From NCBI GenBank assembly GCA_017307505.1, contig JAFKEE010000033.1, positions 62,001 through 126,000 on the forward strand: a stretch of 64,000 nucleotides of DNA, given 5' to 3'. Origin of the DNA: Acidobacteriota bacterium (lineage in GTDB: Bacteria; Acidobacteriota; Terriglobia; Bryobacterales; Bryobacteraceae). Every line of letters starts with the position of its first letter. Positions within the stretch are counted from its first letter, which is position 1. The translations under genes were made by a program, and so were the position numbers. The notes below the pieces were generated by a model. That model did no database searches. It saw nothing but the letters and a program-made list of their open reading frames with translations, and was not told the origin of the DNA. Positions 1 to 64,000 of the stretch are shown in pieces.

Positions 1-465
1 CCCGTAGATGCGGTCGTCCGTTCCGAGAGTGAAGGAGCCGGTGAAGGACTCCGCCCGCCCAAGCCCGCGCGCTTCGATCTGATGACAGACTGTACAGCTG
101 ACACCTTCGCGGCCAAGGCTCGTCAGCCCGGCCAGTGCCAACTGCGTCCCGGCAATGCGTTTCGGGTACTGATCGATGGGTGCATGGCACCGCAGGCATT
201 TGTCTTCAATTGCCCGGGCTTCGGAAGGAGCGAGCGCCGTTTCAAAGGCGATCTTGGCGCGCCAGTACGGGTCCTGCGCGGCATGAGCCATCATCGAGTT
301 CTTCCACAGGTGCGAAGGACCGACCCAGCCGGCATCATCCCGCCAGGATCCGCCGGCATTCGGGATGCGGGTATGGCAAAGGGCGCAGGCCTGCTCCGGC
401 AGAAAGCGGGCGGGTTGCTGGGCGGCAAGGGACAGGGTGGCAAGCAGGAAAATGAGCGGTCTCAT
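1..465 (-). CDS. Multihaem c-type cytochrome, exported (C-terminus beyond window)
   Basis: The leftward reading frame stays open from an ATG at 465 to the window edge (155 codons), so the C-terminus is missing. The N-terminus is a signal peptide (MRPLIFLLATLSLAAQ). Three haem c attachment motifs are visible: CALCH near residue 28, CLRCH near residue 91 and CTVCH near residue 127. The spacing is that of a multihaem cytochrome c rather than a mono-haem cytochrome. By family knowledge it should be periplasmic and carry electrons; the partner and substrate cannot be told. Its ATG overlaps the stop codon of the upstream sigma factor (ATGA at 462-465), so the two are probably translationally coupled. 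This would also explain the absence of an obvious ribosome binding site of its own. Confidence 0.85.
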   Translation of the reverse strand, partial: MRPLIFLLATLSLAAQQPARFLPEQACALCHTRIPNAGGSWRDDAGWVGPSHLWKNSMMAHAAQDPYWRAKIAFETALAPSEARAIEDKCLRCHAPIDQYPKRIAGTQLALAGLTSLGREGVSCTVCHQIEARGLGRAESFTGSFTLGTDDRIYG

Positions 466-1076
466 GATGGGACTCCGGCGTTCCGGTTCAGCGAATTTCT
501 CAGCACGATCCGTGCGCGTCTCAGGCGCGTTCGGACAGCCATTTCTGTAATGTTCAGGCAGGCGGCAGTTTCCTTCGTGGAGAGCTGGTCCAGCACACGA
601 AGTTGAAACACCTGGTTGAGGAGGGGGGGCAGGGACTGGGCTGCGCCAGCGAGGGTTCCGGCGGTTTCGCGCACGATGAGGAGGTCGATCGGAGAATCCG
701 GTTGACGGAGGGGCACTAACTGGAGGCCATCCGAGAAGTCGTCAAAGGCGGGCGGAGCGAACCTGCTTTTGCGGCGGCGCTCGCGAAAACGATTGCGGGC
801 GATAGCCGTCAGCCAGTGCATTAGTAGATGCGGCTGTTTCAGGCTACTAAGCCCCTGGAAGGCCAGTGCCAGAGTCTCCTGCGCCAGATCCTGGGCCTCG
901 TCGGCATCCTGGCAGATGCGTAGCGCGTGCCGGTAGGCCGACGAATAGATGCGCTCGAATAGGAGCTCAATCGCGACACGGTTGCCGCGCGCGGACTGCC
1001 GGATGAGACAGCGGCGCGCCTGGCAGGAAGCGGTCTTCTGGGCAGTCAGGCACGGCGAATCACAAAATCTGGTCAT
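462..1076 (-). CDS. ECF-type RNA polymerase sigma factor
   Basis: About 204 residues with the two-domain ECF layout. Region 2 is near residues 35-95 (helix DADEAQDLAQETLALAF, then a basic NRFRERRRKSR stretch). Region 4 is a helix-turn-helix near 150-190 (LSTKETAACLNITEMAVRTR). A TTG at 1091 is in frame, but the ATG at 1076 is preferred; neither start has a clear Shine-Dalgarno. The N-terminal 25 residues contain four cysteines, unusual for ECF factors and possibly metal- or redox-binding. No anti-sigma gene is adjacent: the next gene is the multihaem cytochrome, coupled through an ATGA overlap. It would direct RNA polymerase to a dedicated promoter set that cannot be read from this window. 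Confidence 0.82.
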   Translation of the reverse strand: MTRFCDSPCLTAQKTASCQARRCLIRQSARGNRVAIELLFERIYSSAYRHALRICQDADEAQDLAQETLALAFQGLSSLKQPHLLMHWLTAIARNRFRERRRKSRFAPPAFDDFSDGLQLVPLRQPDSPIDLLIVRETAGTLAGAAQSLPPLLNQVFQLRVLDQLSTKETAACLNITEMAVRTRLRRARIVLRNSLNRNAGVPS

Positions 1077-1107
1077 GACAGCATCGGCCAAGAGCGTATC
1101 GTAAATG

Positions 1108-1147
1108 ACCGTTGGACGGGAGCCTTGGCGTGGTCCCGTCCAACGGT
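1108..1147 (-). terminator. Perfect 14-bp stem-loop between secreted repeat gene and ECF sigma gene
   Basis: Positions 1108-1121 and 1134-1147 are perfect reverse complements (14 bp, G+C-rich) around a 12-nt loop. The hairpin lies just after the stop of the gene ending at 1158 and before the sigma factor start. In the leftward direction it is followed by a weak CATTTACG tail, not a run of T. It may be an intrinsic terminator of the first gene, or an attenuator or RNA-processing site setting unequal expression of the two genes. Confidence 0.6.
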
Positions 1148-1157
1148 ATGCCGGAAT

Positions 1158-1895
1158 CTAGTCGCGGAGAACAAGCGTTTTGCCACTCGCGTCCGTCAAC
1201 TGCAGCGCTACCAGTTCGTCAGTGCAGGTGGAGAGCACGTATTTGACTGTGATGGTGGCTCCTACGTTGAGCTCAAAATCGCTGGCGAGGATCAGCCGTT
1301 CCGAGCCCAGCTTCACGCTGAGCAGCGAGGCATCGGCCAGCCGCAGGACAAGCGTCGGCTGCTGGATCCCCAGGCCCACATTGACGCGGTCGATGACGCC
1401 CGTAGCGGTTTTCGCGGTGGCGAGATCGATGCAGGCTCCGCAACTGGCCGGGCCCTGAGGCTGGACCCCATGGCCGCCCGGATTAATCCAGACCGGCACG
1501 CCGAGAGAGTCTCGCAAGGTGAGGCTGGTCGCGCCTTTGGTGATCCGGACTGCGTATAAGTAGGAGTCGGCGGTATTGTTCGACGGCGCGGCAAGGACGG
1601 AAACCGAGTCGCCAGCCGCCAGTTCGAAATCATTCTCCAGCAGGAACCAGATAGGTGCCAGCTTGATTTGGGTCTGATTGACGACGATGGAGGGATACTG
1701 CACGCCGTAGCCAATCTGGACACTGGTGATGGGGCCTGCAATGGTCTTCTGGGCCGTCATATTGAGCCCGGTGTGGGCCGGCTGGGTGCCGCCGTTTCCA
1801 CTAGCGGGAGCGGCCGGTCCGTTGTGGCCCTGGGCGAGGACAGCTGCCGCGGCCAGCACGGACGAGGACAGCAGGGAAAAGAATCTGCGATTCAT
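1158..1895 (-). CDS. Secreted protein with two copies of an unrecognised ~75-residue domain
   Basis: 245 residues from the ATG at 1895, which has GGAGAT six bases upstream; the longer open frame to 1979 lacks a signal peptide at its start. The signal peptide is MNRRFFSLLSSSVLAAAAVLAQ. Two internal repeats follow, at about 55-145 and 165-245. Both read G.I..V.vG.G.q.P..v, then a hydrophobic strand, a .ENDFEL.aG-like motif, a second strand, and an ending LTLRD.LG.PVW or LVLRD. The protein starting at 2454 carries a third copy. I do not recognise the family. A small beta-rich envelope domain is an inference from the alternating strand pattern. The gene lies behind a sigma-54-like promoter and ahead of the ECF sigma factor and cytochrome. 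Confidence 0.78.
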   Translation of the reverse strand: MNRRFFSLLSSSVLAAAAVLAQGHNGPAAPASGNGGTQPAHTGLNMTAQKTIAGPITSVQIGYGVQYPSIVVNQTQIKLAPIWFLLENDFELAAGDSVSVLAAPSNNTADSYLYAVRITKGATSLTLRDSLGVPVWINPGGHGVQPQGPASCGACIDLATAKTATGVIDRVNVGLGIQQPTLVLRLADASLLSVKLGSERLILASDFELNVGATITVKYVLSTCTDELVALQLTDASGKTLVLRD

Positions 1896-1939
1896 GGTGG
1901 ATCTCCATTCGTGAGGAATTCTGCGAACGCATATGGTGG

Positions 1940-1955
1940 TGCAACTCGCACTCCA
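1940..1955 (-). promoter_or_regulatory. Candidate sigma-54 (-24/-12) promoter, leftward
   Basis: Read leftward the site is TGGAGTGCGAGTTGCA. It fits TGGCACG-N4-TTGCW at 9 of 12 defined positions, including the invariant GG and GC with the required 10-nt spacing. The predicted start would be near 1928, about 33 nt before the ATG at 1895. It shares a 340-bp intergenic region with an opposite sigma-54-like site, next to a gene for an NtrC-family activator. Assignment is by motif and context only. Confidence 0.55.
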
Positions 1956-2153
1956 ATCGGTAAGCGATTGAAAATGCATTGACTTCGCTCACCGCCAGGA
2001 AGCCCGGAGCGCAGCATTTGCACTTTCCCCGGCCAAGGGCCGCAGGGACTGCGCGGCGGAGCGGGAATCTGCCCTCGAAGCGCAGCAGCATCGGCTCATC
2101 CAGTTGTGCAGGAATTGCGCGGCGGCCGTGCGCCGTTTGCGCGGTCTGCCGGG

Positions 2154-2169
2154 CTTTCCATATGGAAAG
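2154..2169. promoter_or_regulatory. 16-bp perfect palindrome, candidate activator or repressor site
   Basis: CTTTCCATATGGAAAG is fully self-complementary and lies in the divergent intergenic region 1896-2235, 25 bp upstream of the rightward -24 element. It is A+T-rich at its centre, unlike its surroundings. The 7-mer TGCGCGG also recurs at 2050, 2116 and 2138 (spacings of 66 and 22 bp). Either element could bind the Fis-type HTH of the response regulator. The rest of the intergenic region shows nothing I can name. Confidence 0.5.
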
Positions 2170-2194
2170 AAAAAGGATTGCCGCCTTTGCGATA

Positions 2195-2210
2195 TGGCTT
2201 TCGAACTGCA
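2195..2210 (+). promoter_or_regulatory. Candidate sigma-54 (-24/-12) promoter, rightward
   Basis: TGGCTTTCGAACTGCA matches the -24 TGGC and -12 TGCA cores with the invariant GG-N10-GC spacing (8 of 12 consensus positions). The predicted start is near 2221, 15 nt before the ATG at 2236. It would serve the small Cys-rich gene, the repeat-domain gene and possibly the kinase and activator genes, giving positive autoregulation. Confidence 0.55.
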
Positions 2211-2235
2211 ATGACTCTACGCAGAGGTAGACACC

Positions 2236-2433
2236 ATGAGAACAACAATCGCGATGCTGGTTTTTTGTGTGGCACTGGCGGCGCCGCTTGCCGCGGCCCG
2301 AGGCAACTGCCAGGGCCGGGGCCAGGGACAAGGCAGGGGCAAGGGTCAACAATGCAGTGGCCAGTGCGAACGGAAGCAATGCCAGAATTGCGCCAAAGCG
2401 GAATCCTGCCCCCGGGCACAGGCCAGGAAGTAA
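2236..2433 (+). CDS. Very small secreted Gly/Gln/Cys-rich protein
   Basis: 65 residues. A signal peptide (MRTTIAMLVFCVALAAPLAAA) is followed by a low-complexity basic stretch of alternating G, Q and R (residues 22-38) and then a cysteine cluster (C39, C43, C48, C51, C57) in a C-x3-C-x4-C-x2-C-x5-C pattern; C25 precedes it. AGAGG lies 8 nt before the ATG. No family is recognised. The spacing suggests metal or thiol binding in the periplasm, comparable in role (not sequence) to periplasmic metal-binding accessory proteins of stress two-component systems. It is the first gene behind the rightward sigma-54-like promoter, and the next gene starts 20 bp after its stop. Confidence 0.68.
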   Translation: MRTTIAMLVFCVALAAPLAAARGNCQGRGQGQGRGKGQQCSGQCERKQCQNCAKAESCPRAQARK

Positions 2434-2453
2434 GACGGAGCGGAGGTCGTGTT

Positions 2454-2849
2454 ATGAAGAACTGGCTACTGTGGTTATTCCTTGCGTCGTCGCCGGTGTG
2501 GGCCGGCGACGAACAAAAGCCGCCCATCGCTGAACAGCCTGTCGTTGAGGTGTCCGGCACCATCACTCGCGTCCAGATCGCCCTCGGTGAGGGCATGCCA
2601 TACCTGGAAGTCAAGACCGCCAAGGATGTGGTGAAACTGTATCTCGGGTCCATGCGGTACCTGGTGCAGGAGAATTTCACTCCCAAGGCCGGGGACGCGC
2701 TGGAGGCGAAGGGCTACAAGATGAGCGACAGTGTCGTGGCGATTCGCGTCGAGCTGCCCGCCAGCAAAAAAGTACTGAGACTTCGGGATGAAAACGGTTG
2801 GCCGCTCTGGATGGGGGGCATGCGCCGCGGCAGGAACAATAGCAAATAA
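2454..2849 (+). CDS. Secreted single-copy version of the repeat domain
   Basis: 131 residues. The start is fixed by a strong GGAGGT at 2442-2447 before the ATG at 2454. The signal peptide is MKNWLLWLFLASSPVWAG. Residues ~32-120 form one copy of the domain found twice in the protein encoded at 1158-1895: SGTITRVQIALGEGMPYLEV, a second strand, a .QENFTPKAGD motif, then LRLRDENGWPLW. The last dozen residues are Gly/Met/Arg-rich (MGGMRRGRNNSK). It is probably periplasmic or envelope-attached. It lies between the Cys-rich gene and the kinase gene in one direction, so it is likely part of the same sigma-54-dependent transcript. Confidence 0.78.
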   Translation: MKNWLLWLFLASSPVWAGDEQKPPIAEQPVVEVSGTITRVQIALGEGMPYLEVKTAKDVVKLYLGSMRYLVQENFTPKAGDALEAKGYKMSDSVVAIRVELPASKKVLRLRDENGWPLWMGGMRRGRNNSK

Positions 2850-2905
2850 GACCCTGAAGTCCGAGTCACCAACCGCGCAGAGTTTGCATCCCCAAGTACA
2901 GGTGT

Positions 2906-4012
2906 ATGGCTCCGTCTCAAGCAAGGCTGATCTGGCGTGCGGCGGCCGGCGTGCTGCTCGTGCTGCCGCTGGTCCTGATCGCCAATGCATTGCTGATGTT
3001 ACGGGAACTGGAGCAGGCGCGCGGAGCTTTCCTACGCGATAAGGCAGCCGAAATCGCCACCCGGCTCGAACAGATTCCGGTGGCCCGGTTGATTGACGAC
3101 GAGCCCGCAGTGCTTGACGTCCGAACCTACGGGCCGGCGGATGCCAAGGTCGAACCCTCCATCCGCCCCTTCTTTGATGGCCAGGAGCTGTTCCGTGTCG
3201 AGCAAAACAGCCGGGCAAACTTTCGGGCCTGGGTTCCCTATCACACCGTGGGCGAGACCAGGCTGGCCCGGTTGGACCTGAATCCGGCCGCCGCCGATTT
3301 CCTTACCGCTCGTCCGAGGCAAAACCTCTACTTGTCCATCGCCGTGGCCGTGGTGATGGGCCTGTTGACGGCGTACACGGCTTGGGCTCGTGAGAAGCAG
3401 GCGCGGCTGGCCCGCCTGGCCGAACTGGGCGAGATGTCGGCCGTACTCGCACACGAGATCCGGAATCCACTGGGCGCTCTCAAGGGATTCCTGCAACTTG
3501 CGCAGGAGCAGTCCACCGGAGATGCGCGCCTCTGGCTGGCTACTTCGCTGGAGCAGACCAGCCGCCTGGAGCAGCTCGTAAAAGACCTGCTCGCCTATGC
3601 CCGAGTCCCGCAGCCGAAATGGCAGGAGGTCCGCTGGGAGGAAATGGAAATGCGCTTGCGTCCGCATGCCCCCGGCGCCCTGTTCAGGCCCGCGGAGTTC
3701 AGTCTCCGAACAGATCCGGACATGCTGGAGCAAGCCGTACTGAATCTTCTGCGCAATGCGATGGATGCCGGAACCGAGGTCCGCCTGGAAGCGGCAGCAG
3801 GCTGGATCCGCATTACCGACAACGGGCCCGGCCTGCCCCCGGAGATCCGGCGGAAACTCTTCCAGCCCTTTGTGACAACGAAGGCGCAGGGCACCGGGCT
3901 GGGTCTGGTGATTGTTCGAAACCTGGTAAATGCCTTGCACGGCGAACTCGTGCTGCGCGACGCAAAGCCGGCCGGTACCTGTGCGGAGATCCGATGGAGC
4001 ACGAAACGATGA
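2906..4012 (+). CDS. Membrane sensor histidine kinase (NtrB/ZraS-like)
   Basis: 368 residues. Two membrane helices (about 9-32 and 140-160) bracket a ~105-residue extracytoplasmic domain with no recognised fold. No HAMP is obvious; helix two runs almost directly into the dimerisation domain. The H-box is AHEIRNPLGAL with the phospho-acceptor at H183. The ATPase domain has the N-box (N284 in NLLRNAMDAG), G1 (DNGPG, 305-309) and G2 (GTGLGL, 329-334). AGGTGT lies just before the ATG. Its stop overlaps the next gene's start as ATGA, so kinase and activator form a cognate pair. By family knowledge it autophosphorylates and passes phosphate to D52 of that regulator. The signal is unknown. Confidence 0.92.
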   Translation: MAPSQARLIWRAAAGVLLVLPLVLIANALLMLRELEQARGAFLRDKAAEIATRLEQIPVARLIDDEPAVLDVRTYGPADAKVEPSIRPFFDGQELFRVEQNSRANFRAWVPYHTVGETRLARLDLNPAAADFLTARPRQNLYLSIAVAVVMGLLTAYTAWAREKQARLARLAELGEMSAVLAHEIRNPLGALKGFLQLAQEQSTGDARLWLATSLEQTSRLEQLVKDLLAYARVPQPKWQEVRWEEMEMRLRPHAPGALFRPAEFSLRTDPDMLEQAVLNLLRNAMDAGTEVRLEAAAGWIRITDNGPGLPPEIRRKLFQPFVTTKAQGTGLGLVIVRNLVNALHGELVLRDAKPAGTCAEIRWSTKR

Positions 4013-5349
4013 ATCCGATTCTGGTGGTTGACGACGATCCCGGTTTTCGCAAATTGTTGGAGACCATCCTCGCCGGCGAAGGCTATCCTGTCGAGACTGC
4101 GGCCAAAGTGGGCGAGGCGCGGCGCCTGTGCGGAACTCGAGGCTATTCGCTTGTGGTCTCGGATCTGAAACTGCCGGACGGAGATGGCCTTGATGTGCAG
4201 AAGTGGTTCGCCGAACACGCCCCCAGGACACCGTTCGTTCTGATCACCGGCTTTGGTACGGTTTCGACGGCGGTCGACGCCATGAAGCGCGGCGCGCTGG
4301 ACTATCTGGAGAAGCCGCTGCGCAGTCCGGACGAACTGCGGCGCATTGTCCGCCGGGCCCTGGCCCTGGACAACGCCGGCACCGAGGCACCGGGAGCCCC
4401 GCAGCCGGCTGCTGGCGAATCAGGCGGCATGTGCGGCTCCATGGTGGCACGCGATCAGCGAATGCTTCACATCCTGGGTCTTCTTCAGCGCGTCGCTCCG
4501 ACCCCGGCCACCGTACTGCTGCTCGGCGAGAGTGGTGTCGGGAAAGAGGTGATCGCACGCTGCCTCCACGCCAACAGCCGCCGCGCCTCAAAGCCATTCG
4601 TCGCCGTGAACTGTGCCGCGCTGGCGCCCACCCTGATCGAAAGCGAACTGTTCGGACACGAGCGGGGCTCCTTCACCGGAGCTACCGACCGTCACAGCGG
4701 CGTCTTTGAGCGTGCTGACGGCGGCACCCTGTTTCTGGACGAAATCGGGGAACTGGACGCGGCCCTCCAGTCGAAGCTGCTGCGTGTTCTGCAGGAGCGT
4801 GTGTTTGAACGAGTAGGTGGTGGCAAGCCCGTCGAGGTGGATGTCCGTGTCATCGCGGCAACGAACCAGGACCTTGCCCGCGCGGTACAGGAAGGACGGT
4901 TCCGCTCGGATCTCTACTTTCGCCTCAGCACGTTTCCCATCGACATTCCGCCGCTGCGCGAGCGGCCTGCGGATATTGACGCGCTGGCTGAACTTTTCCT
5001 GGAGCGGGCGGCCAGGCGTTTTGAGAAGAACAATCTCCGCCTCAGCGACGAGGCTCGCTATGCCCTGCGTGCGCACTCGTGGCCGGGCAACGTCCGCGAG
5101 TTGGAGAACGTGATGGAACGAGCGGCGATTCTGGCGGACACCGTGGTGCTGCCGGAGCATTTCCCCTTCACCGCACCGGGTGCCGTCATCTCCCCCGGCG
5201 CCGGACCTCTCAACATGCGCGATCTGGAGCGGCGCGCCATTGCAGAGGCGCTCAAGCGCCACGACGGCAACCGCACGCATGCGGCACGGGAACTGGGCAT
5301 CAGCCTGCGGACACTTCAATACCGTCTAAAAGAGTATGGACTCGGCTGA
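4009..5349 (+). CDS. NtrC-family sigma-54-dependent response regulator
   Basis: 446 residues from the ATG at 4009 (an in-frame ATG at 3994 is less likely because it extends further into the kinase gene). The receiver domain spans 1-115 with phospho-acceptor D52 (VVSDLKLPDGDG) and K102. The AAA+ domain spans about 141-380: Walker A GESGVGKE (173-180), the sigma-54-contacting GSFTGA loop (220-225) and Walker B GTLFLDEIG (239-247). The C-terminal Fis-type HTH (~415-446) includes GNRTHAARELGISLRTLQYR. It should hydrolyse ATP to open sigma-54 promoter complexes. Two sigma-54-like sites lie 1.8 and 2.1 kb upstream in the locus, making a self-contained circuit likely. Confidence 0.93.
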   Translation: MNPILVVDDDPGFRKLLETILAGEGYPVETAAKVGEARRLCGTRGYSLVVSDLKLPDGDGLDVQKWFAEHAPRTPFVLITGFGTVSTAVDAMKRGALDYLEKPLRSPDELRRIVRRALALDNAGTEAPGAPQPAAGESGGMCGSMVARDQRMLHILGLLQRVAPTPATVLLLGESGVGKEVIARCLHANSRRASKPFVAVNCAALAPTLIESELFGHERGSFTGATDRHSGVFERADGGTLFLDEIGELDAALQSKLLRVLQERVFERVGGGKPVEVDVRVIAATNQDLARAVQEGRFRSDLYFRLSTFPIDIPPLRERPADIDALAELFLERAARRFEKNNLRLSDEARYALRAHSWPGNVRELENVMERAAILADTVVLPEHFPFTAPGAVISPGAGPLNMRDLERRAIAEALKRHDGNRTHAARELGISLRTLQYRLKEYGLG

Positions 5350-5713
5350 GAAGCCACACGACTGAATTGCGTTCGCCGATTGCGCCAGGATCGACGGAAG
5401 CAAGCCCTTGGCTTGACCGAGGCTGCAGGCGAACTCTGCTCCCACCGGAAACGGGTGCCGTTCCATCGGATTGGATACGGCGTTCGAATGCGGTTGCCGA
5501 ATGCGGTGACCAGCTCAGGGTGCCGCTGACCAGGCAGCGGTGGATTTGAACACGTTGCTGTATTCACTTTGGCGCTGCGGCTTGCAGAAAGAGCAGTAGG
5601 ATGTCATTACCTTTCAGCGGATTGCAGAGGGAGACGGATTCCATGCTTCTTGCATCCCAAAGGAATGGCGGTTGGCCTTCCCAGGGTTTGAACTGGTGAG
5701 TAGGGAAACCTCT
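5350..5713 (+). other. Intergenic region, no gene seen
   Basis: 364 bases between the activator gene and the small secreted protein gene. No convincing reading frame, RNA or repeat is visible. Two sigma-54-like near-matches are present: 5409-5424 has GG-N10-GC but a poor -12 core, and 5570-5586 has TGGC and TTGCA but 11-nt spacing. I regard neither as a promoter. Confidence 0.4.
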
Positions 5714-6049
5714 ATGAACAAGCTCAAGACGCTCTTTTTCGCCGCAGCCCTCACGATCGCCAGCCTGACTCCTATCTACGCAAAGTCGTACGATTTCTCA
5801 CTTTCGGCTCCCGTAACCGCCGGAACCGTGACGTTGGAACCCGGCCGGTACACCGTGAAGGTGGACGGAACCAGTGCCAAGTTGATCCTGGCCAAGAACA
5901 ACAAAGCCATCGAAGTGCCGCTGAAGGTAGCGGAAGGGACCACGAAGTTCAGGACGACGGCGATCAACACCAAGAGAGGGGCAGCCGCCACCGAATTGAC
6001 GTCCATTGACCTGGGCGGCTCCAAGATGAGAGTGGAATTCACCAAGTAG
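5714..6049 (+). CDS. Small secreted protein of unknown function
   Basis: 111 residues from the ATG at 5714, preceded by AGGGAAA; the longer open frame to 5672 places the signal peptide internally and is rejected. The signal peptide (MNKLKTLFFAAALTIASLTPIYA) leads into a ~85-residue domain of short beta-type stretches: YDFSLSAPVTAGTVTLEPGRY, VDGTSAKLILAKNNKAIEVP, a Thr-rich segment, then LGGSKMRVEFTK. Proteins of this size and pattern (secreted, LxPGxY, ending in G.. .I.F) recur in Acidobacteriota genomes, but no function is assigned that I know of. It is monocistronic and convergent with the gene ending at 6273. Confidence 0.75.
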   Translation: MNKLKTLFFAAALTIASLTPIYAKSYDFSLSAPVTAGTVTLEPGRYTVKVDGTSAKLILAKNNKAIEVPLKVAEGTTKFRTTAINTKRGAAATELTSIDLGGSKMRVEFTK

Positions 6050-6105
6050 CCTTAGCCGGTAAGCCCGGGGCAATCCGGGCGCAGCCGGATTCGCTCCAGC
6101 TATGC

Positions 6106-6225
6106 TCCAGGAGTCTCGGTCTCACCGTTTTCCGCCAACGACAGTGCCGATGGCCGGCCACGTCAGCGCGTCCTGTCAGTGCGCGCCGAAGCCGGTCCTC
6201 GGCTTCCACGAGACAGACTCCTGGA
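6106..6225. other. Structured convergent intergenic region with nested inverted repeats
   Basis: The arms 6106-6123 and 6210-6225 are reverse complements over 16 bp with one 2-nt bulge. A smaller hairpin, GAAGCCG-N5-CGGCTTC, is nested at 6188-6206, and GGCCGGCC sits in the middle. The region separates two converging genes, so a bidirectional terminator is the plain reading. The 120-nt span could also be a small structured RNA or a short mobile repeat. No copy is seen elsewhere in the window. Confidence 0.4.
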
Positions 6226-6272
6226 CTTCGGATATATCCTCAAAGGTTCCTGCCTAGTCCGGATTCCCGAGG

Positions 6273-8372
6273 CTAGCGTCGCGAGAACTCGATCTCATAA
6301 ACCTGGGGGCTATTGTGATCCAGGGTCCTGAGTGGGGAGCCATTGCTGGACATCCCGATACCGTGCAGGAATCCGCCCAGTTCCCCCACAGGCAAGTCAG
6401 AGACGATCTCCGTGCGATTGCGGCTAACGTCATAGCGCATCAGATGATTACGGGCCAGGTAGAAGATCGACTTCCCGTCCGGGGACCATACCGGCCAGCG
6501 GCACTGCAGGTCCGACAACTGCACCCACTTCCTGTCCTGGAAACGATACAGCATCAGGTTGCGTGTGCCAACCAGTCGAAGCGCCGCGATCATCGTGCCA
6601 TCCGGAGACCATCGGGGACTAAAGAGGCCGTTCGATCCTTCAAATTTCGTGACTTGGCCAGTCTGCAGGTCGGCCAGCCGCAGGTAGACATTTTCCCGGG
6701 CACTGCTGGCACTGACGCCGAACAGCAATTTCCGCCCGTCCGGCGACCAGGTCGGATCGCTTTGCGAGCCGGCATCGGAAGGTACGGCAAGGCGCATCGC
6801 CCCGGTCTCGGTATCCACAAGGTAGGTGCGCATCGGTTTGTCGGGGGCTTCCTGCGCGGAAAAGGCGATGCTGCGGCCATCGGGCGACCACCGGGGCAGC
6901 AACGGCACCATCGGGGGACTGGTGAACTGGATCGGGCGCGTTCCATCGGCCTGCCTAACCCACAGTGAACGCTGAGGATAACTGACATAGGCGATCCGCC
7001 GCCCATCGCGCGCGTACTCCGCCTGCTCAGCTGAGATCCCGTCGAGAACCGGCGTCCAGGTCTTTGAGGCCGCGTCGAAATTCTGGAGTTCTCCCAATCG
7101 GTCGATCCCGATGGAATGGAACTTCATGCCGCCCTGGGACCTGACATAGCTGGAGAATTCCGGCTCGTCTGTGGTGAGCTTTGCCGGCTGACGGAGCGCC
7201 GGTTGAAACAGCGCCGGCTCTGGCATCGCCCAGAAATTTCCGCCCGCGGAGAAAAGCCCCAGTCCGCCGTCCAGCGCCCAACCGGCGGGCACAAACGACG
7301 GAGCATCCCAATCCGGCGCCAACCGGTGGAGCCGGGAACCATCGGTCCGAACCTCCCAGGCCGCCGCCTGTCCGGAGAGCGGATCGCGCCGGGAGAATCT
7401 GATCAGGTCGCCATCGCGGGACCAACTGACGGAGTCGACAAAGCTGTCCTTCAGTTCGATCACCCGCCGCGCCGGAGCCCCGCCGCGAGGGGCCAAGTAC
7501 AGCTCACTTTCTGTGGTGAATACGATCTGGGCGCCATCGGGTGAAAATGCCGCCGAAGTGGCCAGGACGCTGCCTACCCGCCGCGCGGTTCCATCTCCGA
7601 TGCGCATGCTCCACAGCGGCCAAAGCCTTGTCCGGCCGGGAGTTGAGGTCGCCGTGAGGAGGAGCTCCTCGCCATCGGGAGACAAATCGTGCAGGGTACA
7701 GTCAGGCCCGGGCAAGGTGATGGGCAGCTTCATGGGAAGCCCGCCGCTCGCCGACAACTGCGCGATGAACTGTTCGCCCCGGTAGCCGGCGAGGAAGTAG
7801 AGCCTGCTGCCATCCGTGAGTACGGGCGGAGTCTTGCTGTAATTGTCCGTGGTCAGCTTGCGCCAGTGGGCCGGGGGCACGGATGGCTGAGTCCATCGCA
7901 AGGCGAGCCAGGCGCCCGTTGCGATACTCAAGCCGACGACCGCCAGGATCCATTTCCAACGAATAGAGCTAGGCTGGGGCTGAGGAGCAGGTTCCAGCGC
8001 GGCGGGCGCGTCCGTTTCGATGGGCCCGATGAACCGATACCCCCGGCCGGGTAGTGTTTCGACATACCTGGGATTGGCTGCCGTATCACACAGCGCTTCC
8101 CTGACCTTGTTTACCGACCGGTTGAGACCTTGCTCAAAATCCCCGGCAACATCGTCGCCCCAAAGGATTTGCCGCAATTCCTCGCGGGTTACCAACTCGC
8201 CAGGACTGCGCAGCAGAGCAACCAGGATGCGGAACGGCTGGTCCGCCAACCTGATCCGAATTCCATTCTTACTGAGTTCTCCGGTCCGAACATCCGCCAC
8301 AAACAGGCCGAACTTGATGACCGAGTCGCGGGCGCCCACGGGCTCCCACGACCGCCTTGTACCAGACAGCAT
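6273..8372 (-). CDS. Winged-helix DNA-binding protein with membrane anchor and TolB-type beta-propeller
   Basis: 699 residues. Residues ~20-116 form an OmpR/CadC-type winged helix (FGLFVADVRTGEL, VTREELRQILWG, YVETLPGRGYRF). A proline-rich linker and one membrane helix (~139-158) follow. The remaining ~540 residues carry PD40/TolB-like propeller repeats: LSPDGEELLLT, FSPDGAQIVFT, WSPDGRSIAFS, WSPDGRKLLFG, WSPDGTMIAAL and WSPDGKSIFYL. The plan is that of one-component membrane regulators of the CadC/ToxR type, with the propeller as extracytoplasmic sensor. Such proteins are common in Acidobacteriota. The start at 8372 has a weak ribosome site; an alternative near residue 14-19 would not change the domains. 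Target genes are unknown. Confidence 0.85.
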   Translation of the reverse strand: MLSGTRRSWEPVGARDSVIKFGLFVADVRTGELSKNGIRIRLADQPFRILVALLRSPGELVTREELRQILWGDDVAGDFEQGLNRSVNKVREALCDTAANPRYVETLPGRGYRFIGPIETDAPAALEPAPQPQPSSIRWKWILAVVGLSIATGAWLALRWTQPSVPPAHWRKLTTDNYSKTPPVLTDGSRLYFLAGYRGEQFIAQLSASGGLPMKLPITLPGPDCTLHDLSPDGEELLLTATSTPGRTRLWPLWSMRIGDGTARRVGSVLATSAAFSPDGAQIVFTTESELYLAPRGGAPARRVIELKDSFVDSVSWSRDGDLIRFSRRDPLSGQAAAWEVRTDGSRLHRLAPDWDAPSFVPAGWALDGGLGLFSAGGNFWAMPEPALFQPALRQPAKLTTDEPEFSSYVRSQGGMKFHSIGIDRLGELQNFDAASKTWTPVLDGISAEQAEYARDGRRIAYVSYPQRSLWVRQADGTRPIQFTSPPMVPLLPRWSPDGRSIAFSAQEAPDKPMRTYLVDTETGAMRLAVPSDAGSQSDPTWSPDGRKLLFGVSASSARENVYLRLADLQTGQVTKFEGSNGLFSPRWSPDGTMIAALRLVGTRNLMLYRFQDRKWVQLSDLQCRWPVWSPDGKSIFYLARNHLMRYDVSRNRTEIVSDLPVGELGGFLHGIGMSSNGSPLRTLDHNSPQVYEIEFSRR

Positions 8373-8566
8373 CTATTGATTCGACGGTACTATCCACCTG
8401 GAGGTTACAGGATGTGGCCTGTAATCAGGAACTTCCCTGGGGAGTTGATGTAACAGAAAGGGAACTGGCCCGCGCTGAAAGCAGGCCTTTGCCCGAATTC
8501 GTCGACATGACTGCCGCAACTTCTTGGGCGTATTATGAAGACCCGCCAGGAGCTCTAGCCCCGATT

Positions 8567-9463
8567 TCAGTCTTCCAACCGCGGATCATCTTCGAGTCTA
8601 TGCCCGCCCCATTGCTTGACGGCTAGTTGCCGGTACAATCCCAACGGCTCGATCCTTACAAATGCCCCCACCAAATCGAGAGCGGCGGGGGTGTCGCCCT
8701 GGGCTACCAGCCCTCTGGTCCGATCGCTTAATTCATTGTACCGGCGCAACCCCTCCAGGAAGAGGACCGACAACGACTCCACCCGGCGGTCAAACTCTCC
8801 CCGTGGAAGTAACCCCTCCGGCACTCCAAACGACTGAACTGCCCGCCGGAGCAAACCCCGGTATCTCCTCAGGTTCCGAGCCCGATTCCTGTGAGGGATG
8901 CGGCAGAACAGCACTAGCAGCCTTAGCGCGTCGGGGAGACACGCAGCGTAGACGTGCTTCAGCCCCAGTCGAATCCGCTGTTGGGCCGCCGCGTATCTTT
9001 CTTGACGCAGCAGAATCCCCACAACCTGGATCTGGTGACAAAGATAGTTCGACTGGCAGGAGAATGGCAGTTCATCGCGTTGACGGAGACTGCGCAAGGC
9101 TGCACCCAAATTCCCGGACTCCTCCTGGATTCCGGCCTGCATCGCCAAGGCATCGCCCCGGAACTCATTCCGTCCCTCATGATCCCGGGTTTTCCTCAGG
9201 AACGACTGCACTTCGAGCAACGCCGCATCCAGTTCGCCCTGATGCCAAAGGCGCAGAGCACGACACGCCTTGGCGCTCCACTCTTCCTGCCGCCTCAGGG
9301 AATCAACGCACGCTGGACAAGCCTGAACAGGCTCGCGTCCAAGTTGGACTTCGGTCAGTCGTCGACGCCGCTTCCCGCACCAACCGCAGCGGACTTGCCC
9401 CAGCGGCCGTATCCCCGAGGCGGATTCAGATTGCGAACGCTGAACCTCTCTACTCTCCGACAT
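8567..9463 (-). CDS. Protein with N-terminal zinc ribbon and helical (TPR-like) repeats
   Basis: 298 residues from the ATG at 9463, preceded by GGGAGA seven bases upstream; a TTG at 9478 is in frame. CGWCGK (about 28-33) and CPACVDSL (about 50-57) form a CxxC...CxxC zinc-ribbon pair. The rest is amphipathic and helical: repeated ~35-residue units such as ALRLWHQGELDAALLEVQSF, ALAMQAGIQEESGNLGAAL and ILLRQERYAAAQQRIRLGLK, consistent with TPR. It ends in a long basic helical part. There is no signal peptide or membrane helix, so it is likely cytoplasmic. A scaffold or regulatory role is possible from TPR plus zinc ribbon, but I do not recognise a named family. Confidence 0.65.
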   Translation of the reverse strand: MSESREVQRSQSESASGIRPLGQVRCGWCGKRRRRLTEVQLGREPVQACPACVDSLRRQEEWSAKACRALRLWHQGELDAALLEVQSFLRKTRDHEGRNEFRGDALAMQAGIQEESGNLGAALRSLRQRDELPFSCQSNYLCHQIQVVGILLRQERYAAAQQRIRLGLKHVYAACLPDALRLLVLFCRIPHRNRARNLRRYRGLLRRAVQSFGVPEGLLPRGEFDRRVESLSVLFLEGLRRYNELSDRTRGLVAQGDTPAALDLVGAFVRIEPLGLYRQLAVKQWGGHRLEDDPRLED

Positions 9464-9649
9464 GCGCAGTTCTCCCAATCACGATACCAACCAGATGAGG
9501 CGCCATCCCACAGCGACGGTACTCCGCTGCGCTAAGCTCACTCCAGCACGCATCGGTCCTGGCGCCAGATTCGAAATCCGGAGACCTTACATGCTCGACC
9601 TCGTCCAGCAACTTCGGCGTCAGGCTTTCCGCTCTTGCCGGACTCGAGA

Positions 9650-10368
9650 GCCCTGTTCGGCTTGTTCGTCGTCCGCTGGGCCACCAGCGGCCTGCTGACG
9701 CTTCACTACGGTCCGTTGGATGCGGCGCCGGACTGGCGCGTGATCGGCTTCAACGCAACCATCGCCCTGCGGACGAGCATTCTGTTTGGCCGGGCACCCG
9801 CATGAAAAGGTACACAGGTTCCGCCCTACTCAGCAATGAAATCGCACACCAGACATCTCATCGAAGGATCGAGGTTCAGTACGGCCTAGGCTCTGGCCGC
9901 CCTCCACATCTCCCCGCCTCTCCCGCTGGTCGTGGGCGCCGGCCTGATGCTCACAATCCTGGGGAAGAGTTGCTGAGCAGTGAGCCCGGCTTCGCGAAGG
10001 ACCTGGTGCTGTTTGGCCAGCGTCGACCTGCGCATTGCTTTCTATGCCCCTGAGAGCCGTCGTGCCTCGTACCTGCAAATGCTGACGAAGTTGCAAGCCG
10101 TGCAAGGCCTCCGTGCTGTCAATGTTTCCAACCTATGGTGTTGGGGGAACAACTCTCTACGGCCTATGCGGGCCTGCTCGCGGGGCTCGCCCTCGCGCTG
10201 GGACAAACACGCTTCCTTGCCGGTTTCGTCTACAGTCTGGCACCGAACGATCCGCCAACCATCTGCGTGGCCGCCACGATCCTGATCGTCGTCGCCTTGT
10301 GTGCCGGTTGCCGGCCGGCCCGGCGTGCGGCACAGATTCAACCGCTGGCGGCGCTGCGTGAGGAGTGA
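9650..10368 (+). pseudogene. Decayed remnant of an ADOP/MacB-type ABC permease
   Basis: Fragments in shifting frames match, in order, parts of the intact permease at 54466-57063. About 9660-9800 reads LLTLHYGPLDAAPDWRV...TSILFGRAPA, resembling the segment before the mid-protein SILFGLAPAW. About 9930-10110 reads VVGAGLMLTILGK then ASVDLRIAFYAPESRR. About 10140-10368 reads LAGLALALGQTRFLAG...VYSLAPNDPPT...PARRAAQIQPLAALREE, the C-terminal membrane bundle and tail. Stops, frameshifts and large internal deletions separate the pieces and the N-terminal half is missing. It is clearly non-functional. No PadR gene accompanies it. Confidence 0.75.
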
Positions 10369-10392
10369 CGGTCCGTCAGGGTGCGGCCGAGC

Positions 10393-14265
<3,873 letters not shown>

Positions 14266-14280
14266 AGTCCGTTCGTATGT

Positions 14281-14306
14281 CGAAGTCAGGCGTTTGCCTG
14301 ACTTCG
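14281..14306 (-). promoter_or_regulatory. Perfect 11-bp inverted repeat just upstream of the hybrid kinase start
   Basis: CGAAGTCAGGC at 14281-14291 pairs perfectly with GCCTGACTTCG at 14296-14306 around a GTTT loop. It ends 15 nt before the ATG at 14265, so as RNA it would abut the ribosome binding region; as DNA it would make a near-palindromic operator. A perfect stem of this size inside coding sequence would be unusual, which supports the start chosen for the kinase. Confidence 0.55.
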
Positions 14307-14402
14307 CATCCGTCTGCGAATAGGGTCGCCTATCCAACCATCGGCACGGAACGGTGCTGTGATTAGGGTGAAATGCTCAGTGGTTTATTAATGTTGCGCG
14401 GA

Positions 14403-15218
14403 CTATACGGTGAGAACTTCAAGACCCTGCTCTCGCAGCGCCTCCACCACCTGTTCGTCGGCTCCGGTGTCGGTAATCAGCCTGTGAATCAGATTGACCT
14501 TACAGATTACCGATAGGCTGCGGCGGCGCAATTTGCTGGAGTCGGCGACAACAGTGACTTCGCGGGCTACCTTGATCATCAGGGCATTGAGCTGCGCTTC
14601 CAGGATGTCCGGCGTGCTCAACCCCAATTCCGGATCCAGGGCGTCCACGCCCAGGAAAAGCTGATCCGCGTTCAAATCCCGTAAGGTTTGCTCCGCCTGC
14701 GGCCCGACCAGCGAAAACGACATGGGGCGCAGAATGCCCCCGAGCATCACCACTGAAAGCTCAGGGCTACTACTGAGTTCCATCGCAGAGTTCAGCGCGT
14801 TCGTGATTACGGTGACTGGCCTGACCTTAAGGTGTTTCAACCTTCTGGCAATCTCCGCCGTGGTGGTGCCGGAGTCCAGGATGATGATCTGCCCTGGTTT
14901 GATAAGTTCCGCGGCCGCTTGCCCAATTCGTGCTTTTTCAACACTATGCAGCGTTTCTTTGAAGGCGATCGGGTAATCGGTGCGCGGATCGATGCGCTTG
15001 ATGGCGCCTCCATGGGAGCGGATCAGAGAACCCGACTTGGCGAGAGAATCCAGATCGCCCCGAACCGTCACCGACGAGACACCAAACCGCTGCACCAGAT
15101 CCTCTACAGTCACCCGCTCTTCCGCTTCCAGGATCTCCAGGATCTTCCTGCGGCGCTCTTCGGTCAACAAACGGGGACCGCGGCTCAGCACCTCTTCGTT
15201 CTGAATCGGCTTAGGCAT
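14403..15218 (-). CDS. DeoR/GlpR-family transcriptional repressor
   Basis: 271 residues from the ATG at 15218 (the frame extends to a TTG at 15251). The DeoR-type N-terminal HTH covers about 20-75 (ILEILEAEERVTVEDLVQRF then VSSVTVRGDLDSLAKSG). The C-terminal sensor domain has the sugar-phosphate-binding signature DSGTTTAEIAR and an LGG.L motif, as in the family that binds phosphorylated sugars. These repressors commonly control sugar catabolic operons. The nearest fitting target is the SIS/PfkB operon at 22-28 kb, which carries similar TTTC-rich motifs. A motif of the same kind lies 146 bp upstream of this gene, suggesting autoregulation. Confidence 0.9.
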   Translation of the reverse strand: MPKPIQNEEVLSRGPRLLTEERRRKILEILEAEERVTVEDLVQRFGVSSVTVRGDLDSLAKSGSLIRSHGGAIKRIDPRTDYPIAFKETLHSVEKARIGQAAAELIKPGQIIILDSGTTTAEIARRLKHLKVRPVTVITNALNSAMELSSSPELSVVMLGGILRPMSFSLVGPQAEQTLRDLNADQLFLGVDALDPELGLSTPDILEAQLNALMIKVAREVTVVADSSKLRRRSLSVICKVNLIHRLITDTGADEQVVEALREQGLEVLTV

Positions 15219-15360
15219 GAACTGCTTCGAGAGTAGCGCAAATCGCGGCAAATCGAAAGCAAAACAATGGCCGGACTATCTTCCGTTCCGACTCAGCCCT
15301 AAACCACGAGAAGAATGTCCTTAAAATACTTTAACTTAGAGAGAGAGGCCAATCACGAGG

Positions 15361-15380
15361 TGCTTTCGTTTCATAAACCT
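15361..15380. promoter_or_regulatory. Candidate DeoR/AgaR-type operator upstream of the repressor gene
   Basis: TGCTTTCGTTTCATAAACC contains TTTCGTTTC (15364-15372), close to the TTTC-R-TTT-Y repeats described for AgaR-like repressors. The 10-mer TGCTTTCGTT recurs at 23563-23572 in front of the SIS gene. The site lies between the DeoR gene start and the end of the DUF5107 gene. Confidence 0.4.
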
Positions 15381-15394
15381 CTGCTTATCTATAC

Positions 15395-18300
15395 TTACTT
15401 GAGCGGGACTGGACGGAGCGCCAAAGCGCTGAGATGATGCGCCAATCCCCGGTCATCCAGCAGCAGAGCCCGCCGGAATTCAACCAGCGCCGCCGCTTCC
15501 GCTCCGTTGACTCTCAGCAATTCCCCGCGCCCGTACGCCGCAAGGCCGCTGGAAGGAACGCCCCCTCGATTCAGATGTTTACTGATGGTCTGGCCATCCA
15601 GCGGACTCCCGAGTTGCAGCGCTGCCCGCGTGGCAAACGCGAGTTCCAGGTCCGAGCCTCGCCCGGCGCGCCCCGCGGCCCGGCGCCAGCAGGCTCTGGC
15701 CTCCTCTTCATGGCCGGCCTTCGCCTCTAACTCCGCCAGGATGTATTGGACCCGTGCGGTCTCGAGGAACGCGGCCATGCCGTCGCGCGTGAAATCGAGG
15801 CCTGCTACCGGCTGTGCCAGTCCGCGGGCGATTGAGATCGCCTGGTCTTTCTGCCCGCTGCGCAACAGCTCCTGCGCGTGCTGAAGTTGAATCTCGCCAT
15901 AGACTTGGCGGATGTTTGTACCCAACTCTTCCCGCGCAAAAAAACGCCCCGAAATGAGTTGCAGCGCCGCCTCGGCCTGCCCGCTGGCGGCCATGGCCAA
16001 GGCCTTCCGGATCAATAGGTTCTGAGGCATCGCCGCAGCGTCGGGATATCGCTGCAGCGCGGCTGCCCGCTCGGACGGGGGACGCGCCTGGATACTCAGC
16101 GCCTGGTCGAGCGCTTCATAGACAGCCGGGTTGCGTGGATCTGCACTGAGCCCTTCCTGTAGAACCTGCGCGGCTTCGGCTGGCTGGTTTTTGATTCGCA
16201 GCAAGGCCAGGCCAAGATTCCGATGCAGCGTGGCCAGCCTGGCGGATGCTTGACGGGCAAGTTGCCATTCAGCGATGGCCTCGTCAACCTGTCCGGCAGC
16301 CATCAACAGATCCCCAAGCAGGAGCTTAGCCCCTGCATCAGATGGGTTTAGCGCGATCGCTCTGCGGAGCACCGGCAGAGAGTAGCGCCGGTTCGGAAAG
16401 ATGTAGTCGAGCGGCAAGCGTGAGGCGTCCTGGAAGGCGGCATTGGGGGAGGCGCCCGACTTTTCCAGGCAAAAGGCCCGGTAGTACGCCACCATGGCGT
16501 GCCGCTGGGGCAGGACGCCGCCGGGTTCGCGCCAGGTTTCGTCCACCTCAGGATATTGGTGGTTCAACAGTTGCAGGGCCTCCGGCCAGAAGCCCAGATC
16601 CATATAGTCCTCCACCACTTCCAGCACGCGCTCGGGATCGGCGGCGAGCATCGTCCACGTCTCATCGCCGGCTGAGCGCAGGTAACGTAGTCCCACATTT
16701 GTGGGATCCACAATCAGTCCCCGGCTCACGACGGCGGCCGCCTCCTCGGCCCGGCCCAGACGCTTCAGAAGAGCTGCCTGTAGCAGGGCCGCGCGCACAA
16801 CCTCGGGTCCGGATCTCTCGATCAAAGCCAAGGCCTCAGGCAGATGGCCCTGCCGCGCCTCCAGCAGGCCCAATTCGATGGCTGCAGCCGTGCGGTATGC
16901 AGGAAAAAGCATGGCATGCTCCCATTGCGTCCTCGCACCCCGCTCATCCCCTAATCGTACGAGAGCCAGCCCTAATAAATAGTGTGTTTCCGGATCGTTG
17001 GTCAGCTGAAGCTGGGCTGCTTTGAGGTACTCCGCGGCCTCTCTATATCGGAAAAGATCCAGTGCCAGACGCCCCGCGGCCAGGGTCAATTCGCGGCTCT
17101 CCGGAAAGCGTGAGAGACCATCCTGATAGAGACTCCAGGCGCGCAATCGGTCGCCGTTCAGTTCCCGGTCGCGGCCCTCTTCCAGGATCCGGACCTCGGG
17201 TGATTTCGATTCCGGCGCGGGCTTTACTGGACCAACAGGTATCGTTCCAGCCGGAGCCATGTCGTACTCGTCTTCGGTATGGGTGAGCAGCAGGCGGCCA
17301 TCGCTCGCCGTCAAATCGACGGTGATTTTGCCGTCAAACGGCGGCAATTCGACGGTGAAAACGCGGTCCGGCGCCAGGTCGGCTGTCTTGCCGGCCAGAA
17401 CCCTGGTCCCTTGCCGGATGGACACCCGCGCTCCGGGTATTGCATGGGTCACGTTGCAGAGCACCTTGGCGCGCCCACCTGCCCTCTGAATATTGACGAT
17501 GGCATCCAGGTTCGCGCGGACAAACCCGCCGGTTTGCCGGACCGGCATCCAGTATTCCGTGAACTCGAGTGTCTGTTGTGGCTCCAGGAAAGCGTAGGTC
17601 TCCTGGTTGCGGAATACCCCGCCCTGCACCTCGACATAGGCCGATTCGTCGTCGGAGAGCGCCTTCCGCCAGTCGCGGCCATCAGGATCGACGCCCCACG
17701 CCCAGATCTTGCGGTATGGCGCCTGCGACGGCAGGGAGTAGTGGATCACACCCGCCTCGGTCTTGGGATGGTAAACACCGGCAAAGGGTTCGCGGGATTC
17801 GTGTGCGAATTGGGAGACCGGGCCCGCCGTGTGGTTGCCGACGACACTCAAGTCGAGTTCGGCATGGTTTATGGGCCAGGTATCGATTTCCTTAAAACCA
17901 TGCGAAGCCGTATACCGCTGGGGGTAGAGGATTCGCGAGTCGTCCCAGACCCGGACCGCGGCATTGGTCCACCAGTAGAAGCGATGGCGCGTCGCGCTGC
18001 GGTTGTAGAGGAAGTTGTGCTGCTCCAGTACCGTGGAACCGGGCCGCAACTTTAGCTCGACGCGCCACTGCATCCCGTAAACCCGGTCCACGTTGGACAC
18101 CCAGACGGACGCCGAACCATCGCTGTGCCGTTGAATGGCATAGGGAACCGGGGAAAGTGAAACCCAGTTATGGGATACCGGAAAGTTGAACTCAATCCCG
18201 AAGGCAGCCCAGGCGCCGCGGTAGCTCACCTTGGCCTTCTTGATGCTGCGGTTGGCGTAGAACATCTCCGCCCCGTTGGTCTTGTCGGTACACCCGTAGA

Positions 18301-18574
18301 GGTGGCCGCCCAAGTCGGGCAGGATCGTACAGCGGAGATACTCGTTCTCGAGGACCACGGAGCGATACTTGACCGGCACTGTCCGCTGTGTGATCTCATC
18401 GCGCAACGTATAGGGATAGTTGAACTTTGTTCCGGCGAACTGGTCGAAGGGCGGATTCGGGTCTGGCCTGCCCTCTACCGAGGAGGGCAGCGTCATCGAC
18501 TGTTCGGACACCTGGACCTGTGCGAACGAGGTTCCGCACAACAGCAAACTGACAACCCACGGATACAGCTTCAC
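15395..18574 (-). CDS. Secreted DUF5107 protein with long TPR C-terminus
   Basis: 1059 residues with signal peptide MKLYPWVVSLLLCGTSFA. Residues ~45-370 match the DUF5107 style: VLENEYLRCTILPDLGGHLY, RGAWAAFGIEFNFPVSHNW, WTNAAVRVWDDSRILYP, ...GGVFRNQETYAFLEPQQTLEF.EYW. This is a galactose-mutarotase-like beta-sandwich that should bind sugar. From ~470 onward there are TPR-type repeats (SREAAEYLKAAQLQLTNDPE..., GQVDEAIAEWQLARQAS, .PAEAAQVLQEGLSADP). It is probably periplasmic and involved in carbohydrate handling or regulation; no catalytic site is assigned. It is divergent from the BNR protein at 18683, and the 108-bp gap must hold both promoters. Confidence 0.85.
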   Translation of the reverse strand: MKLYPWVVSLLLCGTSFAQVQVSEQSMTLPSSVEGRPDPNPPFDQFAGTKFNYPYTLRDEITQRTVPVKYRSVVLENEYLRCTILPDLGGHLYGCTDKTNGAEMFYANRSIKKAKVSYRGAWAAFGIEFNFPVSHNWVSLSPVPYAIQRHSDGSASVWVSNVDRVYGMQWRVELKLRPGSTVLEQHNFLYNRSATRHRFYWWTNAAVRVWDDSRILYPQRYTASHGFKEIDTWPINHAELDLSVVGNHTAGPVSQFAHESREPFAGVYHPKTEAGVIHYSLPSQAPYRKIWAWGVDPDGRDWRKALSDDESAYVEVQGGVFRNQETYAFLEPQQTLEFTEYWMPVRQTGGFVRANLDAIVNIQRAGGRAKVLCNVTHAIPGARVSIRQGTRVLAGKTADLAPDRVFTVELPPFDGKITVDLTASDGRLLLTHTEDEYDMAPAGTIPVGPVKPAPESKSPEVRILEEGRDRELNGDRLRAWSLYQDGLSRFPESRELTLAAGRLALDLFRYREAAEYLKAAQLQLTNDPETHYLLGLALVRLGDERGARTQWEHAMLFPAYRTAAAIELGLLEARQGHLPEALALIERSGPEVVRAALLQAALLKRLGRAEEAAAVVSRGLIVDPTNVGLRYLRSAGDETWTMLAADPERVLEVVEDYMDLGFWPEALQLLNHQYPEVDETWREPGGVLPQRHAMVAYYRAFCLEKSGASPNAAFQDASRLPLDYIFPNRRYSLPVLRRAIALNPSDAGAKLLLGDLLMAAGQVDEAIAEWQLARQASARLATLHRNLGLALLRIKNQPAEAAQVLQEGLSADPRNPAVYEALDQALSIQARPPSERAAALQRYPDAAAMPQNLLIRKALAMAASGQAEAALQLISGRFFAREELGTNIRQVYGEIQLQHAQELLRSGQKDQAISIARGLAQPVAGLDFTRDGMAAFLETARVQYILAELEAKAGHEEEARACWRRAAGRAGRGSDLELAFATRAALQLGSPLDGQTISKHLNRGGVPSSGLAAYGRGELLRVNGAEAAALVEFRRALLLDDRGLAHHLSALALRPVPLK

Positions 18575-18682
18575 AACATCCTCCGTATCTCCGAGTGTAG
18601 GCCCGGAGGCGCTTCCTTGACACTTCCTGCCCTACATGGTAAGAAACAACAAGCAAAGCCAGCAATACGAAAATCTAACAAT

Positions 18683-20767
18683 ATGCTTTTCTTCCGTTTC
18701 CTCCTGATCGCGGCCCTGCTTCCGGTTTCCACCTCTCACAATGGGTGGACTGTCGTCGGTCCCGGCGGCGGAGGCGCGATGTTCCATCCCACCATCAGCC
18801 CGCACGACCCCAACCGCGTCCTGGTAGGATGCGACATGACCGGCAGCTACCTCTCCGAGGATGGCGGCAAAAGCTGGAAAATGTTTAACTTGCGCGGGCC
18901 GGCGCGGTTCTTCCTGTTCGATCCGACTGACCCCAAAGTCGCCTATGCCCAGTCCATCGGCCTCTGGCGCAGCGCAGACTCCGGCCACACGTGGAACATG
19001 GTTTACCCGGCCAACGCGGTGATCGAGGCGGATGGCGACCATGCCGACGAGCGCGTCGCCGGCAATGAACCAGCGATCGACGCCCTGGCCGTGCACCAAG
19101 GCAAACTCTGGGCGGCCATGGGCACAGAGCTGAAAACCTCGAAAGACGGCGGTAAGACGTGGGTATCGGCGGCATCCCTCCCGGAGCGTGTTCGTCGCGT
19201 GTTCGGAGCCGGCGATCGGGTCTATGTCATTTCCGCCAATAGCCTTTCGGTCCTGGATGGTGGCAAGTTGAGCACTTGGCCGCACCCGCAGTTTGTTGAC
19301 TCGTCGGCCGGGATCCAGGATGGCAAGGTTTACTTTTATGGAGCATCGCGAGAAGGCGTCTTTATTTCCGCGGACGGCCAGACCTGGCACAAGAGCAGCC
19401 TCCGCGGATCGGTTCGGGCCGTTGCCGCCTCGGAGCGGCATGGCCGCACAGCTTATGCCTCTTATCAAGACGGCGCTGAGTATGGCGTGGCGCGGACGGC
19501 CGACGGTGGCGAGACCTGGAAGTTCGGCTGGCGCGAATCCCGGCAAAAGTCGCCCAATGTGGACGACGGCTGGGTGAGCGACCGGTTCGGTCCTGAATGG
19601 GGCGAGCATCCGTTGACTCTCGGAGCCTCCCCCACGCAGCCGGACCTCGCCTATGGGACTGACCTCGGCCGCACCCTGAGGACCACGGACGGCGGCACAA
19701 CCTGGAAAAATACATATACGAACCGATTGCCGGACGGCTCTTACACCTCCACCGGCCTGGATGTCACCACCAACTACGGCATCCACTTTGACCCCTTCCG
19801 GCCCGGTCACCAATTCCTCACAGTGACGGACATCGGCATGATGGTGAGCGACAACGGCGGCAAAGGCTGGCGCAGCGCAACCGAACACGGAGTTCCGGAA
19901 GCCTGGTGGAACACCACCTACTGGCTGGAGTTCGACCCCCAGGTGAAGGACCGGATCTATGCCGTCACCGGCGACGCCCACGACCTGCCGCGGCCGAAGA
20001 TGTGGCGTCGCAGTTCCCCCATGTCCTATAAGGGCGGAGTGGTTCGCAGCGATGATGGCGGCAAGACCTGGCGCCCACTCAGAAATGGGCTCCCGGAAAC
20101 CTCAGCGACGCACATCCTGATCGACCGGGAAAACCACGAGCGCCTGTACATCACCGGCTTCGGCCGCGGAGTCTTCCGCTCGGACGATGCGGGCGCATCC
20201 TGGCAGAAGAAGAGTTCCGGCCTGCCGGAGAAGGAACCGTTCGCCTGGCGCCTGGCTCAGGATGCAAAGGGCACTCTGTACCTGGTGGTGGCGCGGCGCA
20301 GCGAGGACGGCAGCATCGGCAACGACCGCGATGGCGGCGTCTACCGTTCCGTCGATCGCGGCGAGAATTGGCAGAAAGTCGCTTTACCGGAAGGCGTCAA
20401 CGGCCCCAGCGGAATCGTGCCCGACAAGAATGACCCGCGACGGCTCTACCTTGCGGCCTGGGCGCGCAAGGGCGCCAAGAACGGGGGCATCTTCCTCTCC
20501 CAGGACGCAGGTGCAACGTGGAAGAACGTCCACAGCGCCGATCAGCACGTCTACGATGTGACCCAGGATCCGGCGCGGCCGGAGATCCTTTACGCGACGG
20601 GCTTCGAGTCGTCCGCCTGGCGATCCGCCGATCGCGGAGCCACCTGGAAGCGGGTCCCCGGTTATGACTTCAAGTGGGGCCAGCGCGTCACCGTCGATCC
20701 CTACGCTAAGGACATGATCTACGTCTCGACGTTCGGGGGTGGTGTCTGGCACGGGCCGGCACGTTGA
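18683..20767 (+). CDS. Secreted BNR/sortilin-type beta-propeller protein
   Basis: 694 residues from the ATG at 18683; the open frame upstream to 18170 is antisense to the DUF5107 gene and lacks a signal peptide. The signal peptide is MLFFRFLLIAALLPVSTS. The whole mature protein is built of BNR/Asp-box repeats of the S.DGG.TW type: SEDGGKSWKMF, SADSGHTWNMV, SKDGGKTWVSA, TADGGETWKFG, TTDGGTTWKNT, SDDGGKTWRPL, SDDAGASWQKK, SVDRGENWQKV, SQDAGATWKNV and SADRGATWKRV. It is thus a seven- to ten-bladed VPS10/sialidase-like propeller. Related folds include xyloglucan-active GH74 enzymes, but catalytic acids cannot be assigned by eye. It is exported and possibly polysaccharide-related. Confidence 0.85.
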   Translation: MLFFRFLLIAALLPVSTSHNGWTVVGPGGGGAMFHPTISPHDPNRVLVGCDMTGSYLSEDGGKSWKMFNLRGPARFFLFDPTDPKVAYAQSIGLWRSADSGHTWNMVYPANAVIEADGDHADERVAGNEPAIDALAVHQGKLWAAMGTELKTSKDGGKTWVSAASLPERVRRVFGAGDRVYVISANSLSVLDGGKLSTWPHPQFVDSSAGIQDGKVYFYGASREGVFISADGQTWHKSSLRGSVRAVAASERHGRTAYASYQDGAEYGVARTADGGETWKFGWRESRQKSPNVDDGWVSDRFGPEWGEHPLTLGASPTQPDLAYGTDLGRTLRTTDGGTTWKNTYTNRLPDGSYTSTGLDVTTNYGIHFDPFRPGHQFLTVTDIGMMVSDNGGKGWRSATEHGVPEAWWNTTYWLEFDPQVKDRIYAVTGDAHDLPRPKMWRRSSPMSYKGGVVRSDDGGKTWRPLRNGLPETSATHILIDRENHERLYITGFGRGVFRSDDAGASWQKKSSGLPEKEPFAWRLAQDAKGTLYLVVARRSEDGSIGNDRDGGVYRSVDRGENWQKVALPEGVNGPSGIVPDKNDPRRLYLAAWARKGAKNGGIFLSQDAGATWKNVHSADQHVYDVTQDPARPEILYATGFESSAWRSADRGATWKRVPGYDFKWGQRVTVDPYAKDMIYVSTFGGGVWHGPAR

Positions 20768-20780
20768 GGGTCTGTAAAAG

Positions 20781-21650
20781 TCAGCGTCCCAGCGACAGCG
20801 TGATGACGCCCGTTGCGATGGAAGCAGCGCTGACGAGCCGGGAGAAGCCTTGCCGCTCCCCGAGCACCGCCGCGCCCAGCAACACCGCAAACAACATGGA
20901 AACTTCACGAGTCGGGGCCACCCGCGTCACCGGCGCACTCTGCATGGCCTGCAAAACGAGAATGTAGGCCATCGGCGCGAGCACCGCCACCACCAGCGCT
21001 GCTCGGCCATGCCGGCGTGCAGCATCCACCATGTGCCGCCCGCGATGCAGCACAACAGGCAGCAGAAGCAGCGTCCGGGTCGCGTTCGAAAGATAATCCA
21101 GCAGCAGTGGCGGCATGCGGACCACACGGACCGACGTGGCGTCCACCACCGTGTAGAGAGCGATGCAGACCCCTGTCGCCAGCCCATACAGGATGCCTCG
21201 CTGCCTCGCGCCCGGCTCGGCGCTGGCTCGCCCGTTTGGCCGGGAGAGCCCAAGAATCCCCAGCACCACCAGTAGAAGACCGGAAACTGAGGCCCATGTC
21301 ACATGCTCGCCCAAGATCAGCACGGCCGCCAGGCTCGAGAGCATGGGGCCCGTGCCACGAGCCACGGGATAAACCACGCTCAGGTCCGCGACCTGGTAGC
21401 CCCGCTGCAGCACAAGCCCGTACACCACATGGAGCATCCCGCTGAGAGCCACCAAGCCCCAGCCCTGCCAGCCGATATGGGCGGGCAGCGAGGGCCAATA
21501 CCAGATGGCGGCAGGCGCATAGACGATGCAGGTCAAGCCGGAATAGAGAATTACGAAATCCGCGCCAGCGGCGGCGCGTTTGGCGGCCAGGTTCCAAGTG
21601 GCGTGAAGAAGTCCAGAGAGCAGAACAAGTAGCAGAGCGGCAACAGGCAT
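20781..21650 (-). CDS. EamA/DMT-family transporter
   Basis: 289 residues from the ATG at 21650, which has GGAAGG five bases upstream; a GTG at 21668 is in frame but has no such site. About ten hydrophobic helices are arranged as two EamA halves. The first runs from LLLVLLSGLLHATWNLAAK to VSGLLLVVLGILGL, the second from GILYGLATGVCIALYTVVD to SAASIATGVITLSL. The signature E in the VYPVARGTGPM..LGE and REVSML...LGE regions is present in both halves. Members export or import small metabolites; the substrate is unknown. It is convergent with the BNR gene (13-bp gap) and divergent from the DUF4832 operon. Confidence 0.87.
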   Translation of the reverse strand: MPVAALLLVLLSGLLHATWNLAAKRAAAGADFVILYSGLTCIVYAPAAIWYWPSLPAHIGWQGWGLVALSGMLHVVYGLVLQRGYQVADLSVVYPVARGTGPMLSSLAAVLILGEHVTWASVSGLLLVVLGILGLSRPNGRASAEPGARQRGILYGLATGVCIALYTVVDATSVRVVRMPPLLLDYLSNATRTLLLLPVVLHRGRHMVDAARRHGRAALVVAVLAPMAYILVLQAMQSAPVTRVAPTREVSMLFAVLLGAAVLGERQGFSRLVSAASIATGVITLSLGR

Positions 21651-21906
21651 GGGGGCCTTCCAAGGCACAGGCTCAATGGCCCGACTTAACCGCCTCTGGT
21701 GTTTCGTCCCCGGGATGCCGGCCGCGCTCGGGGCAGGCTATGATGCTCGGACCATGCGCCAGCCCGCTCGGCAGGCAGACACCCTAGCCACCACCCGGTC
21801 GAGTGGACTCAGTCTAGCACGAGGAGGGCGGAATCATGCCGCCCTGGCCGGCGTTTTCAACGATCCATGACATGCCTAGACTGGCGGAAAGTCCCTCGAC
21901 GACTGG

Positions 21907-21934
21907 TTTCGCTCATTTTCTTTTGCTTATTATT
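21907..21934 (+). promoter_or_regulatory. TTTC-rich motif, candidate DeoR operator before the DUF4832 operon
   Basis: The 374-bp gap 21651-22024 has no gene. It contains TTTCGCTCATTTTCTTTTGC (21907-21926) followed by TTATTATTGACAGG. The 12-mer TTTCTTTTGCTT (21917-21928) is repeated exactly at 23556-23567, again shortly followed by TGACAGGA. A+T-rich runs like this stand out from the G+C-rich surroundings. Similarity to AgaR-type operators and the nearby DeoR gene suggest a repressor site. The remainder of the gap presumably holds the divergent promoters. Confidence 0.45.
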
Positions 21935-22024
21935 GACAGGAACTGCCAATCCTGCACAAAGTAAAGGAAATCGTGTTTCCGGCCTTCTCGATCAACCGGA
22001 GCCGTTCACCCGGGAGGTGTCCAC

Positions 22025-23524
22025 ATGACTAGTTGGTCCCGCCGCTTATTCCTGCAAACCGGGGCCGCCGCCTGGGGACTGGCCCAGCCACAGCCCCCCG
22101 CCTGGACCGCCCGGGCAGCGGCAGACCGCCTGGACCAGGGGCCATTCGAAGCCGAGCAGGATGACGGATGGATGACCCTGACGACCACGACGGCTTACGA
22201 GGGCCCTCTCAGAAACCCCGGGCTGGGCCTGGTTGGTTACACATGGGAAGAGGGCGGCCCGTCGCTGGCCGCGCGGAGCGGCAAGGAGACTCTTGAACAG
22301 CACGTGGACAGGCTCTCCAGCCTGCCATTCGTCGACGTCCTGTATATCCGTTGCGACTGGCGTCACGTGCAGAAGGAGGCTGGCCGCCTTGACCTGCACC
22401 CCATCTGGAAACTCACCCTCGATGCGGCCAGGGCCAAGGGCCTGCGCGTGGCCTTCCGGGTCCAGTTGTCCAACCCCAGCGCCCCGGATGAGCCCATTGC
22501 AATGCCGGCCTTCGTGCGCGAAAAGGTGCCCCTGGTGAACATCGGGCGTGATCGCGCAAATGGCCAGACCAAGGACTCGTTCGAGCCGCGCTACGACCAT
22601 CCTGAGTTCCGCAAAGCCTTCTCGGAACTGAACGGCTTATTGTCGGCGCAGTTCGACGGGCACCCCGACGTCGAGTTCGTCGACCTGATGCAGTATGGTT
22701 ACTGGGGCGAAGGCCACACGGCGAATCTGCGCAATCCATTTCCCGACTATGTGACGGCAGAACGGACCTTCGCGGACTTCACCAGGCAGCAGTTGGACGC
22801 CTGGAAACGTACCCCGCTGGCGGTCAACACCGAGCCGGACATCAGCTTTGTGGGCAATCGCCGCGTGATCGAGATGTGTACCGGCGCCGGCGCGTGGCTG
22901 CGCTCCGACAGCATCCTGATCGAGGAGCCGATCCAGATCGATATGCTCGCCAATCGCCCGCCCTGGCAGGCGGTCATCATGGAGGATGGGTACGACCGCC
23001 AGTACAAGCTCACGGCGCAGCCGCGGTTGGAACGCGCTATGCGGCACGTGCTGAATGTGGGGGGAAACTACTGGTCGCTCTGGACGGAAGCCGCCAACCT
23101 GGAGGCCTTCCACAAGACTTACCCGCGCGGGTTCGAGAGCCTCCGCAGCAGGATGGGCTACCGCATCCGGCCGGGCTGGCTGTGGCAGCGTAAGCGGCGC
23201 GGGGCGTACGAACTGGTCGCCGCCATTGTGAACGAAGGAGTCGCCGGAGTTCCGGGCGTGTTGCGCCTGAAGGCGTCGACGCCCGACGGCAAGTTCCAGT
23301 CGGAAGGATGCCTGGATCCCGGCCATCCGTATGCCGGCAAGCTGCGTCAGTGCGCTTTCGCGATCCCCAGGGAACTGGAGGGGCAGACCCTGCGGCTGGA
23401 CGCCGAAATCGAGTTGAGGCCGGGCGTACGGCGACCGGTGAAATGGGCCTCCGAACCCTTGGCGCGGCCCGTGGAAGTGCAATTGATGCGCTGGTCCGAC
23501 CCTCGTTGGCGCAAGAACATTTAA
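22025..23524 (+). CDS. Exported DUF4832-type glycoside-hydrolase-like protein
   Basis: 499 residues with a strong GGAGGT before the ATG. A Tat-like N-terminus (SRRLFLQTGAAAWGLA) suggests export in folded form. Residues ~55-380 look like a TIM-barrel: PLRNPGLGLVGYTWEEGG, YIRCDWRHVQKEAGRLDL.., RVAFRVQLSNP, VEFVDLMQYGYWGEGHTAN, TEPDISFVGNRR.., and GGNYWSLWTEAANLEAF. The C-terminus (~390-495) is the DUF4832-like beta domain (RIRPGWLWQRKRRGAYELVA). The barrel resembles family 42-type hydrolases, with E residues in YWGEGH and LIEEPIQID as candidate acids (inference). It heads the sugar-catabolic operon, though a further TTTC motif before the SIS gene may give a second promoter. Confidence 0.75.
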   Translation: MTSWSRRLFLQTGAAAWGLAQPQPPAWTARAAADRLDQGPFEAEQDDGWMTLTTTTAYEGPLRNPGLGLVGYTWEEGGPSLAARSGKETLEQHVDRLSSLPFVDVLYIRCDWRHVQKEAGRLDLHPIWKLTLDAARAKGLRVAFRVQLSNPSAPDEPIAMPAFVREKVPLVNIGRDRANGQTKDSFEPRYDHPEFRKAFSELNGLLSAQFDGHPDVEFVDLMQYGYWGEGHTANLRNPFPDYVTAERTFADFTRQQLDAWKRTPLAVNTEPDISFVGNRRVIEMCTGAGAWLRSDSILIEEPIQIDMLANRPPWQAVIMEDGYDRQYKLTAQPRLERAMRHVLNVGGNYWSLWTEAANLEAFHKTYPRGFESLRSRMGYRIRPGWLWQRKRRGAYELVAAIVNEGVAGVPGVLRLKASTPDGKFQSEGCLDPGHPYAGKLRQCAFAIPRELEGQTLRLDAEIELRPGVRRPVKWASEPLARPVEVQLMRWSDPRWRKNI

Positions 23525-23555
23525 GTTTAAATAAATCAAACAAAGCTATTGTAAC

Positions 23556-23572
23556 TTTCTTTTGCTTTCGTT
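23556..23572 (+). promoter_or_regulatory. TTTC-rich motif, candidate DeoR operator before the SIS gene
   Basis: TTTCTTTTGCTTTCGTT fits the spacing TTTC-N-TTT-N2-TTTC of AgaR-like operators. It shares 12 bases with the motif at 21917 and 10 bases with that at 15361. It sits 24 bp before the SIS start codon, which would place it over or just downstream of a promoter, a position suited to repression. Confidence 0.48.
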
Positions 23573-23595
23573 AGCATTGCTGACAGGAAGACGCT

Positions 23596-24735
23596 ATGAA
23601 GCTTGCAACCAGAACGGACTCCTACACGCAGAAGGAGATCTGGCAGCAGCCGTCCATCTGGAAGAACACAGCGGAAAGGGTGATGGCCTCTTCCAGCCGC
23701 TTGAAAGAACTGCTGGAAGGATGCGGCGCGGTGGTTCTCACCGGATCGGGCAGTTCCCAGTTCGCCGGCGAGTGCGTGGCTGCGGCCCTGGAGGAGCAGT
23801 TGGGATGCCCGGTGCGTACAGTGGGTGGCGGAGCCCTGCTCACCCATGGAGCGCTGGCCCTGCCGCCTCTGCGCCCCCTGCTGCTGGTGTCCCTGGCGAG
23901 ATCCGGTGACAGTCCGGAGAGCGCAGGCGCCGTGGAAAGAATGCTGCGGGAAGAACCGCAAGTGAGGCACCTGATTCTCACCTGCAACCGCGAGGGCAGG
24001 TTGGCGCGCCATCTGCAACCGGATCCACGCGCTGGAGTGGTGGTGCTGGACGAACGGACCAACGACCGCAGCCTGGTGATGACCAGCAGTTTCACCAATC
24101 TGGTGCTGGCGGCCCGGGCGCTGGGGTGGCTGCGCGACCCTTCCGGATTCATGTCGATGGCATCGCGCCTCAGTGCAGCCGGATCGGCCATACTGGAGAA
24201 CGCTGAACAACTGGAACAGGTCGCGGGTTGGCGCTCGCGGCGTGCGGTGTTCCTGGGTTCGCACTGCCGGTTCGGAGCCGCGCGGGAGGCGGCGCTGAAA
24301 ACACTGGAGATGACCAATGGGCGCGTGATGACAGCGGCAGACACCTTTCTGGGGCTCCGCCACGGACCCATGTGCGCCATCGGCGACCGCACTCTTGTTG
24401 TGTGTTTCCTCTCGAACAACCCGACGGCCAGAGCTTACGAATGTGACCTCATTGAAGAGCTCAATCGGAAGCATCTTGGGCGTAAGCTACTGGTAGGGGC
24501 CGGGGTGCCCGGGGGCCTGGCGGCCAATGGGGATGTAGTCTTCGAAACGGGCAGAATCGGAACGGTGGACGACAACGACGCTCCGGTACTCGACGCCCTG
24601 GTCGGCCAGCTACTGGGTTACTTCCGTAGCCTGGAAGAGGGGCTGTGGCCGGATGCTCCGTCCAAGGACGGCGTCATCAACCGGGTCGTGGAGAACTTTC
24701 GCCTGCATACGAAGGTCGAGGACGGCGCATGGTGA
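23596..24735 (+). CDS. AgaS-like SIS-domain sugar-phosphate deaminase/isomerase
   Basis: 379 residues, with CAGGAAG before the ATG. Two SIS domains are visible. The first (~40-190) has LTGSGSSQFAGECVAAALEE and LARSGDSPESAGAVER; the second (~210-350) has VFLGSHCRFGAAREAALKTL, EMTNGRV, and LGLRHGPM. The order and length match AgaS-type proteins, which deaminate and isomerise galactosamine-6-phosphate to tagatose-6-phosphate; some relatives use other amino-sugar phosphates. Its last codons overlap the PfkB start by 7 nt. Pairing with a PfkB kinase supports an amino-sugar or ketose-phosphate route, but no aldolase or deacetylase is in the window, so the substrate stays open. Confidence 0.85.
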   Translation: MKLATRTDSYTQKEIWQQPSIWKNTAERVMASSSRLKELLEGCGAVVLTGSGSSQFAGECVAAALEEQLGCPVRTVGGGALLTHGALALPPLRPLLLVSLARSGDSPESAGAVERMLREEPQVRHLILTCNREGRLARHLQPDPRAGVVVLDERTNDRSLVMTSSFTNLVLAARALGWLRDPSGFMSMASRLSAAGSAILENAEQLEQVAGWRSRRAVFLGSHCRFGAAREAALKTLEMTNGRVMTAADTFLGLRHGPMCAIGDRTLVVCFLSNNPTARAYECDLIEELNRKHLGRKLLVGAGVPGGLAANGDVVFETGRIGTVDDNDAPVLDALVGQLLGYFRSLEEGLWPDAPSKDGVINRVVENFRLHTKVEDGAW

Positions 24736-25652
24736 GGATCCTGATTGCCGGCGAACTGAATCCGGACCTGATTCTCCGCGACTTCAACCAGTTTCCGAAG
24801 CTGGGCCACGAAGTCGTCGTAGAGGACATTTCGCTGACCCTGGGCAGCGCCTCGGCCATCTGTGCCGTTGGGCTGGCGCGGCTCGGCGACGACGTATCGA
24901 TCCTGGGCAAAGTGGGCTGTGACAGTTGGGGCGATTTCTGTTGCGACTTCCTGCGCAGGGCGGGCGTCGATGTTTCGACGGTGATCCACGACCCCGGGGT
25001 ACGCACCGGACTTACCGTTTCGGTCACGTCGGGCCGGGATCGCGCGCTGATCACGTATCTGGGCGCAATCGAGAATCTCAAGGCGTCGGAGATTCAGCTG
25101 CCCTTTGGATTCACCCACCTGCACATCTCTTCCTACTTTCTGCAGCGCGGTCTGCGGGCCGGCTGCCTGAGCCTCTTCACAGAAGCCCACCGGCGCGGGT
25201 GGACGACCTCGCTCGACCCGGGCTGTGATCCGTCCGGCGAGTGGGGCACGGACATCCTCGACACGCTGGAAGAGGTCGATGTCTTCCTGCCGAATGAAGT
25301 CGAACTGGCCGGCGTCTCCGGAGTGGACGATCCGGAGCGAGCGCTGCGGCGTCTGCAGAATGGCCGCACCCTTACGGTGGCCAAGCTCGGCGCGCGCGGC
25401 TGCATGGCGCTGGAAGGCCGCCGCCTGATCCAGTCGCCCGCATTGCGAGTGAGCCCCGTGGACACTACGGGCGCGGGCGATTCGTTTGATGCCGGTTTCC
25501 TGCACGCGTGGCTCGGCGGCCGGCCCCTGGTACAGGCGCTGCGCTTCGCGGTGGTCTGCGGAGGAGTATCGACCCAGGGCAGCGGAGGGACCGGCTGCCA
25601 GGCATCGGCGGAAGAGGCGGAGGAGAAGCTACGTGAACTGGCCTGGCATTGA
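24729..25652 (+). CDS. PfkB-family carbohydrate kinase
   Basis: 307 residues; the ATG at 24729 overlaps the SIS stop. PfkB features: an N-terminal GELNPDLIL strand, the glycine pair in SLTLGSASAICAVGLARLG, KVGCDSWGD, and the C-terminal signature DTTGAGDSFDAGF with catalytic D251. GVRTGLTVSVTSGRDRALI is the usual lid and substrate strand. It should phosphorylate a sugar or sugar phosphate (tagatose-6-phosphate would fit the AgaS neighbour, by inference). The next gene starts 20 nt inside its 3' end, so the operon is tightly coupled. Confidence 0.9.
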   Translation: MVRILIAGELNPDLILRDFNQFPKLGHEVVVEDISLTLGSASAICAVGLARLGDDVSILGKVGCDSWGDFCCDFLRRAGVDVSTVIHDPGVRTGLTVSVTSGRDRALITYLGAIENLKASEIQLPFGFTHLHISSYFLQRGLRAGCLSLFTEAHRRGWTTSLDPGCDPSGEWGTDILDTLEEVDVFLPNEVELAGVSGVDDPERALRRLQNGRTLTVAKLGARGCMALEGRRLIQSPALRVSPVDTTGAGDSFDAGFLHAWLGGRPLVQALRFAVVCGGVSTQGSGGTGCQASAEEAEEKLRELAWH

Positions 25653-26559
25653 TTTCCACACGCACCCTGTGCTGGTGCGCGAGATGGTGCGGCGGCACCC
25701 ACACCTCGAAAAGGCGGCGCGGGAGCGCTTCTACATCGGCAACACCTATCAGCCGCTCGAGACACTGCATTTGGAACTGGACGCCTCCGGCCTGAGCCAT
25801 GCGGTGGTGCTGGCCATGGATGCGCGTTCCAGCGGCAAGGGCACGGTCTATTCGAATGAGGAGATTGCCGAACTGTGCTCCATGAGCGACCGTCTCATCG
25901 GCTTCGCCAGCGTCGATCCCGGCTGTGGCGATGCGCTGCCGAGGCTGCGGTCGGCGATAGAAGACCTGGGCCTGCGGGGTCTGAAGCTGAATCCGGCCAT
26001 GCAGGAGTTCTTCCCTGACGACGAGCGGGCCTTTCCCATCTACGAACTGGCGCAGGAACTGGGCATCCCCATCCTCTTCCACGCCGGCATGAGCTGGGAA
26101 CCGGGCAGCCGCCTGGAGTATGGCCGTCCGGGCCGCTTTGAAGCCGTGGCAGCCGAGTTTCCGCGGCTGGATATCGTACTGGCCCACCTGGCTTGGCCCT
26201 GGACGACGGAAGCCGTCGCGCTGGCCTTGAAATATCCGAATGTCCACCTGGATACCTCGGCGCTGTATTTCGAGAACCCGAAAGACTTCCTGAGCTTTGT
26301 CATGTCGAAGCAGATCCCGTTGGGCGTCTTCGAGCACAGCCTGAGGAAGCAGATCCTGTTCGGATCCAACTACCCGCGAGTGGAGATCAAGAACATGGCG
26401 AGAGCCGTGCGGTCACTGGGCTTCTCGGACGACTGCCTGGACCTGATCTTCCGTGCCAACGCAGAGAGACTACTGGGCAAGCGGAAGCTGAACAGCCGTG
26501 CCGTGGAGGACGAGGCGTGGATGGCTGGTGGGGTGGCGCACGGCGGGGTGAGCTCATGA
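25633..26559 (+). CDS. Amidohydrolase (TIM-barrel, amidohydrolase_2 type) with Asn in place of the usual Asp
   Basis: 308 residues from a GTG at 25633 with GGAGAAG upstream; it overlaps the PfkB stop by 20 nt. Metal-site elements in order: HTHP near the N-terminus (FHTHP), the LKLNP strand, FHAGMS, and VLAHLAWPW. The strand that normally ends in SDYP reads LFGSNYPR, so the catalytic or metal-binding Asp is Asn. The family hydrolyses or decarboxylates cyclic and carboxylated substrates, and lactonases of sugar acids belong here. The substitution may alter metal use or abolish hydrolysis. The next gene begins in its stop codon (ATGA). Confidence 0.85.
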   Translation: MNWPGIDFHTHPVLVREMVRRHPHLEKAARERFYIGNTYQPLETLHLELDASGLSHAVVLAMDARSSGKGTVYSNEEIAELCSMSDRLIGFASVDPGCGDALPRLRSAIEDLGLRGLKLNPAMQEFFPDDERAFPIYELAQELGIPILFHAGMSWEPGSRLEYGRPGRFEAVAAEFPRLDIVLAHLAWPWTTEAVALALKYPNVHLDTSALYFENPKDFLSFVMSKQIPLGVFEHSLRKQILFGSNYPRVEIKNMARAVRSLGFSDDCLDLIFRANAERLLGKRKLNSRAVEDEAWMAGGVAHGGVSS

Positions 26560-27008
26560 TTATCAAGCTGGAACGAATTGAAGTGCAATCGCGCCGCGAC
26601 CTCGAAATGATCGACATTACGAACGAAGTGGATCGCGTCGTCTCGGCCAGTGGCGTGCGCGACGGAGTTGTGATGGCCATGACGACGCACACCTCGTCGG
26701 GCCTGCTGGTGACGGAAGGCGTGGAGTGCCTGGAACGCGATGTACTGGCGCATCTGGAGCGCCTGGCGCCCAAGGATCCGCCGCAGGGCGAGTACAATTA
26801 CTGGCACAACCGCTACCTGGATTACGATGGCCGCCTGGGTTTCAACGCCGGAGACCATCTGAAGAGTATTCTGGGTGGAACGCAGTGTTTCTTTCCAATT
26901 GAAAACGGCAGGACGATGAGAGGAGGGCGGCAGAGAGTGTATTTCGTCGAATATGATGGTCCGCTGGCGCGTACGGTAGCGATCCAGGTGTTGGGAGAGG
27001 GTGCGTGA
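26556..27008 (+). CDS. yjbQ: YjbQ/UPF0047 family protein
   Basis: 150 residues, start overlapping the previous stop as ATGA. Family signatures: MTTHTSSGLLVTEG, the acidic/histidine stretch around PPQGEYNYWHNRYLDYDGRL, NAGDHLKSILGG, and the C-terminal GRQRVYFVEYDGPLARTV. YjbQ proteins form small trimers with a metal-like His cluster, and weak thiamine-phosphate synthase activity has been reported for them. Their main role is unsettled. Its position between two amidohydrolases in a sugar operon is uncommon and may point to a metabolic or repair role for phosphorylated or reactive intermediates. Confidence 0.88.
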   Translation: MIIKLERIEVQSRRDLEMIDITNEVDRVVSASGVRDGVVMAMTTHTSSGLLVTEGVECLERDVLAHLERLAPKDPPQGEYNYWHNRYLDYDGRLGFNAGDHLKSILGGTQCFFPIENGRTMRGGRQRVYFVEYDGPLARTVAIQVLGEGA

Positions 27009-28138
27009 GACGGCGCGATCTCTTCCCCGCCCTGGCTGGAACCTGTCTGGCGGCCCGTGCACAGCAGAACGCGCAACTGCCGCTGCCCAGCTATCAGCCC
27101 AAGAGCATGCTCTCGGTCCCCGAGACGCGCATCCAGAAACCGCGCTTTCCGCTGATCGACATCCACACTCACATCTCGTTCTCGCGCGGCGAAAAGATGC
27201 AGTTCCTGGCTACGCCCGAGGAGTTGCTGCCCGTCATGGACCGCTGCAACATCCGCATGATGGTGAACCTCACCGGCGGAAGGGGCGCGGGCCTTCGCGA
27301 GGCCGTGGCCGGTTACGACAAGAAGCATCCGAAACGGTTTTTGACCTTCACCGAACCCTGGTGGAGCAAAGTGAACGAGCCCGGCTATGCCAAGTTCCAG
27401 GGCGACGAGATCGCAAAGGCCAAGGCTGACGGCGCGCATGGCCTGAAGATCCTCAAGATGCTCGGCCTGACCGTGCGGGACAAGGACGGCCATCTCGTCA
27501 AGGTGGATGATCCGCGATTCGATCCCATGTGGGCGGCATGCGGAGACCTCAAGATGCCGGTGACCATCCACGTCTCGGACCCGCTGGCCTTTTTCGAACC
27601 GATCGACCGCTTCAACGAGCGCATCGAAGAACTCGGCAATCATCCCGACTGGTCCTTCCGAGGCAAGGATTTCCCAAGCAACGCCGAACTACTGGACGCG
27701 CGCGACCGCGTCATCGCACGCCACCCGAAGACGCAGTTCATCGTTCTGCACGTAGGCAACTTCGCCGAGAACCTGGCGCATGTGTCGGCGCGGCTCGACA
27801 AATACCCGAACATGTTCGTGGACATTGGTGCGCGGATCGGAGAACTGGGCCGTCAACCCAGGACAGCCAGGAAGTTCTTCGACCGCTACCAGGACCGGAT
27901 CCTGTTCGGGACCGATGCGACACCAAAGGGCAAAGAATTCCCGCAGCAATACTTCTGCGAGGAGCTCTACCAGATCTACGCCAGGTTTCTCGAGACGGAA
28001 GACGAGTACTTCGACTACGCGCCCGCACCCGTGCCCCCTCAGGGCCGCTGGCGGATCTACGGCATCGGGCTGCCTGAGGCGGTGCTGCGCAAAGTCTATT
28101 ACGCGAACGCCGTGCGGCTGCTTGGATTGCCCTCGTAA
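27005..28138 (+). CDS. Exported amidohydrolase (TIM-barrel)
   Basis: 377 residues from a GTG that overlaps the YjbQ stop (GTGA). MRRRDLFPALAGTCLAARA looks like a short Tat-type signal (RRRDLF), so it is probably exported, unlike the amidohydrolase two genes upstream. Active-site elements are complete: IDIHTHISF, HGLKILKMLGL (Lys), MPVTIHVSDP, FIVLHVGNF and ILFGTDATP with the usual Asp. Family members act as decarboxylases, lactonases or dehydratases; the substrate is not deducible. It is the last gene of the overlapping operon, and the gene after it is convergent. Confidence 0.85.
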   Translation: MRRRDLFPALAGTCLAARAQQNAQLPLPSYQPKSMLSVPETRIQKPRFPLIDIHTHISFSRGEKMQFLATPEELLPVMDRCNIRMMVNLTGGRGAGLREAVAGYDKKHPKRFLTFTEPWWSKVNEPGYAKFQGDEIAKAKADGAHGLKILKMLGLTVRDKDGHLVKVDDPRFDPMWAACGDLKMPVTIHVSDPLAFFEPIDRFNERIEELGNHPDWSFRGKDFPSNAELLDARDRVIARHPKTQFIVLHVGNFAENLAHVSARLDKYPNMFVDIGARIGELGRQPRTARKFFDRYQDRILFGTDATPKGKEFPQQYFCEELYQIYARFLETEDEYFDYAPAPVPPQGRWRIYGIGLPEAVLRKVYYANAVRLLGLPS

Positions 28139-28150
28139 CGGCTCGCGCCC

Positions 28151-29251
28151 TCAGGAGAACGTCACTTCACAGCGCGGGGCCTCGCCGGCCAGGAACTTCA
28201 CCAGGCCGGCCGCTTCGCCTTCAATCGCCTTCCTCACCTTGGGGGGCAGCGGGCTGAACGGCTTCACGGCCACGGTCACGGCCGTCTTGCGGAGCGTCAC
28301 GTCCCACGTGGCGGCCACAAATCCATCCACCAGAACCGTGGGCTGCACCTGCAGGTTCTTTGTGGTGACCAGCGGGCGATGCTCATCGGCAATGATGCGC
28401 GCGCGGTCCTGGTGGGCCAGGATGGCGTTGTCGAAACCGGGGAGGAATCGGACCGGCGCGGGCACATCGGCGCCCGGCAATGGGGCGCCGGACAGGTCGA
28501 ACAGTTCCTTGCCATTCTCGTCCTTGTACACCACAAGTTTGGGGCGCAAGGCTTCAAACGCCGGCTTCAGCTTCGGCAAGCCGGACCAGCACTGAGCGTC
28601 GTTGACGGACGCCGGTCCAAAGGCCGCCAGATAGCGCAGCAGCAGGTCATCCAAACCGCCGCCATCGGGTACCGGCCGGCCCAGCCACTGTGAGGCAAGA
28701 GTAAAGTTGGTATCCGCGCCATATGCGAACTGCGTGTCGTCAGGCACCATGCACAGAGGCAACTGCATGCGGACGGCGTAGCCCATGGCTCGCTCGTCGA
28801 CGCCCGGGAACTGCTCCATCAGCGTCGTACGTAGGTCCTCGAAGGTCTGGGGACGCTTGCCGAAGTGGCCCTGCGCCGCCTTCACCACCGCCTCTATATC
28901 CAGGACTGCGCCGCGCTGCTTCAGAATCGCCTGCATACCTGCGGTGAGCACGGGCTGCATCGCGCCGCGCAGGGCCAGGTAGTCTGCAGCCGTGAGCAGG
29001 TGCAAGGTCCCACGCAAATGGGTGACACGCACTACCTGCCTGTCACGGAGCAGCGTAGCCAATTCCGGCGCGGTGAAGCCGGCGATGCGGGTCCAAAGCC
29101 CGATAAATGGAGGCCGAGGCTGTTGGGCCTGCATCGCGATTAGCCGGTGGATCACCTCCAGCACGGGCAAGCTCTCGCGCCGCAACAGCATCTGGCGTTC
29201 GAGCAAAGCCCGGTTGAGTTCGCGTTTCGTCAGGATGCGGATCGGCGGCAT
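28151..29251 (-). CDS. AlkZ/HTH_42-type winged-helix DNA-binding protein
   Basis: 366 residues. The layout follows the AlkZ (HTH_42) family of three tandem winged helices: N-terminal LTKRELNRALLERQMLLRRE, LIAMQAQQPRPPFIGLWTRI, VVRVTHLRGTLHLLTAADYL, then PVPDGGGLDDLLLRYLAAFG and a C-terminal beta part with FLPGFDNAILAHQDRARII and VLVDGFVAATWDV. The QAQ in MQAQQPRP corresponds to the QxQ motif that DNA glycosylases of this family use to unhook interstrand crosslinks. It may thus be a DNA repair glycosylase. The HTH_42 group is broad, and many members are untested or may be transporter-linked regulators. It is convergent with the sugar operon. Confidence 0.82.
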   Translation of the reverse strand: MPPIRILTKRELNRALLERQMLLRRESLPVLEVIHRLIAMQAQQPRPPFIGLWTRIAGFTAPELATLLRDRQVVRVTHLRGTLHLLTAADYLALRGAMQPVLTAGMQAILKQRGAVLDIEAVVKAAQGHFGKRPQTFEDLRTTLMEQFPGVDERAMGYAVRMQLPLCMVPDDTQFAYGADTNFTLASQWLGRPVPDGGGLDDLLLRYLAAFGPASVNDAQCWSGLPKLKPAFEALRPKLVVYKDENGKELFDLSGAPLPGADVPAPVRFLPGFDNAILAHQDRARIIADEHRPLVTTKNLQVQPTVLVDGFVAATWDVTLRKTAVTVAVKPFSPLPPKVRKAIEGEAAGLVKFLAGEAPRCEVTFS

Positions 29252-29285
29252 AAGTCCACCAGTGTAACCGCCCGGTGGCCCGTTT

Positions 29286-32200
29286 TCAGAACAGCAGCTT
29301 CAGGCCAAACTGAACCAGGCGCGGAGCGCCGGCCGTCAGCACGCGGCCGAAGTTCGACGAGGAAATGTCGTTCTCCGGCAGGCCGAAATTGGCATGGTTC
29401 GCGATGTTGAAGCACTCCGCCCGGAACTGCAGGCGGGTTCGCTCCGTCAGAGCGATGGACTTCAACAGCGAGAGGTCGACGTTGGCGATGCCGGGTCCGC
29501 GCACCGTGTTGCGGCCCGCACTGCCGAACTGTCCGGATTGCGTCAGGGGATCCAGGCGCCGGAAGGCGGAACGGCTCACCCACTGGTCGGGCGAGTGCGA
29601 ACCGGCATTGGGATCGGCAATCGCGTCCGGCCGGCTGGAGTAGAAGCCGGTGATTTCCGGCGCACTGCCCTGCAGAGAAACATTGGCGCTATCGTACACC
29701 GTGAACGGCGTGCCGGAGGCGAAGTTCATGATGGAGTTCAGCTGCCATCCCCCCAGCAGCGCGCGAGCCACGGGCGCCGCGGTCTTCGACGGTCCGGGCA
29801 GGAGGTAGCTACCGCTGAAGACGAAACGGTGGCGGGCATCGAACAGGGACGGACCATGCTCGGCCTTCAGGTTGAATGGATCCTGGGCCAGGTCGTTCTC
29901 ACCACCGACCAACCGCGGAGCCGAACCGGCCACATTGAAGCTGGAAACGTAATCGAGCGTCTTGGAGTAGGTGTAGGAGCCCAGGAACGAAAGGCCGTCC
30001 CGGAACCGCCTTGAAACGGAGAACTGCGCCGCATGGTAGGTGGAGTTCGTCTGGTTGGTAATGAGTCCGACCGAGGCGAAGTCGCACGGCCCGCCCGCTC
30101 CGCGGCACCCGGCGTAGATGCGCCGCTGGTCTGCATCGTTCGAGGTGGCTCCAGGAGCGTAGACCGAAGGATTCGCCTCAATCATCCGCGGCAGGCGGGT
30201 ACCCTTGTTTCCGATGTAGCGCAGCTCAAACAACAGATCCTGCGCCAGGGCATGTTGGACGGAGAAATTCCAATTCTGGGAGTACGGGGGCCGCATCCCG
30301 TTCTCGATGGTCAGAACCGTGGTGGGTTGCGGGAACGAATCGGCGGTGAAGGGATTGGTCCCGTTCCAGGGATCCGTGAAGTTGATCGGCGCCGAAAGCT
30401 GGCGCGCCTGTGTCCAGGGCAGTGCGCTGAGCGGCGCCTGCAGCGGGCCGCCCACACCATTGGTGAAGGAGTCGTAGTAGATGCCGTAGGCGGCGCGAAC
30501 CGAGGTGCGGCCATTCCCATTCGGATCCCAGGCCAGGCCCACACGCGGCATCAAGCTCTTCCAATAGACAGGGGCGATGCCGTCCGGCACGCCGGGATCG
30601 CCAGGGAACAACAGGCCCTTCGGAGCGTTCGGGTATACCGTCGACTGCTTGCCGGGCGACCAGGAGTTCATCCGATTCCGGATGTCGACATAGGGCGTGC
30701 TCACTTCCCAGCGGGCACCGTAGTTCAAGGTCAGCCGGGAGGTGATGCGCCACTCGTCCTGCCCGTACGCGGCGAACTCGACATTGCGCAGGCCGCGGTT
30801 CATGTCTCCGCCGCCCTGGAAGAAGACGACCGGGAAGCCGACCAGAAAGCTCGCGAACGAGTCGCTAATGGGAAACGGCGCGAAGACGAAGAAGCCGTTC
30901 GAAGCGATGCCCTGCGCCATATTGATCTGGTTGCGGCGGAAGTCGACTCCGAACTTGAAGCTATGTGCGCCGCGAACGTGCGACAGCGAATCGTTGATCT
31001 CGTAGGTGTTCTGCGATGTGTCGCGCGGTCCGGTGATGGGATTGCCGGTGCTGGCGTAACCGCTGACGATGAAGAAGGGCGGCCCCTGCGCGGCGCTCAG
31101 CGTGGTGTCGTAGTTGAAGCCGAGCTGACGCGGCGTCGTCCGGTTTTCCGGGTTGCCGGTGAAGAAGACATTGCGGAAGAACTGGGCGCGGAAGTTGTTC
31201 ACCGTAGCGCCGCTGAAGAGGTGCGTCTCCGACACGGCAGCGCGCGTCGTGGTGATGTCTTCGCTGACCGGGAACCCGGGCACATTCGCGCCCGCAATCG
31301 AAAGGGGATTGAGATTGTGGTTGGCCGAACGGGTGAAGTGAGCCGAGAATTGGTCGCGATCGTTGAACAGGTGATCGAACCGGAGCCCGCCCTGGTCGGC
31401 CTGATTCTGCATCGTCTGCGTCGTGATGTAGAGATTCGGACCGGCGTTGGCGTGCGGGTAAAACTCCATGATCTTCAGCGCGACGGGGCTCATCGCCTGG
31501 ACCGGAATCTGGTTGTTCGGAAAGGGCTGGCCCGTGAAGTAGTTAATCAGCGGGACAGGCTGGCCTGTCTGAGGATCGCGCAGTCCGGAGAAGTCGCCGG
31601 CCCGCTGAGCATCGCTGGGCACCGTGGCGCCCCGCGTGACGCCCTGCCTGTTGCGGAACCCTTCGTAGTAGCCAAAGAGGAAGTCGCGGTTGCGGCGGAT
31701 GGGTCCGCCCAGCGTCGCTCCGAACTGATTCTGTTTGAGCGTCTCCACCTTCGAGGCGAAGAAGTTCCGGGCATCCAGCTTGTCGTTCCGCAGAAATTCG
31801 TAGACCGTGCCGTGCACTTCATTGCCGCCCGATCGCGTGACCACGGTGGTGGTAGCGCCGGCCGTCCCGCCATACTCCGGCGAAGCAGTCTGCGTCAGGA
31901 TGCGGAACTCCTGGATCGCGTCCACCGGTGTCTTCAGCGCAAATCCTCCATCGACGCGGTTCACGTTCGACACACCGTCCAGCAGGTAGTTGTTCGACTC
32001 GGGGCGTTGCCCATTGACGGCGTAGGCTTGTCCGGCACGCAGGGAGCCGCCCGCCTCCGAAAGCCCCGCCGTCATGGGCGCAACACCCGGTTGGAGCAAC
32101 CCCAACTGGGTGAAATTGCGGCCGTTCAGTGGCAGGTCCACCAATTCCCGGCCTGAAACAACATTGCCGATTGTGTTTGAACTCGAATCCACCAGGGTGG

Positions 32201-32546
32201 CGGCCGCGCTCACATTCACTGTGGTCTTCGACCCAGCCACCTGAAGTTGGACATCGACGCGCACCGTGCGGCTGACATTCAGGATGATGCCGCTCTGCTT
32301 GTATTCACTGAGGTTCGGCGCAGTGATAGAGAGGTCATATTCGCCGACAGGGAGTGCCAGGTGATACGCCCCCGCATTCGTGGTGGATTGGGACCGGGCC
32401 AGGCCGGTCGTGCGCTCAGTGGCATTGACGACGGCGCCAACAACAACGCCGCCCGACGCATCAGTGACGTGGCCTTCCAAAACGGCGCCAGTATCCTGCG
32501 CCCACATAGACACACAAAGAACGAGCAGACCGAGTGCGTTCCTCAT
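29286..32546 (-). CDS. TonB-dependent receptor (Oar-like) with N-terminal carboxypeptidase-regulatory domain
   Basis: 1086 residues with signal peptide MRNALGLLVLCVSMWAQ. Residues ~18-100 form a CarboxypepD_reg beta-sandwich (GAVLEGHVTDASGGVVVGAV). A plug-like part follows (DLPLNGRNFTQLGLLQPGV, YLLDGVSNVNR, VVTRSGGNEVHGTVYEFLRN), then a long beta-barrel that ends in an aromatic residue (LVQFGLKLLF), as expected for BAM insertion. Such receptors are strongly expanded in Acidobacteriota and presumably import oligosaccharides or other large ligands with TonB energy. No canonical TonB box is evident. It lies directly downstream of, and in the same direction as, a second receptor, but a terminator separates them. 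Confidence 0.9.
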   Translation of the reverse strand: MRNALGLLVLCVSMWAQDTGAVLEGHVTDASGGVVVGAVVNATERTTGLARSQSTTNAGAYHLALPVGEYDLSITAPNLSEYKQSGIILNVSRTVRVDVQLQVAGSKTTVNVSAAATLVDSSSNTIGNVVSGRELVDLPLNGRNFTQLGLLQPGVAPMTAGLSEAGGSLRAGQAYAVNGQRPESNNYLLDGVSNVNRVDGGFALKTPVDAIQEFRILTQTASPEYGGTAGATTTVVTRSGGNEVHGTVYEFLRNDKLDARNFFASKVETLKQNQFGATLGGPIRRNRDFLFGYYEGFRNRQGVTRGATVPSDAQRAGDFSGLRDPQTGQPVPLINYFTGQPFPNNQIPVQAMSPVALKIMEFYPHANAGPNLYITTQTMQNQADQGGLRFDHLFNDRDQFSAHFTRSANHNLNPLSIAGANVPGFPVSEDITTTRAAVSETHLFSGATVNNFRAQFFRNVFFTGNPENRTTPRQLGFNYDTTLSAAQGPPFFIVSGYASTGNPITGPRDTSQNTYEINDSLSHVRGAHSFKFGVDFRRNQINMAQGIASNGFFVFAPFPISDSFASFLVGFPVVFFQGGGDMNRGLRNVEFAAYGQDEWRITSRLTLNYGARWEVSTPYVDIRNRMNSWSPGKQSTVYPNAPKGLLFPGDPGVPDGIAPVYWKSLMPRVGLAWDPNGNGRTSVRAAYGIYYDSFTNGVGGPLQAPLSALPWTQARQLSAPINFTDPWNGTNPFTADSFPQPTTVLTIENGMRPPYSQNWNFSVQHALAQDLLFELRYIGNKGTRLPRMIEANPSVYAPGATSNDADQRRIYAGCRGAGGPCDFASVGLITNQTNSTYHAAQFSVSRRFRDGLSFLGSYTYSKTLDYVSSFNVAGSAPRLVGGENDLAQDPFNLKAEHGPSLFDARHRFVFSGSYLLPGPSKTAAPVARALLGGWQLNSIMNFASGTPFTVYDSANVSLQGSAPEITGFYSSRPDAIADPNAGSHSPDQWVSRSAFRRLDPLTQSGQFGSAGRNTVRGPGIANVDLSLLKSIALTERTRLQFRAECFNIANHANFGLPENDISSSNFGRVLTAGAPRLVQFGLKLLF

Positions 32547-32635
32547 CCCCAGACAATGCCCCCTTCGGCACTACGTGAGAATAGCGGTATCGATATCGGC
32601 GATTCAATAATCAAAAAGCATTAGACAAAAGAAAT

Positions 32636-32661
32636 GAGGCGTGGATTTTCACCCACGCCTC
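32636..32661 (-). terminator. Intrinsic terminator after the second TonB receptor gene
   Basis: GAGGCGTGG (32636-32644) pairs with CCACGCCTC (32653-32661) around an 8-nt loop. Read leftward the stem is followed by ATTTCTTTTGTC. It is 26 bp past the stop at 32688 and makes the two receptor genes separate transcripts. Confidence 0.8.
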
Positions 32662-32687
32662 TCTGAAAAGCGGACGATTCGCAAGGA

Positions 32688-35600
32688 CTAGAAGTTGATC
32701 TTGGCTCCCAGTTGAATCTTGCGCGAGCTGCTGAGCACGGTATCACGAATTCGCCCAAAGATTGTGGAGGTCGCGGTAGCCGTGGGCGCGCCGAATTGCG
32801 GGGTGTTGGTCAGGTTGGTCATATCAGCCCGAAATTCGAAGTTCACCCGTTCTGTAATCGCGGTACGCTTCAGGAACGAACCGTCCAGACCCCAGCCACC
32901 CGGTGAACGGAAGAAGTTGCGGCCGGTGTTGCCCAATTCACCCATCCCCAGGGGCTTGAACTTGGCCAACTGGTCGGCAGTGAAAAACCACTTCACTCCG
33001 CCCGGCCCATCCTGGACGTTCCCCATAGTGGGGGTGCAGCCGTCGCAGTTGGCGAAGGACTGGACCACATTGTTGAACGTGTAGAAGCCGGAGTAGACGG
33101 AGAACGGACGCCCGCTCTGGAACGTTCCGACGCCGGCCACCTGCCAACCGCCGATGATGCGCTGCGTCCAACCGGAAGCGTTGCCGCCGAACTTGTGTCC
33201 TTTGCCGAACGGCAGTTCATACAGCCAGTAGGTCTGGGCCACATGCCGGCGGTCGAAATCGCTGGGTCCGTAGTTCAGACGGCGGTTGTTGATGTCGAAC
33301 GGCGTGCTGCCAGCAGTGGAACTGTTCGCCGTGCCCACGGTGGTGAAGGCAGGATCAAAGGAGCGGGTATCCAGCGACTTCGAGAAGGTGTAGCTGAACT
33401 GAACCTCCAAGCCGTTGGTCATATGCCGCTGAACCTGCATCTGCAGGCCGTGATAGGTGGACCAGTCGTTTGAGTCCACCACGTTCATGCCGTTGGCGAA
33501 CTGCGGATAGGGAATGAAGAAGAACGGCGACAGGCCGGCCGCTTCCACCTGCCCTTTGCCACCCACCGAACGCCGGGAGAGATCCTGTCCGATGAAAGCG
33601 ACGTTATTGTTCCGCAAGTCCACGGAGTAGATGCGGCGCATCGCAGCCGACCCGGTCTCCGACGCGGTCTTGCGGGCGTCAACACTCATGATCTGGTTGA
33701 TCAGTGGGCTTTCGCCGCCGGCGTTCACCACCTTCACCGCGTCCATGAAGCCGTTGTTGCGGATGTCGGTCTGGTTCGCGTTGTAGGCTCCGAAGAGGTT
33801 GTAGGCCCTGCGACCGAGGTAGTTCACCTCTACCACCGTGTTGTGGAGCACTTCGCGCTGGATGCCGAAGCTCCACTGTTGGGTGGTCGGAGCCTGGAAG
33901 TTGGGATCGGCCACCGTGATATTGCGTGTCGAGAACGCGGCCGGCTGGGCCTGATCTGAGGGTTTTCCGGCCGGAGCGTTCAGCACAGGCAGGCTGGTGA
34001 GCCGCCCACCATTCTGGCCAAACGTGGTGTTCTGATCGCCAACCGCAATGCCGGGCAGATTCTGGAACACGGTTGAGCTGAAGACAAACGTATTGATGCG
34101 ATCGTAGGCGATGCGATAGTTGCCGCGGATGGATGTCTTGCCACTGCTGAAGGGATCCCAGGCGAAGCCGAGGGAGGGCCCCCAGTTGTTGATCGCATTC
34201 CGGTAGAGGCTGCCCGGCACCCAGTTGAGGCTATTGGAAGGAGCAGCGCCAGCCACCACCGCCTGATTGGGCAGCCGGACGCGGCCGTCGGGATTCGTCG
34301 GCGCCATCTTCAACTCGAGGCGCAGGCCGAGGTCGATGGTCAGGTTCCGCCGCGCTTTCCAGGTGTCCTGGGCAAAGAAGTCATATTCGTTGAAGCGCGT
34401 TTCAAAGTTGTAGACATCCACCACGTAGGCATCGGCCGTGGAAGGGAAGCCGCGGTTGGTATTGCCAACGCGGCCGAGCAGGAAGTTGATGCTCGATTCC
34501 AGCGGATTGCGATCGTTTGCCTGGTTGATGTCGGCAGGCAGCCCGAACTTAGCCGCGTCCACCGTGTTGACGGTTCGGGAGAAATCGACGGACTGCGTGA
34601 CGTTATAGCCGCCGACCGAACCCCGAGTGTCCGTATGGCTGCCAAAGCGCATGTTCGTGCCGAACTTGAGGCTGTGCGCACCCTTGAACCAGGCGAAGTT
34701 ATCAACCACCTGCCAGGTCTTGAGGGCTCGCTGATTGCCGACCGACCAATCATCGGGATTCGCCACGGGAAGCGAGACAAGGTTGATCTTATTGATATCC
34801 GCGCGTGGGTTCTCAAAATTGAAAGCGAATTGATTCAAGCCGACAACAAGTTCGTTCGTCGTCGAGGTGCTCGGGGTAGAGCGCCAGTTGAACGCGTAGT
34901 TCTTGGGGTCGCGCATCGTGTTCACCAGGCAGGGCGTGGTGGGGAACACCGGTGCGCCGCCATTGCCACGGTCGCAATTGGAGTTCTGGTTGCCCAGGCT
35001 GATGCGCGCAAACAGTGTGTTCCGGCTGTTCAGGATGTAGTCGAGCCGGGTGGTGAGATCGTACTGTTTCTCAAACTGAAGGGCGGTAAACGTGTAAGCA
35101 GCCGTATTGAGGCCGTCTCCGATCGAGAAATTGTTCGGCAGCGGAGCGCCCTGCGCGATGGCCTTGGTGGTGGGATTCAGACCGACGCCATCGGGATCGC
35201 TCGTCGCAATGTTGTAGGTGCCCAGATTCACTCCGGGCAGGACGTTACCTTGCGCGTCGACTGAGGCGCCGGTGACCCCCGCGGGCTGATTGCGTCCGCC
35301 TTTGACGTACCGCCAGATGCCATCCCGCGCCGATTGGGTATAGACGGTGCTGTTCACGATGGCCGATTCACGCGTGCGCAGCAGTTGCAGGTTGGCATAG
35401 TAGAACAGTTTGTTCTTCAGTACAGGACCGCCCACCGAGAACCCAGGCATGTTCTGCACGTACTGCCTCTTGCCGACGTTGTTCAGATTGCTTTCCCATT
35501 CGTTCGCATTGAGGCTGGGCGTGCGATAGAACCAGAACAGGCTGCCGTGGATCTCGTTCGTGCCGCTCTTGGTGACCATGGCTACCTGGCCACCGGAGTT

Positions 35601-36290
35601 GCGGCCGTATTCCGCGGTCGAGTTGCCGGTGAGTACCTTGAATTCGGCGAGGCCGTCCGGGTTCATCCGGATGGGGGCGAAGTTCGAGCCGCCGGCACTG
35701 GTCTCATTGGCGTCGATGCCGTCGACGGTATAGTTCCAGGCACGATCACGTGCTCCGTTCACATGGACGCCTCCGCCCGTGTTGGCGCCGCTGACAACGC
35801 CGGGTTGTCGCACGACCAGGTCCAGCGGATTGCGGCCGCGCGTGCCCACGATGGGCAGGTCCTGGATGACTTTCTCGCTGAACAGGTTCCCGATATTTCC
35901 GGAAGTCGATGTTTGTACGACTTCGGCCGAGTCGGCCACGGTGACAACTTCGGAGATCTGGCCCAATTCCAATGTGATATTGACGGTCGTGGGCTGGCCG
36001 ATGGCCACGCGGTTTCGAGGGGTGCTGAACTTCTTGAAGCCTGAGGCTTCAACGGTCACTGTATACAGGCCGCTCTGCACGGCTTCGAAGAAATAAGCAC
36101 CATTCTCAGCGGTTTTGGTCGTGAATGTAGCGTTGGTGCCTTCATTGATCAACTTGACCGTTGCGCCAACAACGGGGGCACCGCTCGGATCCTGTGCAGT
36201 GCCAATCAGTCGGGAGGTCGTGCCTTGGGCGAACAGTCCGCAAACGGCGAGCGCCGACAGCGAGGTCACCAGAAAAGCCCTTCGTAGCAT
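32688..36290 (-). CDS. TonB-dependent receptor (Oar-like), large
   Basis: 1200 residues with signal peptide MLRRAFLVTSLSALAVCGLFAQ. Residues ~25-110 form the carboxypeptidase-regulatory domain (SRLIGTAQDPSGAPVVGATV, ENGAYFFEAVQSGLYTVTVE). The plug region includes VIQDLPIVGTRGRNPLDLVV, YTVDGIDANETSAGGSNFAP and VAMVTKSGTNEIHGSLFWFY. A ~900-residue barrel follows and ends KIQLGAKINF with a terminal Phe. It is an outer-membrane transporter; the substrate is unknown. It is about 110 residues longer than the neighbouring receptor and clearly a diverged paralogue, so the pair is either an old duplication or two specificities kept side by side. The gap 36291-36470 upstream should hold its promoter. 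Confidence 0.9.
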   Translation of the reverse strand: MLRRAFLVTSLSALAVCGLFAQGTTSRLIGTAQDPSGAPVVGATVKLINEGTNATFTTKTAENGAYFFEAVQSGLYTVTVEASGFKKFSTPRNRVAIGQPTTVNITLELGQISEVVTVADSAEVVQTSTSGNIGNLFSEKVIQDLPIVGTRGRNPLDLVVRQPGVVSGANTGGGVHVNGARDRAWNYTVDGIDANETSAGGSNFAPIRMNPDGLAEFKVLTGNSTAEYGRNSGGQVAMVTKSGTNEIHGSLFWFYRTPSLNANEWESNLNNVGKRQYVQNMPGFSVGGPVLKNKLFYYANLQLLRTRESAIVNSTVYTQSARDGIWRYVKGGRNQPAGVTGASVDAQGNVLPGVNLGTYNIATSDPDGVGLNPTTKAIAQGAPLPNNFSIGDGLNTAAYTFTALQFEKQYDLTTRLDYILNSRNTLFARISLGNQNSNCDRGNGGAPVFPTTPCLVNTMRDPKNYAFNWRSTPSTSTTNELVVGLNQFAFNFENPRADINKINLVSLPVANPDDWSVGNQRALKTWQVVDNFAWFKGAHSLKFGTNMRFGSHTDTRGSVGGYNVTQSVDFSRTVNTVDAAKFGLPADINQANDRNPLESSINFLLGRVGNTNRGFPSTADAYVVDVYNFETRFNEYDFFAQDTWKARRNLTIDLGLRLELKMAPTNPDGRVRLPNQAVVAGAAPSNSLNWVPGSLYRNAINNWGPSLGFAWDPFSSGKTSIRGNYRIAYDRINTFVFSSTVFQNLPGIAVGDQNTTFGQNGGRLTSLPVLNAPAGKPSDQAQPAAFSTRNITVADPNFQAPTTQQWSFGIQREVLHNTVVEVNYLGRRAYNLFGAYNANQTDIRNNGFMDAVKVVNAGGESPLINQIMSVDARKTASETGSAAMRRIYSVDLRNNNVAFIGQDLSRRSVGGKGQVEAAGLSPFFFIPYPQFANGMNVVDSNDWSTYHGLQMQVQRHMTNGLEVQFSYTFSKSLDTRSFDPAFTTVGTANSSTAGSTPFDINNRRLNYGPSDFDRRHVAQTYWLYELPFGKGHKFGGNASGWTQRIIGGWQVAGVGTFQSGRPFSVYSGFYTFNNVVQSFANCDGCTPTMGNVQDGPGGVKWFFTADQLAKFKPLGMGELGNTGRNFFRSPGGWGLDGSFLKRTAITERVNFEFRADMTNLTNTPQFGAPTATATSTIFGRIRDTVLSSSRKIQLGAKINF

Positions 36291-36470
36291 ATGAAGTAGA
36301 GGTTAACAAACGATGTCCGGGAGTTAAAAGAGATTTCTTGCGGCCATAAAGAATGTTCCCCTGATGAGGCGCCTGTTTACCCTCCGTTCGCCAGGGTAAG
36401 CCCTTACCATGACGAATGCCGTGACCCGCCGCATCAGCGGGGCCAGGAGACATCCAAGCTGTCCAGCCGG

Positions 36471-39143
36471 TTAGTTCCGGGCGCGACGGCGAGACGCGCC
36501 GGAAGAGCTGACGTCCTGGCCATGATGGGTCACGGCGTACACTTTCTGGCGGGGCTGGAACTCCGCCAGACGGACAGTCTCCACCGCGGAGTTGCCGGCG
36601 AGCACGATCGCCAGTTCGCGATTCTTACACCGGGTCCTGCCAGCCCATGCCAGGCCATCGCGCTGATCGGTGTAGGTTTTTCCGTCCACTTCAAAGGTGG
36701 CTCCGTCAAATCGCGGCAAATTCCCAGGGGGCTCAGCCCGCAAGGCGGAGTTGGTTTCGGGCCGGCCGATGAAGATGAGAGTCTTCGATCCACATTCCGC
36801 GGGGGAGAGTTCGAAATCGCGGCGAATGGGCACGCGGGTTTCATACCATCCGTTGAGCTGATTCTGGAGCACCTCAGCCGCATAGCGGTTGGCGCCTGCT
36901 TCCATATCGGTGCCATACACGATCACGGCATTATCCAACTTCCCGAGCAGGCCGCTGAGCAGGGCTTCCGGCCCGACGGCCGGGATGTTCAAATCCAGAC
37001 GCTTCACCGGAAAATCATTAGAGCTGACAGTTTTGGTCGTGTGTGAGGTGTAGAAGCCGTCCATCAACTTGAGGAATGCTTCATCGCCCAGTTGCTTCCG
37101 GATCTCATCGAATGCAAACACCGCGCGCGCTATTTTCAGATCCAGAGGCGAATCGTCCATCCTGATCCTGTAGCTTTCCAGCGCTTCAGCCGGATTGTCG
37201 GAGGCAAGGACCTGGCGGAAGTACGAGGAGCCAAGCGTGATCCACTCATCGGCCTCGGAGGCGGGCAGCACCCAACCCTTCCAGAGCTTCGATTCCTCCA
37301 CTCTTTGGATTTTGGGCTCCGGCGCTTTGGCAGGGGCGGGCGGCGCAGCGGACTCAGGCGCCCTTTCGGGCGCCTGGAACAACGAGTAACCCGAGGAATG
37401 AATGCCTTCATTCCCCTCATAGTTCTCCTTCTGCCACTTGCTGGGCACCCACTCTCGCTCATTTGGCTTGCCGAGCACAGCCCAGACCATCATCTTCGGC
37501 GCCATCTCGGAGGTGGTCACCTTCGAATCAAAAGCGGAGCCGGAGACCAGCGGGGCGGTGCTGAACGCCGTGAACGCGAACTGCTCGTCAATGGCGCCCT
37601 TGTATTTCCCGTACATCTCCTGCCATTTCAGATCGCGCCCCGTGGGCAGGAACGGCAGATGCACCGGACGGCCCTTGGGATCAGGAACGTACTCCAGCCG
37701 TACATTCAGATCCTTCGAATTGTTGCAGCCCCAGTAGAAGCCTTCGGTCCCATTGAACCATTCGTTCTTCGAACTGCGCCACAGCTTGGTGCGGTTCGTG
37801 CCGAGTTCGAACATGGCGATCTCATCGTTTTTAGCGTCGCCAATCAGCCATTCATTGGTATAGAGGCCGTTGTTGCGCTCGGACAGATGCTTCACCACCG
37901 CATCGACGTCGTCGCCGTACTGGATCGCCTTCCTCGCGCGATATGCCACGGGCGTGCCGTTGATGTTGAACGGCGACTGCCGAATGGTGGTTTCGGTGAG
38001 GATGACGCCAGTGTCGTTCTGATACCAGTCCGTGCCGCTCTGGATGCCGCCGGGGTAGGACTGCATCAGGACGCGGTGCCCCTTCTCGGGCTTCACGTCC
38101 AGCATGATGTTGGTCTGCTCTGCCAGGGTAAGCGGCCACCACGTGATGTGGCCGATCACCATGCGACCGTCCTTTGTGGCTTTGCCGGTGGCGGCAAAGG
38201 CTGAGCAACGTTCTGTGATGGAAACGTCCTTCCGCGGATCGTAGTAGGCGGGCGGAGTCAGGCCCAGCCCCTCCAAGCCCGTTGGAGTGATGGAGGAAGC
38301 CGGATTCAGCAGCCCGATCTCGGTAATCGTATTCGCGGCCACGATGTCGACCAGGTCAACCTTGCGCCCCTGGTAGCGGGCGCCTGAGGCGGCGGCACCG
38401 TCGGCGATGCCCTTCATCTCGGCCAGGATCTCTTCGTCAAAGCCGCGCAGGAAGACGGAGTTGGCGATGGTGCGAGCCTGCTCCCATCCCAGCGCGCGGT
38501 CTTTCGAATTCACCTCAGCAGCCGAGCGATCAAGGTAGCCTTCAATCTCCTTCGGCATTAGGTAGCCATGCTGGAAGCCGCGCTCGTAGGGCTGACCCTC
38601 AATATGCAGATAGATCCAGCCGGCCTTGGGATAGCGGTAGGCCGGGCCGAAGCTCTTCACGGCAATCTTCGAGGGCCAAGCGGGCGCCTCATTGATCTCT
38701 TCCACCGACACGCCAGCCACCCAGGACTTGCCCTGGAAGGAAGCGCCCGGCGCGATGCGGATTTCCGGGGCATCGTTGCTGCGAGTGGCGGTGAACTTCA
38801 ACTGGACGCGCGTCCAGTCGCGGCTCCCGCCGACCGACTCGGAGTGCACGTCCCATGGCATGGAGGCCATTGATAGCGAAAGCCCGGTGGGCACGCTGCT
38901 GCGATTGCCTTCCGTCACGCTGAGGCCTTCGGTCTTCAGCCAGCCATTCAGGACATAGCGTTTGCCGATCGTCAGCCGTGTCGCCTGGCCGCGAACCAGG
39001 GCGTCGCGGCCGTTGGCGTCCGGCTCGATGCGCACCGAAGCTTTGCCGTCATGGATGACTTGTGGGTCCACCGTTGCTGTGGAGCGCAGCGGTTTCCAAT
39101 CGTTGGGAGCAAACAGCAGAGCGGCGGCGAGCAGCATCATCAT
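36471..39143 (-). CDS. Exported C45-type (phospholipase B-like/acyltransferase) N-terminal-nucleophile hydrolase, multidomain
   Basis: 890 residues. A short hydrophobic leader (MMMLLAAALLFA) is followed by a ~130-residue carbohydrate-binding-like beta domain (KPLRSTATVDPQVIHDGKAS, YVLNGWLKTEGLSV). The catalytic part starts near residue 180 (IEGQPYERGFQHGYLMPKEI). Its presumed nucleophile is the Cys in TERCSAFAATG (near 310), followed by DGRMVIGHITWWP, as in C45 acyltransferases that mature by self-cleavage before that Cys. Further family strands are TETTIRQSPFN and NEWLIGDAKNDEIAMFELG. The last ~250 residues contain a separate alpha/beta part and a His-containing tail. The substrate is probably an amide or ester; which one is not deducible. 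Confidence 0.78.
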   Translation of the reverse strand: MMMLLAAALLFAPNDWKPLRSTATVDPQVIHDGKASVRIEPDANGRDALVRGQATRLTIGKRYVLNGWLKTEGLSVTEGNRSSVPTGLSLSMASMPWDVHSESVGGSRDWTRVQLKFTATRSNDAPEIRIAPGASFQGKSWVAGVSVEEINEAPAWPSKIAVKSFGPAYRYPKAGWIYLHIEGQPYERGFQHGYLMPKEIEGYLDRSAAEVNSKDRALGWEQARTIANSVFLRGFDEEILAEMKGIADGAAASGARYQGRKVDLVDIVAANTITEIGLLNPASSITPTGLEGLGLTPPAYYDPRKDVSITERCSAFAATGKATKDGRMVIGHITWWPLTLAEQTNIMLDVKPEKGHRVLMQSYPGGIQSGTDWYQNDTGVILTETTIRQSPFNINGTPVAYRARKAIQYGDDVDAVVKHLSERNNGLYTNEWLIGDAKNDEIAMFELGTNRTKLWRSSKNEWFNGTEGFYWGCNNSKDLNVRLEYVPDPKGRPVHLPFLPTGRDLKWQEMYGKYKGAIDEQFAFTAFSTAPLVSGSAFDSKVTTSEMAPKMMVWAVLGKPNEREWVPSKWQKENYEGNEGIHSSGYSLFQAPERAPESAAPPAPAKAPEPKIQRVEESKLWKGWVLPASEADEWITLGSSYFRQVLASDNPAEALESYRIRMDDSPLDLKIARAVFAFDEIRKQLGDEAFLKLMDGFYTSHTTKTVSSNDFPVKRLDLNIPAVGPEALLSGLLGKLDNAVIVYGTDMEAGANRYAAEVLQNQLNGWYETRVPIRRDFELSPAECGSKTLIFIGRPETNSALRAEPPGNLPRFDGATFEVDGKTYTDQRDGLAWAGRTRCKNRELAIVLAGNSAVETVRLAEFQPRQKVYAVTHHGQDVSSSGASRRRARN

Positions 39144-39316
39144 AAGCGGGAATCCTCAACTGGAAATAGTTCGCGACCGGGACTCAACCAATCAACGTGG
39201 ATATTTGATTCTACCCGCTCTGTCTACCCCCGGGAAGGCTCTCTTTCCCCCGCCCGCACAGTCTGACCCCAAAGTACAGCCCAGGCCGGCGTTGGCCTGT
39301 TTGGCATAATACGGGG

Positions 39317-40134
39317 GTGCATTTGCATACAATTCGGGCTCTGGCCCTTTTAATTCCTTTTTCCCTGGCGGGTTTCCCGCAATCGATCCAAATCGAACGA
39401 ATGACGGAGGCCGTAATCCAAGACCGGCTTGGACTGGCTACTCCGGACCAGGCGGAACGCTTCGCCCGGTTGAGAACCATGTTCGAGGACGCAGGCTGCG
39501 GCGGGCATGTGACGGAAATCAAGGTTAAACACGCAAAGCTGCCGAATCTGGTCTGCGTATTGCCAGGGGCGAGCGAGCAGGAGGTGGTCATCGGCGCCCA
39601 TTTCGACTCCGTGCCCAAGGTGACGGGGGTCGTGGACAACTGGAGCGGCGCATCGCTGCTGCCGAGTCTTTACCAGAGCATCGCGAAGCAAGGCAGGAAA
39701 CACACGTTCCGGTTCGTGGGATTTGTTGATGAAGAGAAGGGACTGGTGGGGTCGAGAGCGTATGTGAAATCGCTGACGGACGCGGACCGGTCCAGAATTC
39801 TGGGCGGGTCAATATTGACTCAATCGGCACGGGCCCCGTAAACGTCGGCCTATCTGATAGCGATGAAAGGCTGACCGGCATTCTGCGCCGGGCCGCAATC
39901 TCCCAAAAGCCAGACATCCGCGGCGTGAACACAGACGGGGTTGGCGTGTCGGATCACACTCCGTTCCGGGAAGCCAAAATCCCGGCAGTGAACATCCACT
40001 CCCTCACGACGGAGACTTTACCGCTCCTGCACAGCCAGAAGGACGACTTCGCGGCGATCGACAAAGAAAACTATTACCTCACCTATCGCGTCCTGTCGAT
40101 CTATTTGGTCTTCCTCGACGAACTATTGAAGTAG
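39317..40134 (+). pseudogene. M28-family metallopeptidase gene broken by a -1 frameshift
   Basis: The first frame (39317-39841, GTG start, signal peptide ending near SLAGFPQ) has the N-terminal metal ligands of an M28 aminopeptidase: the HFD motif in VVIGAHFDSVP, the VDNWSGA Asp and the EE of VDEEKGLVGSRAYV. It then runs into a premature stop. From about 39808 a second frame continues the family without a gap: VNIDSIGTGPVNVG, then SDHTPFREAKIPAVNIHS and a helical C-terminus to 40134. Loss of one base between ~39790 and 39808 explains both halves. Either the gene is inactive or this is a sequencing error. Repaired, it would be a ~272-residue secreted zinc peptidase. Confidence 0.8.
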
Positions 40135-40137
40135 CTG

Positions 40138-41898
40138 CTATTTGTCTTTGGCCTTATCGTAGTTTTCAAACAGGTCTTCGCGCCTGACATGTTCGCCCTT
40201 GAAGAGGACGAACCAGACACGTTCGGTGGCGCTGATATCCTCAAGCGGGTTGCCTTCGACAATCAGAAGGGTGGCTTCGTAACCGGGCTGGACGAGGCCC
40301 AACCGGCCCGAGGCGCCGATCGCCTTGGCCGCGGTGAATGTTGCCGCCTGCAGGGCGTCCTTGGTGGAGATGCCGGAGGTGACCCACAGCTTCAATTCGC
40401 GATGGAGTGCCGGGCCGTGCGGGAGCAGGGGCAAACCGGAGAGCGAGGAAGGCGGTAGCGGGAACGAGGGAGCCGGTAGCTTTGCATCCGGGTTGGGGGT
40501 CCGGTTCTGCGCCATCCTGCGAAGGATCTCCATCGATTGCGGCCTGACCACCTGCTGCAGCAGGGTGTCTTTCAGGATGTCGGTGCGGCCCGCGGCCAGT
40601 TCGCCCGCCACCAGCGAGGGCGTGGTGGGGACGGTGCCGAGTGAGAGTTCGGCGCCCAGGAGTTCGCCGGAAGTCAGCCGGGCTTGTATGCCGGGTGCGA
40701 GACCCAATGGGTCAGGAGCGCTGCGGACCGCGGTGACACCACAGTACAGGTAGGCGGCCAGTTCGCGTTCCATCGCCTTCACCAGCCGGTCCTGTCGCAT
40801 GTCCGGGGTCCCGGTACCGGGCAGCATCAACTGCACGCCGGAATCGATCAGTCCGGGCATGACGGTCTTGCCCGAGGCGTCGACTGCCTCAGCGTTGAGG
40901 GTCTTGGCTTCCGGCGACTTGCCTTCGAAGATCTCCACAATCTTGCCGTTGCGGACCAGGATGGAACTGGATTCCAGCACCCGGCCGTCACCCACGAAGA
41001 TGCGGGCATCGCGAATGAGCCAGTTCTGCGTGCGGCGCATCTCGCGAGCCAGGATCTCGGTCTTCTTCAGATTCGAGCGGGTCTGCGACTGCCACACGCC
41101 CATTACGATAAACGGAGCGAGCACACCGAGAACCCAGAACTTGGCGCTCGGCCTGAACTTGTCTTCCTTTTCCCAGCGGAACAATTTGACCGACAACACG
41201 GTGCCGATGATTGCCGTCAGTACCAGGGAGCCGACCGAAGTCAGGTTCTGCGCCAGGCTCTCGTTGCGCACCAGGATGCCCTGCATGCCGAGATAGAGGT
41301 GCGTGGAGGGCAGGAACTGGGCAACGATCTGAAGCCAGTCCGGCATGATGTTCAGCGGAACCGTGGCGCCCGAGAGCATGAGCATGGGCAGGTACATCAA
41401 CTGGATGATGATCTGGGATTCAGCCATCGAATTGACGACCGAGGCGATGATGGCGCCCAGGCTGCGGAAGGCCAGCACGCCCGCGCTGACCATGAGCAGC
41501 AGAGAAATGATGTGCTCAGGGAACGGCATCCCATAGCGCAGCTTGGCGATCAGGATAAAGAAGATGACGGTGGGCAGGAAGAGCACCCAGCCGGTTACCA
41601 GACCGGCGGTGACGATGGGTGCCGGGGTAATTGGCGCTACTTTGAAGCGGCGCAGGATGCCGGATTCCCGTTCCACCGTGGCGCGCATGCCGGCGCCGAA
41701 GAAGCCGGAACCAAGGACGCCAATCACCAGCACCATCGTCAGCACCTGGGACATTGCACCGGTGGACGTCCTGGCGCCAAAGCCTTCCCCAAAAGCGACA
41801 AAGAAGATCAGGGGGAACAGGAAATTGAAGAACACCACGAGCCGGTCGCGGGTGGTGAGCAGCAGGGTGCTCTTGATATAGGCGAGATAGGCTTTCAT
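40138..41898 (-). CDS. ABC-2 permease fused to a degenerate amidohydrolase domain
   Basis: 586 residues. The N-terminal ~280 form an ABC-2 permease: about six helices, DRLVVFFNFLFPLIFFVAFG, RESGILRRFKVAPITPAPIV, and the LMLSGATVPLNIMPDWLQI loop. Residues ~315-580 look like an imidazolonepropionase-type amidohydrolase: IRDARIFVGDGRVLESSSIL, GKTVMPGLIDSGVQLMLPG, ISTKDALQAATFTAAKAIGA, LVQPGYEATLLIVEGNPLED. The usual HxH after PGLID reads SGVQ, and the usual ADL in the last strand is ATL, so hydrolysis is unlikely. The frame is continuous, with no in-frame start of its own between the halves. The gene follows its ATPase by 10 bp. It may be a genuine fusion in which the dead enzyme domain binds a ligand or regulates export. 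Confidence 0.82.
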   Translation of the reverse strand: MKAYLAYIKSTLLLTTRDRLVVFFNFLFPLIFFVAFGEGFGARTSTGAMSQVLTMVLVIGVLGSGFFGAGMRATVERESGILRRFKVAPITPAPIVTAGLVTGWVLFLPTVIFFILIAKLRYGMPFPEHIISLLLMVSAGVLAFRSLGAIIASVVNSMAESQIIIQLMYLPMLMLSGATVPLNIMPDWLQIVAQFLPSTHLYLGMQGILVRNESLAQNLTSVGSLVLTAIIGTVLSVKLFRWEKEDKFRPSAKFWVLGVLAPFIVMGVWQSQTRSNLKKTEILAREMRRTQNWLIRDARIFVGDGRVLESSSILVRNGKIVEIFEGKSPEAKTLNAEAVDASGKTVMPGLIDSGVQLMLPGTGTPDMRQDRLVKAMERELAAYLYCGVTAVRSAPDPLGLAPGIQARLTSGELLGAELSLGTVPTTPSLVAGELAAGRTDILKDTLLQQVVRPQSMEILRRMAQNRTPNPDAKLPAPSFPLPPSSLSGLPLLPHGPALHRELKLWVTSGISTKDALQAATFTAAKAIGASGRLGLVQPGYEATLLIVEGNPLEDISATERVWFVLFKGEHVRREDLFENYDKAKDK

Positions 41899-41908
41899 GG
41901 GTACTTCC

Positions 41909-42838
41909 TCAGTCGCGCAGAGACTTGCCGGTCAGTTCGATGAAGACGTCTTCGAGAGTAGGGCGCTTAATGTGGAGGTCATCCAGCTCCGCGCCGGCAG
42001 CGTCCAGCCACTTCACCAGATCCACCACGGCGCGGGCGGGCTTGGGCGCCGGCACGGTGAGCTTCTTGCGATCGTCCGAGAAATGAATGGGGAATTCCGC
42101 TGGCCAGTCTCTGGGCAGGTCGGGCGGCATGGGGGAAAGTGTGCAGATCTCCACGCGCGAATGGCCGAGGATCTTCTGCTGCAGCTCGCGGGGCGTGCCG
42201 ATGGCGATGACTTTTCCTTCGTCGACGATGGCGACGCGGTGGCACAGGCGTTCGGCCTCTTCGATGTAGTGGGTCGTGAGGAGAATCGTGCGCTTCTGGT
42301 CGCGCAATTCCTCGATGAGGGAGTGGATCTCCAGGCGGACCTGCGGATCCAGGCCGGTAGTAGGCTCATCCAGGAAAACGACCTGGGGTTCGTTGATCAT
42401 CGCAAGGGCGAGAGCCAGGCGCTGTTTCTGTCCGCCGGAGAGCGTGGAGTAGAACGCGCCCCTCTTCTCCCAGAGCTGGAGGCGCTTGAGGAGGCTGGTA
42501 ATGTCGGTGGCGCGGGAGTAGAAGGCGGCGAAGAGTTCCGCCGCCTCCAGCACTTTCATCTTTTCCGGCAGGTTGGTGGCCTGCAGGCTGACGCCGATAC
42601 GATCTTTCACCGCCATGGTGTCGTTCGCCGGATCGTAGCCAAGGACAGAGACTTGGCCGGAGGTACGGGAACGCAACCCCTCCAGGATCTCGACCGTCGT
42701 GGTCTTGCCGGCCCCATTGGGCCCCAGCAGACCGAAGACCTCGCCCTGGGCAACTTCGAAATCGATGCCGCGCACGGCCTCGAAGTCACCGTAGGACTTG
42801 TGCAGACCGGTGACACGGATGGCGGGTTGAGTGGACAT
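41909..42838 (-). CDS. ABC transporter ATP-binding protein (DrrA/ABC-2 type)
   Basis: 309 residues. Walker A is GPNGAGKTT (~39-47), the Q-loop is near SLQATNLPE, the signature is LSGGQKQRLALA (~134-145), Walker B is VVFLDEPTTGLDP (~153-165), and the switch His is in TTHYIEEAERL. A C-terminal ~80-residue extension ending HIKRPTLEDVFIELTGKSL is typical of exporters of the daunorubicin-resistance class. It should power the permease encoded 10 bp downstream. It starts 2 bp after the stop of the DJ-1 gene, so the three genes probably form one operon. The substrate is unknown. Confidence 0.92.
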   Translation of the reverse strand: MSTQPAIRVTGLHKSYGDFEAVRGIDFEVAQGEVFGLLGPNGAGKTTTVEILEGLRSRTSGQVSVLGYDPANDTMAVKDRIGVSLQATNLPEKMKVLEAAELFAAFYSRATDITSLLKRLQLWEKRGAFYSTLSGGQKQRLALALAMINEPQVVFLDEPTTGLDPQVRLEIHSLIEELRDQKRTILLTTHYIEEAERLCHRVAIVDEGKVIAIGTPRELQQKILGHSRVEICTLSPMPPDLPRDWPAEFPIHFSDDRKKLTVPAPKPARAVVDLVKWLDAAGAELDDLHIKRPTLEDVFIELTGKSLRD

Positions 42839-42840
42839 AT

Positions 42841-43365
42841 CTATTGCTTGGACAATACTTCGATACAGGCACGCATGAACGCGGGCAGATCCGCGGGCTT
42901 GCGTGAGGTGACAAGGTTTTTGTCCACCACGACCTCGGAGTCTTCCCAGATGCCGCCGGCGTTCACCACGTCATCCTTGATGGCGAAGAACGAGGTGCAA
43001 TGGCGTCCGCGCAGCACATTGGCCGAGCAGAGGCACCACGGGCCGTGGCAGATGCCCGCCACCAGCTTGCCCTGCGCATCCACCTGGGCAATGAAAGCGC
43101 TGGAGGCAGGATGGCGGCGGATGAAGTCGGGCGCGAAGCCTCCAGGCGCGATGACACCGTCGTAGTCGAACGGTTTTACCTCGTCGTAGGACTTGTCCGA
43201 CGTGCACGGGTAGCCGGTTTTGGATGGGTAGGTCTTGCCTGCCTCGGCCGCGATCACATGAACCTCGGCGCCTGCCTCAACCAGACGGTAGTAGGGATAC
43301 CAGACTTCCATCTCCTGGTACTGCTGGTCGACAAAAATGGCGACTTTCTTTCCCTGTAGGGTCAT
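42841..43365 (-). CDS. DJ-1/PfpI-family protein
   Basis: 174 residues from the ATG at 43365; an upstream in-frame extension to 43470 is Pro/Ser-rich and unlike the family. The fold is clear from GKKVAIFVDQQYQEMEVWYP, AEVHVIAAEAGKTYPSKTG, FDYDGVIAPGGFAPDFIRRH and the nucleophile elbow VAGICHGPWCLCSANVLRG, with Cys in GICHG followed by His. It ends SRKPADLPAFMRACIEVL. Members act as glyoxalases, deglycases or stress proteins; the exact activity is not predictable. Its 2-bp spacing to the ABC ATPase gene suggests a joint stress or detoxification role. Confidence 0.88.
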   Translation of the reverse strand: MTLQGKKVAIFVDQQYQEMEVWYPYYRLVEAGAEVHVIAAEAGKTYPSKTGYPCTSDKSYDEVKPFDYDGVIAPGGFAPDFIRRHPASSAFIAQVDAQGKLVAGICHGPWCLCSANVLRGRHCTSFFAIKDDVVNAGGIWEDSEVVVDKNLVTSRKPADLPAFMRACIEVLSKQ

Positions 43366-43474
43366 AGGACTTAGTTTACGTGATGAGGTACGAAGGGATG
43401 ACAACGGAAGTTCAAACGGCGGGGAAACAGGATGAAAGGTAGCCGGCGGGGGATGAAACCGCGGAGACAAAAAG

Positions 43475-43507
43475 AGCGGCGAGGCGTTCCAGGAGGGCCT
43501 CGCCGCT
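43475..43507 (-). terminator. Intrinsic terminator after rmuC
   Basis: An 11-bp perfect stem (43475-43485 with 43497-43507) has an 11-nt loop and, read leftward, is followed by CTTTTTGTC. It lies 20 bp beyond the rmuC stop and insulates the DJ-1 operon from rmuC transcription. Confidence 0.82.
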
Positions 43508-43527
43508 GTTGCGAGCAGGGACTCCGG

Positions 43528-45060
43528 TTACTCGATGGCCAGCGAGCCGTTCGTGGTGGCCGCCGCCAACATGGCGAGTTCCGGAGTCTGAAGAGGACGT
43601 GGCGTCTTTTCTACGATTTCGGCGGGCGGGATGTCCTCACCGGTGCCGGCCGAGAGCTCCTTGAAGCGCCGGGCGGAGACGAGAACGCGGCCCTCCAGGG
43701 AGCCAACCGCTTTGTTGTAGGCTTCGACCGAGCGGTCGAGCCCGCCGCGCACACCGTCCATGTGGCCGGCAAAGACGCGGAGGCGATCGTAGAGTTCCTT
43801 GCCCAGGTCTGAGATCTCCTGAGCATTCTGCGTGAGTTTCTCCTGCCGCCAGCCGTAGGCAACGGCCTTGAGCAGGGCAATGAGCGTGGTGGGCGTGGCC
43901 AGAAGGACCTTGTTCTCAACGCCGAACTCGATCAGTTCGGGATCTTTCTGGAGAGCGGCGCTGAAGTAGGTCTCGCCGGGCAGGAAGGCCACAACGAAGT
44001 CAGGCGCCTGCTCGAATTGATCCCAGTAGGACTTGCCAGAGAGGCGCTGCACATGCTGGCGCACCTGCTGCGCGTGCTCAGCGAGTTTGGCGGCGCGTTC
44101 ATTGTCGTCGGCCAGTTCCAGGGAGTCCAGATAAGCCGCCAGCGACACCTTGGCGTCGATCACGACGACCCGGTGGTTGGGCAGGCGGACGATCATATCG
44201 GGCCGCAGGCGGCCGCCGTCGGTCTCGATCGAAACCTGCTCCTCGAAGTCGCAGTATTCCACCATGCCGGCCATCTCTACGACACGGCGGAGCTGCATTT
44301 CGCCCCAACGGCCGCGGACGCCGGGCGAACGCAGGGCATTCACCAGCTTGCCTGTTTCTGCCTCCACTTTGGCCTGGGCGCTGTGCAGCAGGCTGATCTG
44401 CTCGCTGAGGCCGGCGTAGGCGGAGGTACGGTCTTTCTCGATGCGGGTGAGCGCCTCGCGCAGGGGTGTGAGCGTTTCCTCGATCGACTTCTGGCGCACG
44501 TCCAGATCGCCCTTGCTGGATTCCTGAGCCTTCTGGAAAGCGGTTTCGGCGAGGGCGAGGAAGTTCTGGTTGTTGGAAGCCAGGGCCTCGGCCGCGACGC
44601 CCTTAAAGGTCTCAGCCAGCTTGGCTTGGGCCTCCTCGAGGGAGCGCAGCTTATCGGCCTGCGACTTCTCGGCCTCATCGAGCCGGGTGAGCAGCGAGGC
44701 GTGGCGCGCCTTCAGGTTGGCACCTTCCTCCAGCAGGGCGGAGATGGCGCGGTCCTTCTCTGCCAGCATGGCATCCATTCGAGGAATCGCCGCGGCCCGT
44801 TCTTCAGCCGCGGTACGGGCTCCTACCGCTTCCAACAGCTGTTCCTGCAGTTTTGCTGTGGCAGCGCGTTCGTCCTCCACCTGCTTGCGCAGGTCTTTCA
44901 CCGCATTGTCCCGTTCCTCGATGCGGGCTTTGAACTCTGCCAGTTCTGCTTCGCTGGCGGCCAGATTGGGGCCACGGCCACCCTTCACCAACAAACTGGT
45001 GAGGATGCCTCCAAAAATCAGCCCAATCAGCAGGATTCCTAACAAAAAAATGGGTTCCAT
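43528..45060 (-). CDS. rmuC: RmuC-family DNA recombination protein
   Basis: 510 residues. A short N-terminal membrane helix ([19 protein letters not shown]) is followed by a long coiled coil (~30-190, heptads rich in E/A/L) and the RmuC nuclease-like domain (~230-450): [69 protein letters not shown] and [19 protein letters not shown]. The D and K of the PDMIV...VIDAKV strands match a restriction-enzyme-like PD-(D/E)xK core. RmuC is known to limit inversions at short repeats in E. coli. It is transcribed alone, with its own terminator. Confidence 0.92.
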
Positions 45061-45555
45061 GGCTTGCTAGTGATCTAACGGCGGTTCCAGTGGTCTGAAA
45101 GATCCGAGAATCTACCTAGAGAGGTATAGGGGAGGCACGCAGGCGGAGATACCAGCGGCTACTAGGGCGTACTGCCCGCGGATTCGGAAAACCCCGAAGC
45201 AGGCGGAGCCGTCGAGGTGCGGATGTGGGCCCGGCAGGTAAGATAGCTGCGCGACGGCGCGGCGCTGTGGTCGGTCCGAAGATGAAGTAACCAGGCATGT
45301 TACCTGATCAGTACCTCAGAGTATGGGATCGTGTCAAAGCGGGCTGGTCAGCTGAACGAATTGGTTCGGTTCCGGTTACGGCCTGGTGCGGCCGGCCGGC
45401 ATTCGTGGACGTGGCAGCCTGACCGGAATCGGTGGGATGTTCACCGGACGCACGATCAAAAAGTCGGAATCGATTGCCCTTGCCGGGCCCTGGAAGCGAA
45501 AAACGGGGAACAGCGCAACCTTGGGCCGAGGTCCCGGTCGCCGGGCGAAACGAAG
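45061..45555. other. Intergenic region, no gene seen
   Basis: Between the rmuC start and the terminator at 45556. The open frames here have no start context, domain or signal peptide and overlap each other on both strands, so none is called. The rmuC promoter must lie near 45061-45150. Confidence 0.4.
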
Positions 45556-45591
45556 AAGGGCCCCTGCCGGGGCGAATCGGCAGGGGCCCTT
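45556..45591 (-). terminator. Strong stem-loop terminator after the orphan gene
   Basis: A 14-bp perfect stem (45556-45569 with 45578-45591) around an 8-nt loop. Read leftward it is followed by CTTCGTTTCG, a modest T-containing tail. It starts 32 bp past the stop of the gene at 45623-46603. Confidence 0.75.
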
Positions 45592-45622
45592 GGGCGGAGA
45601 ATCTCAATCGATCAGGGCTGCG

Positions 45623-46603
45623 TCAGATTGGCAGCCGGTCCTTGGCATCTGCCCATTTATTCGGGATCTTGCCACCCACGATCCACTGGGAGCTGGGTTC
45701 GTTTTCAAAACAGACGAATGCTTCCTGCTCGCTGATCCACTTCGTGAAGATGGGGAAACGAGGTCCGGCGTGTTCCCGGTAACAGATCACGATTTCATTG
45801 AGAAGGCTCGGCTTCGGCACGGTGGGCAGGATTGATTTGTAGTCGAGCGCCTTGTTGGCGCGCTCCTTGTCCTTGCCCACCAGCTCTCCATCCTTCCCGG
45901 GGATATTCCTGATGCCATAACGAAGCTTCACGTGATCGTCGGATGGCGAGATGTTGTGGAGGCCGGCGCCGATATCGGCCGAGTCGGCCATTTTCAGACG
46001 GGTCATGCGGCGGCGCAGTTCGGCCACGCGCGTGTAAATCTCGGGGCGCGAGACGCGATGCGCCTTGGCCATTGTGTTCAGGAGATGAAAAAGAGCCATA
46101 TCCTCAGGCTCGGCCAGCGGCATGAAGATGGTGGTTCTGACGGCGAGTTCGCCCCACTTCCAACGCACCTGTTTTGTGATGAGCTGGACCATGGGACTGC
46201 ACAATGATCCGCTGAGATCATGCAGTCCATGCTTGTACTTCAACCTCTCGCCTTCGAGCATACCGAAGTTGTCTGGATTCATCCGCTCCTTCAGACTGTC
46301 GGTACCGGTGCGGTAGCGTTCAGCCGGATAGAGCTGCTTTTCGATTTCGCCGTGGCGAGCGCCGAAAGCGATGTCCGCCGTCTTGCCGTTGTAATCGCCA
46401 TAAGTTTGCGATTCAGTGCCCTGGCGGACCGTCATGCGCCCTCCGCGGAAGGCCGCCTCAAACGTATCCTGCTCTTCCCAGCGCTTGTACGCCGCCCACC
46501 AGGCATTGATCATTCTCAGTGTGGTGCGGGATTCGCCCTCTTTGAAGGCATCGCCGCTGTTTAACTGAAACGTCAGCGCCCTTCTCGTGAATTGTAGTGA
46601 CAC
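45623..46603 (-). CDS. Protein of unknown function (orphan)
   Basis: 326 residues with no signal peptide or membrane helix. It is rich in charged and aromatic residues: RMINAWWAAYKRWEEQDTFE, YNGKTADIAFGARHGEIEKQ, then a helical middle (VSRPEIYTRVAELRRRMTRL) and a C-terminal part with KPSLLNEIVICYREHAGPRF and ISEQEAFVCFENEPSSQWIV. I recognise no domain or catalytic motif. The reading frame is real on several grounds: it runs 327 codons, has G+C-biased third positions, and ends just before a strong terminator. The 600 bp upstream are non-coding, so it is transcribed alone. It could be cytoplasmic and structural or regulatory; no function is offered. Confidence 0.65.
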   Translation of the reverse strand: MSLQFTRRALTFQLNSGDAFKEGESRTTLRMINAWWAAYKRWEEQDTFEAAFRGGRMTVRQGTESQTYGDYNGKTADIAFGARHGEIEKQLYPAERYRTGTDSLKERMNPDNFGMLEGERLKYKHGLHDLSGSLCSPMVQLITKQVRWKWGELAVRTTIFMPLAEPEDMALFHLLNTMAKAHRVSRPEIYTRVAELRRRMTRLKMADSADIGAGLHNISPSDDHVKLRYGIRNIPGKDGELVGKDKERANKALDYKSILPTVPKPSLLNEIVICYREHAGPRFPIFTKWISEQEAFVCFENEPSSQWIVGGKIPNKWADAKDRLPI

Positions 46604-47130
46604 AGCCTAGTCCTTTCGACAGCCAGCTTCTACATCGGCGACCGGGAAAAGAGGAAAGAGTCGCGCGGCCTTCCAACCGCTGGTGCATGGATTCCGATTC
46701 TCAAAGACTCCTCCGGGAGCTGCTCGCTCAGTGCCCCACACGCAAAGCGGGCCGCTCAACTGCCGTCTTCCAGACGGTCTTCCATCGTGACCGCTCAACC
46801 GCCCGGGTCTGCACCTGATTCAGGGGCGCGACAGGGCCGATTGAATGCAGTTCGTTTCTTTCTTTAGCTCCGATTGTCCGACCGGGTTGTTCCTCCCGGC
46901 TTCCCAGCTACGGGGTAGTATACACCCAGTGTTTCGGCAGCAGCCGCGCCGGCGGAGGCAGGCCTACTGGATTGCCGGACAGTCATGGCTTGCCCATGCG
47001 GCGGGCAAAACCAGCTTGAGTGGATTGGGTTCGGAGGAACCTGCTGGCGGTAAGGGAGTGGCTGTGCTGGCGGCATCGATGATTTGGTGGAGGCAATTTC
47101 AAAGACATTTCTCCCGGCGCGGCAGCTTGG
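46604..47130. other. Intergenic region, no gene seen
   Basis: 527 bases between the orphan gene start and the ECF41-type promoter. Only short overlapping open frames without ribosome sites are present. A small CCGTCT-N3-AGACGG hairpin occurs near 46763-46777. No RNA gene or repeat is recognised. The orphan gene promoter presumably lies near 46604-46700. Confidence 0.4.
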
Positions 47131-47157
47131 TGTCACATCCGTACTTACTGGCTCGTC
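47131..47157 (+). promoter_or_regulatory. ECF41-type promoter (TGTCACA-N16-CGTC)
   Basis: TGTCACA at 47131-47137 and CGTC at 47154-47157 are separated by 16 bases, 46 bp before the start of the carboxymuconolactone-decarboxylase-like gene. This is the motif described for ECF41 sigma factors, which usually autoregulate exactly this gene pair. The sigma factor encoded at 47698 is of that class. Confidence 0.8.
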
Positions 47158-47203
47158 ATGAAAGGTAGAAGTAGGAAGTAGAACAAAGAAACGGAGACCT
47201 TGA

Positions 47204-47698
47204 ATGACTGGCAAAGTGAATACCTTCGCCGCCGCTCCTGCGCTGATGAAGGAGTGGCAAAAGTCCATGCTCTCGCTCTCTGCAGCCTCCAGCCTCGAGC
47301 CGAGCCTGACGGAACTTGTGAAGCTGCGCGCCTCGCAGATCAACGGCTGCGCCAACTGCCTCAACATGCATGCAGCCGAAGCGCGGGAGAGGGGCGAGAC
47401 CGAGCAGCGCATCTACGTTCTGCCGGGGTGGCGCGAAGCTCCCTGCTATACCGAACGCGAACGAGCCGCCCTGGAATGGACCGAGGCGCTCACGCGCCTT
47501 TCCGAGGGTCGTGGGCATGAACGCGCCTATGAAGCGCTGAAGGCCCACTTCACGGAAGAGGAGCAGGTCAAACTCACGCTGACGATCAACATCATCAATG
47601 GATGGAATCGTATCGTGGTCGGGTTCGGCCTGTGGGCCGACCTGGATGAGATCAAAGCCATGTCGCAGGCACTCGCCGCGCAGGAAGCGGTAGCTTGA
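47204..47698 (+). CDS. Carboxymuconolactone decarboxylase/AhpD-like protein
   Basis: 164 residues. The AhpD-like core has the redox motif CANCLNMH (near residues 49-56) in a helical fold (LTELVKLRASQINGCANCLN), followed by ERAALEWTEALTRLSEG and a C-terminal helix INIINGWNRIVVGFGL. The CxxC plus His arrangement is that of alkylhydroperoxidase-type disulfide reductases. ECF41 sigma genes are typically found beside such genes, and the pair here shares one promoter. Its stop TGA overlaps the sigma start codon by one base. Likely role: dealing with reactive or peroxidic small molecules. Confidence 0.88.
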   Translation: MTGKVNTFAAAPALMKEWQKSMLSLSAASSLEPSLTELVKLRASQINGCANCLNMHAAEARERGETEQRIYVLPGWREAPCYTERERAALEWTEALTRLSEGRGHERAYEALKAHFTEEEQVKLTLTINIINGWNRIVVGFGLWADLDEIKAMSQALAAQEAVA

Positions 47699-48555
47699 TG
47701 AGTGGCACGGGCGCGGAAGACGCAGCGGCGGCCTTTGGTCCGCTGCGCTCGAAGCTCGTGCGCGTTGCCTACCGCATGCTCGGCTCCGTACCGGACGCCG
47801 AGGATGCGGTACAGGAGACCTTCATCCGCTGGATGAGGGTGGATCGCGGCGACGTACGTGAGCCCGAAGCGTTCCTGCGGCGCACGGTGACCCGCGTCTG
47901 TCTGGATCATCTGAAGTCCGCGCGACGCCAGCGGGAAACCTACATTGGGCCTTGGCTGCCGGATCCTGTTGTCGAGGAGGACGAGGTGGAGGATGTCACC
48001 TTGCCGTTGATGCTGGCCCTGGAACGGCTTTCACCGCTGGAACGGGCAGCCTTCCTGCTCCACGATGTATTTGGGCTTGGCTTTGAGGAAGTTGCGGCGA
48101 CCATCGACAGAGATGCAACCGCGTGCCGGCAGCTTGCCGCGCGGGCCAGGGTGCACGTGCGGGAAGCGAGGCCACGGTTCGAAGTGGAGAAGAAGCGGGG
48201 TCTTGCCTTGGCGGAGGCCTTCTATACTGCGTCCCGCAGCGGAGACATGCAAGCCTTAGGCGCGCTGCTCGCGGATGACGTGAGAGTGCATGCGGATGGC
48301 GGCGGCAAGCGCCCGGCGGCGAGGCAACCAGTGGTGGGCTATGAGGCCGTGATGAATGTACACCGCTATCTGGCGGGGTGGTTCCACCAGCATGAATCGA
48401 AGCTGGTTCGTGTTTGTTTCGTGAACGGGCTGCCTGGTTTCATCACCTGGGAAGCGGATGGAGAACTGCAGACGACTGCTCTGGCGATTGAGGATGGAAA
48501 GATCGCGGCGGTGTATGTCGTGCGGAACCCGGATAAGCTGAGGCACCTGCACTAA
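47698..48555 (+). CDS. ECF41-group sigma factor with SnoaL-like C-terminal domain
   Basis: 285 residues from the ATG at 47698 (TGATG junction with the previous gene). Sigma region 2 is near 15-80 (VRVAYRMLGSVPDAEDAVQE, TFIRWMRVD) and region 4 near 105-160 (LSPLERAAFLLHDVFGLGFE, RQLAARARVHVREARPRFEV). The C-terminal ~110 residues form a SnoaL/NTF2-like domain (LAEAFYTASRSGDMQALGAL, LADDVRVHADGGGKRPA, VYVVRNPDKLRHLH) containing the DG-GGK-type motif, and the final NPDKL motif of ECF41 proteins is present. In this group the extension replaces a separate anti-sigma factor, both activating and restraining the sigma domain. It probably activates its own promoter at 47131. Confidence 0.92.
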   Translation: MSGTGAEDAAAAFGPLRSKLVRVAYRMLGSVPDAEDAVQETFIRWMRVDRGDVREPEAFLRRTVTRVCLDHLKSARRQRETYIGPWLPDPVVEEDEVEDVTLPLMLALERLSPLERAAFLLHDVFGLGFEEVAATIDRDATACRQLAARARVHVREARPRFEVEKKRGLALAEAFYTASRSGDMQALGALLADDVRVHADGGGKRPAARQPVVGYEAVMNVHRYLAGWFHQHESKLVRVCFVNGLPGFITWEADGELQTTALAIEDGKIAAVYVVRNPDKLRHLH

Positions 48556-48666
48556 GGGGTCACGTGGCAGCCTGCGCGCGCCCAGCGCCGCTCTGGTATC
48601 GGGAGAGATTTTCAGACCTCGCAGTGTTAAACTGCGGCCATTCCGACCTTCCAAAGGGGGTGGCTG

Positions 48667-50328
48667 ATGTTCTTGGGCAGGCGCTCGTGGCTGAAGACGG
48701 CCGGCGGATTGGCGATGAGTTCAACGGTCTCCGCGGCCTCCGGAGTTTCGGAGGGCGATTCGATAGTCGCTACCAAGGGGACGGCCGTGGCGGAGACCGA
48801 GGCGGGCCAGGTTCGCGGATTTGTGCGGCGTGGCATTTCGACTTTTCGAGGAATCCCCTATGGCGCCTCCACTGCGGGGGCCAGGCGGTTCCGGGCTCCG
48901 GCCAAACCCGAGCCATGGAAGGGCATCCGCAGTTCACTCACCTACGGGTATGTCTGCCCGCAGGAGCCGCGGCCACACTGGGATAAGGACGAAGTCGCGT
49001 TCGTTTATCAATGGGACGACGGCTTTCCGAACGAGGACTGCCTGCGCGTCAATGTGTGGACTCCAGGGCTCGATGGCCGCAAGAGGCCGGTGATGGTGTG
49101 GCTCCACGGCGGAGGCTTCTCGACGGGCTCAGCCCACGACATGAAGACCTATGACGGCGAAAACCTGGCGCGCCGGGGCGATGTGGTGGTGGTGTCGTTG
49201 AATCACCGCGTGGGCGCCCTGGGCTTTCTGAATCTCGCGTCATGGGGCGGCGTTCCATTCGCCGAGTCCGGCAACGTGGGGCTATTAGATGTTGTCGCGG
49301 CGCTGGAATGGGTGCGGGCCAACATCACGAACTTTGGCGGGGATCCCGGCAATGTGACTGTGTTCGGACAATCGGGCGGAGGCGGCAAGGTGACGGCTCT
49401 GATGGCCATGCCGCGTGCGGCGGGGCTGTTCCACAAAGCGATTGTGCAGAGCGGGTCGATGCTGTACATGCCGAGCCCGGAAAAGACAGCTAGACTGGCT
49501 TCGGCGGTGCTTCAGCATCTGGGGTTGCGCGCGGCAGAAGCGACTCGCATCCAGTCGCTGCCCGTGGAGCAGATCATCCAGGTCGGCCTGGCCGCGGCGA
49601 AGACCGTGTATCCGCCAGCAGACTATGCGAAGCCGCTCGAGTTTGGGCGGCATGCGGAGTTGTTCCCGTGGGCTCCAACTGTGGATGGAGTAGTTCTGCC
49701 GGAATCGCCATTTGTGCGAGGCGCGCCGGCGGTGTCAGCGAAGGTCCCGCTGCTGGTGGGTTCCACGCGAACCGAGTTTGGGATCGGCTGGCTCTGGCCG
49801 GAGTTCGAAGAGTACACGATGGACGAGTTGGCGAAGGCGATCACGAAGGGGCACGGGCCGGAGAAGGGGGCGCGGGTGCTGAAGGCGTTGCGGCGTGGGC
49901 ATCCCGGCGCGAAGCCTTGCGACCTGTTTGCGCTCTGGCAATCGTCGGGGGTGCGGCGGTCCGTGCTGCAGCAGGCTTCGGCTAAGGCGGCGCAGGGGGC
50001 GGCGCCGGTGTATGTGTACGTATTCGCCTGGAACACGCCGGTGTTGGATGGGCGGATCCGTTCGTACCACTGTGCCGAGTTGCCGTTTGTTTTCGCAAAT
50101 ACCGACCGCTGCGATCCGGCGACAGGTGGGGGCGCCGCTGCGCGGGCGCTGGCGGAAAGAGTGAGCGATGCGTGGGTGCGGTTTGCACGAAGTGGGAATC
50201 CGAATCACCGCGGGTTGCCGGAGTGGCCAGCGTTTACTCAGGAGAGTGGGGCGACGATGGTCTTCGATAACAGTTGTTCGGTGGTGAACGATCTGGACCG
50301 TGAGGAACTGGGGGTTCTTGCAGAGTGA
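48667..50328 (+). CDS. Exported type-B carboxylesterase
   Basis: 553 residues. The N-terminus MFLGRRSWLKTAGGLAMSST has a Tat-like RRxxLK motif. The carboxylesterase (alpha/beta hydrolase) signatures are complete: FRGIPYGAS, EDCLRVNVWTPG, the oxyanion loop WLHGGGFSTGSA, the nucleophile elbow VFGQSGGGGKV with Ser, and the C-terminal His region RSYHCAELPFVF, with an acidic partner likely in RTEFGIGW. Length is normal for the family. It should hydrolyse esters outside the cytoplasm; natural substrates are unknown. It stands alone between the ECF41 pair and the convergent DUF2252 gene. Confidence 0.9.
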   Translation: MFLGRRSWLKTAGGLAMSSTVSAASGVSEGDSIVATKGTAVAETEAGQVRGFVRRGISTFRGIPYGASTAGARRFRAPAKPEPWKGIRSSLTYGYVCPQEPRPHWDKDEVAFVYQWDDGFPNEDCLRVNVWTPGLDGRKRPVMVWLHGGGFSTGSAHDMKTYDGENLARRGDVVVVSLNHRVGALGFLNLASWGGVPFAESGNVGLLDVVAALEWVRANITNFGGDPGNVTVFGQSGGGGKVTALMAMPRAAGLFHKAIVQSGSMLYMPSPEKTARLASAVLQHLGLRAAEATRIQSLPVEQIIQVGLAAAKTVYPPADYAKPLEFGRHAELFPWAPTVDGVVLPESPFVRGAPAVSAKVPLLVGSTRTEFGIGWLWPEFEEYTMDELAKAITKGHGPEKGARVLKALRRGHPGAKPCDLFALWQSSGVRRSVLQQASAKAAQGAAPVYVYVFAWNTPVLDGRIRSYHCAELPFVFANTDRCDPATGGGAAARALAERVSDAWVRFARSGNPNHRGLPEWPAFTQESGATMVFDNSCSVVNDLDREELGVLAE

Positions 50329-50574
50329 CTGGGGGTGTGGCTGCGGGCTTGCAAACAGCGCTCGGGTATCGTCGCAATTTGGGAACATCGATCCTCAGCG
50401 CCCCCGATTAACACTGCCCTCCCGCCCAAATTGCGAGGACTGAATGCACAAAGCCCACCGGCGTGGTCGAAGACGTGGCAAAGTGAGACAGTGCCTGTGC
50501 TCCGGAACTGCAAGATAGGATTTCGTTCTTGGTAATGCTGGAAGTGGTGGGCCAAGACGTCAGACGCGGCACAA

Positions 50575-51939
50575 CTACCCCGCCAGCGCTTTTACTTTCT
50601 TCTTCTTGATCGCCTCGACCAGGAGGGCGTGGTCCATCACGGTCTGGTCGCCGTAGGCTTCGGCCCAACGGACCATGGCTTCGTCCAGAACCGAGGAACT
50701 GCCGCAGTAACCGGCGATGAGAGCGATGTCGCCGCTGCGGGCGTGTGCCCGGGCCAGCAGGCTGCCCAGTGTGTAGGCGTAACGCTGCCAGTTGCCGGCG
50801 TCGAAGCGTTCCACCGGAATCTGGCCTTTCAGGTTGCGCTGCTGGCGGACGTAGAAGGGCCGGTCGCCGACTGAGGTCCAGCCCAGGAGGATATCTCCGG
50901 AGGCCTGCATCAGACGCTGGTAGTACACCACGCGACGGCCATGATGGGCCTGGAGATCCGGCGGCAGAGCAGGCAGGTGGTCCACCGGGGCCGGTGCGGT
51001 TGCCTCCTTGACCTGAAGGACGAGTGCATCGTTCGCGCAGGCTCCGAACATGAGGACTACATAGTTGCGGACTCCAGCGCTGCCGACGCCGCCGACTCTG
51101 TGGCCCACGTCGGCAACACGGTAGTGGCGCATCAGGCCTCGGCGCTCGCGCGGCAGGGATTCGACGTAGGCTTCCAGTGCAGCTTCCACAGATTGGCGGG
51201 TCCTGCTATCGACCCGGCTGAGCACCGGCGGGTTGAGTTTGAGGCGCCACGCGCCTTTTGGAGTCTGTTCAGCGAGCTTGGCGAGAGCAGCGTCGCTGTT
51301 TTGTGTGCGGGCCTTCTCCAGGGCCCGGCGCAGCATCGCCAGGTACTTGTGGTCGACGCGGTCAAGGGGTTCGCCTTCCCCGGGGAAGAGGTTCAGATAC
51401 CAGATGTGCAGGGCGCCTTTGTCCTGCAGGAGGATCGCCTGCTGGCGGTAGCCGCGGGCGCAGCGCTCCACGATGGCGGCGCGCTGTTTGCGGGGGAGTC
51501 CGGCCTGGCGGCCAAAGACGTTGATGCTGGCGCAGAGGCGCTTCAGGTCCCACTCCCAGGGGCCGACCCGGGCTTCGTCGAAGTCGTTCAGGTCCAGGGT
51601 AACGTCCCGTTGGGCGGTGCCAAAGAGGCCGAAGTTGGCGATGTGCGCATCGCCACAAATGCCGCCGCAGATGCCGCTGTTGACAGCGCCGGCCAGGTCG
51701 GAGGTCATGATGGCGGCCGCACCCCGCAGGAAGCCGAAGGGGGATGAGGCCATGCGGCCCATGCGGAGAGGCACATAGCGGTCCTGGCGGCCTGAATTCG
51801 TCTTGAGAATGAGCTGGACCGGATCCGGCCGCTGCGCGGCGGAGGCCCAGTCGCCCAGGCTCTCCCGAGGCACCTTCGCGCGTATCGACTTGCCTTCGGC
51901 CCGACGCTCCTGCCAGCCCCCAGTGCTCGCTTTCGGCAT
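50575..51939 (-). CDS. DUF2252 protein (kinase-like fold)
   Basis: 454 residues from the ATG at 51939; the much longer open frame to 53583 is antisense to fumarase and rejected. DUF2252 signatures: RMGRMASSPFGFLRGAAAIM, GICGDAHIANFGLFGTAQRD, LDLNDFDEARVGPWEWDLKR, and the C-terminal QRLMQASGDILLGWTSVGDR and LGSLLARAHARSGDIALIAG. The GDAHIANFG and NDFDEA motifs resemble the catalytic and metal loops of aminoglycoside-phosphotransferase-like kinases. No biological role is established that I know of. It is divergent from fumarase across 78 bp and ends in a Lys-rich tail. Confidence 0.88.
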   Translation of the reverse strand: MPKASTGGWQERRAEGKSIRAKVPRESLGDWASAAQRPDPVQLILKTNSGRQDRYVPLRMGRMASSPFGFLRGAAAIMTSDLAGAVNSGICGGICGDAHIANFGLFGTAQRDVTLDLNDFDEARVGPWEWDLKRLCASINVFGRQAGLPRKQRAAIVERCARGYRQQAILLQDKGALHIWYLNLFPGEGEPLDRVDHKYLAMLRRALEKARTQNSDAALAKLAEQTPKGAWRLKLNPPVLSRVDSRTRQSVEAALEAYVESLPRERRGLMRHYRVADVGHRVGGVGSAGVRNYVVLMFGACANDALVLQVKEATAPAPVDHLPALPPDLQAHHGRRVVYYQRLMQASGDILLGWTSVGDRPFYVRQQRNLKGQIPVERFDAGNWQRYAYTLGSLLARAHARSGDIALIAGYCGSSSVLDEAMVRWAEAYGDQTVMDHALLVEAIKKKKVKALAG

Positions 51940-52017
51940 GTTCACCGTTGTAGCAGACACCCGAAGCCCATTCCAGGGGGTTACCATGGTTGTTTGGTCA
52001 TTTAGGAGCTCACCGTC

Positions 52018-53532
52018 ATGGAATTCCTCTTCAATAGCCTGCTGGAACTCATAACTCAAACATCCACGAATCTCCCCCCCGACGTACGCGCAGCCATGGG
52101 CATTGCTCTCAAACAGGAGACCCCGGGCACCCAGTCGCACCAGGCGCTTTCGATCATGGCGACCAACATCGACATGGCCCATGAAGATCAAGGCCCGATC
52201 TGCCAGGACACGGGGATGCCGACTTTCATCGTGCATACGCCGGTGGGTGTGAACCAGCTCGTGATCAAGAAGAAGATCAAGGAAGCAGTGGCGGAGGCGA
52301 CGCGGCTGGGCAAGTTGCGGCCCAATTCGGTCGATTCGCTGACCGGCAAGAACTCCGGCAACAACCTGGGCGAAGAGACTCCGGTGATCCACTTTGAACA
52401 GTGGGAGCACGATGAGATCGAAGTGAAGCTGGTGCTGAAGGGCGGCGGCTGCGAGAACAAGAACATCCAGTATTCCCTGCCCTGCGAACTGGACCACCTG
52501 GGCAAGGCGGGACGCGACCTGGCGGGTGTCCGCAAGTGCATCCTGCACGCGGTGTGGCAGGCTCAGGGCCAGGGGTGCGCCCCCGGTGCGCTGGGCGTGT
52601 GCATCGGCAGCGATCGGGCGCATGGATACGATCTCGCCAAGATGCAGCTTTTCCGGACCTTGGACGACGTGAATCCGAATCCGGAACTGGCCGCGCTGGA
52701 GGCCGAGATTGTGGCCGAGGCCAACCGACTGGGCATCGGCGCGATGGGCCTGGGCGGTGGTGTGGCGCTGATTGGGTGCAAGATCACGGCGGCCAACCGC
52801 TTGCCCGCCTCGTTCTTCGTCTCGGTGGCTTACGACTGCTGGGCGTTCCGGCGGTTGGGCATCCGGATGGACGCAGGGTCGGGCGCGATTACGCAGTGGC
52901 TGTATCGCGATCCGGAACGGCCGGTGGAGCGTATGGCGAAAGAGACAGGATTCCCTCTGACGGGCCGCGAAGTGATTCTCACGCCGCCGCTGACGGAAGA
53001 GATGATGCGCCAGTTGAAGGTTGGCGATGTGGTAATAATTCGCGGCGAGATGTTCACGGGCCGCGACGCGGTGCACGCCTACCTGATGAAAAACCCGCCG
53101 CCGGTGGATCTGAACGGCGCTGTCCTGTATCACTGCGGTCCGGTGATGCTGAAACAGGGTGAAGAGTGGTTTGTGAAGGCGGCCGGGCCGACCACGTCGA
53201 GCCGCGAGGAACCGTATCAGGCAGAAGTGCTGCGGAATTACGGCGTGAAGGCGGTGATCGGCAAGGGCGGAATGGGCAAGAAGACCCTGGCCGGGTTGAA
53301 GGAGTGCGGCGCGGTCTACCTGCACGGCGTTGGCGGCGCGGCGCAGTTCTATGCGCGCACCGTGAAGAAGGTGCTGGGCGTCCACCTGTTCGACTTCGGA
53401 GTACCCGAAGCGATGTGGCACCTGAAGGTGGAAGACTTCATGGCGATTGTGACCATGGATGCTCACGGCAACTCGCTGCATGCCGATGTGGAACAGGCCA
53501 CCGGCGACGTGCTGGAAACAATGAAGGCCTAG
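52018..53532 (+). CDS. Class I fumarate hydratase (iron-sulfur)
   Basis: 504 residues, single-chain class I fumarase. The N-terminal (alpha) half covers ~1-285 and has GPICQDTGMPTFIV with cluster Cys C62, GGGCENKN, and RKCILHAVWQAQGQGCAPGA, the Cys residues expected for a [4Fe-4S] cluster. The C-terminal (beta) half covers ~310-495 with VILTPPLTEEMMRQLKVGDV, GPTTSSRE and VIGKGGMGKKT. It converts fumarate and malate in the citric-acid cycle and is oxygen-sensitive by family. AGGAGC-like sequence lies before the ATG. A hairpin follows the stop, so it is probably monocistronic. Confidence 0.92.
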   Translation: MEFLFNSLLELITQTSTNLPPDVRAAMGIALKQETPGTQSHQALSIMATNIDMAHEDQGPICQDTGMPTFIVHTPVGVNQLVIKKKIKEAVAEATRLGKLRPNSVDSLTGKNSGNNLGEETPVIHFEQWEHDEIEVKLVLKGGGCENKNIQYSLPCELDHLGKAGRDLAGVRKCILHAVWQAQGQGCAPGALGVCIGSDRAHGYDLAKMQLFRTLDDVNPNPELAALEAEIVAEANRLGIGAMGLGGGVALIGCKITAANRLPASFFVSVAYDCWAFRRLGIRMDAGSGAITQWLYRDPERPVERMAKETGFPLTGREVILTPPLTEEMMRQLKVGDVVIIRGEMFTGRDAVHAYLMKNPPPVDLNGAVLYHCGPVMLKQGEEWFVKAAGPTTSSREEPYQAEVLRNYGVKAVIGKGGMGKKTLAGLKECGAVYLHGVGGAAQFYARTVKKVLGVHLFDFGVPEAMWHLKVEDFMAIVTMDAHGNSLHADVEQATGDVLETMKA

Positions 53533-53546
53533 TCCGGTTTGCTGGA

Positions 53547-53572
53547 GGGGGCTCGCCGCGCCGCGAGCCCCC
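53547..53572 (+). terminator. Stem-loop after fumarase
   Basis: A 10-bp perfect G+C-rich stem (53547-53556 with 53563-53572) around a 6-nt loop, 15 bp past the stop. No T-run follows, so termination may be weak or Rho-assisted. Confidence 0.6.
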
Positions 53573-53592
53573 GTTCGCGCCATAATCTAGCA

Positions 53593-54048
53593 ATGCGGGC
53601 GCACCTCTTTCCACCCACCCTCCTCTCCGCCGCGGTGCTGTTTGCGGCGGTGCTTTCCGCGCAGACTCCCTCCGACGAAACCGCGATTCGCGACACCATC
53701 CGCAAATATGCGGAGGCGCGCGACAACGCCGACGCAAAAGCCACCGAAGCATTGTTCACCGCCGATGCGGACCAACTCGTTTCGTCCGGCGAGTGGAGGC
53801 AAGGCCGAGCGGCCCTGGTGAAAGGCGCGATGAGCAGTTCAAAGAAAGAGACCGGCAAGCGGCTGATCGGCGTGGATACGGTGCGGTTTCTCGCTCCGGG
53901 TGTCGCCATCACTGATGGCCCGTATGAGACAACCAGCGCCAACGGAACGGTCCGCAGGATGCGGACGTGCTTCGTGTTGACGAAAGGCAAAGACGGATGG
54001 AAGATCGCCGCGATCCGCAACATGCTGCCCGCTCCGCCGGCTAACTAA
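53593..54048 (+). CDS. Secreted SnoaL/NTF2-like (SgcJ/DUF4440-type) protein
   Basis: 151 residues from the ATG at 53593; signal peptide MRAHLFPPTLLSAAVLFAAV followed by LSAQ. The NTF2-like domain covers ~28-145: DETAIRDTIRKYAEARDNAD, ATEALFTADADQLVSSGEWR, then a beta-sheet with VDTVRFLAPGVAITDGPYET and TCFVLTKGKDGWKIAAIRNM. This cone-shaped fold binds small hydrophobic ligands and includes isomerases as well as many non-enzymes. No catalytic residues can be assigned. It is exported and follows the fumarase gene by 60 bp, with a hairpin between. Confidence 0.85.
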   Translation: MRAHLFPPTLLSAAVLFAAVLSAQTPSDETAIRDTIRKYAEARDNADAKATEALFTADADQLVSSGEWRQGRAALVKGAMSSSKKETGKRLIGVDTVRFLAPGVAITDGPYETTSANGTVRRMRTCFVLTKGKDGWKIAAIRNMLPAPPAN

Positions 54049-54100
54049 GACGTTACAACAATTCCAGCAACAGCTATAGCGAGTTCGGCTATAGTGAGTC

Positions 54101-54454
54101 ATGGAATATCGAGCGGACTCGTTCCTCCCGCTGCACAAGGACACCTTTCACATTCTGGTCTCGCTGGCGGACCGCGATCGCCACGGGTACTCGATCATGC
54201 AGGACGTTCAGCAGCGTACGGCAGGCAAGCTGCGGCTGAGCCCGAGTACGCTGTATGCGGCCATTAAACGCTTGCTGGAGCAAGGCTTAATCGAGGAACT
54301 GGCCGAGCGGCCGGATGCCGATCACGACGACGAGCGGCGGCGCTACTACCGCCTGACGGAATTGGGCCGTGAAGTGGCACAGGCCGAGGCGCGCCGGATG
54401 GAGCAACTGCTGGCGGATGCGCGGGCCTGCGGGTTGCTGCCGCAAGAGGCGTAG
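54101..54454 (+). CDS. PadR-family transcriptional regulator
   Basis: 117 residues. PadR winged helix: LPLHKDTFHILVSLADRDRH, GYSIMQDVQQRTAGKLRLSP, STLYAAIKRLLEQGLIEELA, then DERRRYYRLTELGREVAQAE and a C-terminal dimerisation helix. It lies 11 bp before the ADOP permease gene. This pair is a recurrent acidobacterial arrangement, in which the PadR protein is presumed to control the permease gene. The ligand is unknown. Confidence 0.92.
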   Translation: MEYRADSFLPLHKDTFHILVSLADRDRHGYSIMQDVQQRTAGKLRLSPSTLYAAIKRLLEQGLIEELAERPDADHDDERRRYYRLTELGREVAQAEARRMEQLLADARACGLLPQEA

Positions 54455-54465
54455 GGGGAAGGCAA

Positions 54466-57063
54466 ATGCGGAACCCTCAGAAACCCAATAGCGCGCTATT
54501 CCGAGCCCTGTTGTGGCTCTACCCGGCCGACTTCCGGGATGAGTACGGGCGAGAGATGTCGATGGTGTTCTCTGACCGCTACTGTGCCGCCTCTTCGGGC
54601 GGAGAGCGGCTGAGAATCTGTTTCGAGGCGTTGACGGGAGTACTGAAGGAAGCGCCCAGGGAGCAACTCTCCACGCTCAGCCAGGATGTCCGGTACGCGC
54701 TTCGAACCTTGAGCAAGACGCCCAGTTTCAGCTTCACCGCGGTGGTGACCCTCGCCCTGGCGATTGGTGCGACGACCGTGATCTTCTCGCTGTTGCACGC
54801 GATGCTTCTGCGTCCCCTGCCGTTCCAGAACCCGCAGCGGATTGTGCGGATTTTCAATACGTTTCAGAAGCTTGGGATCACCAATTTCACTGCGTCGGTT
54901 CCGGACTTTGTCTCCTACCAGCAGCGAGCCCGTGGATTCACAGAGTTGGGAGGATTCACGTCTCGGGCCGTGACATTGACCGGCGACGGCCAGCCGGACC
55001 ATGCCGAAGCTACTGTGATCTCCGCCAACCTGGTGCCCATGCTAGGGATCCAGCCGCTGCTCGGGCGCGCCTTCCTGCCGGAAGAGGACAAGCCGGGGCA
55101 TGCACAAGTGGCCATGATCAGCGAAGGGCTGTTTGAACGGCGCTACGGCCGGGATGCCGCGATTGTGGGCCGGACAATCCGGGTGGATGGACATGCGCAT
55201 ACCGTCGTGGGCGTCCTGCCTCAACAGATGGGCTTCTCGTCCAAGGCAGAGGTCTGGCTGCCACTGGCGCCAGATCTGGCGAAGGAGAACCGATCGAACC
55301 ACTATCTATCTGTGCTGGCCCGACTGAAGCCAGGGTTCAGCCTGCAGGGCGCACAGGCGGATTTGAACAGAGTCTGCTCGGAACTGGGCAAGGAGTTTCC
55401 GGGTTCCAACGGCGGTTGGGGCGCACGGCTGGTACCGGCATTGGATTGGGTGGTAGGCCGCAAGCTGCAGACGAGCCTGTGGGTGCTGATCTCCTCTGTG
55501 GGGCTGCTGCTGCTGGTGGCGTGCGCGAACATTGCCAATCTGCTGCTGACACGGGCCAGCGCGCGGCGCGAGGAGATGAGCGTCAGGATGGCATTAGGTG
55601 CGAGCCGGGCACGGTTACTGCGGCAGATGCTGACGGAGAACCTGGTTCTGGCAACAATTGGCGGCTGTGCCGGGCTGCTGCTGGCGGCCGTGGGGCTGGC
55701 TGGCCTGCAGAAGCTACTGCCTGTGGGCACGCCGCGGGTGGATACGCTGGGGCTGGACTCGCCGGTGCTGCTGTTCGCCTTGGCGATTACGTTCGCTACC
55801 TCGATTCTGTTCGGGTTGGCTCCGGCGTGGCTGGCGAGCCGCTCAACATTAAACTCTGCCTTGCGGCAATCGGGCCGGACTCATTCGGGGCGCAATCCTT
55901 TGCGGCAGTCGCTGGTAGTCGGCCAGATGGCGATTGCGACGGTACTGGTAATCGGCACGGCGTTATTGCTGCAGAGCCTGGCGCGGTTGCAGGACTCGCA
56001 GCCCGGCTTCCGGCCGGATCATGTTCTGGTCGCCTCCATCAGCCTGCCGGAGGGGAAGTATCCGACTCAGGACCATGCCGCGGCGTTCTACCGCCGGCTG
56101 CTGCCGGAGGTCCAGGCGTTACCGGGAGTGACCTCGGCCGGAGTGGCGAGCATGACTCCAATAAGCGGAGACGACACGAGCATGACGGTGGCCGCAGGCC
56201 CGGGCCCGTCCCAGCCGCAGGAGAAACCCAGGCAGGCGTCCTGGCGGATTATCTCGCCTGGAGCGATGGAGACGTTGGGCGTAAAGCTGGTGCGCGGACG
56301 GTTCTTCAGCCAGTCGGACACGCCGGATCAGAAGCCGATGGTCATCAGCGAGGGTCTGGCGCGGCGGCTCTGGCCCGACGGAACGGATCCGCTCCAGCAG
56401 CAGGTTCACCTGGGGAATGGCCAGGTTTTCAACATTGTCGGGATCGTGGGCGACGTGCGGCATGCCGGACTGGCCGAGGAGCCGCCCGCCACCATGTATA
56501 TGCACTCGTCGTGGTATCTGTGGCCGACGATGGTATTGATGGTCCGGACTTCGGGCGACCCGCTGGCCATGGCCGGCCCGCTGCGCGAGGCGGTGCGCCG
56601 GATTGATCCGGATCAACCGCTATTTGCCGTCCGGACGATGTCAGAGATCGTTGCCGCCGATACGGCCCAGCCCAGGCTGAGAACCGGTTTGATGGCGGCC
56701 TTCGCCTTGCTCGCGTTGATTCTAGGTGCCTTGGGTGTCTCGGGCGTTGTCGCCTATGGAGTGGCGCGGCGTTCCCGCGAACTGGCCTTGCGGATGGCCC
56801 TGGGCGCTACGCCTGGTCAGGTGCAGGGTAGCGTGATGAGAACGGGTGGATCGCTGGCCCTGCTGGGCCTCGCCGTCGGGCTGGCGTCGGCACTTGGATT
56901 GGGCCGGTTCCTCTCGAGTCTGCTCTATCAGGTGCAGCCCAATGACCCGGTGACGTTCTCGGCTATCGGCGCCACGCTGCTGGTAGTGAGCCTGCTCGCC
57001 TGCTGGGTTCCTTCGCGCCGCGCGGTCAGGATCGATCCGGCGGCGTCGCTGAGGAACGAATAA
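54466..57063 (+). CDS. ADOP-type ABC permease (MacB/FtsX-like)
   Basis: 865 residues. The first ~85 form the ADOP N-terminal segment (ALLWLYPADFRDEYGREMSM). A MacB-like periplasmic core (~120-320: LLRPLPFQNPQRIVRIFNTF, VGVLPQQMGFSSKAEVWLPL) is followed by three FtsX-type helices (340-455: ANIANLLLTRASARREEMSV, ATSILFGLAPAWLASR). A second periplasmic core (~500-720) and a final FtsX bundle then follow (SRELALRMALGATPGQVQGS) up to PSRRAVRIDPAASLRNE. There is no ATPase domain here or next door, as usual for this family. It may move macrolides, peptides or lipoproteins across the envelope; the substrate is unknown. The remains of a relative lie at 9650-10368. Confidence 0.92.
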   Translation: MRNPQKPNSALFRALLWLYPADFRDEYGREMSMVFSDRYCAASSGGERLRICFEALTGVLKEAPREQLSTLSQDVRYALRTLSKTPSFSFTAVVTLALAIGATTVIFSLLHAMLLRPLPFQNPQRIVRIFNTFQKLGITNFTASVPDFVSYQQRARGFTELGGFTSRAVTLTGDGQPDHAEATVISANLVPMLGIQPLLGRAFLPEEDKPGHAQVAMISEGLFERRYGRDAAIVGRTIRVDGHAHTVVGVLPQQMGFSSKAEVWLPLAPDLAKENRSNHYLSVLARLKPGFSLQGAQADLNRVCSELGKEFPGSNGGWGARLVPALDWVVGRKLQTSLWVLISSVGLLLLVACANIANLLLTRASARREEMSVRMALGASRARLLRQMLTENLVLATIGGCAGLLLAAVGLAGLQKLLPVGTPRVDTLGLDSPVLLFALAITFATSILFGLAPAWLASRSTLNSALRQSGRTHSGRNPLRQSLVVGQMAIATVLVIGTALLLQSLARLQDSQPGFRPDHVLVASISLPEGKYPTQDHAAAFYRRLLPEVQALPGVTSAGVASMTPISGDDTSMTVAAGPGPSQPQEKPRQASWRIISPGAMETLGVKLVRGRFFSQSDTPDQKPMVISEGLARRLWPDGTDPLQQQVHLGNGQVFNIVGIVGDVRHAGLAEEPPATMYMHSSWYLWPTMVLMVRTSGDPLAMAGPLREAVRRIDPDQPLFAVRTMSEIVAADTAQPRLRTGLMAAFALLALILGALGVSGVVAYGVARRSRELALRMALGATPGQVQGSVMRTGGSLALLGLAVGLASALGLGRFLSSLLYQVQPNDPVTFSAIGATLLVVSLLACWVPSRRAVRIDPAASLRNE

Positions 57064-57119
57064 CCGTCCCGAAAGATGCGGATGGGGGCCGCGGTTTGCT
57101 AAACTACTTTTTAGCCGAT

Positions 57120-57195
57120 GGCCAGGTAGCTCAGTTGGTAGAGCGCGGCCCTGAAAAGGCCGGCGTCGGCGGTTCAAGTCCGTCCCTGGCCACCA
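57120..57195 (+). tRNA. tRNA-Phe (GAA), CCA encoded
   Basis: The 76-nt cloverleaf is complete. The acceptor stem is GGCCAGG with CCTGGCC, the D arm GCTCAGTTGGTAGAGC, and the anticodon arm CGGCC-CTGAAAA-GGCCG with anticodon GAA. The T arm is GGCGG-TTCAAGT-CCGTC with one G-U pair, followed by discriminator A and an encoded CCA. Phe charging follows from GAA. Confidence 0.97.
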
Positions 57196-57419
57196 TTTTC
57201 TCTTATTCGTTCGATTCGGCCGAACATCCTCCTTTCCAGTCTGTTGAAAAGTCCCTTGGGCCCATCTGCGTCTCCGCGCATTGTCGGCGGAATTCCTGCC
57301 AGAATCGCTGACATTGCGTGTTCACCGGCAGCCGTGGCGAGTCTGCAGGGGAGGTGTCTAGGTGAACATTTCTCAATCCGACGTGTTATCTTCTTCGGTG
57401 AGTCGTGAAGTCGGCCTCG

Positions 57420-58403
57420 ATGCGGGCTTGTCAACCAGAAGCGAAGTCAACTCCCTTGGTGAGCGTGGTGATGGGGGTGTACAACGTCGCCCCATATGTG
57501 AATGCAGCCGTGCACTCAGCCCTGCTCCAGACCCTGACCGAAATTGAAGTGATTGTCGTGGATGATGGGTCGACCGATGAGACCGCGGAGATCGTGGGAT
57601 GCATTCAAGATCCCCGTCTGAGAGTCATCAAACGCGAGCACTTCGGTGCGGCGGCGACCTTGAATGCCGGAGTGGCGCAGGCCCGAGCCCCTTACATCGC
57701 ATTCCTCGATGGGGACGATGTGTGGCTACCGGACCGGCTCTCGCGGCATCTTCAGTTTATGGAAGCGCATCCAGGAGCGGACTTGAGCTTCTCGCTGTCG
57801 CGGCTGATCGGCGAGGACTCCGCGGACCTGGGCATCACCTCCCGAGCCGCATCGGGTCCGGTACGGTTCGAAGACCTGCTGGTGGATAATCGCATCGGCA
57901 ATGGTTCGGCCGTTATGGTACGGCGGGCGTCGCTGACCGAGGTCGGCGCTTTCGAGGAAGGACTCCGCGGCGCGTATGACCTTGATGTCTGGCTGCGGCT
58001 GGCCTTGCGGCGGACGGACTGTGTCTTCTGCATCCCCGAGGTGCTGACCTGCTACCGGCGGCGTCAGGGGCAGATCACACAGAACTGGCGGCTGATGGCA
58101 GACAACTGGATGAAGGTGCTGGACAAGTACCGCCGGCAGGATCCCGCACGCGTGGCACCGCTGGAGGCCAGGGCGCGCTGCAATCTCTACCGTTATCTCG
58201 CCGCGGGCGCCTATGAAGGCGGCGAGTTCCGAGCCGGTCTCGGCCTCATTGGGCGCTCGCTGCAAGCGCACCCGGGCCTGTTTCTTTCAACGCCCCGAAG
58301 CTATCTGATCAGCGGCGGACTGCTGGCGGGCGCCGTGCTGCCCCTATCGGTGCGAGCCCGGCTCGAAGCGGCCTTCCGATCCATCTGGCGCCGGCTCACA
58401 TGA
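57420..58403 (+). CDS. Family 2 glycosyltransferase
   Basis: 327 residues from the ATG at 57420; a GTG at 57405 would add five residues. GT-A fold: VSVVMGVYNVAPYVNAAVHS, EVIVVDDGSTDETAEIV, and FLDGDDVWLPDRL, whose DGDD supplies the DxD-type metal site. Further family strands lie around VMVRRASLTEVGAFEEGLRG and YDLDVWLRLALR. The C-terminus has a short hydrophobic segment near 300 (SGGLLAGAVLPLSV). It should transfer a sugar from a nucleotide donor, probably in surface polysaccharide or glycolipid synthesis. The next gene begins in its stop codon (ATGA), so it heads a three-gene operon. Confidence 0.9.
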   Translation: MRACQPEAKSTPLVSVVMGVYNVAPYVNAAVHSALLQTLTEIEVIVVDDGSTDETAEIVGCIQDPRLRVIKREHFGAAATLNAGVAQARAPYIAFLDGDDVWLPDRLSRHLQFMEAHPGADLSFSLSRLIGEDSADLGITSRAASGPVRFEDLLVDNRIGNGSAVMVRRASLTEVGAFEEGLRGAYDLDVWLRLALRRTDCVFCIPEVLTCYRRRQGQITQNWRLMADNWMKVLDKYRRQDPARVAPLEARARCNLYRYLAAGAYEGGEFRAGLGLIGRSLQAHPGLFLSTPRSYLISGGLLAGAVLPLSVRARLEAAFRSIWRRLT

Positions 58404-59353
58404 CGAGCGCCCGCTGCACTGTGGTCATGCCGGTCCGGGATGCAGCCCGGTTCATTGGCGCGGCCGTAAGCTCCGTGTTGGGGCAGACGATGCGCCACTT
58501 TGAATTGCTGGTTGTCGACGACCGTTCGACTGACGGGAGTGCGGAGATTGTCCGGAGGTCGCAGGATCCGCGCGTCGTCCTCCTTCCTTGCCAGGGCGAG
58601 GGGGTGTCGGCAGCCCGAAATACGGCCCTGCGCACGGCACGCAGCGGGTACATCGCGTTTCTGGACGCGGATGACCTGTGGACCCCGGAGCACCTGCAAC
58701 TGCACCTGGATCATCTTGAGAGGCAGCCCGAGGTGGATCTCACATTTTCGCCGGTGAAGTGGATTGATGAAGCGGGTGCGCCTCTGGGCCGGCCGGTGAG
58801 CTTGCACGTTGGGCGATTCTCCTATGAAGAACTATTGCTGGAGTATCTGCCAGTGACAACGTCAAGCTGGGTGGCCCGGCGCTCCGCTTTGGACAAGACG
58901 GGCGGGTTTGACATCATGCTGCCCGCCGGCAGCGATCATGATCTCTGCTTGCGGATCGCGCTGCTCAGAGACTTGAACGTGGAAGGTCTTGAACGCCCAC
59001 CGATGCTGTACCGGCGCCGCGCCGGCCAGATCACCTCGGACCGTGCCCATAAGGCGGTGGCGTGGCAGCAACTGGTGGACAAGCAGGCAGCGCTGACACA
59101 ACGAGCGACTCCACAGAAACTGCGCCAGGCGACGGCCTGCCTGCGTCGGGCACTGGCGGCCCTGGCCTTCGAGGAGGAGGCCTACGCGGAGGCCCGCGAG
59201 CACTTCTCCGGCGCGTTGCTCCTGGGCGGACGGACTTTGATGGCTGACCGGCGCACTTGGGTGATGGCGGCCGCGATGGCGGCTTCTCTGCTGCCGGACA
59301 CAATGCGCCGGGCGGTGATCCAGTTTGGCCGGCGGCGGGTGGGCGGCGCATGA
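58400..59353 (+). CDS. Family 2 glycosyltransferase
   Basis: 317 residues, start overlapping the previous stop (ATGA). GT-A signatures: CTVVMPVRDAARFIGAAVSS, ELLVVDDRSTDGSAEIV, YIAFLDADDLWTPEHL with the DADD metal motif, and GGFDIMLPAGSDHDLCLRIA. The C-terminal ~80 residues are helical and lack clear membrane segments. It is a paralogue of the enzyme encoded just upstream, so the two probably add successive sugars. Acceptor and donor are unknown. Its own stop overlaps the methyltransferase start. Confidence 0.9.
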   Translation: MTSARCTVVMPVRDAARFIGAAVSSVLGQTMRHFELLVVDDRSTDGSAEIVRRSQDPRVVLLPCQGEGVSAARNTALRTARSGYIAFLDADDLWTPEHLQLHLDHLERQPEVDLTFSPVKWIDEAGAPLGRPVSLHVGRFSYEELLLEYLPVTTSSWVARRSALDKTGGFDIMLPAGSDHDLCLRIALLRDLNVEGLERPPMLYRRRAGQITSDRAHKAVAWQQLVDKQAALTQRATPQKLRQATACLRRALAALAFEEEAYAEAREHFSGALLLGGRTLMADRRTWVMAAAMAASLLPDTMRRAVIQFGRRRVGGA

Positions 59354-60153
59354 AAGCACTGGCGCCCGGCTCCTTCTGGCGTGAAGCGACGCGGGCCGCC
59401 CGCCTGGGCGCGTCGACTCATGACCACCTGGTGCTGTGGGCGTGCCAGCTCGCGCACAGCCTGCGCTATCGCATTCCTGCTGTGGTCGCCCCTCTACGAC
59501 TGGAGCCATCTATCCGATGCCATGGCTCGGTTCTACATACGCCCATCCGCTTCGCTGAGGACGACTGGCTCGCATTCCAGCAGGTCTTCGTGGAAGAGGA
59601 GTACTGCTGGCGAGGTAGTGTGCCCCGCACGATTATGGATGCAGGCGCCAACTGCGGTTTCGCGTCGCTATGGCTGGCCAGCAGGTTTCCAGGCGCGGAG
59701 CTTTGCTCGGTGGAGCCACATCCGGTACTGGCTCAAACACTGCGCCGGACGCTGGCTCGCAATTCGGTCGGCTCGACGGTGATTGAGGCAGCCCTGACAC
59801 CCCACGATGGCAACGCGACGCTATTCCAGGGTTCGCTCTCGACGGCCCACAGCCTGCTTGCTGGCATGCCGCTGGGTGGAACCGGAACCGTGGAAGTAGC
59901 AACACTTTCCATGCCCAGCCTCCTTGCGAAGCTCGGCTGGCAGGACGTAGACCTGCTGAAACTCGACATTGAGGGTGGCGAGGCTGCACTGTTCGCCGGG
60001 AGTCCGGATTGGCTGCGCCGCGTGGGCGGCATCGTCGGGGAACTCCACGGGGCATACAGTCCCGGGCAATTGACTGCGGACCTGAAGCCGGCGGGTTTCC
60101 GTGTCGAGATCCGCGGATCGCGTCCACCCTATCTATTCACAGCTGCACGGTAA
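59350..60153 (+). CDS. FkbM-family methyltransferase
   Basis: 267 residues from the ATG at 59350, overlapping the previous stop as ATGA. The SAM-binding motif I is TIMDAGANCGFASLWLASRF (~96-115), the acidic strand end is CSVEPHPVLAQTL, and the FkbM signature DLLKLDIEGGEAALFAGS lies near 200. The N-terminal ~90 residues are a helical extension. Members O-methylate sugars or polyketides. With two glycosyltransferases in the same overlapping operon, methylation of a surface glycan sugar is the likely role (inference). Confidence 0.9.
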   Translation: MKALAPGSFWREATRAARLGASTHDHLVLWACQLAHSLRYRIPAVVAPLRLEPSIRCHGSVLHTPIRFAEDDWLAFQQVFVEEEYCWRGSVPRTIMDAGANCGFASLWLASRFPGAELCSVEPHPVLAQTLRRTLARNSVGSTVIEAALTPHDGNATLFQGSLSTAHSLLAGMPLGGTGTVEVATLSMPSLLAKLGWQDVDLLKLDIEGGEAALFAGSPDWLRRVGGIVGELHGAYSPGQLTADLKPAGFRVEIRGSRPPYLFTAAR

Positions 60154-60292
60154 GTCCGGCTCCAGCCCCTGAACTCCGCTGGCGGGCAACCGTCCGGCGT
60201 TGATGAGGTTTCCCCATTGTGATGCGGCTCGATATTCAGATATAGTTATCGTAAATTTTTGAGAGCCTCGGACAGGCTTGCCTGGAGCGAAC

Positions 60293-61348
60293 GTGACCTG
60301 CAAGCGATGTAATGCGCCCTTGCGGCCCGGCGCCGCGTTTTGCGGAAAGTGTGGGAGCACGGTGGAGGCCGCACCGGCGGCTCGCCCGGCAGATCCCGGG
60401 AGTTGCGTGTGTGGCGCTCCGCTACGAGCGGATAAGCCATTTTGCGGCCGATGTGGAAGGCCGGCTCCAGGTGCAGCCGCTCCGGCTCCTTCTCCCGAGT
60501 TCCGACCGCCGGCGGCCTTCCCTTCGACTGCACCCATCGGACCTGCCCCTGAGTTTCCTGCCGCTACACCCGCGGCCCCGCCGGGATCGGGCGGCAAGGG
60601 TCTCATGATCGCTGGCGGCATGCTTCTGTTGCTGGCAGGCGCGGGCGGAGGCTGGTGGTACTACCAGCGTGGGAAGACGGTGGGTTCGGAACCTGCTCCG
60701 ACACAGGCAGCCGCACCGGTAACGCAGCCAGTTGCTTCCGCCGCGACGCCGGCGCAGGCGGCCCCGGTGTCCCTCCCCGCCCCCACAGAGCAGGCCGCGA
60801 CAGCGCCCCCGGCGACGTCTCAGCCGGCTCCGGATCGAACAGGTGGGCGTGAGCCAGAGGTCCGCCGAGCCCCTGTTCAGGCACAGGCGGTCCCACCGGC
60901 ACCGGCGCTGCCTGCCATACAAACGCCGGTTCGTCCGATAGATCGACCGCCAGCGCCGGCACAGCAAGTGGCAACCGCTCCGCAGCAAGCGGCACCAACG
61001 CCCGTGGTGCAAGCGCCACCGCCTGTCGTGGAAACGCCCAGGCCTCCGGCGGTCCGGACCGAGCCGGCGCCGCAGCGCCCGCAGCCATCCGTGCCCGCGG
61101 CGGGCTTGATCACCTGGTCAGGCAAGCTGAAAAAGAACGAGGCGGTGGCCATCGATGGGACTGGAGCATCCACGGGTACGCTGCAAGGCGCCCTGCCTGG
61201 CGTGCCGGTGATGATCGAAGTCGAGCCGAAGGAAATCGGAGTAGCCGAGGCGCCCGGCCCCGGCAATGGGTGGAGGCGCCTGGTGCTGCGCAGCCGCGCG
61301 GATCGCAACATGGTGGTCACCATCCGCTGGCAGAGATTGGGGAACTGA
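60293..61348 (+). CDS. Membrane protein with double zinc ribbon and Pro/Ala-rich linker
   Basis: 351 residues from the GTG at 60293, which has GGAG five bases upstream; a TTG at 60278 is in frame. Two zinc ribbons open the protein: CKRCNAPL...FCGKCG, then CVCGAPL...FCGRCG (residues ~3-57). A Pro-rich stretch leads to a membrane helix (~103-122, GLMIAGGMLLLLAGAGGGWW), then a ~150-residue Ala/Pro/Gln/Val linker. The C-terminal ~75-residue domain (LITWSGKLKKNEAVAIDGTG ... RNMVVTIRWQRLG) looks beta-rich. Topology would put the ribbons in the cytoplasm and the C-terminal domain outside. The function is unknown; it is paired with the next gene, which also starts with a zinc ribbon. Confidence 0.78.
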   Translation: MTCKRCNAPLRPGAAFCGKCGSTVEAAPAARPADPGSCVCGAPLRADKPFCGRCGRPAPGAAAPAPSPEFRPPAAFPSTAPIGPAPEFPAATPAAPPGSGGKGLMIAGGMLLLLAGAGGGWWYYQRGKTVGSEPAPTQAAAPVTQPVASAATPAQAAPVSLPAPTEQAATAPPATSQPAPDRTGGREPEVRRAPVQAQAVPPAPALPAIQTPVRPIDRPPAPAQQVATAPQQAAPTPVVQAPPPVVETPRPPAVRTEPAPQRPQPSVPAAGLITWSGKLKKNEAVAIDGTGASTGTLQGALPGVPVMIEVEPKEIGVAEAPGPGNGWRRLVLRSRADRNMVVTIRWQRLGN

Positions 61349-61361
61349 CTCAGGAGGAACT

Positions 61362-62456
61362 GTGAACCGATACTGTGGAACGTGCGGAACCCTGGCGGAT
61401 GCGGAGGACCGCTTCTGTCCCGGTTGTGGCAAGCCGATCGGAGGACCGCCTTCGCCCGCGTATGCCGCGCAGCCCAACCCGGCGCCTCCCTATCCGGCAC
61501 AGCCGGGACCAGCCCGGGCGCCAGGTTACGGAGCCCAACCGGCGCCGCCCGCATACCAGGCGCCGCAGCGCACACCACCACCGCCACCGTTCCCCATGCC
61601 GGTGGCAGCTCCTCCGCCGCCAGTCCCGCCGGCTCAGAAGCCGGAGACTCAGTGGTTTTACGCGGTGGGGGGGAAACAGCAGGGACCTGTTCCAGAGTCG
61701 GTGCTGCGGGTCGCGCTGCAAACCCTGCCGGCGGATACGCTGGTCTGGCAACCGGGTCTGCCGGGTTGGAAATCCGCCATGGAAGCGGGCCTGAAGGCGC
61801 CGGCCGCGCCTGCCTTTAATCCGCCACCCCCGCAGTATCCATCCACACCCGCCGCGCCGGCCCCGCCGCCGCCAGCCTTCAACACAGCCGCGCCGGGGTT
61901 CAATCAGGCGCCGCCGGCGGCAAGGCCCGCGTTCGCACCTCCTGCCGGCTTTCCAGCACCAACCGCGCCGCAGTTCGGCGCTCCAGCCATTGCCACAACT
62001 GCGCCAGTGAATGGACCCACACCACCCAGCATGCACTGGCTGGTGCTGCTGATCTTCACCTGGGTGACCGGCGGCCTGGCCGGATTGGTCTGGGCCTTCC
62101 GCCAGGCATCCTTCGTGAAAAAGCTCGATCCGTCGAGCAAGGCGGTGCTTCTGCTCGCCATCACCACACTCGGGATGGTCGCGCAGGTCGTGATGTACAT
62201 CGGAGCGATGCAGTCCCTTTCCGCCTCATCGATCGCGACGGCCAGCATGGTGATCCTGCTGATCAATGTAGTGATCATTGTCTGTGGCCTCATGGCGGTG
62301 TTCGGCATGCGCAGTTCGATTGTGCGTTACTACAACACGACGGAGCCCATCGGCCTGAAGCTGAGCGGCGTGATGACCTTCTTCTTCAGCATCCTCTACT
62401 TCCAGTACCACTTCTCACGCATCGCGGAGTGGAAGAAGACTGGACGCCTGGGTTAA
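61362..62456 (+). CDS. Zinc-ribbon membrane protein with GYF_2 (DUF4339) and DUF4234-like parts
   Basis: 364 residues from a GTG at 61362 with a strong AGGAGG upstream. A zinc ribbon (CGTCGTL...FCPGCGKP, ~5-24) is followed by a Pro/Ala/Tyr-rich linker. A GYF_2 domain (~100-150) contains WFYAVGGKQQGPVPESVLR and LVWQPGLPGWKSAME. Another Pro/Phe-rich linker leads to a membrane part (~225-360) with three or four helices (HWLVLLIFTWVTGGLAGLVW, VLLLAITTLGMVAQVVMYIG). GYF domains bind proline-rich peptides, and the linkers of this protein and its neighbour are proline-rich, so a self- or cross-association is possible. It is co-transcribed with the preceding gene (13-bp gap) and convergent with the next. 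Confidence 0.82.
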   Translation: MNRYCGTCGTLADAEDRFCPGCGKPIGGPPSPAYAAQPNPAPPYPAQPGPARAPGYGAQPAPPAYQAPQRTPPPPPFPMPVAAPPPPVPPAQKPETQWFYAVGGKQQGPVPESVLRVALQTLPADTLVWQPGLPGWKSAMEAGLKAPAAPAFNPPPPQYPSTPAAPAPPPPAFNTAAPGFNQAPPAARPAFAPPAGFPAPTAPQFGAPAIATTAPVNGPTPPSMHWLVLLIFTWVTGGLAGLVWAFRQASFVKKLDPSSKAVLLLAITTLGMVAQVVMYIGAMQSLSASSIATASMVILLINVVIIVCGLMAVFGMRSSIVRYYNTTEPIGLKLSGVMTFFFSILYFQYHFSRIAEWKKTGRLG

Positions 62457-62463
62457 GACCGGG

Positions 62464-62787
62464 TTATCTGCCCGCGGGCACCCGTTGTGCCATGCCCGCA
62501 CCCGCTGGTTTGACCAGCCGGTCGCCTGGCTGTAGGCCCTTATACCAGAAGGGGTAGGAACTGGCTTCGCATTCAAAAGAGCGAATCTCGCCGTCGTCGC
62601 GAATGTAGCGAACCAGGAAGTACTCGCGCGTGTTGCCGTCGCCATAGTCGGCGGAACGGCGCTCGATGGCGCTTACCGTTCCCGACCAGGCATCGCGGTT
62701 CTTCCGCTTCTGGGCAAACATGATGATCGCGGAAAGCACGCCGGCCGCCAGGAGGCCCAGCAGCAACGGAAGTATCTTCTCACCCAT
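62464..62787 (-). CDS. Small membrane-anchored protein of unknown function
   Basis: 107 residues from the ATG at 62787; the longer frame to 62832 has no signal at its start. One membrane helix lies at ~4-27 (ILPLLLGLLAAGVLSAIIMF). A compact ~65-residue domain follows with SGTVSAIERRSADYG, YFLVRYIRDDGEIRSFECEA, and YPFWYKGLQPGDRLVKPAGA, resembling the small OB-like domains of DUF3592- and DUF7489-type proteins. No function is assigned. It is divergent from the archaemetzincin-like gene across 186 bp that presumably carry both promoters. Confidence 0.7.
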   Translation of the reverse strand: MGEKILPLLLGLLAAGVLSAIIMFAQKRKNRDAWSGTVSAIERRSADYGDGNTREYFLVRYIRDDGEIRSFECEASSYPFWYKGLQPGDRLVKPAGAGMAQRVPAGR

Positions 62788-62973
62788 TCTGTGTATCCCT
62801 TCCCTGTGAGGACGCCCTACCTGGCGCATCACGCCCGCAGCAATAGAAACAAGTCCGCCGGAGCCTGCACAGTCATCCAGATCGCCAGCGACCGGCAGCC
62901 GTAAGGACGGGGTGCAAATAGTATAGCTCTAACAATAGATTCAGATCTCTTTCTCGTATATGATGCGGAAAGC

Positions 62974-63861
62974 GTGGTGAAGTTGCGCATCAGGAGCCTC
63001 GCCGACAGCGAGGCCGGGGTCTATGCGAGTGAGGCGGATCAGCGGCTCTGCGTGAACCGTTTTCTGGCCGGGCAGTCCCCGCCCGGAGGCGAAACGCTCA
63101 TCCTGTTGACCTCGCTCGATCTGCAGATGCGCGGCTGCGACTCCCTCTTCGGATACGCCAACCGCCGGCGCCGTGTGGCTGTCGTGTCCACCTTCCGGCT
63201 GGGCGCGGACGGCGAGCAACGCCTGTCCGCGCGAATGATGAATGTGATTGAACACGAGCGCGGACATCTGGATGGTCTGAAGCATTGCTGCACCGCGGGT
63301 TGCATCATGAGCCCGGCGCGGTGCGTGGAGGATGTCGACGCGCGGAGCCTGGAGCGCTGCGCCAGCTGCCGCCGGCCCGGACCGGCATGGCGTGCGCGCG
63401 TGGCGGCCGTCGCAATCTGCATCCTGGTCATCGCCGGCGCGCAGGGCGCCGCGTCGCTCGTGAAAGTGAAGTCTCCTCCTTTCTCGTGGCGGACGGACGG
63501 CGCCTTAGCGGCGGTGCTCTACAGGAAACAGCCAGTGCTCGTGCTGCCGGGGGAACCGCAAGCGAAGTCGGCGGCTGCGGCGCTCAACTCGCTTTATGCG
63601 CAAATCACGCCGCCGCCGATCGAGGCTACGCCGGAGGGCCGGTATGCGGTCCTGTCGGCTGGGGGCGTGAGACTGGCGGAGCTGGATACACGCTCCACAG
63701 GCGGCAAGGATCCGCTGCAGTTCGCACAGGAGTGGGCCGCGCGGACCAGATGGTTGATGCGGGCCAAAGGTGAGGAGGCGGAGGGCTGTCCCAGTTGCCA
63801 CATCCGCCGTCTGGATGAGGTGCTGGCCGCGGCGGAGATGCGCCGGCGGCGGAGGTGGTGA
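62974..63861 (+). CDS. Membrane-anchored archaemetzincin-like zinc metalloprotease with a C-terminal CxxCH
   Basis: 295 residues from a GTG at 62974. The catalytic site HERGHLDGLKHC (H94, E95, H98, H104, C105) and CIM (110-112) follow the archaemetzincin pattern HExxHxxGxxHC-x4-CxM. A CxxC (C129, C132) follows 16 residues later (17 is usual). The Met is the met-turn. Unlike the ~180-residue soluble relatives, a membrane helix (~143-160) comes next and then a ~135-residue domain with a CPSCH motif at 272-276, a possible haem or metal site. Archaemetzincins are proposed aminopeptidase-like proteases with unclear substrates. The gene is followed closely by another in the same direction. Confidence 0.82.
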   Translation: MVKLRIRSLADSEAGVYASEADQRLCVNRFLAGQSPPGGETLILLTSLDLQMRGCDSLFGYANRRRRVAVVSTFRLGADGEQRLSARMMNVIEHERGHLDGLKHCCTAGCIMSPARCVEDVDARSLERCASCRRPGPAWRARVAAVAICILVIAGAQGAASLVKVKSPPFSWRTDGALAAVLYRKQPVLVLPGEPQAKSAAAALNSLYAQITPPPIEATPEGRYAVLSAGGVRLAELDTRSTGGKDPLQFAQEWAARTRWLMRAKGEEAEGCPSCHIRRLDEVLAAAEMRRRRRW

Positions 63862-63865
63862 GCGG

Positions 63866-64000
63866 ATGCGCGAATTCCTGAAGTCGATTGCGAAGAAGCA
63901 GGCCGACTTGCTGCGATGGCTGGAGGCGCAGTCGTTCTGGAAGCCCGTGCTTGGGATGTCGACCCTGCTCTGCAGGCCGGTGGTCGGCGTGGCGCGAGGG
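63866..64000 (+). CDS. Partial CDS, unknown (C-terminus beyond window)
   Basis: An open frame starts at the ATG at 63866, five bases after the previous stop, with GGAGG at 63851-63855, and runs to the window edge (45 codons): MREFLKSIAKKQADLLRWLE and onward. The visible part starts with an amphipathic helix, then a Phe/Trp-containing stretch and a Cys. It is too short to assign. Its spacing suggests co-transcription with the metalloprotease. Confidence 0.6.
   Translation, partial: MREFLKSIAKKQADLLRWLEAQSFWKPVLGMSTLLCRPVVGVARG

Follow-up and report, generated by a model that had tools for sequence, protein, structure and literature searches.

Two divergent genes in the window, the whole 64-kb stretch of soil acidobacterium DNA analysed here, code for proteins that share a repeat domain. 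This raises the question of what the domain is and what two such proteins do on either side of one control region. Both reading frames were found: D2 (P0001) is a two-domain protein of 245 aa (1158–1895, minus strand) and D1 (P0002) is a single-domain protein of 131 aa (2454–2849, plus strand). The signal peptides proposed in the earlier note were judged by eye, and both N-termini are signal-peptide-like. D1 and D2 are probably exported. The proposal of one repeat domain common to D1 and both halves of D2 was upheld, because all three copies score far higher than shuffled controls with profiles free of window sequences. With a profile of 31 single-domain relatives, none of them from the window so that circularity was avoided, the two D2 copies score 39.5 and 29.6 bits, while none of 10,000 shuffled sequences exceeds 13.4 bits. 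Conversely, D1 scores 41–53 bits with profiles of two-domain relatives. Searched against its own genome, the D1 domain finds itself and the two D2 copies (E 0.0015 and 0.0029), and a sensitive profile search adds a further two-domain gene in the same genome (G000:C13:13462-14073).

According to predicted structure and profile, the domain spans about residues 30–121 of D1 (2541–2816, plus strand) and residues 49–137 of D2 in copy 1 (1485–1751, minus strand). Copy 2 occupies residues 162–245 of D2 (1161–1412, minus strand). The ending L.LRD..G.P.W, described earlier for all copies, is complete in two of them. D2 copy 2 is without the G.P.W tail because the gene stops right after LRD. A tail of the ..G.P.W type is retained in ten relatives of D2, and the end of D2 (1158–1163) may be a recent truncation of the last tail in this genome. 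Six residues, G35, L110, R111, G115, P117, and W119 in P0002 numbering, are invariant or nearly so in every subgroup, and they look structural. Separately, two cysteines are kept in nearly all two-domain relatives (alignment A2), C155 in the linker and about C226 in the strand 4–5 loop of the second barrel. They may form a disulphide or act together as a pair of ligands.

The sequences of D1 and D2 alone gave nothing significant in Pfam, NCBIfam, or PDB sequence searches, and a PDB profile search with the 59-row family alignment gave nothing convincing. A DUF5666 match (E 0.18) was set aside, and a match of P0002 to an E. coli plasmid sequence (E 0.04) was judged to be chance. The domain had been called undescribed, and this stands in so far as it exceeds the cut-off of no Pfam or NCBIfam model. 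However, profile searches among 59 relatives gave 14 matches to the magnetosome protein MamS (best 3.3e-5) and 8 to MamX (best 3.9e-4), proteins that help magnetic bacteria to form magnetite. Therefore, the domain is not wholly undescribed. The best match to MamS (NF040991), with 48.4 bits (E 1.2e-12), is that of a relative elsewhere in the phylum, and it covers the entire folded part, positions 81–182 of the 186 in the profile. P0001 and P0002 themselves do not match MamS (NF040991); residues 74–140 of P0001 match positions 191–258 of MamX (NF040996) with E 0.016. OB folds were predicted in 2014 for MamS and for the C-terminus of MamX (PMC3905215). The profile similarity over the folded domain is significant and, on this sequence evidence, the repeat belongs to the MamS/MamX OB-domain superfamily. 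Of 297 genomes sampled from across the phylum, 72 contain the family, which also occurs in cyanobacteria. Its proteins carry one, two, or four copies of the domain, and the loci retrieved contain 134 domains. One four-copy protein of 501 aa (L118:8789-10294, another part of the phylum) lies directly after a kinase/NtrC pair.

The fold was predicted with AlphaFold2. The D1 model, built on the 59-row alignment, has a mean pLDDT of 83 with a core of about 95, in the order strand, strand, strand, helix, strand, strand, short strand. The D2 model repeats this order twice at lower confidence (pLDDT 76), so that structure prediction of each repeat, the check proposed for a shared fold, gave the same strand and helix order in all three copies. 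The predicted structure is a five-stranded barrel with a helix between strands 3 and 4, as in an OB fold. Solved OB folds including PriB and SSB align to the D1 model with Z up to 9.9 and an rmsd of 2.2 over 73 residues. CusF is among the matches of the D2 model (Z 7.8), with rmsd 2.7 over 70 residues for the Ag(I) form and 2.0 over 66 for Cu(I)-CusF, and the match falls on D2 copy 2. On these models the assignment of the repeat as an OB-fold barrel domain is well supported. The shared fold alone is no evidence of function or of a shared ligand. This bears on the idea that the domain binds the classical OB ligands, nucleic acid or oligosaccharide, such as extracellular DNA or glycans of the cell wall. 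PriB, SSB, and anticodon-binding domains are indeed the best structural neighbours, and five of the 59 relatives weakly match a Pfam nucleic-acid OB-fold model (best 3.6e-5). However, the same fold does not imply the same ligand, D1 and D2 appear to be exported, and the neighbouring and co-regulated genes code for cytochromes, FeS proteins, DUF2202, and efflux rather than DNA or glycan functions. Such binding is therefore regarded as quite improbable.

The earlier note had placed one control region between the divergent genes, and the intergenic stretch agrees with this. It contains exactly two -24/-12 (sigma-54-like) sites of at least 6 bits, one per strand and each facing its gene, together with an enhancer motif. 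The predicted plus-strand site, TGGCTTTCGAACTGCA (2195–2210), stands 25 bp before a small Cys-rich gene that is followed by D1, and the minus-strand site, TGGAGTGCGAGTTGCA (1940–1955), stands 44 bp before D2. Both sites are imperfect, and sites of at least 8 bits number 88 in 64 kb on both strands. Upstream of D genes, -24/-12 scores are higher than upstream of other genes, with p about 1e-4 where a regulator is nearby and 1e-5 where it is not. From these sequence features, sigma-54 is probably used at the D1 and D2 promoters.

A dyad search upstream of D genes gave GCGCA-N5-TGCGC in 10 loci, against about 1 expected, and the refined motif gave 55 sites in 26 loci, against 4.6 expected. The sites are often paired 31 or 32 bp apart, a spacing that played no part in motif discovery; 25 pairs at 30–32 bp were counted, whereas none of 30 column-permuted controls gave more than 1. 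In the window, candidate enhancer AGCGCAGCATTTGCACT (2008–2024) forms a tandem pair with GCCGCAGGGACTGCGCG (2039–2055) at 31 bp. The top match in the 64 kb is TGTGCAGGAATTGCGCG (2105–2121), and a further candidate, CGCGCAGAGTTTGCATC (2874–2890), lies between D1 and the kinase gene, outside the regions on which the motif was trained. When the motif was retrained without the window, its three best positions in the 64 kb were 2105, 2874, and 2008, all at the D1/D2 locus. In loci outside the host's family, unused in training, the motif occurs 6 times upstream of D genes, where 1.0 would be expected. A perfect 16-bp palindrome, CTTTCCATATGGAAAG (2154–2169), stands between the enhancers and the plus-strand promoter. 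It was considered as the enhancer and rejected in favour of GCGCA-N5-TGCGC, as it is not among the dyads shared between loci.

The core of the 31-bp pair occurs once in the 9.4-Mb genome, at 2010–2051 of the window. The single-site pattern occurs 42 times, against 16 for a reversed control; therefore, single sites alone are not diagnostic, and the 31-bp pair is far rarer. Pairs at 33 bp gave 8 matches against 4 in the control and pairs at 32 bp gave 2 against 1. Therefore, only one of these was used, the 33-bp pair upstream of the Gly-rich and NapH-like genes beside the D1/D2 locus. In relatives, motif pairs stand upstream of a NapH-like gene, a multihaem cytochrome, a DUF2202 protein (ferritin-like by a weak rubrerythrin match), and an LTXXQ-family protein, and also at the end of the regulator, close to a rhodanese gene. 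The D1/D2 regulon is well supported. The earlier note suggested that D1 and D2 may work on one ligand or surface; what the data support is their shared regulation and their membership in one envelope redox/metal gene set. The protein binding the candidate motif is probably the NtrC-type regulator encoded nearby.

This regulator (3994–5349, plus strand) has a receiver, a sigma-54 AAA+ domain, and a Fis HTH, and its gene follows that of a membrane histidine kinase with HisKA and HATPase_c domains (2906–4012, plus strand). Neighbourhoods were tabulated with a hexamer-scored gene caller in 42 loci from the host's family and 43 from elsewhere, the latter comprising 40 wider-phylum loci, two cyanobacterial plasmids, and the second locus of the own genome. 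The suspicion that NtrC/kinase pairs recur beside the family was borne out. A same-cluster NtrC-type regulator lies within three genes in 24/42 host-family loci and 14/43 other loci, against 3.1% expected, relatedness being ignored. The chance level of about 3% follows from the 41 sigma-54 activator domains of the own genome. No regulator stands within three genes in the other 18/42 host-family loci, in some of which the contig ends nearby. Window positions 5714–6046, after the regulator gene, code for a small exported-looking protein (111 aa) with no Pfam match.

The adjacency to a kinase/regulator pair is the strongest single linkage of the locus. It favours a reading in which the OB proteins are mainly sensory accessories that bind the periplasmic part of the kinase and provide signal or feedback, much as ZraP and CpxP do, and are not themselves directly involved in electron transfer or metal handling. 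The predicted D1/D2 circuit is autoregulated, and the title of a reference quoted by PMC4987338 calls ZraP a repressor of its own two-component system. Against this, many family members, including proteins of two to four domains, have no nearby kinase, the two-domain protein often stands apart from it, and the co-regulated genes are of electron-transfer and metal type. We consider a mainly sensory role rather unlikely.

Further genes of the locus lie on both sides of the control region. A small Cys-rich exported protein of 65 aa (2236–2433, plus strand) is encoded upstream of D1 in the same direction, and Cys-rich or Gly-rich counterparts adjoin D1 in several relatives. Downstream of D2 is an ECF sigma factor gene (462–1091, minus strand), and ECF genes adjoin D2 in several relatives. 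This gene seems to share a transcript with D2 and the pentahaem cytochrome, which hints that sigma-54 acts on an ECF regulon in a cascade. The N-terminal part of this pentahaem cytochrome c (475 aa) occupies 1–465 (minus strand). Left of the window follow the rest of its gene, then genes for a Gly-rich exported protein and a NapH-like iron-sulphur protein. Tiny Gly-rich exported proteins of the DGTGYGA/GTCDKTGPKG type (L107:5586-5900, just left of the window; L047:10724-10984; L039:6289-6468) belong to no known family; their genes adjoin NapH-like or DUF2202 genes and have the D1/D2 enhancer motif nearby. Across the loci, recurrent companions are a Cys- or Gly-rich exported protein, a CcmH-domain protein directly after D1, a multihaem cytochrome, an ECF sigma factor beside D2, a NapH-like 4Fe-4S membrane protein, DUF302, and RND efflux genes. 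Co-occurrence was counted in 150 host-family genomes, 31 of which have D1. NapH-like orthologues are present in 11 genomes, of which 10 have D1 (p 4e-7) and the eleventh is 62% complete; close pentahaem cytochromes are likewise found in 11, 9 of them with D1 (p 1e-5). The Fisher and binomial p values take no account of the shared ancestry of the genomes. A cyanobacterial relative sits in a copper-resistance island and, together with its Met/His-rich neighbours, supports a metal link, with copper or efflux context being found in a minority of loci only.

The cytochrome genes could also mean that the cluster is a module for cytochrome c export or maturation, with OB proteins assisting haem delivery or the assembly of multihaem cytochromes. 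In about ten relatives the protein encoded directly after D1 has a CcmH domain (E 1.4e-21). The usual CcmH motif is CxxC, whereas these proteins have CCW, and many D1 loci have neither a CcmH-like nor a pentahaem cytochrome gene within reach. The pentahaem cytochrome does adjoin D2 and co-occur with D1, and MamX has haem motifs alongside its predicted OB fold (PMC3905215). On balance, a maturation module is unlikely. The CcmH-type membrane proteins, with the adjacent-cysteine motif APCCWxESVAxHRSE (L063:9550-9939, L047:10244-10621, and about nine other loci), are possibly a variant thiol-redox protein tied to the D1/D2 regulon.

D1 and D2 are placed as exported helpers in an envelope redox/metal response because the architecture is ZraSR-like and the regulon leans to haem and FeS electron-transfer and metal-type proteins. 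They are most likely exported accessory proteins of a ZraSR-like, sigma-54-controlled response of this kind. In the proposed mechanism, the kinase would sense an envelope signal and its NtrC-type partner would bind the tandem enhancers. The regulator would then activate sigma-54 polymerase at the divergent promoters, one for D2 and the other for the Cys-rich gene and D1, and also at the promoter of the Gly-rich exported protein and the NapH-like iron-sulphur protein left of the window. The periplasmic OB proteins would most likely bind a metal ion, a haem or redox partner, or a damaged envelope protein, and would thereby assist the electron-transfer proteins of the regulon, in a role like that of ZraP for ZraSR and of CusF for Cus. 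It is fairly probable that D1 and D2 are in this sense MamS/MamX-type OB-fold effectors of a dedicated two-component system. The common family, the predicted OB fold, the linkage, the enhancer motif, and the co-occurrence come directly from computation, and the biochemical function of D1 and D2 is inferred. The ligand of the OB domain is the weakest and least certain step, and both ligand and stimulus are guesses. A broader reading, which is doubtful, is that exported OB-fold proteins form a widespread and uncatalogued class that handles envelope metal or redox cofactors under its own sigma-54 enhancer code, with MamS and MamX as specialised offshoots.

There are precedents for the OB fold, for the relationship to MamS and MamX, and for the ZraSR-like logic. 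What is new to the sources searched, which left most subscription journals outside, is the combination, together with the uncatalogued family and the enhancer code, and literature searches gave no description of a D1/D2 cluster in Acidobacteria. The relationship ties MamS and MamX, whose part in magnetite biomineralisation is poorly understood, to a common family in non-magnetic bacteria, in which the family function is easier to test. Since a precise enhancer code, two sites in tandem at a spacing of 31 bp, defines the regulon, a motif search can find new members, including unnamed small exported proteins.

The likeness to MamS lies in its C-terminal part of about 100 residues, which is homologous to the repeat domain and has a predicted OB fold. 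However, the 48.4 bits of the best relative are far below the MamS cut-off of 200 bits, and no mam-like or magnetosome gene was seen among the neighbours within reach. The C-terminal domain of MamX also matches, and MamX too is tied to envelope redox, whereas D1/D2-type proteins are without haem motifs and score below its cut-off of 400 bits. In enterobacteria, ZraR controls divergent sigma-54 promoters for zraP, which codes for an exported effector, and for zraSR (PMC4987338). The D1/D2 locus likewise has an exported effector adjacent to a membrane kinase and an NtrC-type regulator. It contains divergent promoter-like sites and a candidate enhancer motif that the regulator may bind; in a relative, an LTXXQ protein stands under the D1/D2-type enhancer motif. 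The difference is that the effector here is an OB barrel, not a ZraP-type protein. The regulator scores 356.8 bits against the ZraR equivalog cut-off of 760, and the kinase 92.9 bits against 479 for ZraS.

The periplasmic Cu/Ag chaperones CusF and SilF resemble D1/D2 as small exported OB barrels, and CusF structurally matches D2 copy 2. Their metal site is His/Trp/Met/Met (PMC10656224). It is not conserved in the D1/D2 family, which also gives no sequence match to them: no His is conserved, and Met48 and Met67 are kept at only about 80% and in the D1 subgroup only. A search for a metal-binding site among the conserved residues found none, no Cys, His, or Met being invariant in the domain, and the kinase sensor region has no conserved metal ligands in 22 homologues. 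CusF and SilF have been called the only OB-fold proteins with metal binding as their sole function (PMC10656224), and a further class of this kind beside them would be notable.
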